DNA of 64,000 bases from Arenicola marina (Eukaryota > Annelida > Polychaeta > Arenicolidae), in the NCBI GenBank assembly GCA_964019135.1, contig OZ025248.1, positions 75,150,119 to 75,214,118 of the forward strand, read 5' to 3'. Positions 1-64,000 of this stretch are shown here, in pieces. The position numbers were made by a program, and so were the translations under genes. Positions within the stretch are counted from its first letter, which is position 1, and the number at the start of each line of letters is the position of its first letter. The notes under the pieces were generated by a model that worked only from the letters and a program-made list of their open reading frames with translations, was not told the origin of the DNA and did no database searches.

Positions 1-340
1 TTGCGCATATTTCAATCACTACATAGCTAGATTATATGTGGGGAATCAAACAAGCGAAAGCAGTGACCAGTGATAATTATCAAACTGTCTATATTTCGGT
101 CGCCAGAACCATAAAAGACGGAATACAAGTGCGCCATTCTCAGTGATAATTATCACGCTGGCTCCACGTCGCTATATTCCCAGATTACTACACGTGGAGT
201 AGATACTCTCAGCTCCGGGGTGGGGGGGCATTCATGGACCACACGCACGGAACTTGGCATGCCCACTACACAGTTACTGACGTCGCGACGACTGCAGCTG
301 CCGTGTCCACTGCTACCACTATCATATCTAATTGGAATGG
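1..340. other. Non-coding flank, nothing recognised
   Basis: No gene, RNA or repeat unit is recognised here. If the ASK-type kinase gene continues left of the window, this stretch and the arrays up to 3,782 lie inside one of its introns; that is an inference from the open end of exon 24. Confidence 0.4.
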
Positions 341-1510
341 CACCTACACCACGGTCCGTGCGTCAGCACCTACACCACGCTCCGTGCGTCAGCACCTACA
401 CCACGGTCCGTGCGTCAGCACCTACACCACGGTCCGGGCGTCAGCACCTACACCACGCTCCGTGCGTCAGCACCTACACCACGGTCCGTGCGTCAGCACC
501 TACACCACGGTCCGTGCGTCAGCACCTACACCACGGTCCGGGCGTCAGCACCTACACCACGGTCCGTGCGTCAGCACCTACACCACGGTCCGTGCGTCAG
601 CACCTACACCACGGTCCGGGCGTCAGCACCTACACCACGGTCCGTGCGTCAGCACCTACACCACGGTCCGTGCGTCAGCACCTACACCACGGTCCGTGCG
701 TCAGCACCTACACCACGGTCCGTGCGTCAGCACCTACACCACGGTCCGTGCGTCAGCACCTACACCACGGTCCGTGCGTCAGCACCTACACCACGGTCCG
801 TGCGTCAGCACCTACACCACGCTCCGTGCGTCAGCACCTACACCACGGTCCGTGCGTCAGCACCTACACCACGGTCCGTGCGTCAGCACCTACACCACGG
901 TCCGTGCGTCAGCACCTACACCACGCTCCGTGCGTCAGCACCTACACCACGCTCCGTGCGTCAGCACCTACACCACGGTCCGTGCGTCAGCACCTACACC
1001 ACGGTCCGTGCGTCAGCACCTACACCACGGTCCGTGCGTCAGCACCTACACCACGGTCCGTGCGTCAGCACCTACACCACGGTCCGTGCGTCAGCACCTA
1101 CACCACGGTCCGTGCGTCAGCACCTACACCACGCTCCGTGCGTCAGCACCTACACCACGGTCCGTGCGTCAGCACCTACACCACGGTCCGTGCGTCAGCA
1201 CCTACACCACGGTCCGTGCGTCAGCACCTACACCACGGTCCGTGCGTCAGCACCTACACCACGCTCCGTGCGTCAGCACCTACACCACGGTCCGTGCGTC
1301 AGCACCTACACCACGGTCCGTGCGTCAGCACCTACACCACGCTCCGTGCGTCAGCACCTACACCACGGTCCGTGCGTCAGCACCTACACCACGGTCCGTG
1401 CGTCAGCACCTACACCACGGTCCGTGCGTCAGCACCTACACCACGGTCCGTGCGTCAGCACCTACACCACGGTCCGTGCGTCAGCACCTACACCACGGTC
1501 CGTGCGTCAG
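341..1510. repeat. 26-bp minisatellite, 45 copies
   Basis: Tandem copies of a 26-bp unit starting CACCTACACCACGGTCC fill exactly 1,170 bp, which is 45 units. Variation is almost confined to two sites: GGTCC versus GCTCC, and CGTGCGTC versus CGGGCGTC. Because 26 is not a multiple of three and the unit has no stop in any forward frame, all three forward frames stay open for about 1.2 kb. The apparent proteins rich in STYTTVRASAPTPRSVRQ are therefore artefacts of the repeat. The near-identity of units indicates recent expansion or homogenisation. Confidence 0.97.
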
Positions 1511-1975
1511 TAGGCGTGAAAGGACTCGGAAATGTCAAGCGTAGGCTGCGTGTGGTTTATGAATAACGCCCCACACGTCTATATGATGCTGTGTCTACGC
1601 CAGTTCCCATTTTACGCCGGCCCACAAGGTCGTCGTCTTAGCTATCAGAGGTGTTTAACTTAATGTGTATAGCTTCAGTCCCTCGATTCTACCACACGGG
1701 GAGCCGTTACCAGTCACCTACCGACCTTAGGCAGTAGGTTATACAATAAGGCCCATTGTAGACTATCACCTCCACGCGATGTTTAGCTACAGATCTAGTC
1801 CAGTCACAAGGATCTATACAGCGAACCAGCTGCTCTCAGCTCTGCTAGATTTATCTACCTATCTATCTACTTCAGTCGCACGAGTATATAAGGCAAACCA
1901 GCATGCGCTCAGTGTCTACGAGGCTCCATCTACAAGTCTCCCACAAGCAGAAGACAAGTAACTTTAAGCGAAAAA

Positions 1976-2422
1976 GGTGAAGGACATGAACAGACACGGC
2001 GCGAAACAGGTCAAGGACATGAACAGACACGGCGCGAAACAGGTCAAGGACATGAACAGACACGGTACGAAACAGGTCAAGGACATGAACAGACACGGCG
2101 CGAAACAGGTCAAGGACATGAACAGACACGGCGCGAAACAGGTCAAGGACATGAACAGACACGGCGCGAAACAGGTCAAGGACATGAACAGACACGGTAC
2201 GAAACAGGTCAAGGACATGAACAGACACGGTGCGAAACAGGTCAAGGACATGAACAGACACGGTACGAAACAGGTCAAGGACATGAACAGACACGGCGCG
2301 AAACAGGTCAAGGACATGAACAGACACGGTACGAAACAGGTCAAGGACATGAACAGACACGGCGCGAAACAGGTCAAGGACATGAACAGACACGGTACGA
2401 AACAGGTCAAGGACATGAACAG
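1976..2422. repeat. 33-bp minisatellite, about 13.5 copies
   Basis: The unit begins GGTCAAGGACATGAACAG and is 33 bp, or 11 codons, so one frame reads a clean 11-residue peptide repeat (KDMNRHGAKQV). The main variant is GGCGCG versus GGTACG, and the two types alternate through much of the array, as if a 66-bp two-unit block had amplified. A plus-strand reading frame of about 220 codons runs through and past the array, but the strand, the missing gene context and the open complementary frames argue that it is not a gene. Confidence 0.95.
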
Positions 2423-2692
2423 AAAAGCGAAAAGCACAAGGGACACCAAAGTCAGGCCAAACAGAAAGAGATTTTCACCGCCCACTATTTTGCCAATAGA
2501 AATAAGAGACACATGCAACCCGTTTACTTTATGTTCGAGACAGATCATGGAAGACCTTTACAATAATGCGGCATGCTTCCCATGCTATCCACGCCCAAGC
2601 ACCAAGCAGGAAGCTGGGTGGGTGGGTGGGGGCAGCCTGTAAGCTGGCGCGTGCTCAGTCACCGATAATTGGCTACTAGGTCAATCACCTTC

Positions 2693-3050
2693 TAGTGTGT
2701 ATCGTGTGAACCGTTAGCCAACTGTTAGTGTGTATCGTGTGAACCGTTAGCCTAGAGCTAGTGCGTATCGTGTGAACCGTTAGCCAACTGTTAGTGTGTA
2801 TCGTGTGAACCGTTAGCCAACTGTTAGTGTGTATCGTGTTAACCGTTAGCCTAGAGCTAGTGTGTCGTGTGAACCGTTAGCCTAGAACTAGTGTGTATCG
2901 TGTGAACGTTAGCCTAGACCTAGTGTGTCGTGTGAACCGTTAGCTTAGAGTAAGTGTGTATTGACCGTTAGCCTAGAGCAAGTGTGTCGTGTGAACCGTT
3001 AGCCACGTGCTAGTATGTATCGTGTAAACCGTTAGCCTAGTGTGTATCTT
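2693..3050. repeat. Degenerate ~31-33-bp tandem repeat
   Basis: About 11 diverged copies of a unit around GTGTGTATCGTGTGAACCG followed by TTAGCC, with indels between units. It is much older or less homogenised than the two arrays to its left. Confidence 0.9.
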
Positions 3051-3782
3051 TGTATCTTGCTGGTGTGTTGTGCGGCCGGCTGATGGACGTGCTAGCTATA
3101 CTACCTTGTTCGTCATAAGAGAACACTGCTGCGTGAGGAAGAAACGAGAGCACGCATAGGTTAGTGGCGTCCACTGTGAATCAGTTAACGGTCAAAGCTG
3201 ATGTCGCTGGTACAGGAAGCAAACAGGCAGCGCAGTGGGTGGACGATATTACAGCGATTCCCACGCTTTCTGAACACAGTATGGGACAACTGAGGTGAGG
3301 GTATATTATACAGACAACGGCAATAAGAGAAGTAAAGTAACACAACTGCCATAAATTGCCCCTGCTATGATCACAAGTGAAGGTAATTGCCCTAGACCTC
3401 GCAATTGCATTATCATTCAATATCACTCATTGAACAAGCAAAATTCATCAGTGGAGAGTAAAAAGAACATTGATCTCAACCACTGAGACAGAGATTGGGA
3501 CGAGTGGTGTGGCAATGTCAGCCTGTCCTATGGGTTTGTAAGGCAGTCAATCAAGCAGAGAGCATAGTGCAATGATCAGAACATCCACTGGGGCCATTGA
3601 TACGTTCACCTCACTATTAGACACATTTTCGATTATTCTGACAAACCAGGGAGTAGATAGCACAAACATGGCGGCGACCTAATAAATCGCTTTAGAAACG
3701 TCTATAGTCGTCGCTAGTAAACTCTTAACTGATCATGCAATTTATTCCACTCCTCTACAATGTGGCTGGTTCCCTGTCCTAC

Positions 3783-25245
<21,463 letters not shown>

Positions 25246-27137
25246 CTAAGAAAGAATGAACATCATGAAAATAGGACAGCAAGTTCATAACATCCATAAC
25301 TGCTTTGTGAAGTACTATGGCCAGAAAGTGCATTTCTTAGAATTCTACCCATTAGCAAGATTTTTCAAATCCTCCTGTACAAATTTGTACATCCTACATA
25401 TTTTACTTCAGTTCAGATACTTGCAGTACTGCAAATAGTTGAGGTAGCAAAATAGATTTGAGAGGATAATGACATTTTTTTTAAAGGATTACAATAGTTA
25501 GAATCTTTCCCCAGCAAAAAACTTTAAGATATCAATTTTTAACAGTTGGGAGGCCTGGGTTTTTCAGACCTAGCATAATGGCAGTGCAATGAGTTGGCAC
25601 CAACTTTATCTGCCAAAGGTGTTGTGGGGAACATGGGGAAGGGGGCATGGATTGTATTTGTGCCAGGGTATGGTGTGGTCAATGTCTGAGTGGGGTAGAG
25701 GCATACCAAGATGGGGGGGGGGTGATTGAGATGGCGGGTTGTTATTCATTAAACGACTTAACAATGATATGGGTCACTAGGTACCGGCCATATCAGGCAC
25801 CCCTCCCACCTCACTCCCTGGTGGTCAAATTAACCAGTGGTTAAAGAGGACAGTGGTCAAAGTGGGTATGTATTGTGCAATGTCAGGGTCAATGCAGTGT
25901 CTTCTGAAGTGCAAGTGTGTGGGTATCACCAGTATCATATATTGACTTATATAGCTGTCTACATGTCTACCATGTGTGTCCATTATAGGTCTCAAGATGG
26001 GATAAGAGACTGTCAAAAGTATATACACATTATCCCACTTCCGAAAATTTGAACAGACTCTGTGGCAGTAAAAATTAAAATATTAGTATGAATATAGCCA
26101 TCATTGTTGACGAAACGTTCAATTTAAGACACATTTCTAGCATTGCTGTAGCTGATATTTCTATATAGACATGTACGGTATCTATAAGAAAATTGCATCA
26201 AAAATTACATCCAGCACCCCACCATGTCCTTCCAGTAAGTTATCACTATTTTAACCTATATAGTGATTCTGATAGGTAGGCTAGTGGGTGGGTCCCAGTG
26301 ACCCAGAGGTCCTTAAAATTATGGGACATAGCCAGTGACCGGAGCCATAACCCATGACCGGCGTGCACTTTTTCACATTCTCACCCCTGTTTTGTGACAG
26401 GTGAGGATGGGTGATAGAGAGCGGCACATATTTGTGTGTAGGCTAAAAAGTTAGCCGCAGACTCCCTCTGCTTAAAGGAGATCCTGCGCCCTTACACTCC
26501 CTAAAAATGTATAATATAAGAATGCCATCAAAGCCCCCTACAGTTGTAAATTTCATTCTCGGTGCAAGTATATTATACATGGCGCATGGAAGGATGCATG
26601 CACATCTATATGCAATCAATCCCTATGCAGTAATCTTATTGTATTTAATTAAATGGCTAGACAGCAGCAGGATATAGGGACGTATATGTCACAGTTTTAC
26701 AGGACATTTGCTTTATTAGGAGGACAATGGCTCAAGACTACGCTCTGCAGCTAACACTGATTTATTTGTGCTTCCATTGAATATTACTATCCATACATGC
26801 TGATGGGATGAGTTGCCATAGCCTATTTCTTTATTGAGGTTGAATTGGTTGGTTTGAGTAGGTGTTGGGTCGAAATACTGCATCATAGGTTGACTTGGTT
26901 TTGGGTTGAATGGTCTAGAAACTGATCCACAAATATCTGTAATTATTCAAACAAAAATAAATTTCATCCTTATCATATACATTAGACCTTTGAGCAAAAA
27001 TAAGGATGATATAGAAAACTATATCATTACTGTAAGTAAAGTCGAATTAAAAAATGCCACAGTGACATTTCTATCCATATTTTTTTGATGCAATTGTTTT
27101 AAAAATCACTGATTTTTTTTTTTATGATATAAACAAT

Positions 27138-27214
27138 ATTTCTTCATGCTAATGCTCTGTTGGCATCACACACTTTCGCAGACAGTGTTAGATCTACTGT
27201 TAGCATGAAGAAAT
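27138..27214. repeat. Short hairpin repeat
   Basis: ATTTCTTCATGCTAA pairs perfectly with TTAGCATGAAGAAAT 47 bases later. Probably the remnant of a small inverted-repeat element. Confidence 0.6.
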
Positions 27215-27463
27215 AAGAACTTCTGTTATGTCTTAGTCCGGTTTGAAGGCAATGTTAAGTTTGGTACCATTAAAATGGTTTTGTGTTACATACTTAGCGA
27301 TTTTCAGAGTGATCGCGGTAAATGCGCGAAAACTATAGTATAGGCCGAAACATTCCACAGCATTTATGAATTTGACTTTAGAACCAGGGGAACATGGAAG
27401 TGGACAGGTAGAATTAGATTTGCCGAGGCTGGCAAACTATTTAGTCTATTATTTGCAAGTGCA

Positions 27464-27604
27464 AGGCCAAGAGAATCGTCACTTTAAAGTCACGACTTAC
27501 TTGTTTTTACATCGCAAAAACAAATATTCTCTTTTGCTTCCATGTGTAGGTTGATAATCGTAAATATATAAACCAGACCGCCTCTTTTGGCTAAACTGTT
27601 AAAT
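27464..27604 (+). repeat. Dispersed repeat, copy 1 of a ~140-bp pair
   Basis: Contains GCCAAGAGAATCGTCACTTT, TTGCTTCCATGTGTAGGTTG and ACCAGACCGCCTCTTTTG. A copy about 94% identical, in the same orientation, is at 29,344-29,483. The family is not recognised. Confidence 0.8.
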
Positions 27605-28448
27605 AGGAAGAGAATCGCTGTTTATGAAATAGGCCCAAGGTCGCCATATATTATTTAGGGTATCACACAAGGTGTTATTATGTTAACAACATCTTCTCGC
27701 CCCAATAACTGATTAACACACTGATTTAATCTAGTTAGCTTATCTAAAGTGACATTGCATGCATATAAAAGAAGCGTCATCTGATGGTGACTTTATTATG
27801 GGCACGATGCTGTTTTTTTTCTGGCAGCCGTATTTGGCAGTGTTTGGAGTAATACCTCAAACATGCCAAAATATCATCTGACTGGGAGATCACTATAATA
27901 CAGATTCACAAACCTCCAGCAGAAACCTTCGAGTTGCCGTTTCTGCGAGTTTGTATGTCTGTAGTGCGTGGTGGGTTGGGTTGGGTGGGGGGGGGGGGGT
28001 CAAACAGCTAATATACTACTAAAAAGGGGCATAAGTATGGGGGTATGTGAACGTGCCCTCGGTCTGTGCCTGCCCTTCTGAACACACCATAAAATTAATG
28101 GGAACAGAAAATCGCGGCTTGGTGTGCGAATTAATTGATCTATCTTAAATTATCATATAGTACATGGCTGGCTCTCAGATTTATATATAATCCTGCTGTA
28201 AGGGTCACGACATACAATAATGGGCCTAAATTTGCAGCGATTCTGATAGGTACACGTTCTGCGTCATTTGTCGCACACAAATTTCATTTCTCATTTCATT
28301 GAGCCGTGAGATATATATATATTTAGATGAATTTGTGTCCAACCTTTTACTAGAAAGACGCCTGCATATGTGACAGCTACCTTGAAATCTATTTTGTAAC
28401 ATTCAGGAGCTCTGGGACACGGTGGGACCCACCCACTGGCATACATAT

Positions 28449-28784
28449 AGGGCCCCAGACCGGGGCTTTTTTGACACGGCGACACAGCGATTTTTAAAAT
28501 CGACAACGCGACATTGGGGTTGTCTTAGAATCGACAACGCGACATTGGGGTTGTCTTAGAATCGACAACGCGACATTGGGGTTGTCTTAGAATCGACAAC
28601 GCGACATTGGGGTTGTCTTAGAATCGACATGCGACAAAAGACGTACTTAGCGACACGCGACATGGAACTTTTCTTAAAATCGACACGCGACATGGACCTT
28701 TCCTTAAAATCGACACGCAACGTACGTACATGGACCTTTTCTTAAAATCGACACGCGACATGGCTACCCCCCCTCAGGGGCCCT
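28449..28784. mobile_element. AGGGCCCC-ended MITE, copy 1 (336 bp)
   Basis: AGGGCCCC at the left and GGGGCCCT at the right frame a core made of repeated ATCGACAACGCGACATTGGG and CGACACGCGACATGG motifs. Flanks ACATAT and ACCTAT match at five of six bases, an eroded 6-bp target duplication. A second copy at 60,982 has a perfect one. Core units have been multiplied more here (four ACAACGCGACATTGGGG units) than in copy 2. Confidence 0.85.
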
Positions 28785-29343
28785 ACCTATCAAAATGACT
28801 AAATCTGTATATGGATCAGTGCCTCTACCTACTCGCCTGTATCGAGTCGCCCTGGGGAGGCTATTACACATATAGTCGGCAGGGGCGTGTGCAGGAAACC
28901 TTAAAAGGGGGTTCATAATAAAAAAAATTGACAAATGGGGGGCGGGGGGGGGGGGGGTGAACAAAATTGCGACCAAGGGGTCCATTGTTTAATTGACGAC
29001 ATGGGGGGTGCACATAATTTGAAAAGGGGGGCGGGCACAAATATACTTTAGGGTCTGAAAGGGGAGGCATTCCCCTGTGCCCCCCCCCCCACTGGACCCA
29101 CCCATGGTTGGCACGGAAATTCTAATTTAACACGAAATATTTCATTACATTTGTCCGCTTCAACCAAAGACCCAACAGAATTTGACGTACTCACAGTCTC
29201 AAGTTCTTGCCAAAAGAATTCACATGATGCCAAAATTATTAGTTTTGCGCAAACGAAGCAGACAATTTTCAAAAAAGAAATGGCCGTCGCTCTGTTTACC
29301 TTGTCATCTATCCCGGGGCTGGCCAGCTAAACTTGTAACTGAA

Positions 29344-29483
29344 AGGCCAAGAGAATCGTCACTATAAAGTCACGACTTAGTTGTTTTTACATCGCAAGAA
29401 CAAATATTTTCTTTTGCTTCCATGTGTAGGTTGATAATCGTAAATAGTTAAACCAGACCGCCTCTTTTGCCTAAACTGTTAAA
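29344..29483 (+). repeat. Dispersed repeat, copy 2 of a ~140-bp pair
   Basis: Direct copy of the segment at 27,464-27,604, with a few substitutions (for example CGACTTAC to CGACTTAG). Sequence outside the pair is not shared, which marks the ends of the mobile or duplicated unit. Confidence 0.8.
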
Positions 29484-30160
29484 CGTATGTTTACATTAGA
29501 TACAAATCAATTAAAGCATTGTATTTGCCGAACGGACCTCATTTGGGACCTTATTTGGCTTAACATATGATTGACATCTCAAAGATTAAAATTGTTGCTC
29601 AAGAGAAAAATTCTTGTGCAACCACAGACCGCTGCACAGACACGACACCGAGAACCCTGAGAACGGGATGTTGCTTGTCCTCGGAACATGACCTGATGTT
29701 GTACTTTAGTTATGACCAAGAGTACGTAAAACTCTTCGAGATTTGATATCCCAAAATTATTACGCTTACTGTGTTTTAAGGCAAGAGTGAAAGTATATTT
29801 CAAATAATCGTGGAGAGAGAATTTTTTTATATTGTTTTAGAAATAAACAGTAAAATCTAAGTTCAAGCCCTCGTGATTGCGTGCGAGACTTATCACCTCC
29901 CGAATCGACGATGGCTGAGTTTGAAGACTTGAAGGTTTGAAGCGAAAGATTTTGCGTTTAAAACGTCTTGCTTTTTGCGTTATATTTGTTAAAGTTGTCA
30001 CAAGTCGAAGAAGATGAAACAATTATTATATAGGATGAATTTTATCCACATTATGTAGGCTGTCATAACGTGTAACTTAGTATAACGGGGGATGATAATT
30101 GACCTTGCGGTTTGAGCAGTGCCAGTGGCAGTGGCAGTGTCAGTGGTAGTCCTAGGCCTA

Positions 30161-30985
30161 GCCGCAGACTCCCCTCTGGGTCGTAGATGCAACCCTACAC
30201 GCGCCATTAGAAAATGCCAAGTTCGGCAGTTCGGGGCAAAGCGCTCGTTTGTTTCAGAATGTCTCGCCTTTTTAACTTCATATCTTGATAAAGTTATCTT
30301 TTATTAAACGACTAATCTAATTTTTGCTTGCATATGTACCGATTTAGTCTATATTCTTGCCACCAAAACAACACCTTCAACCGGCCTGGCTGATTCAAAA
30401 CAAATGTCGGATGACGGAAATGGTTCGATGCGCATGACCGGAAAAAAGGTTACAGTAAAACTGCGTAGATGCAATGTGGCGCTCCTCAAACTTGACGTTT
30501 TAATTATGTAACACTCAAGTGAAAATGTACTCAGCGCTAAAAAAAAACTTTTGTGCATAAATAAATTTTGTTTTACCGAAATGGCAGTGTTACATAATAA
30601 TAACATAAATTTAAAACATCAAGTGCACGAGAATCCACCACACGCTGTTATAGCCTATGAAGAGCGCCGCGTTGCACATACGCAGTTTTACGGTGACCTT
30701 TCTTCCGGTCATGCGCATCACACCATTTCCGTCATCCGATATTTGTTTTGAATCAGCCAGGCCGGTTGAAGGTGTTGTTTTGGTGGCAAGAATATAGACT
30801 AAATCGGTACATATGCAAGCGAAAATTAGATTAGTCGTTCAATAAAAGATAACTTTATCAAGATATGAAGTTAAAAAGGCGAGACATTCTGAAACAAACG
30901 AGCGCTTTGCCCCGAACTGCCGAACTTGGCATTTTCTAATGGCGCGTGTAGGGTTGCATCTACGACCCAGAGGGGAGTCTGCGGC
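30161..30985. mobile_element. 825-bp near-perfect palindrome (long inverted-repeat element)
   Basis: Arms of about 330 bp (30,161-30,490 and 30,655-30,985) are about 97% identical in inverted orientation and surround a ~165-bp AT-rich spacer. The ends read GCCGCAGACTCCCCTCTGGG and its complement, with TA on both outer sides. No coding sequence is present. This fits a foldback or MITE element with a TA target duplication, or an inverted duplication of a single element. Confidence 0.9.
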
Positions 30986-31633
30986 TATAGTAGTCCCATA
31001 TGAGACAGTTGTTGCTACACACAACAGTCTCATGTCCGCATGTAGAAAATGAGGGTGTAAGATTTGTTTTTGTGGGCGACTAAGTGTTGTTAACAGCACG
31101 ATCCATCAAACCCTTGTCATTTTGTACTATGATACCTTAACTTCATATTTACCACAAAACCCACATGCATTATGAACTAACAAAGTATCGCATTACTATC
31201 AAGTCGGTTGAAATGAAACTTTCTTGTTGTTTACCGCTGCATTTCATATTTGGTCATTCTTCACCAGCGGCTTTCGCCAGGTGGCGTTTCGTTTATTGCG
31301 TGTCAATGGCTGCGTGTATGAAGCGCCAACAAGCGAATGGTGCGGTTTTAACGACATGCACGCATGTGCAGTTTCTCCACTGGGTGGGCAAGGCGGCGGA
31401 CAGAACTGAGTTGTCCGCTGCTTCGAAAAATCAACAGACGATATCGTCGTAATCAAGGAGACTTCAACCAAAATAACAAGATAAGTTATAAGATGCATAC
31501 TTTTAGAAACTATTGCTATACCCCAAAAAGTTCTCCCCATCAGCACCGCTTCTCACCACGCGTGTTTGTAAAATGCCGTACAGGATTTGATAGACTGGAT
31601 ATGTGGCGTTGTTTCCCAACAACGGCACATGGG

Positions 31634-32008
31634 GCTATGTCAGTGGGCGCATTTCTTTGGGCCAGGTTCGGTATCCCGCCCGGGACCCGCAACACGTGAC
31701 AAGGAAATTCCGGGTATGCCGACAGGGATATGCCTATTCCAATGAAATGCACACACCATTCACATCCGGTGCACATTAAGGCACTGGAACCAACCTACTC
31801 TCGTCACCTTTCAATCAGCCGCCATCTTCTCCCGAATGTCCCGTGCTGGTTTGAACGGGGCACATCGGCATACCGAATGGATGCGCGCGTACCCATGCCC
31901 GGGTGAAAGAAGTGTCGGGCGGTGGACCAATGCGTAATGTGCGTATTCGGTCCACCGCAGGGATACACCCGGGTTACCAAAGAAATACGCCCAGTGAGCC
32001 TCAGCCCG
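31634..32008. mobile_element. Nested palindromic element
   Basis: Outer arms CAGTGGGCGCATTTCTTTGG and the complement of CCAAAGAAATACGCCCAGTG (near 31,979) are inverted, and inside them a strong hairpin GCGGTGGACCAATGCG / TGCGTATTCGGTCCACCGC lies at 31,919-31,959. Imperfect arms suggest an old inverted-repeat transposon. Confidence 0.6.
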
Positions 32009-32193
32009 GGGCCAGTGTACTGGTGTATGGACGGCCATATGGCTATGGGTTAGGCCCGTTAGTTAGGCTCCTGTCCTCTCGGTGGGGCGGAGGGAGGAGG
32101 GGTCTGTGAAGCTGGCAGCGGGGGCGATTGGCTGGCCATATGCATACTGCCAGTATTACTGGGTAGCTGGGGAGGCTCACACTGGGGTTGGGT

Positions 32194-32233
32194 TTGGCGC
32201 AAGTGCCCCCAGGCAAGCCCGCTTTCTAGGGGC
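32194..32233 (+). repeat. Dispersed GCGCAAGTGCCCCCAGG repeat
   Basis: GCGCAAGTGCCCCCAGGCAA followed by GCCCGCTTTCTAGG is shared with both arms of the hairpin at 58,930-58,994. A half copy here and a full hairpin there suggest a small inverted-repeat family. Confidence 0.6.
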
Positions 32234-32854
32234 ACAACCACAGGCACAGTAAATCAGTGGAGGGGGGTAGGGGGCCCCACAACGTATACTAAACACACAA
32301 GGTGTCCAACTGCTGCTGGAACTGAGCGACAGGCACCTGCTTCAACCCCCAATATCGCACATTTACCGCACTTGACGGGTCCTGTAAATGCCTAAGTCTG
32401 ATTTCTAAGTAATTTATTTATTTCATCAATAAGTAAACAAGACCTGTACTGCCATGTAGTCGCGACAAATAAAGAATTATGCAACTACAACAACCAACTC
32501 CAGAACAGATTGAGCAAATATGGCTGACATCGCGAGAATTTGCCTGCAAGATATCTGACACAGTGCACGAGATGTCGATTGGTCAGCTTTCACATGACAC
32601 TCATGTGGGGAGGTACTCCTAAAAATCTGTCATTTTGATTAATCACATCATAGGGAGATGCTATATAAATTTTTGTCCCGATTCAATATATTTTGAAGTT
32701 GCATCCCCCGTGTCACGTAACACATTTTTCGACTGCCGACCAATCAGATTCATCTCGCTCACTGTGCCTGAGATCTCGCAGGCGAATTCTCGGACGGTTG
32801 GTTGGGAAAAGTCGTGTGCTCCAACATTTCTTGAACTGTGTTGCATTTGTAGGG

Positions 32855-33106
32855 AAAGGGTGGATTGAGGTGTTAGTCGTCGTTGTCATTGGCAGGGTGC
32901 CCAATTTTGACTTGACCCATAGAGTGGTGCGGCATGGCTCGGGAAGCAGCATTCAATGGTGTAACTTGCTACAGCTATAGCTGTGCCGCGTCTCCTGATC
33001 TTCCGGCTGGCCAAGTAGGTCTGGGGGTACCCAAACTTGGGCCATATATAAGTTGCACTGGTGTATAAGTCACACCTCTCTGCGACTTATACAACGGAAA
33101 TTACGG
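32855..33106. mobile_element. Second copy of the Tigger/pogo-like MITE, left end unclear
   Basis: Shares with the 5,010 element the block GGCAGGGTGCCCAATTTTGA, a CGGCTGGCCAAGT segment, GTATAAGTCACACC motifs and the end CGGAAATTACGG followed by TA. The left terminal repeat was not found, so it is probably truncated. It lies about 1.9 kb upstream of the first recognised HGD exon. Confidence 0.7.
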
Positions 33107-34965
33107 TAACTTGAATGATTATGTGGTAGGTAGGCATGGCTCAGGAAGCAGATTTGGAAAGTGTACAGTGATCAGTCATTCATAAACTTTGATATGTGTC
33201 ATGAGAGATAGCCACTGGTCTGTTACTTAAAGGAGTAGCGAGAGGTAGATAGTCTTTGTATATATACAATTGGCATCAGAAGATCATGGTTATGGTAGGA
33301 GGGGGGGGGGTAGGGAATTGCAGTTATTCCCAGGGAAAAGCCCTGGTCCCTGCGTTACCGTCATATACAGATGTTTTGGAACACCCGAAAAATAATTAGA
33401 AACCTAGGTGTGCCAAAAAATATATAATTTTCCAGCTGTTCCAAAACTTTGATAAAAAAAATTTTTGGTGGGGTGAGGTGGTGGGGGGGAGGGGGGTAGT
33501 AAAGGGCAGGGGGCTTGTACGGTCAGCTAGCCCAAGAGATTTTGTAACCGTGACCACCACAGGATGCAGCCACCACAGGATGCATGTAAGGGGCAGGGTG
33601 GGGTGATGTCAGCCAGTCAACTGTCCCACAGTATTTGGCTTCCTTGCTTCTTGTCAAACAAAGCCTGACACCAGGGTAAGGGGATCGGTCGAGAAGGAGG
33701 GGGAGGGGGGAGGTGTCACAAACTTAGCAGCTCCATCACCGAAAGTGCTTGGGGTGGGGTGGGCAGCGGTTGGAATGGAGATTACTGTTGGTCAACCAGC
33801 TCTGATAGACAGAAGAGAAGTGGAGAAATGTGGGTCACATGGCTAGGCAGGGGTGGGGTGGAGGGTGGTGAAGACAGAGCAGTCAGGCAGCCCTGACATA
33901 AACAATGTACGCAAGTCAGCGGGGGGGGGGAGGGGGTGGTGGAGGAAGAGGTGGTCAGTCAGGCAGCCCTGACATACATACGATGAGCGTGCAGGTACCA
34001 CTGCAAGTTTTGACTGGCATCAGATATGCCCGAAAAACCAACACTCCTTTACAATATTACCCATTTGAGTAGTTTGAGTGATATTGGTGAGCATGGGAAC
34101 TGATGCCAGAGCCATGGTCTTCCTTCTTGTTGTAGTGAATAAACTATTGAGACCGATTTCAATGTTATATGTCTTATATCTTCACAGCCGCGACCTAACT
34201 AGATAGGTATATTTCCGGAAAATTAAGGTGTACTAAAACATTGATACAAAAAAATTACCCACCATCTGTGGTGTACTAAAACATACAGCCACGAGAAATA
34301 ATTATTTTTTCCAAAATTGGGGGTGTTCCAAAACATAGGTACATTTTTGGTGTTCCAAAACATACGTAAATGACGGTATATGATTTCTGTTCTGCCATCC
34401 GAATGAAATGACTATATAATGGAGGAGGCCCTGGCTCATTTTTCCAACTTATCCATGATAGCATCAGCATTCTGTCACACAAAGCATCTATGCTGTTTTG
34501 GTTTTTCCAGTTCTAGCCATTGTGTATATGTATTGACTTAATTACTTAGATAGCCCTACTTATATCAAATGTATACAAAGGTGTGGATAACAATGAATCA
34601 CATGTGTGCTCCTTACCAACCAGTCATATTAGCTCAATGTATTGTTTGTTCAGAACCAATCGGGTCGACTGCCACACCACTCTGCCATGTGGTGAGTTCA
34701 CAAAGCGATTGGATTGTGTGCCAGTCACATAACAAGCGGAAATGTTGGTCATAAGTCACATTAGCGAGGGTGTCTCATAATAAAGGGGTTTTAACATGTA
34801 AAAGTATTCTGTACGCAGAGAAAGAAGTGGATAACAGTCATAAAATGCAGGGGATCACTGTACTTGTAGCAACAGTTCCATGGGAAATAGACACTTTATC
34901 CTGATGCTTTACAGCGCAACTACAATTTAAGGGTATCAACAATTTAGAAAAGTCTTTCATTTCAG

Positions 34966-37900
34966 TACTTGAGTGGCTTTGGAGGTGAGGTTGAAACAGA
35001 AGATCCAAGGTGCCCTGGCTCTCTTCCTCAAGGCCAGGTAGGAGGACATTATTATTTGGTATTATGTACCAGTGGTTATCTGAGATTAATATTTGTAAAT
35101 ATTTACCCTTATCAAACCTGCACAAACAATGCAGCTTATCATAATATGATATAACTGACATGAAATTGATGTACTGACTATTTGGTTTCAGAATAACCCT
35201 CAGCAATGCCCGTATGGTCTGTATGCCGAACAGCTATCAGGCACTGCATTCACTGCTCCAAGGGACAGCAACCGTAGAAGGTGTTAATTAATGCCATCAT
35301 CTTAAATTGCCATCATCTTAAATTGCATGTATAGATATGCAATGAAATAGAAGCTAAAAGTGTGTGTATCTTAGAGCATTATTGCAGTTTGTTTAAAAGA
35401 GTGACTACCCATTATTACTGACAGAAGTCTAAAGACTTCTGTCAGTATACTGCTCAGCTCGGTTTGTAAATTTATTTATTTATATGTTTGTTAATATGTT
35501 TGTCATCAAGGTCTAGGGCGCATGGTAACAGTTACAGTTGTCAGACTTACTCTACTGATAGATATCTGAAATAGCTCGGCTAAGTTCGTTATTGGCATAT
35601 GTAGGTCAGAGATCAAGGTCAGCGATTTTTTGAAAAAAAGTTATAAACGCCTTTATCTCCGTTAATATTACACCTAGAGAGTTCGGGTAAGTTTCATAAT
35701 GTGCTACTATTCATGACGCATCTTCCAGCTATTGACCATTTTTTGACGCGTCATACTCGTTTTCGAGCTACATGACGTTTTATGTTTTCTGAAAAACGCA
35801 AAAGATGACCTTGAGCCGTTTTTCTGCGGTTTCACCAATTTAAATTAAAGATATCACTCTGGTATTCCGGCCTGCCATAGAAATATGAATGAGAATAGCC
35901 TCTGTAAAATCTGAGCTTTTTCGGATACGTCATATGACGTCACGAGAACGTCACTTTCGGTACATTAAAAAAATCTGCAAAAATCGGCAAAAAATGAAAA
36001 AATCTCGAAAGTGGCGTCATTTTGTAGGAAATGGGGTCCGATGTTTGTCTGCATCATAAAAATAGTATGTTCCTATCTTACTTCCGGTTCCAGGGGTAAC
36101 GGCAATTCCCTATGGGACCTCCAATGTTAAAGCCCTCAATCTCTCAGGCTGGGGAAATTTGTTCGCCCCGTATTTCATCGGTGCCTTCATCAAACAGTTT
36201 CGGGATTTTTTCTTTGGTTAAACATGGTACCCAGTAACCATGATCCTTATTAGATGGAATTCGACCAGGAACTGACGTCACAGGATTTTTATGAAATTTT
36301 CCCCATTGTGAAAGATAGGGATTTCGGGGGCTTGCAGGGGCACCCACGAGCGTCCTATTAAAGCCATCGCTCTATACTTGCAGTTGTAGAAGGATAGTAG
36401 TAGGATGAGCCATTAACTATAAACACGGCGACATAGCTCTGTAACTTTATGGTATATAGTCGAACGCGTTTAACGGGATCCTATGGAGATAATCAAACTT
36501 CCTTCAATATGAAGTACTTCCGTTTGAACGATCTCACTTTGCTTTACCACCGTGCGAGATGTGGACGAGTACAAGAGACTCAGGGTAGGTTGACGGCAAA
36601 CGTGTGTCTTAGTTTTGTTTCGATGGAAACAGAAGATTTCCCCAATGATAAAGTATACAAATTCCCTCTAACTTAGAAAATTCGTCAAAAATCGGAAGAA
36701 CTAGCTAGGCCTTCCATCTTTGCGTATATTGGTAGGGAATATATGTCTCCAGATTACTATTGGCAGAAAAGCATTATTATTCTTTACATCTTAGCTGCAG
36801 AATCCTTTTTTCGTCTGCTCGTTTTTCATTTACCCGTAATGATGAAGAATAGCAATTTTCGGTAATTAGGTGAAGATATATCTGAACGACAAACGGTCCT
36901 ACCGCCGTTCTAATCAACGTTTTGGATTGAGGGCACAAATCTTTGTGTTTAGATATTTGAACGTTGCCGTGCGTCATGCCATGACGTCATAATTTTATAA
37001 CCTCTGTTGCTCGACTATTATACCTCATAGCGACTACCGGTTGATTTGGCGCTGTACCTTATATCCACGCACAAATGTTGCCGTGCGTATCTTTTTTTGC
37101 GGTACCGAAACGTGTGCGTCAAAAATGACATTCAAGCTTACGTTACCCGACGAAATTGTGAAATCGTTTCATTTTTACCTATTTAACCACTAGGTAATAT
37201 CACTATAAGTTCATGAGTAGGTAACGTCAAAAGCTAGAAGCCAATTTGGTAAGCGTCAGTGACGTCATGTGACGTCACGATGACGTTTCATGGCAACGGA
37301 ACTAAGCCCAATGATAAGTATAGAGATTCTGGCCAAATAAGAAAATTTGTCAAAAATCAGGAAAGCAAGTTAGAGCTGCGCTTGTTACGGTACTTAGTAG
37401 GGCTGAACTATACATGAACATACCTGTGCTCACAATTGACGTATTGCCCTTACCCTGGGAACCATGGGGCCGCACAAAGGCTCGGTCGCCAATGATGAGA
37501 GAATGGGGAAATGGACTCCAAGCACTTTCGATTCCCTCAGGTTGTCCCTTGTAGGTGCGATTGTGGGCTAAAATGCCCGTTGTATGAGTTATTTCAAGCT
37601 ACATTGACCGCTGCAGACCCTATTTAGACCAAATAGGATGATAATTTAGCAAATGAATTTTCCTGATCGTCTGTAACAAAATCACTTCTGTCAGTAAGCC
37701 TCAGCCTCCGGCTGATTTCGGCTATTGTTTATATATATTTTGGTACACACAAGAAAGACATGTACAACAATTACAAAAAATATTCTCAAAAATGCAGCCC
37801 CCCACCCTCAACCAAAAATCTAGCGTTCCCAAAATTGTGGTACCATATTATACTGGTTATATTGCTTCTCTATGTGGAGATGGTAACTGCACCAAATACT

Positions 37901-40900
37901 GATCATCCCTCTCTGTTCCTTAATTTACTGATATTGAAGTCTTTTATTTTTAGTTGGCTGTACCGAATCCGCCCTGCAGTGTTACACAAGCCATGGAGTC
38001 GCATTGAGAAGCAAGGCAACTTGACCAACAAATTTGAGGACACTGAGCCTGATCCCGCTCAAATGAGATGGCTTCCGTTTGACATACCTGATAAATCCAA
38101 GGGTCAAGTGGACTTTGTGGAAGTATGTGTTGAAGATATCTAAGAGAAATTATAGCTGCCAGGTATACACCGGTTGACATTTTTGTGTTTAGGAGACCTG
38201 GAGAGTATAGCTCGTTATATCTATTAGTGAAGTTCCACTGAGTTATTCTTCATTGTGTATACAGTCTATATGTATTAGAGTTGTATCTTTGAAAACTCCC
38301 AAAACTCCCAAAATGCACTGCCAATGACATTCACCTCAGAGAGCTCGGGAAGACTATAGTCGGGTGATACCTCTTCGTTGAGAATGGAATACCGCGTGGT
38401 GCCTGAAAAAAAACTGGTTAGGAATAAATCAGATGTAAACAATCTAGACAGTTCAGAGTTGATCAGTAAGTAATTTTACTCTTATTACTTAGCAATTTAA
38501 GGTGAATAGGACCTGTGGCTTTGAGAAATTGTGCAGCTATTTCTTCTTAATATAATAAATGTACAATAAGATATTTGGTGAAATTTATATTTTGATGGAA
38601 ATACGACTTACATGGAAGACAGCTGGGTGGCTCATACTTCTAACTTGGTGAAAGACAACATCGTGCAACTCGGTTGATTAAATAGAAATAATCTGTTATT
38701 GTCAAATACACATGCCCTACTTTTAGACCCGGGGTAAGTTCTCATCTCATCCCAGTAGTAATTTTCTCTTCCTCTTGCAGGGCCTCAACACTCTTGCTGG
38801 AGCTGGAGATACTAAAGCCAGACATGGCGCAGCTATCCACGTCTATTGTTGCAACGCTTCCATGGGTGATAAGTAAGTTTTACGCCAAGACATGTACGCG
38901 GCGGGTCGAGCTGTAGGCCTGTAGGTCAAATACTCCCATCGGCCGGCCAAAGACTTGAAATGTACCGGCATGTACAATTGCAATTGATCACGTGGACTTC
39001 TGAACCGTTGAACATACATGTCCGGTAATCCAAATACAAGTTTCGTTCGACATGTCAAGAATTGCGTTTTCTGCTTTGACTAGGATATAGTTCCAAAAGT
39101 TGAAGTATGTTTACGTTATATACATGTACCTATTCTCGTATTACAGGTTTACGCATCTTTCACATATAATGATAACATAGTAATTGATTACTTTCAGGGC
39201 CTTTTACAACTCTGATGGAGACTTCCTTATCGGTATGTAGTACGTACGTGTCTTGGTACAAATGTCATGTAAATTAGGAATTATACTAAGTTAACGGATA
39301 GCGTCTCTGCATTTAATTGTCACTTCTCCATCGTTCTCCGGGGGAAGATTCCGTCTGTAAATGAATGAATTTGTCTTTGCCTATCTTATAACCTAGTTCT
39401 TCTCTTGTGTGAATTTTATAGTTTTGGTACAATGCTATGCTGTGAATGTAAATCGTGAAAGTAAATGCTTATTGCTCAATTCTAACATCGAATCGAGCAA
39501 TGAATGGAAAATTATCCACAAACTGGATATATTATAACATTGTTACTATAATAATACCGGTAGTACTATTATGTTATCTTATCTATTATTACTTATCTTA
39601 TCTTATCTTAAATTGTTATGATACGTGTTTCTTCAGTTCCGCAGCAGGGCACCCTTTATGTGACGACCGAGTTTGGAAAGATGGTTGTGGAGCCACAAGA
39701 AATCTGCGTTATTCAGGTACATGTATATGTGATGGAATTTTCCGGTCTGATTTAATATTTGTAACAAGTTTACCTGATGCATATTATGCAGTTGAGATTT
39801 TGTTCTTTTAAGTCGAAGAAAGTAAGTCAAGACGTTTTGAGAAGTGTTATCACTGGTACTCTGCGGCGTATGGTAACAGGAACTTGCACGCTTTTATCAC
39901 AGCATGGGATCCGTTTCAATGTGGCTGTTGATGGAGAAAGTCGTGGCTATATCCAAGAGGTTTACGATGCCCACTTCAAGTTGCCGGATCTCGGCCCTAT
40001 CGGTCAGTTCATATTAAATATTCTTTTTGTCGTCTGGATTCTTACTTTTAAAGCTTATTCAAATTTGTTTTCTTGGATCTTGTTTTAATTTGATTCGTGC
40101 TTCGAGAACAAAGTCGAAGTGCAGCTACAATCGGAACAACGAACTGCAATCCATGATTGCATTTATCTCTCATTCTACTGAATTTATTCATTTATATAAG
40201 GTAGCTGTTCTAACACTTCGTTTGTTCGCTCAGGCGCCAATGGCCTGGCCAACCCACGTGACTTCAAGACACCTGCGGCATGGTACGAGGATAGGGACGC
40301 CAAGAACTACAAGATTATTTCCAAGTACCAAGGAGCGCTCTTTGTCGCTGAGCAGGTATGGTTATCTCCCGTGTGTTGATTTGTAAAGTGCGTTAAATTT
40401 AATTGAAGACTGTTATTTTGGCTTTCATCTGTACCTGAATTCCAATGTCAACTTTTCTCAAATTAAAATCAGAAGGAGCGAGCCCTTTTCCAGGAGGGAA
40501 GTCTAACTAATGTAATTTAGTTTAAATTTAGGCATATCAAGAGTCAAGCAACATTAATCATATTTGTTTACTTACTTATACTGACAGAAGTCTAAAGACT
40601 TCTGTCAGTATACTGCTCAGCTCGGTTTGTAAATTTGTTACTGACAGAAGTTGAAAACTTCTGTCAGTATAGTACTATGTTCGGTTTGTAAATTAGTTTG
40701 TTTGTTAAGACGAAATATCGTAGATATGTCGTCTTATGTCGGAAGGACGATTTTTTTGAACAACGATGTTTGCTTGTTAGCATTTTTTCCTACCCTCTAC
40801 TGCCCTAACGACGACAGCTATCGTTCACCAATATTGATGGAAATGTGGCGTGTCCGAATCTCTACAATTGTCATGTCATACACTTTCCAATGTCAAAGGA

Positions 40901-43900
40901 CAAGGCCGTCCGGTTAAAGGAAAAACGTAAAAGTGCTAAGGCTTTCTTAGTATTTGTCCTAAAGAGATGCGACTAGCGTCAAAATGTTCCACTGATTAGG
41001 GGAAACAACTTTAATATAGATCATTTTTTTGCGCGTAGGAAGAAGTTTCGCGCAAAATGACGTCATAGTTTACCTTGTCCTTATGTTCAAACTAGATGCA
41101 CGTTGTTTTTTCACTTTAACTTTCTCAATCGTCGCCAATCTCCAATGATGTATTCAGAAAGTCGCTATGACCCATTTCCCGAAGAAAAAATCGCCGTCAG
41201 TGACGTCACATGGCGGCAAAAAAAAAGAAATATTTAAATACGCATTAAATTCACTGTATAATTAATATTGGGAATAGAGAGATCGGATTCGGGTCACAGA
41301 ACGTCTAATTTTACCGCCTAGTTGTTTCTTAGTTAAAAAAAGATCCCGCTAGAGGGCCAAACATTCCTTATGGGGATTCCCATGTTAAAGTGCGAGCGGA
41401 CAGTGAGCGATTGGAGTGAGTGAGCGGTTCGCGATAAAGCACCGTGTTGTTTATATATTGTGATGTGATTTATCGGGAGAGGCGACCAGGCACAGTCGTG
41501 GGGAGGGAGTGAATGGAGCAGGTAGCACACAAGTACAGCGCATTGATATTGTGTACAAAGAGTTCCGAACGAATCGCCCCCGCAGCCGCCCACCACCATC
41601 ACGGACTCCAGCCCGTCGACACTCATCAAACTCCGGCATTACTGGCACGCCCCCCGCCCACCGGCATCCACTAGACTTAAGCTTTATGCACTCCTGTTAT
41701 TGTTCGTATCTTCTACTGACCTAACGACAACATCTATCGTTCACAAACTTTTATGGAAATGTAGCATGTGCCAGCCTCTACGATGTTCAAGTTACGGTCT
41801 TCCCAATGTCAAAGGTCAACGGTCAAGGCCATCCGATTAAAGGAAAAACGTAAAAGTACTAAGGCTTGCTTAATATTTGTTCTAAAGAGATACGACTAGC
41901 ATTAAAATGTTCCACTGATCTGGGGACACAACGTTAATATGGATAATTTTTTACGCGTAGGAATGACGTCATAGTTCTCCGTGTCCTCATGTTCAAACTA
42001 GATGGACATTGTTTTCCCACCGTATTGTTTACGTATTGTAATGTGATATATTGGGAGAGCCGTCGGCCTCAGTCATGGGAAGGCAGCAGGTTGAACACCT
42101 CTTAATAGACCGTCCGCCCCACTCCCTTCCACCAGGCTCATGCACTGATCCCTTCCACAGCCTTCACCCTCACTCGTCAGAAAGAATCATTCACTCCTGG
42201 CCCCCCCCCCCCTCCCACCCCACTCCACCTCGTCCACTCGCACCCGCCGTGCATGGGCGTGTCCAGGGAGCACGCACGCACCGCGGTCGCCTATATACTG
42301 TGGCCCATAGACAAGAGGGGGGAGGGGCGTGGAGCTGACCGAGGGAGTATTGTTTGGGTTTTCCCAAAAGACATATTGTTGTGTGGTTATGCCACATAGA
42401 CAAGAGGGGGGAGGGGCGTGGAGCTGACCGAGGGAGTATTGTTTGGGTTTTCCCAAAAGACATATTGTTGTGTGGTTATGCCACACCCCACGCCCCCTCC
42501 CCCCTCAAGCCAATACTCCCTCGTTCAGCCCCATGGTATCTGGTATGTTACATAAGGATGTCATGGTATTCCATTGATAACGAATAATTGCGTGAAACTG
42601 CGATCTGCCGATTTGCAATCTGCCGTTCTGCAATGATCTGCAATCTGCCGATCTTATTCCATTGATAACGAATAATTGCGTGAAACTGCGATCTGCCGAT
42701 CTGCAATCTGCCGTTCTGCAATGATCTGCAATCTGCCGATCTGTATTTTAAAGACGCCCATGCGCACATACTAATGTATTGAGATTATGAGACAATGCGT
42801 CTCGAAACAGCTGGTCGATTTATCGCGTGGTTACGGCCCCACACGACAGCGTGGCTTATCAACACGGCATAAACACGCTCTGCTGTCTTATCTGCTAATG
42901 AGGGAAACAACAACAAGACGGCGAGGCGGTGGAAGGTCGCCAGCGTTGACAGGGCTCGCGGTGTGTGTGTATGGGGCGGGTGGGTTCAAGCTGAGGTAGT
43001 CACCTTGTCCTTATGTTCAAGCACGATGTACCTTGTTTTCCCACTTTAACTTTGCTCCCGCCTCCACCCACACATCCCCGGACAACTGCGCCCCCCCCCC
43101 CCCACCCCGGGCAAATCCCCACAATTCCCTCACAGACCGTGCCCCCCCCCCCCCCACACACACACAATGCTTTCTACCGCCACTCCCCTCCCCCTTTGAC
43201 AATCACCCTGTCCCCTTCATGACAATTCTCCCTCGATCAGCCCCATGCCTCATACCCCCCCCCCCGCCCCCCAAAGCTATGCTCCCTCAATCAGCCCCAC
43301 ACCCCTCCTCCCTCATGACAATACTCCCTCAGTCAGCCCTATGCCCCCTTCCCCCATGACAATACTCCTGACAATCAGCCCCATGCTTCATCCCGCCCCA
43401 CACACCCTAAGGCTATACTCCCTGGGTCAGCCCCATGCCCTCTTTCTCCATGACAATACTCCCTCGGTCAGCCCCATGACCCCCGCCTCCATGACAATAC
43501 TCCCTCGGTCTGCCTTATGCCCCCCATCTCCACGACAATAAACCCTCGGGCAGCCCCATGGCCCCGCCCTCCAAGACAATAATCCCTCGATCAGCCCCAT
43601 GCTTCATCCCGCCCCACCCCCCACGGCTATACGCCCTCGGTCAGCCCCATGCCCCCTCCCTCCACATGACAATACTTCCTCGGTCAGCCCTATGCCCCCT
43701 CCCTCCACATGACAATACTTCCTCGGTCAGCCCCATGCCCCCTCCCCACATGACAATACTCCCTCGATCAGCCCCATGCTTCATCCCGCCCCACCCCCCA
43801 AGAATATACTCCTTGGGTCAGCCCATGCCCTCTTTCTCCATGACAATACTCCCTCGGTCAGCCCGACGCCTCCTCCCTCCTCATGACAATACTTCCTCGG

Positions 43901-46900
43901 TCAGCCCCATGCCCCCTCCCCCCATGACAATAATCCCTCGGTCTGCCCCATGCCCAAGACAATACACCCTCCTCATGACAATACTTCCTCGGTCAGCCCC
44001 ATACCCCCTCCCCCCATGACAATACTCCCTCGGTCTGCCCCATCCCCAGGACAATACACCCTCGGGCAGCCCCCCCGCTCCCCTCGAGACAATACTCCTT
44101 CGGTCAGCCCCATTCCCCCCCCCCCCCCGAGACAACTCCCTCGGTCAGCCCGACGCCTCCTCCCTCCTCATGACAATACTTCCTCGATCAGCCCCATTCC
44201 CCCTCCCTCCACATGACAATACTTCCTCGGTCCGCCCCATGCCCCCTCCCTCCACATGAAAATACTTCCTCGGTCAGCCCCATATGCCCCCTCCCCCCAT
44301 GACAATACTCCCTCGGTCTGCCCCATCCCCAAGACAATACACCCTCGGGCAGCCCCCCCCCCCGCCTCGAGACAATACTCCTTCGGTCAGCCCCATTCCC
44401 CCCCCCCCCCCCCCGAGACAACTCCCTCGGTCAGCCCATTCCCCCTCCTCAATCATGGCAATACTCCTTCGATCAGCCCCATGCCCCCTCCCCCCATGAC
44501 CATACTCCCTCGGTCAGCCCCATCCCCAAGACAATACACCCTCGGGCAGCCCCCCCCCCCCCCCTCGAGACAATACTCCCTCGGTCAGCCCATTCCTCCT
44601 CCTCAATCATGGCAATACTCCCTCGATCAACCCCATGCCCCCTCCCTCCACATGACAATATTCCCTCGGTCAGCCCCATGCCCCCTCCCTCCACATCAAA
44701 ATACTTCCTCGGTTAGCCCTATGTCCCCTGCCCCCCATGACAATACTCCCTCGATCAGCCCCATGCCCCCTTTCCCCCCGAGACAATACTCCCTCGGTCA
44801 GCCCAATGCCCCCTTCCCCCATGACAATACTCCCTCGGTCAGCCCCATGCCCCCTGCCCCCCAAGACAATACTCCCTTGGTCAACCTGGGCTAGGAGCTT
44901 GGGCTAACGGTTTAAGCTAGCGGCCTGGCTTAGCAGCCTGGGCAAAGCTGCCTGGGCCAGGGGCCTGGGCTAGCGGCCTGAGGTAGCGGCCTTGGCAAGG
45001 CCTAGATTGATGCCCTGGCTAGCCGCCTGGGTTGGCGCCCTGGCTAGCGGCCTGGGTTAGCATACTGGGCTAAACCTGGGTTAGCATACTGGGGTAAACC
45101 TGCGCTAGCGGCCTAGGCTAGCAACCTAGGGTAGCTTACGGGGGTAACGCCCAGAGCCAGCAGCCTGGACTAGCGGCCAGGGCTAGGCCTGGTTTAGGGG
45201 CCTCGGCTGGTGCCCTGGGCCAGCGGCATGTGCTAGTAGCCTGGGCCTGAGCTAGCCTCCTGAGCTAGCTCAGGCCCCTGAACGAAAAAAAAGAAAAAAA
45301 TTCTCGTGGATCTAGGAGCAATGCCTCCGCTATTTTCCAATATGACGAACCAGGCCAGCAAAATACTGAATATCTTGAAAACAACAGGTATAGAACTATT
45401 ATTTTGATACCTGTACATATTTTTTCGGGGTCACTGAATTCGAAAGAAAATAATTATTGAATATCCTGTTGCAACATGTTTTTTTCTTCAAAATGGCGGA
45501 CAAGACCACGAAAATACTCAATACTTTGAAAATTAACACTGATGATTTTTATGTTTATGTATACTTTTTGGGAAATAAAGAAGTGCTATTGTCTTAATTG
45601 GGGCAACGCATCTGCCATTTTTCCAAGATGACGGATACGGTCTGTAACAGTACATAACATCTCCAAAACGAAGTGGGATCACTCTATGTAACTCTATGTA
45701 TTGGTTTTCGTGGTCAAAGAATTCAACAACTTGTCTTCAAGAGCAAGGCGTCTTTAGTTTGCCATAATGACGGCTATTTCAACAATAATACACAATATCT
45801 GGAAGTCTAAAAGGTGCAGGGGCGTCATTGTGAGGATAACCATATGTACCGTGGTCACAGATCTACAAACAATAGGTTACAGATTTCGAGATCTAGGTTT
45901 ATTTCGCTCGTATCTCGTAGCTTTGCTCGCAAAAATGCGTGTCAAGTTCGCAACGGAAACCTGAAACACTTACCCTCTCATTGAGAATCATCCGCGCCCG
46001 CCATCACTACGAGTAAATGTTATGGGGTAACTACAAGTAGAACGCCATCCCAGCCAATTGGAGAAACTCTCTGGTGACAAGTCAGAACCTTCTGAGTGAG
46101 GATGTTTAGGCTGTAGATACAGGGTTTAGGCTACAGAGACAGAAGTCATCCATAATGGTTCATGTGGCATACTCCGAACCTGCAAAGCTATGGCTAGACA
46201 TCAGAATAACTGTTTTATCCTTGTCCTTGTCAGTTTCCAAGATACTATGGAAATTGCCGCCATAGACGTCAGGTGTCAAATCTGATTTGACACTATAGCT
46301 CAATTTGATTAGCCATGGTGGAATTTCGAACATGTGTGCCAAATTGATGCTTTTACCACAACATGCACGATTGTTTCGCATATGCGCGGGACTATCATCT
46401 ATTATACGGTAGGGTGGCTTCCGGTGTATTTTACGTTACACGTCGTCTTCAGAGACACCTTATGGCGAGGGTGATAAGTGTGCGTCAACGTCACAGGTAA
46501 CATTCTCCTACGAAAGATTAGGCCAGCTTGATGTTCAGCTAATTTGGCAATAGCTAACATCACCCATAAGTTCATGAGTTCACCCATGAGTTCATAAGTA
46601 GGTATATTTAGCAAAATAGAAGCCATCGCGAATATTGTCGTGACCGTCAAATGACGTCACGAAGACATAATAAATAAAAGATGTGAAAGTACCGTTAATA
46701 ATGCTTCAAGAGAAGCGCTCTTGGCTTCAAACTGGATGTTCATTTAAGCTCCGCCTACAGTGCCCACACTGCCTGTTGAAGGCAGCATTTAGCCCAAATT
46801 GCGCTTAAAAGGCCCTTCAGCCGAAATTGGCCCTGACGACTGGTCACGTCACCATTATTACAGCTTCCAAAAGTACTTATGGATTTTCGTCCTCGACCTA

Positions 46901-49900
46901 TGGTCGAATATCTCTTGTTTGTTTGTCAGCGCGCTTTAGGGCGCACAGTTACATGTAGGAATGTTATATTGCACCTTCAGATAGATATGAAGAATTGTGA
47001 GGCAAAGTTCATTAACGGTGTATGTAGGTCAAAGGTCAAGGTCACAGCGATTTTTTGAAAAAATTACGTAAAACGCTAATATTTCCGTTAATATTAGAGC
47101 TAGCGACGTCGGATCAGTTTCATAACGTGCTACTAGATACGGCGCAACTTTCGCACATTGTTCACTTTTTGATGCGTCATACTCATTTTCGAGGAAAACG
47201 ACGTTTTATGTTTTTTGAAAAACGCAAAATATGACCTTGAACGGCTTTTCTATAGTTTGACCCATTTCGGTTGAAGATATCGCTCTATGCCTCTAACACG
47301 TCATAGAAATATGGATGACAATGAGTTTTGTGAAATCGGAGATTTCGCGGATACGTGCTATGACGTCACGGTGACGTCACTTCCGGTACATTAAAAAAAA
47401 TCGCCAAAAATCGGAAAAAAATCACAAAAAAATGCGAGTGGACTCATCTTGCGTCAAATGTGGTCCTATGTTTGCTTGTAACATAAAAACGGTATGTTCC
47501 TATCTTACTTCCGATTCTAAAGCTGGCGCAAAATTCACTATGGGAATCTCCATGTTAAAAACCTCAATCCTTTATCATTACAGTCACATTTTGTCGCATA
47601 ATTCAGAAGTGCCTTTTTTAAACAGTACACAAAAAATTTATGTACTGTAAGACGGTACCCAGCAGAGGTTGTCCATTGCCTGTGTGATGCGACCCGGAAA
47701 TGACGTCACAGGAAATTGTCAAATATTTCCCCATTGTGAAAGATAGGGATTTTTGGCGATTGCAGGGGCTCCCACGGGCGTCCCATTGAAGCCATCGCTC
47801 TATGCTTTCAGTTGTAGATGGATACTAGTGGGATGAGCCATTAACTATAAACACGGCGATATAGCCCTGTAACTTTTCGGTATATAGTCGAACGCGTTTA
47901 ACATGGGACCCTATGGAGATAATCAAACTTCCTTCAATATGACGTACTTCCGTTTGAGCGATCTCACTTTGCTTTACCACAGTGCGAGATGTGGAAGAGT
48001 ACAAGAGACTCAGGGTAGGTTGACGGTAAACGCGTGTCTCAGTTTCGTTTCCATGGAAACCGAAGATTTTCCCAATGATAAAGTATACAACTTCCCTCTA
48101 ATTTAGAAAATTCGTCAAAAATCGGAAAAACTAGCTAGACCTTCGATCTTTCGGTATAATGGTAGGGAAGATATGTCTCCAGATTACTATTGGCAGTAAA
48201 GCATTATTATCTTTTACATCTTATCTGCATAGTCTTTTCTTCGTCTGCTCGTTTTTCACTTATCCGTAATGGTGAAGAATAACAATTTTCGGTAATTAAG
48301 TGAAGCTATATCTGAAGAACTAACAGACCTACCGCCGTTCTAATCAACGTTTTGGATTGAGGGCATAAATGTTTGTGTTTAGATATTTGGACGTTGCCGT
48401 GCGTCATGCCATGACGTCACCATGACGTCATGACGTCATAATTTTATAACCTCTATTACTGGAATATTATACCTCATAGCGACTACCGGTTGATTTGACG
48501 CTGTACCTTATATCAAGGGACAACTGCTGGCGTGCGCAACTTTGTTTGCGGTACCGAAATGGTAAATGGCGATAGAGTTGCTCTAGGACGCTTAGTTTGG
48601 CCGCTAGAGCGCTCGCAAGAGGTGCACCCCCTTTGCTGAAGCTCCCATTATGAGTCAACGGCGATATCGAGCGGCAATGCCTCTGCTTTGCGATGGCCGC
48701 CGTTTGCTTAATAGCGACGCTAGAGAGTCGGGACTGGTTTGAAAGGACGGGCAAACGGCGACTTTGGTGAGGAATCCGCATTCGCTTCTAGCCTAGCACG
48801 CTTAGTTTTGACGCTGGAGGGCTCCGTAATTTAGCAATGATGAGTCCGAGAACAGGCATTAGGGCGGGACGAAGCACACGTAGAAAGTCGGGCATTGGCC
48901 GACTTCACTCAAAATGGCGCCCTCTATCTGGGAAAACAGCCCGCGTTGAACAGCAGCCGTTAGATTGTGCTATTCCAGCATCCGCATCGTAGAGGTCCAA
49001 TTTGGGCCCAATTGCGCTTTCAGCGAGCCCAATACGGCTTTCAGTGGGCAGTGTGGGCTAGAACGCCTTCGGATATCGGCATTATTGAGCCCAAATTGGC
49101 CGCTGAAGGCCGTAATTATTCCAATTTGCCCGTTTATAGCGCTATTTAGCCCACGTTGTTCGTTCAAGGAGCTGTTTAACCCAATATGCCCACTGAAGGC
49201 ATCATGTAGCCAGCACGAGGCAGGAACAGCTTATAGTATATGTGTTTCTGCATGTCATCGCCTGTACCATAGTTTCGGCGCATAACTGGTGCCACAGACG
49301 TGTGCGTCAAAAATGAGGTCACTTCTGTCAGTAAGCCTCAGCCTCCGGCTGATTTCGGCTCTTGTTTGTAATATTGATTTGTGGGCTCTGTTAAGAAGAA
49401 AATTAAGATATGACGGACCAATGCAGTGGCTTTTGCCGTGACGTCCCGTTCATCTTTCTTTTCAGGATCATTCGCCTTTCGATGTTGTGGCATGGCACGG
49501 CAACTATGCGCCATATAAGTATGACCTGAGAAACTATATGGTCATTAACTCGGTGGCTTTCGATCATGCTGTAAGTTAATAGTCTATTAACCTTTTTTTA
49601 GAACTTTTATATGCTTTCCTCTGCTAATAAATCCTATACTAGTATTATTTTGTTACCATTGGACCCGGAAGATGTATATGCATCTGCGTGATATGTCGCA
49701 CATATTCATAGGGTAAGTATTGAAGAAATATCCGTTACGTGTATATGCAGTGTGCATTGTATCGATTCCTTCCAGAAATGTCCCCATCTACATACATATA
49801 TTGGTATATCTATGTTAATATATAGATATATATATATGGATAATATATAGCGTTCCTTGATTGGCAAACCTACATGCCCAGTTGCGCCGGTTTCACGGAT

Positions 49901-52900
49901 ATCACCATGAATTGTGTGTCATGTGGATATCAGGAAAGTGTATCACAATTTCTGTTTTATCCTTCATATACTTGAAGGATCCTTGCATCTTCACCGTGCT
50001 GACCTGCCAATCGATGAGGCCTGGGGTCGCCATTTCGGACTTTGTCATCTTTCCCCCGCGCTGGGGGGTCAGTGACCACACCTTTAGACCACCATATTAT
50101 CACAGTAAGTCACTGCAGAACAATATGCATGTATTTACATGTACACGTTTATCTATGCGGGTGTAAAATGATAAAAGTTACGGCCAATCCAATGCCACTT
50201 TCACGTAAAATGATAGAAATTAGAGCCAATCCAATGTCAGTTTCGTCATCATTTGACTCTTAAAACATGTATTGGCTTACACGGGAAACGAGAGCATTTG
50301 AAGATTGTGACACTGGTTATCTCTTCAAAATAATGCTGATAAGCATCTGCAACTGATAAGTGATAAGACTTTTAGTTGTAATCTCATGCCTATGAATGCA
50401 TTGTTTCCGTTTTATTAGTGTTTACACCGAATAACGTTTTTCAGTTGAAGCTCAAAATGTTTTTTAAACTATTTTTAACATTTAATATTATATAAATGCT
50501 GTGATTTTTTTTTGATTTTTTCTTAGGGAATTGCATGAGTGAATTCATGGGGCTCATCGTCGGCAAGTATGAGGCGAAGGTAACGATCTTGTGTTATGTA
50601 TGACCAGTTACTGGAATGGTATGCTTTGATTGGCTTTTCATGGGACACGGCCTCGCTCAGATAGATTTAACCCAGACCTCTTCTAGGAGAATATAAATAT
50701 ATGCGGAAAAAAAAATCTCCGGTGCAGGAGAATCCAACCCGGTCTGATTTTGAATCTGGTCTAAAACCCGGTGTGCAGGCGACAGCCAACAATGCTCCGG
50801 AGATGTACCTCGTGGATACCCTAGAGCCAGCGTTTTTTAGTTAACCGACCTCTAGGTTTTGATACTTGCACTTGTAGCGTCTCAGGGTGAAAAAAAATTA
50901 ATAACAGAAAACATGTACACTAACGATGACATTCTATCTGAGAACTATTCATCCCATGCAAGTTCTGCTGGACTTATTATTATTGTCACTGGGCTCACTG
51001 CCTAGTCGAACGTTCATCTTCTGTATGACAATTTGGTGACCTTTCTACTTTAAGGAGGAGGGTTTCCAGGCGGGCGGCGGCAGTCTGCACAGCATGATGA
51101 CGCCCCATGGACCCGACGTCGACTGCTTCGAGAAAGCGTCGACGGACGACCTGCAGCCTCAGAGGGTGGCCGAGGGGACCATGGTAAGTCAGCCTGAGGG
51201 TGGCCGAGGGGACCATGGTAAGTCAGCCTGAGGGTGGCCGAGAGGGCCATGGTAAGTCATCCTGAGGGTGGCCGAGGGGACCATGGTAAGTCATCCTGAG
51301 GGTGGCCAAGGGGACCATGGTAAGTCATCCTGAGGGTGGCCGAGGGGACCATGGTAAGTTATCCTGAGGGTGGCCGAGGGGACCATGGTAAGTCATCCTG
51401 AGGGTTGCCGAGGGGACCATGGTAAGTCAGCCTGAGGGTGGCCGAGAGGACCATGGTAAGTCATCCTGAGGGTGGCCGAGGGGACCATGGTAAGTCATCC
51501 TGAGGGTGGCCGAGAGGACCATGGTAAGTCATCCTGAGGGTTGCCGAGGGGACCATGGTAAGTCATCCTGAGGGTGGCCGAGAGGGGACCATGGTAAGTC
51601 ATCCTGAGGGTGGCCGAGGGGACCATGGTAAGTTATCCTGAGGGTGGCCGAGGGGACCATGGTAAGTTATCCTGAGGGTGGCCGAGGGGACCATGGTAAG
51701 TCATCCTGAGGGTTGCCGAGGGGACCATGGTAAGTCAGCCTGAGGGTGGCCGAGAGGACCATGGTAAGTCATCCTGAGGGTGGCCGAGGGGACCATGGTA
51801 AGTCATCCTGAGGGTGGCCGAGGGGACCATGGTAAGTCATCCTGAGGGTTGCCGAGGGGACCATGGTAAGTCATCCTGAGGGTGGCCGAGGGGACCATGG
51901 TAAGTCATCCTGAGGGTGGCCGAGGGGACCATGGTAAGTCATCCTGAGGGTGGCCGAGGGGACCATGGTAAGTCATCCTGAGGGTGGCCGAGGGGACCAT
52001 GGTAAGTCATCCTGAGGGTGGCCGAGGGGACCATGGTAAGTCATCCTGAGGGTTGCCGAGGGGACCATGGTAAGTCATCCTGAGGGTGGCCGAGGGGACC
52101 ATGGTAAGTCATCCTGAGGGTGGCCGAGGAGACCATGGTAAGTCATCCTGAGGGTGGCCGAGGGGACCATGGTAAGTCAACCTGAGGGTGGCCGAGGGGA
52201 CCATGGTAAGTCATCCTGAGGGTTGCCGAGGGGACCATGGTAAGTCATCCTGAGGGTGGCCGAGAGGGGACCATGGTAAGTCATCCTGAGGGTTGCCAAG
52301 GGAACCATGGTAAGTCATACTGAGGGTGGCCGAGGGGACCATGGTAAGTCATCCTGAGGGTAGCCGAGAGGGGACCATGGTAAGTCATCCTGAGGGTGGC
52401 CGAGGGAACCATGGTAAGTCATACTGAGGGTGGCCGAGGGGACCTTGGTAAGTCATCCTGAGGGTGGCCGAGGGGACCATGGTAAGTCATCCTGAGGGTG
52501 GCCGAGGGGACCATGGTAAGTCATCCTGAGGGTGGCCGAGAGGACCATGGTAAGTCATCCTGAGGGTGGCCGAGAGGACCATGGTAAGTCATCCTGAGGG
52601 TGGCCGAGAGGGGACCATGGTAAGTCATCCTGAGGGTGGCCGAGGGGACCATGGTAAGTCATCCTGAGGGTGGCCGAGGGGACCATGGTAAGTCATCCTG
52701 AGGGTGGCCGAGGGGACCATGGTAAGTCATCCTGAGGGTGGCCGAGAGGACCATGGTAAGTCATCCTGAGGGTGGCCGAGAGGACCATGGTAAGTCATCC
52801 TGAGGGTGGCCGAGAGGGGACCATGGTAAGTCATCCTGAGGGTGGCCGAGGGGACCATGGTAAGTCATCCTGAGGGTGGCCGAGGGGACCATGGTAAGTC

Positions 52901-54645
52901 ATCCTGAGGGTGGCCGAGAGGACCATGGTAAGTCATCCTGAGGGTGGCCGAGAGGACCATGGTAAGTCATCCTGAGGGTGGCCGAGAGGGGACCATGGTA
53001 AGTCATCCTGAGGGTGGCCGAGGGGACCATGGTAAGTCATCCTGAGGGTGGCCGAGGGGACCATGGTAAGTCATCCTGAGGGTGGCCGAGGGGACCATGG
53101 TAAGTCATCCTGAGGGTGGCCGAGAGGACCATGGTAAGTCATCCTGAGGGTGGCCGAGAGGACCATGGTAAGTCATCCTGAGGGTGGCCGAGAGGGGACC
53201 ATGGTAAGTCATCCTGAGGGTGGCCGAGGGGACCATGGTAAGTCATCCTGAGGGTGGCCGAGGGGACCATGGTAAGTCATCCTGAGGGTGGCCGAGGGGA
53301 CCATGGTAAGTCAGCCTGAGGGTGGCCGAGAGGGGACCATGGTAAGGAGGGTACCGATAAGGCCATCCACACTCTATATTACCAGTTATTCTGCCACCCT
53401 GAAGATTTCAGTGGTTGCAGAGACAGAGGCGGATGTAAGGGGTGGTGGGGGGGGGGGGTTTCACCCCTCCTTGGAAACTTGAGCATAGGCATAAGTCAGG
53501 TTATCGGAGCAACCCTCTTCACCCCCGCCCCCACCCCCGCGGTCGCAAGTTCTCGTTTTGCAAAGCCCTGCAGAGATAATGCCAAGCATCCTAAAGATAA
53601 TGTCAATCACACTAAAATAAAACAATGCTTCGCTCTGACACGGAAGAACGACATTGAGAGTGATGCAAATCTTGATTTAACAGTCCGGAACCGCCACGTT
53701 GCTTACCAGGTCAACTCGATTTCGGATCCCTTTGGTGACCTTGCCTGACCCAAATTACAGTCGATTGCTTTCCCAGTGGGGTTTCACTTTTGAGTGGCCA
53801 GAAATTTAGCAGTCTACTGCCGATAGACATCGATATGGAGTTTTGATTTGTCATGGTGTTGATCGCACTATTTATATTTCACTTGGCTTTCAGGCCTTCA
53901 TGTTCGAGTCGTCGCTGAGCATGGCTGTCACCCCGTGGGGACTGAAACACTGTGACAAGCTGGATGCCACCTATTACAAGTGCTGGCAGGGACTGAAGAA
54001 ACACTTCAACCCCGACTGGAAGCCTGCGTACGTGTTTCTTTCCCCAGGATGGATATCAGGATCTAGCCGAACATAATACCGTCAAACCCCAATGAAATCA
54101 ACACTTCGTGGTGCTTCTCTCTAGTGGATGTTGTAGGAGCACGCTATGATATCAAAGCATTGGACAATATTTAATAGTGTTACTAATTCGAAAAACTATC
54201 TTATGCAAGTATAATTGTAGTGTTTACCAACTTTGCATTTTTGTTACACTAAATCGCCACTATATTATGCTTATGATTTAGGATAGTGCCGGTCTGTGGC
54301 TTAAATTAACTGATCTCCATGGCAGCAGATAGGTGGAGATCGACTGACTGTCGTTGGCACCCTATCCTCGCCTTGATTATGTCCCCTATCATCGCCTCAT
54401 TATACATAGGGTTCTAGACCCATGGCCAAAGACATCACCCCTTAAGTCGCCCGTGCACCTCCGCCCTCATGTTCAATACTAGCGTCTGTGGCATAATGCA
54501 TTTTTTATATATTCACATAAGTTCTTGCCTATTGTCTATGACGTGTGTCCTATACATACGCCTTTGCGTGCTCCTGTTCCACAGCTCTGCCAACGGCCCG
54601 GCCCAGGCAGATGAAGCCCCGAAGAAGAGGAAGCGCTCCAAGTAA
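34966..54645 (+). CDS. HGD: Homogentisate 1,2-dioxygenase (first short exon not found)
   Basis: A cytosolic non-haem iron enzyme that opens homogentisate to maleylacetoacetate in tyrosine and phenylalanine breakdown. Fourteen exons: 34,966-35,037; 35,192-35,280; 37,954-38,122; 38,781-38,872; 39,198-39,232; 39,637-39,716; 39,903-40,002; 40,234-40,355; 49,466-49,570; 49,978-50,104; 50,527-50,579; 51,055-51,183; 53,894-54,027; 54,585-54,645. They total 1,368 nt (455 codons plus TAA), all in phase. Active-site residues known from human HGD are present: the catalytic His in AFDHADP, iron ligands in YYHRNCMSEF (His and Glu) and the third in [10 protein letters not shown]. The human start MAELK precedes YISGF, so only a tiny ATG exon is missing upstream. 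The C terminus has an extra exon ending PKKRKRSK. Confidence 0.97.
35417..37730 (+). mobile_element. 2.3-kb element (copy A) in HGD intron 3
   Basis: Starts with the hairpin ACTGACAGAAGTCTAAAGAC then TTCTGTCAGT and ends with ACTTCTGTCAGTAAGCC then TCAGCCTCCGGCTGA, itself a hairpin. The outer ACTGACAGAAGT is inverted at the far end. About 2.2 kb of it is homologous to 46,920-49,366. No transposase is readable; one frame of about 70 codons is shared by both copies. I cannot assign a superfamily. Confidence 0.75.
40790..41120 (+). repeat. Internal ~310-bp duplicated block, copy 1
   Basis: Contains CTATCGTTCACCAATATTG, CCAATGTCAAAGGACAAGG, TTAAAGGAAAAACGTAAAAG, AAATGTTCCACTGAT and TTATGTTCAAACTAGATG. 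A diverged copy (~80% by eye) is at 41,706-42,025, and its last part recurs at 43,002-43,045. Confidence 0.75.
41706..42025 (+). repeat. Internal duplicated block, copy 2
   Basis: Shares the ordered landmarks of the 40,790 block (CTATCGTTCACAAACTTTTA, TTAAAGGAAAAACGTAAAAG, AAATGTTCCACTGATCTGG, ATGTTCAAACTAGATGG). Both are part of the composite insertion in HGD intron 9. Confidence 0.75.
42304..42483. repeat. 89-bp tandem pair
   Basis: Two copies of a unit holding ATAGACAAGAGGGGGGAGGG, GCGTGGAGCTGACCGAGGG and GACATATTGTTGTGTGGTTA, identical as far as can be seen. Confidence 0.92.
42569..42746. repeat. 88-bp tandem pair with inner GATCTGCCGAT repeats
   Basis: Two copies of a unit starting CCATTGATAACGAATAATTG and containing several ~12-bp repeats of CTGCAATCTGCCGAT. 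Confidence 0.92.
43215..44885. repeat. C-rich ~38-bp minisatellite
   Basis: About 40 irregular units of the pattern GACAATACTCCCTCGGTCAG then CCCCATGCCCCCTCCCC, with unit lengths varying mainly in the poly-C part. It explains the long proline-rich frames on the plus strand and glycine-rich frames on the minus strand; none is a gene. The motif CTGACCGAGGGAGTATTG on the opposite strand also occurs in the 89-bp pair at 42,304, so the array may have grown from it. Confidence 0.95.
44886..45265. repeat. Degenerate GCCTGGGCTAGCGG repeat
   Basis: Roughly 14-bp units (GGCCTGGGCTAGCG, GCATACTGGGCTAA and similar) with heavy variation, starting directly where the C-rich array ends. Confidence 0.85.
45290..46900. 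other. HGD intron 9, old degenerate repeats
   Basis: At 45,290-45,740 about three diverged ~150-bp units share AAAATGGCGGACAAGACCACG-like and AATACTCAATA(C/T)(T/C)TTGAAAA motifs. Beyond 45,740 nothing clear is seen except GCCCAAATTGCGCTT-type sequence at 46,790 that resembles the repeat at 48,985. Confidence 0.5.
48985..49210. repeat. Degenerate ~36-bp repeat inside copy B
   Basis: About six diverged units around AGCCCAAATTGGCCGCTGAA and TTTAGCCCA. The ~36-bp period makes one frame read repeated P-N/I-C-P-L/F-K/I-A residues. Not a gene. Confidence 0.6.
51184..53345 (+). repeat. ~63 tandem copies of an HGD exon end plus its 5' splice site
   Basis: HGD exon 13 ends GAGGGTGGCCGAGGGGACC ATG and is followed by GTAAGT. 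Starting at that donor, a 34-bp unit, GTAAGTCATCCTGAGGGTGG then CCGAGGGGACCATG, repeats for 2,162 bp. Each unit is therefore nine intron bases plus 25 bases of exon end, and each recreates ATG/GTAAGT. The first units keep CAGCCTGAGG, closest to the exon (CAGCCTCAGAGG); later ones read CATCCTGAGG. A 36-bp variant (GAGAGGGGACC) recurs in a multi-unit pattern from about 52,540 on, showing higher-order copying. The array ends ATG/GTAAGGAGGG, probably the original intron start. Confidence 0.97.
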
Positions 54646-54650
54646 ACAAA

Positions 54651-55148
54651 GTAAGCTTACCGAGTTTATGACGAAAATATTGCAGTGATTCCTTATGCTA
54701 CAGTAAATGACTTGTGCGACGATTGTCAGTGCCAGTTGTCACTAACGGACGATTGTCAGTGCCAGTTGTCACTAACGGACGATTGTCAGTGCCAGTTGTC
54801 ACTAACGGACGATTGTCAGTGCCAGTTGGCACTAACGGACGATTGTCAGTGCCAGTTGTCACTAACGGACGATTGTCAGTGCCAGTTGTCACTAACGGAC
54901 GATTGTTCGTACCAGTTGTCACTAACGCAGGTTACTGCATACGTCACTCTTAATTCACTTTTGGATACTTTTGAGGGATCTTTTTTTTAACGTATTAATG
55001 TTACTAGCATTGAATATCATTCATTGTGATTTATCTGTAGAAGATGACTTTGTCGCATTTTACCCCATGCATTGATTTAAAAATTATTAGTGACCCTTGT
55101 TTGGAGGAAAGATCAACTAATATTCGTTCTATCTTTTACGTGTTTCAG
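54651..55148 (+). other. Possible intron in the HGD 3' UTR
   Basis: Five bases after the HGD stop a strong donor (GTAAGC) occurs, and a good acceptor (TTTTACGTGTTTCAG) ends at 55,148. If used, the stop lies almost at the junction. Transcript data would decide. The interval contains the 30-bp array at 54,714. Confidence 0.45.
54714..54922. repeat. 30-bp minisatellite, 7 copies
   Basis: Unit GACGATTGTCAGTGCCAGTT then GTCACTAACG, seven copies, the last diverged. At 30 bp it keeps reading frames open on both strands, giving a false 101-residue frame (DDCQCQLSLT repeat). Confidence 0.95.
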
Positions 55149-56320
55149 TGAACCGAGACTTGTTGGCAGCTATCTATCCACTAGACTAAACGCCTAAGAG
55201 GCAGAACGGTGTTGCACCAAGGCTGAAATTACAAACTGCATTAATGGAACACGTTAATACCAGGACAAACTTAACTTTGACAATTAATTTCAACTTTTAA
55301 CTTTGGCCATAATTGCGCATGAGCCACCTTGTTTCTTAGCTTCTTCAGTTTGAAATATTAATACGAGTTTGCGAACAAGCATTTTTGCATCAAGTGCAGC
55401 GGTATTATTTTCAACCATATTTTCCAAAGCCGCAAATGACGCCTTTTTTATGTTTTCGTTGTGTAAGTTCATTATACAGGCCTACGCTAGCAATGTGAAC
55501 AACAAAATAATGAGGCTTCCAATAGCCGTCTGATAGATTGGGTGGTACATCCAGCAGGTTTATTTTGTTATAACTAGATGTGAATCTTTAAAGATCTGTT
55601 CAAGTGATTGTTGAAATGCAAACTTCCGTGATATTGGTGGATTGTGGACCGCTAGCATTATGGAATGTTTATGCGTTCGTCTTTTGATGAACTCGTCAGA
55701 TGCACTTATACGTATAACTTCGCATTTATTGATGCTTTATGATGAATACATTGCTTGATTTTGGGGCAGCTATGGAAGACTGACGAAGTATCGTGTGGGA
55801 TCTCTTTCTTGGAGATTCTAGCGCCGAAGAAACCATGTGAAGAATCCAGTTGAATTCGTTGGCAGCTATACCTGTATTCACTTTACTGACGATGCATACT
55901 TGTTGAATTTAAGCTAAGATGTTGGAATGTTAATTTTATGATTATATCGATATTCTACTGTGTACACTATGTCAAAGAAAAAAATGTATCTTGAATGACT
56001 ACGAATGGTAACGGTGACGGTTTGTAACAAGTGGGACCATATTTATTCTCGTTGGTATTTTATCGTTTATCCCATTGCATGTTTATGGAACAATGCACTT
56101 CCGCTTTCAGCCAATATTTACGTAACCGACGATAACGGTTGTGTGGTGCTTGGTGTGTTATCTGTTAACTCATACATACACATATATTTGGGGGAATAGT
56201 TACTTTATCAGATCATCTGCTATTGTACCGTGGGATGCAAATTAAGGGAACATGATTTTGTGTATCGCAATTTATGTTTATCTTGTGCAAATACGAATCA
56301 ATAAATTGTTGCAGCTTCCA
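55149..56320 (+). other. HGD 3' UTR region with a possible poly(A) signal
   Basis: No coding frame is supported. An AATAAA at 56,300-56,305 could end the HGD transcript, but nothing fixes the true cleavage site. The region is AT-rich and unique in this window. Confidence 0.4.
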
Positions 56321-56629
56321 TTGCCTATTTTCTTTTCAAACAACCCGGGTGAATGTTTTAGGGAGAGTAGCCCAGAGGGTCAGATTTCTGAAACCACGGA
56401 TTTCTCGGAGTCTTCCGTATGTGATGTTATGCTGTCAAAATTGTTCAAACAAAAAATACACATTATCGACAAATGTCATTGTTTGACATTGAAGAAAGGT
56501 CACCAGATACAACCGTGGAGGCGGCTTTCTCAAAGACAACTCAGGCCTACAAACATAACACTCGAACAACGCTTTTTTTGGTGGAGGTTTGGACTCCTGA
56601 ATATCGAAAAACGACCTGGGTTACACGTA

Positions 56630-57556
56630 TTAAAATGTGATTAGTGTGAGATCATGGCCTTTCAAATGGAGCTTGTAATCGTCGAATGTAAATTCCCGGG
56701 ACATTTTGATGAATTCGGTTACGGCTTTTGGCAGCGGCAGTAATTCCGCCTTAGCTACACAGCTGGGACGAAGTAGGTAGCGAATCTTTCGTCTGCACGT
56801 TTCCATCAAAGTCCTTGGTTGCGAAGCATCCATCAGCATCATCTCCTCGATGCCGGGGTCCGTCTCAAACACATTCTTGACAAACGTCCGGTCATTCAAA
56901 CGACGCATGTCCACTTTGCACCCTGCGACGAGGAGATTCCTGATGGACTCCCGGTTGCTGGACATGATGGCGAGTTCCAGAGGGCTGTATCCATACATCA
57001 TGGATGTATCGCGCAGATCCGGGTCCGCCCCGTGCTGTAGCAGGACGCACTGCACTTCCAGATTCTCCAGCCGCGTGGCGATGTGGAGCGGGGTCAAACA
57101 GCCCTTGTTGAAGACGTTGAGCTTGCATCCGGCGGCGACGAGGGCGGGCACGACGATGGCGCTGTTCCTCCAAGCCGCGATGGCCAACAAACCGTCCCCG
57201 CTGCAGTCTGTCATGGACACATCCGTCGAGGCTCCAAGCAGCAGCTTGCACATGGCGAGGTCATCATTCTGAACGGCGTGCATCAGCGCGTGCGTCTGGC
57301 AGTGTATACCCCCGCCCAGGTTATACCGGATCATCACCCCGACGATGTCATGGTGACCCAGCAAGGCCGCTTCGGCTAGCACCGAGCTGAAGTACGAACA
57401 GTAGTCTGCCGGCAGTGTGGCCGCGCATTCCTTCAATAAGCGCTCCAGCCGTCTGGCGTTATTCTGCAGTAAACACTGCTGGATGATTCCAAGCCTGGTC
57501 TCCAAGTTTCCATGCTTCACTTTAATGCGATCAAGTACGTCACGTACTTTTTGCAT
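56630..57556 (-). CDS. Ankyrin-repeat and SOCS-box protein (ASB-like)
   Basis: Read from one exon, 308 residues. Ankyrin repeats occupy about residues 55-240: clear repeats include CLTPLHIATRLENLEVQCVL then LQHGADPDLRD, and GYSPLELAIMSSNRESIRNL. Near the C terminus lies a SOCS box: TLMETCRRKI fits the elongin-binding LxxxCxxx[ILV] pattern and LPLP fits the cullin-5 LPxP motif. Such proteins are substrate receptors of cullin-5 ubiquitin ligases; the target is unknown. The frame stays open upstream of the chosen ATG, and an acceptor-like TTTCAG near 57,635 means the true start may be in an upstream exon. The assignment to a particular ASB number is not possible. It is convergent with HGD. Confidence 0.88.
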   Translation of the reverse strand: MQKVRDVLDRIKVKHGNLETRLGIIQQCLLQNNARRLERLLKECAATLPADYCSYFSSVLAEAALLGHHDIVGVMIRYNLGGGIHCQTHALMHAVQNDDLAMCKLLLGASTDVSMTDCSGDGLLAIAAWRNSAIVVPALVAAGCKLNVFNKGCLTPLHIATRLENLEVQCVLLQHGADPDLRDTSMMYGYSPLELAIMSSNRESIRNLLVAGCKVDMRRLNDRTFVKNVFETDPGIEEMMLMDASQPRTLMETCRRKIRYLLRPSCVAKAELLPLPKAVTEFIKMSREFTFDDYKLHLKGHDLTLITF

Positions 57557-58929
57557 TATGAGTCGAGATTTTACCTGGACTATACCCCGGTGATCAAATT
57601 TAAATATGGAATTTCCAGCATTCCTGCATATAGCTGAAACATAAAAAGGGTTGAAAAAAATAAATAATCAAACAAATGAAAGTGAACGGGATTGGCTCAC
57701 GATAGATCTAAACTACTAATTTAAGACAACATTGAATCGTTACAGCAGAGAATATAATTGTATTTCAGGTTAAAAACATGTTGCTGGTTGTTTCAGAATG
57801 TTGGAGTTTTCGACCCAGGTCACGATAAGCCACTTCATCTTTTGTTTTTCACTCAGCTTATCTTACAACATCAACGAATGCCGTCAACATGTACCACAAA
57901 AGGCCTATATATATCCATGCCCGCCGGTCGTCATATAAGCTTCTATGTAAATGACGTACGTACAGCCCGCTGGCCCTAAAATTTTAACGGTAACATATTT
58001 GCGATGCATCATTTATCTAAACAACACTCAACGTAGCAACTGCCTTGAACTGATGTATTTTAGACGTTTTTGCGCAAAAGCGAACATCCATATGGAAAAG
58101 AATATCACAGACCTGGGAAGCGTATCTGTGCACGATATCAACACACACCAGTCAGACACACCCCCTACATGGTGCCCTGTCGATTCGAAAGCAGGGAACC
58201 AGCACCAATGGCATAATGACGAGGGAGTAACCATTGCGTGAATCGGGTTACGACCTTCATCCATGGCATATACCAGTATATTGTCATCACAGGCAGCGTG
58301 TAGGTAACATACCGGAGACATGGGTGCAGATTTCCAATGAACGTAATGTTCTATGCAATTCTATATAATAGATAATTAACATGGTCGACTGAGAAAGTAC
58401 TGCATGCAAATAATAATGGATCCCCTTCCTGGTCGTTTAGATTTCGCAAGTTGTGGTGGCTGACTGTAGTTGACAACTGAACAAGCACCTGACAAGGAGG
58501 GGCCGTCGTGGCTGCAAGTCGAACCAGTCTTGCGGAACACAGTCACAGTGCGTGACGCATGCAAGATATTGGCAAGTGCGTAAGTCGGCGCGCTATTGAT
58601 TTGAACATACATTTGGACTTGGTATTTTGCACAAATCTGAGGTAAGTCCATCACAGTTATAGGGCCTAGTTGACTGATTGTCATATACATCTCCTCATGC
58701 AGACATCACTATCAGTGTCATCATGCAGTCTCATTCGCATTATTCGCCAGTTCACGGAATCGTCATATTGACGCCAAACAAGGCTGTGACTGCAAACACA
58801 AACTGCCTGACTCACCCAACGCATGAAATCTAATCGACTAATATGGGAGACACTGCTGTGGATTCGCTGCGAAATAGCTCCTGGGTGATTTCAGTAATTA
58901 AATTACTGATTTCAGGCAGATGAAAAGGC

Positions 58930-58994
58930 TGGCGCAAGTGCCCCCAGGCAAGCCCGCTTCTCTAGGAGCAGGCTTGCCTGGGGGCACTTGCACC
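58930..58994. repeat. Hairpin GCGCAAGTGCCCCCAGG
   Basis: GGCGCAAGTGCCCCCAGGCA pairs with TGCCTGGGGGCACTTGCACC around a short loop (TTCTCTAGGAGC), a near-perfect 25-bp stem. One arm recurs at 32,194. Confidence 0.8.
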
Positions 58995-59322
58995 AAATGA
59001 AAAGGGTATGTATGTTCTGGAGCAAGTATACATGTGAAAAAGGAGGGTCTTTGGGGCGAGGATATTTGAAAAAAAGTAAGGTATTTTCCGCGGCATGCAG
59101 CAAGGGTCAATTGACATGAAAGCCCCTCTTTTTTTTTTAACTCGCTTTCTACGTCAGCTAGGGTCTTTGTGCTGTGACATATTAAGTCTATTGACCTACT
59201 ATTGTTTTTGCTTTTATTATGAGTATTTTTTATTGAGTATTGAGTGAATCTTATGAGTATGACCCGGACATTCTTTGCGTACTACTCATATGATAGACCT
59301 ACGTGAAATGGCACCAATGGCC

Positions 59323-59371
59323 TATAGCCTTACAGGCTGAAAGTGCCATTAAACCCAAATCAAATAAAATG
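59323..59371 (+). repeat. Retroposon-type 3' tail, second copy
   Basis: ATAGCCTTACAGGCTGAAA then GTGCCATTAAACCCAAATCA and AATAAAATG, matching 18,298-18,346. The body of the element upstream was not recognised. Confidence 0.55.
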
Positions 59372-59572
59372 TGAAAACTTGTGCACACAAGCGTTGTTGA
59401 ACCCCGTGTTTTACACAGGGAGATATTATGCTGGGTATATGGAATTATGCTGACATATTTTATCTCATGAAAGGACCAGTGTGGCAAAAATTCTACCCCC
59501 CACCCCACCCCTACCCCCTCTATGCACGTATGGATTGACTGTGCCTGTGCCGTTGCATGAACTAATCAGTCT

Positions 59573-59825
59573 CTGGGCTCGCGTTAGCATTCGCCAATAG
59601 CCATTTGGCGAGAAAATTCAGGATTTAGTGATAAGAACTTCCTGGACACTCGCCAAAATGGCAAATATAAAATTTCAATTACAAACACATTTTTATTCAT
59701 GTTCATCTCCAATTATGAGATTTATAACCAATTTATAACCAATATATTTGGCTAATTTTGGCTAATGTTTTTCCACGGAATTAGCCAAATTGGCTAATGA
59801 AAAAAATATCCTAGCGCGAGCCCAG
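59573..59825. mobile_element. 253-bp MITE
   Basis: CTGGGCTCGCGTTAG and CTAGCGCGAGCCCAG form 15-bp inverted ends with one mismatch. The core is AT-rich with repeated TTGGCTAAT and CGCCAA motifs, and ATTTGGCGAG / CTCGCCAAAAT also pair inside it. Confidence 0.82.
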
Positions 59826-59902
59826 AGTCTAATCTAAAAACAGTGATGACCACTTTTATGAGAGAATGTGGTTGTTGCATGAAATGCAGGGAAAAAAATA
59901 AT

Positions 59903-59977
59903 TGCATCCCTCGAGAATTGAATGCACGCCCCCAGTATCAAAAGGGAAACGCTCTGCCAACTGAGCTACGCGGTCTT
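59903..59977 (-). repeat. tRNA-derived SINE head or tRNA relic
   Basis: The minus strand reads GACCGCGTAGCTCAGTTGG then CAGAGCGTTTCCC, a canonical A box and D-arm, but the T-arm (GCATTCAATTCTCGA) departs from GGTTCGANTCC and no acceptor stem closes. A working tRNA is unlikely. Confidence 0.55.
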
Positions 59978-60981
59978 CAACGTTACACAATGCGTTTCAG
60001 TGTGTCAATTTGTACCTCCAGCAACCATTCCCTGCAAAGTTTGTAATAAAAACACCATTAACGTTTGATTTAATTTGCCATTAACTTTGCAATGGACAAA
60101 TCAACATATGGAGCTTAGCTATCTTCCACAAAGCAGATAAGCTCTGTTGAAGTAATAGCATCCCACTGCTGGTCGGGGATACCCCCCAGCTGGAGGGGTC
60201 ATCAGTTTCGTGTGGCATAGGCCTACATGTTCGGCTATTGTCAAATGTGCTTGAAAAAGATTAAAATTTGCAGAAATAGGTCTTATTTGTTAATTAGTTT
60301 GAACAATAATGACCTGACAGACTTAATAGTGACCATTGACGGCACGAGAGAAAGGCCCTTATGCCACTCACCAGGGCCACACATCATATGCACTAGCCGT
60401 TTGCGCGCAAACTTGCAGGTATAGCCTCGTTCTCGCCTGGGAATTCCCAACATGTGAATAAGGCAAATGTAAAAGGTTTGTTATCCATGAACTAGGACAG
60501 TGATTCAGCACTATCACGATATCAGTGTGAGACATGAACTTGGGTGTCTCGGCCGCAGCTAGGGGGATCTACTTATTATCTTGAGTGATCAACATATTTA
60601 TCTAGGACATACATGCTCAGATGAGTTGATATATGTAAATATATGTAAATATATTTTTTATTTAATCCTTATACTGGCTGCATAGCTATCACATCAATTG
60701 ATCTGATCAAATGCCTGTTACCTAGAGTACAGGGATTGATTTAATTATTATCTAGGGGAATTGATTTATGACCTAAAACGATTAACTTTTTCTTTACATA
60801 CCCTAAATCATAAAATCCATAACAAGCTATCTGTAATTGGGTAGATGAGTCAATTATTATAATGCAGTTGTTGTAGGGTCAAACATTGTACATACAGGTT
60901 GCTATAATGAAGCCTAACACTGCAGTGTAGGTCACAACAGGGGCTTCACAACTAAAATGTAGTACCAGTTGGCCTACTATT

Positions 60982-61205
60982 AGGGCCCCATAGGGGCTTT
61001 TTCGACACGGCGACACAGGGGTTTTTATAATCGACAACGCGACATTGGGGTTGTCTTAGAATGCGACATAAGACTTAGCGACGTGTGACATGGACCTTTT
61101 CTTAAAATCGACACGCGACATAGACCTTTTCTTAAAATTGACATGCAACATGGACCTTTTTCTTACAATCGACATGCGACATGGTTACACCCCCTCCGGG
61201 GCCCT
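60982..61205. mobile_element. AGGGCCCC-ended MITE, copy 2 (224 bp)
   Basis: Same ends and same core motifs (CGACAACGCGACATTGGGG, CGACACGCGACAT, TGGACCTTTTCTTA) as 28,449-28,784. Perfect ACTATT flanks on both sides give a 6-bp target duplication, so the boundaries are secure. Confidence 0.88.
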
Positions 61206-61289
61206 ACTATTTGCATTATAAAATCAACAGGCCTCTATGCTCCCTGGATCTGACAGTAGTGAGAGACACATATTTCATATGGACATATA

Positions 61290-61740
61290 ACTATATAGGG
61301 CAACAAGGTATATATATATATAGGGAGAGTTATACATATAGGCAAAGTATACATATGGGGAGAGTCATACATATGGGAGACATATATAGCATGTATAGGG
61401 TTATATATATCAGAGCATGCAGAGTTTTATACATGCATATGATATAGGTATATGGAGAATTATACATATGGGAGAAGGTATATGTATGGGGAGAGTTATA
61501 CATATGGGGAGGGTTTTATATGTATGGGGAGAGTTATACATATGGGGAGGGTTTTATATGTATGGAGATGATTATATATACATGTATACACATGTATGTG
61601 GGAAATATATACCTTTAGGTATATAAGGAAAGGTACACATATGGAAGAGGGTATATGTATAGGAAGAGTTATATATATGGAAGAGGTATATATGTGGAGA
61701 GAAGTATATGGATGAGGATAGATATAAATATGGGGAGGAC
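61290..61740. repeat. AT-rich degenerate tandem repeat (GGGAGAGTTATACATAT)
   Basis: Irregular ~20-32-bp units of GGGGAGAGTTATACATATG and GGTATATGTATGG. Simple-sequence expansion with no coding value, lying just upstream of the ankyrin gene's first seen exon. Confidence 0.85.
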
Positions 61741-61965
61741 ACTGTTTATATTATTCTTTATTGGACTTCCAACAATAAGAGATACATGCTAGCTAGGTTA
61801 TCGATCATATATATATAAATACTGCAGCTTCTGGTTCAATAATGCTTCCACTTTGGAATGGCATGTGCATACATACTGATCAATATCTGGTAAGATAATG
61901 GCAGTTTTTTGGGACTGTTTGCAGGTATCTCTGTCACCCAGTGACTGAGATTAACTACATGTAAG

Positions 61966-63680
61966 TGACACTGGATTCCCCAAAGAGAGGTTTGGAATCT
62001 CGGAGCCGCAGCGCTGACTCAGTGGCGACCTCTGGCCGGATACAGCTGCACCACATTGGCGACAGCGTCACGGACACCGACCGGGACGTGGTCACGCCGC
62101 TAGAGAGCGACACCGACGGTATGGCCACCTTGGTGAAAGTTGGATATAAACCAGATGAGGACGATGATGTTCGCGTTAATGAGGCGGAGGACGAGGAAAG
62201 TGATGCGGAGTCTACCCATGGCAACGGGGAAGCCATTCCATTGGAGAAAAACAGAGGGGGTGTGATGGCGGAAATGTTCAACATGATCGGGGACTCGCAG
62301 GCGGGTGTGGTTGAGCTGTCGTCTCTCATCACCAACCCCGGTCTGAAGAGGGCTGAGAGCTCCGAGGTGTTGAACCTCACGCTGCACCAGGTGCGTCATT
62401 ATAACCGCAGGTTTATAATATGGTCACATTACTGTCATACTCCTTCTGCTTGGTGTATGTTGACTGTTGCTCTAAATCAAATAATCCCTGACCAATTGAC
62501 AATTATTTTTTAACATCAGTGTGTCTTATTTCATCTTTCATCCTGCTGTTAAATATATGTAAATACGTTTTATGTCATACCGGACATCACATAAAGGCAT
62601 TTAAGAAAAGTTTCCCAAAGCTTACCTGAGACTAAACTAAAGCATTGCCAAAGGCCCATCTTGAGATACATACACATCTATATATAGTATACATGCGAAG
62701 CCACCCTTGTTTGTCAATTACTCTTATAAGATAAGATAACGTCTTGTTTAACGTCGGTATGTAAAAGTCCACAATAAACATTAGCCCAACTGCTATATAT
62801 TGACCAACAAGGATAAAAAGACCTGAGCTGATGAGACTGTATATCAGTTTCTAACACGGAGTCAAGTTGTCAGCCCGCTTACAGATGACAAGGGTATTTT
62901 GTTGACTTTGGCAGTGCGCTCGCAATGGGAACCCTGACCTGATGCGGCGGCTGCTGCAGTCCCTCACTGGCAACGTCAAGAAGAAGATCAACGCTCACGA
63001 CGAGGAAGAGCTCAGTCCGCTGCACTATGCCTCCCGATACAATCACTATCACATCGTCAAAATGCTCATCGAATTCGGCGCCGGTAAGCTAGACCACTCA
63101 GGACCATTTGTGTCCAGACAGAGATTAATCACGCGCGCATCCAGCATTTGAAAAATGGGCGGCGAGGGGGTGGGGAGGAGCAGTTTGGGTAGGCTCTAAA
63201 TTGCCACGGCCTGGTTGTGGTAAGCAGAGGGCGCGGGAGGGGCAGGGCAGACTTGAGAAGTACTATTTGCATCTAAAAGGAACATCTTTAGTTACTAAAA
63301 AGACTTGGGTGGGGGGGGGGGTCCGGGTCCCCAAACCTCTTGTTTGGCTTTTTTACTTTGTGACCAGTTGCGGTACTTTACATGCAAATTATTTTACTGG
63401 TGTTGATAAATGATACGAAAGTGGTTTCCTCACAGGTTAAGCATGGTATGTTTACCTCTTGCAAAAGCATGCTATATAGAGTCTCAATTATTATTTATTA
63501 TTATTTATTATTGTGCGGTTAGTTTGGTGTATTGCATGGCGGCGTTATTAATACAGGTGTGTTGGCTTTAAGATTAAAGTCACCGATGTCACTTATTTTA
63601 CAGCCATTAATGACGTTGATGTGGATGACGGGGCCACGCCACTCCACTTTGCCGCTCGATACAAGCGTATGCGCCTTCGG
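61966..63680 (+). CDS. Ankyrin-repeat protein, 5' part (possible TRPA-type channel N terminus)
   Basis: Three exons: 61,966-62,390; 62,915-63,083; 63,604-63,680, joined in phase. The first encodes an acidic, serine-rich segment (DRDVVTPLESDTDG; DEDDDVRVNEAEDEESDAES) and has no ATG, with a stop just upstream, so it is an internal exon whose acceptor AG is at 61,964-61,965; earlier exons lie left. The second and third encode ankyrin repeats (ELSPLHYASRYNHYHIVKML; GATPLHFAARYKRMRLR). The layout, acidic leader then ankyrins with SRYNHYHIV-type repeats, recalls invertebrate TRPA channels, but no membrane segment is in the window. The gene continues past the right edge. Confidence 0.75.
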
Positions 63681-64000
63681 GTAAGCTACTTTTCACTTGC
63701 GTGTCTAATGGCTGCTCTACCACTTACGTACCCTACGTAATCACGTCCTAATGTTGTTCACATATGAAATCAAATGTTGAAGGCAACAGCAAGAAAAGCT
63801 CGTAGACGCCTTTCTCATTGACGATTGTAATCTAGAGCAAAAAGGTTCATGCAGGATCGATTTGGCACAACCCCCGGCTTAATCATGTTTAAATGTTGTA
63901 TATATATATATGGTCATCTAGATATAATAATATACCATCATTTGTGTATAAACCTATTGCCTTACTCCAGTTTCCTGCTATTTTATGTACTTGTTTTGTA
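63681..64000 (+). other. Start of the next intron of the ankyrin gene
   Basis: Begins with a GTAAGC donor after CTTCGG. No further exon is seen before the end of the window; a short TA repeat is at 63,898-63,910. Confidence 0.6.

Follow-up and report, generated by a model that had tools for sequence, protein, structure and literature searches.

A minisatellite across an exon/intron border carries 63 copies of a 5' splice site in the HGD gene of Arenicola marina

The window analysed here, a stretch of 64,000 nucleotides from the polychaete Arenicola marina, contains a gene for homogentisate 1,2-dioxygenase (HGD). In a tblastn search of the window, the Pseudoalteromonas protein HmgA (L001), a bacterial protein taken from a plasmid record, matched the HGD exons one after another along the + strand, from 34963 to 54007, with a few weak, scattered matches elsewhere. 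An earlier note made from the letters of this DNA had named the gene and placed the end of its exon 13. Both calls hold, as the end of exon 13 and the start of exon 14 encode the neighbouring residues 422 and 423 of the human HGD chain 1ey2_A, with none lost between them; the number 13 itself presupposes a further 5' exon that was not seen. Our gene model begins with the first exon recognised by homology and extends to the predicted terminal stop codon; an exon further 5' that would hold the start codon was not found, the borders of exon 6 were not fixed, and for the part beyond 54027 the prediction uses splice signals and reading frame alone. The features of the gene used below are as follows.

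34966-54645, + strand: HGD gene, starting at the first exon recognised by homology and closing at the predicted terminal stop codon
50527-50579, + strand: exon 12, 53 nt, homologous to HmgA residues 334-350, with AG/GT borders
51055-51183, + strand: exon 13, 129 nt, ending in phase 0, matching human HGD chain residues 382-422 (E 3.2e-15)
53894-54027, + strand: exon 14, 134 nt, matching human HGD chain residues 423-464 (E 5.1e-13), with a putative GTACGT donor
54585-54645, + strand: predicted last coding exon, from splice signals and an open frame, without homology support

According to variant names in the available part of a report on the human gene, human HGD exon 13 covers c.1007-1188, i.e. 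182 nt (PMC12608343), which equals the summed length of exons 12 and 13 here (53 + 129 nt). Furthermore, when codons are counted from Arg336 at the exon 11/12 border, exon 13 would end at codon 396, that is at c.1188. The residue match across exons 13 and 14, the 182 nt and the c.1188/1189 border together indicate that the intron after exon 13 stands at a position common to human HGD. Human exon 13 is represented by two exons in A. marina, divided by an intron at 50580-51054, which is either a gain in this lineage or a loss in the human one. Two other HGD introns share a 58-base stretch that is 94.8% alike (37682-37739 and 49319-49375, E 1.1e-19) and is probably part of an interspersed repeat. 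The predicted last exon encodes a basic tail, KKRKRSK, which resembles a nuclear localisation signal, in a segment without homology.

A minisatellite extends from exon 13 into the intron that follows it; its elements are listed here.

51162-53346, + strand: minisatellite of 34/36-bp units, delimited by TRF and unit decomposition, with the authentic donor and 63 copied donor-like sites
51154-51189, + strand: founding unit, i.e. the exon tail (CAGCCTCA plus 22 nt) and the authentic donor ATG/GTAAGT
51229-51231, + strand: in-frame TGA in the second intronic copy, reached via donor 3 or any later donor (computed for 64 donors)
53347-53368, + strand: possible degenerate partial unit, found by local alignment to the unit with a score that 1 of 500 base shuffles equalled

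TRF describes the array with a period of 34, 63.8 copies, 95% matches and a score of 3960. It starts within HGD exon 13 and continues into the intron, and its source is the last ~30 nt of the exon; the earlier note had let it begin exactly at the exon 13 donor, which the TRF start at 51162, inside the exon, contradicts. The authentic donor at 51183/51184 is followed by 63 copies downstream, the last exon-like bases of the 64 sites running from 51183 to 53341, so that both TRF and the count of GGTAAG, present in 64/64 sites, bear out the proposed amplification of a 5' splice site by about 63 times. The repeat units carry the consensus donor ATGGTAAGT in 62/64 sites; written with its border, the donor 9-mer is ATG/GTAAGT in these 62, TTG/GTAAGT in one and ATG/GTAAGG in one, the last site. 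Neighbouring donors are spaced by 34 nt in 55/63 cases and by 36 nt in 8/63. As GGTAAGT occurs only five times on the + strand and five times on the - strand in the rest of the window, the density of donors in the array is, as sequence, far beyond chance.

The consensus unit consists of a CAGCCT-like hexamer, an unbroken run of 22 bases matching the exon end exactly, and GTAAGT, which gives ~28 exon-derived bases plus the six of the donor, i.e. 34. The earlier description of a 34-bp unit made of exon tail and donor therefore stands, while its 25 rebuilt exon bases are to be replaced by 22 contiguous ones plus the hexamer. The exon itself has two extra bases (CA) after CAGCCT, and so differs from the unit by two bases. 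Among the 63 copies the hexamer reads CATCCT in 52, CAGCCT in five and otherwise in six; CAGCCT is retained by copies 1 and 2, by the last copy and by two inner copies. The units fall into 17 sequence types in a definite order, with variety towards the upstream end and repeated blocks downstream, where the last 24 of the 63 copies make up four blocks (HHICCC or HHICC, of 6, 5, 6 and 6 units) and one further unit. Such block repeats are typical of duplications of several units at once, and they suggest past changes in length.

Splicing from the different donors has very unequal predicted outcomes. From donor 1, with the predicted exon 14 donor and last exon, the frame is open to KKRKRSK and a stop codon. 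Donor 2 adds 34 nt, shifts the frame and leads to a stop 72 nt before the last predicted junction, and donors 3-64 run into the TGA at 51229-51231, 154-2244 nt before that junction. A premature stop is thus predicted for 63/63 later donors, never closer than 72 nt upstream of that junction, a figure that depends on a last exon predicted without homology. If this exon were wrong and the gene ended with exon 14, transcripts from donors 2 and 3 would probably not be degraded; the stop lies 20 nt before the exon 13/14 junction for donor 3 and 54 nt for donor 4. The claim that donor 1 alone is productive agrees with these computations, and variants of full-length enzyme made via later donors are excluded by the reading frame. 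Judged from these frames, cells would have to pick the first donor reliably.

It is of interest what could single out donor 1. The computed U1 pairing energy is -9.1 kcal/mol for 63/64 sites, the authentic one included, and -8.5 kcal/mol for the last, so donor strength is unable to distinguish the copies. More than 60 near-identical strong donors in a row, as had been noted, is accordingly a fitting description; among the 12 HGD donors scored (that of exon 6 was left out), that of exon 13 ranks second in U1 pairing, only exon 2 having a stronger one. Exon length alone is insufficient too, since donors 2-6 would also give exons below 300 nt (163-299 nt). When strong donors compete, the one nearest to the 3' splice site is often favoured, a rule by which the last copy would be the predicted choice here. 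RNA structure was considered and rejected as the reason for using donor 1, which ranks 21, 38 and 32 of 64 in accessibility under three settings; by far the most accessible donor in local folding is the last one, the wrong direction for a choice of donor 1. The segment 51055-51350 folds moderately better than its shuffles (z -2.28, 2/200 shuffles as good). We infer that two factors are left, the order in which the donors are transcribed and exon definition starting from the acceptor at 51054.

Selection maintaining the copied donors is unsupported by a conservation test of low power, based on the 55 units of 34 nt and only 11 substitution types. Conservation of the donor 9-mer did not significantly exceed that of the remaining unit, either by substitution types (1/11, binomial P 0.17) or by variable sites (1/9 versus 9/25 elsewhere in the unit, Fisher P 0.22).

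Minisatellites of this kind have been described in amphioxus under the name of mirages, with Adh3 cited in two species, B. floridae and B. lanceolatum (PMC3087553), and the amphioxus Adh minisatellites straddling exon/intron borders that the earlier note mentioned are thus in print. The available part of the same paper also presents the globin mirages BflGb6 and BflGb9, reports their instability, suggests that they are spliced normally and proposes mirages as a model of intron gain; further examples, in TnC and PGBD5, are given in the portion available of PMC3902484. As in the amphioxus mirages, the repeat unit of the HGD array crosses the exon/intron border and includes the splice signal, and its 34-36 bp fall within the 10-72 bp of units given for Adh3 mirages; cluster edges are said to escape homogenisation (PMC3087553, PMC3902484). 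The edge copies with CAG, together with the downstream blocks, fit multi-unit exchange with sheltered edges, as in the globin mirages (PMC3087553). The HGD array differs from the globin and PGBD5 cases in copy number: the two haplotypes of BflGb6 are described with 6 and 3 units, and PGBD5 with 60-bp repeats and an imperfect 3 x 108 bp triplication, whereas 63 donor copies are present here. Outside amphioxus, the minisatellite of human IFI6 (6-16/G1P3) likewise supplies multiple splice donors (PMC4526556); PMC2572611 only cites the IFI6 paper. Earthworm metallothionein introns contain minisatellites as well, none of which is noted to have copied splice sites in the available part of PMC12783039. 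In the open-licence papers searched on amphioxus minisatellites, mirages, homogentisate, Adh and tandem duplication, we found none on this locus. The HGD array is real, correctly read and striking in copy number, and it belongs to a kind that is already known.

We consider it likely that the array is a tolerated mirage minisatellite spanning the border, seeded by a tandem duplication across exon and intron. A local tandem duplication would have taken the last ~28-30 nt of exon 13 together with the first six intron nucleotides, and slippage or unequal exchange may then have enlarged the array, on the intron side throughout, to 63 copies. The gene would work through pairing of the exon 13 acceptor with donor 1 by the spliceosome; this donor is probably chosen as the earliest to be transcribed and the one that yields the usual exon of 129 nt, while transcripts from wrong donors would acquire a premature stop and be removed by nonsense-mediated decay, a harmless if wasteful fate. 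The exon, the intron position and the reading frame are all intact, which speaks for toleration; the array is most likely tolerated and not useful.

On an alternative reading, later donors would be used in a share of the pre-mRNA, which is then destroyed, and array length would set the amount of enzyme; this appears unlikely to us. Such dose control would draw on the 63/63 alternative donors predicted to be non-productive, and on a U1 energy of -9.1 kcal/mol that the authentic donor shares with 62 other sites and that beats 10/11 other HGD donors scored; against it, the copied donors lack significant excess conservation, and the published mirage data, as far as the accessible text goes, suggest that regular splicing is undisturbed (PMC3087553, PMC3902484). 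Its sharper form is a copy-number rheostat: 64 near-equal donors would compete, choice of a later one would end in nonsense-mediated decay, and the dose of homogentisate dioxygenase would follow array length. This form is a little less probable still; the array length on which it turns may vary between individuals and tissues. Least probable of all, and very improbable in our judgement, is the use of a few early copies to give protein variants in the manner of human IFI6, whose splice variants keep the reading frame. In IFI6, two downstream repeat units serve as donors and yield three mRNA species (PMC4526556), so that later units are used for alternative mRNAs there, whereas here a premature stop is predicted from any later donor; given the frameshift from donor 2 and the early stop in the second copy from donors 3-64, a variant that retains the normal C-terminus is excluded. 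An assembly artefact, in which a short true array was inflated or misassembled, would have a precedent in a globin mirage that seemed misassembled in a genome draft (legend of additional file 4, PMC3087553), yet 17 unit types in an order that is diverse upstream and block-repeated downstream are unlike a simple expansion of one unit, and we regard this explanation, too, as improbable.

The locus offers 64 near-identical strong donors of which the first alone is predicted to be productive, a natural test of 5' splice site choice. The models of that choice, i.e. exon definition, order of transcription and closeness to the 3' splice site, predict opposite ends of the array, which makes the test a sharp one. 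In addition, the array adds a long case to the mirages, a class proposed as a route to new introns (PMC3087553, in the part available).

Near-copies of exon borders within 3 kb were found at the exon 13 donor only (61 near-copies) and at none of the other HGD borders among 25 valid junctions probed (13 acceptors and 12 donors, exon 6 left out; 24-mers with up to 3 mismatches); a first probe of 18 HGD junctions, some off by a base or two, had the same outcome. As background, 53/400 random window positions had a near-copy. Merging 57 TRF rows by hand, with smaller ones left out, gave 15 arrays, of which only that in HGD repeats GGTRAG; another, at 2692-3040, has a single GTRAGT. When one array of this length was placed at random in the gene, an exon border was covered in 55% of trials, and in 84% when any of the gene's four arrays counted; with an exon overlap of 10-60 nt, as here, these values were 6% and 22%. 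With chance overlap of 6-84%, depending on the definition, in a sequence rich in minisatellites, the position of the array alone is not astonishing.

The 15 merged arrays make up ~14.5% of the window. One of 26-bp units at 340-1510 has 45 copies, 98% alike, and is open in all three + frames, with a period that is not a multiple of three. A search of the window gave no Rfam match at the gathering threshold and no tRNA. Beside HGD, at 56633-57667 on the - strand, lies an open stretch of 345 amino acids with ankyrin repeats and a SOCS box, which we take to be an ASB-like gene.
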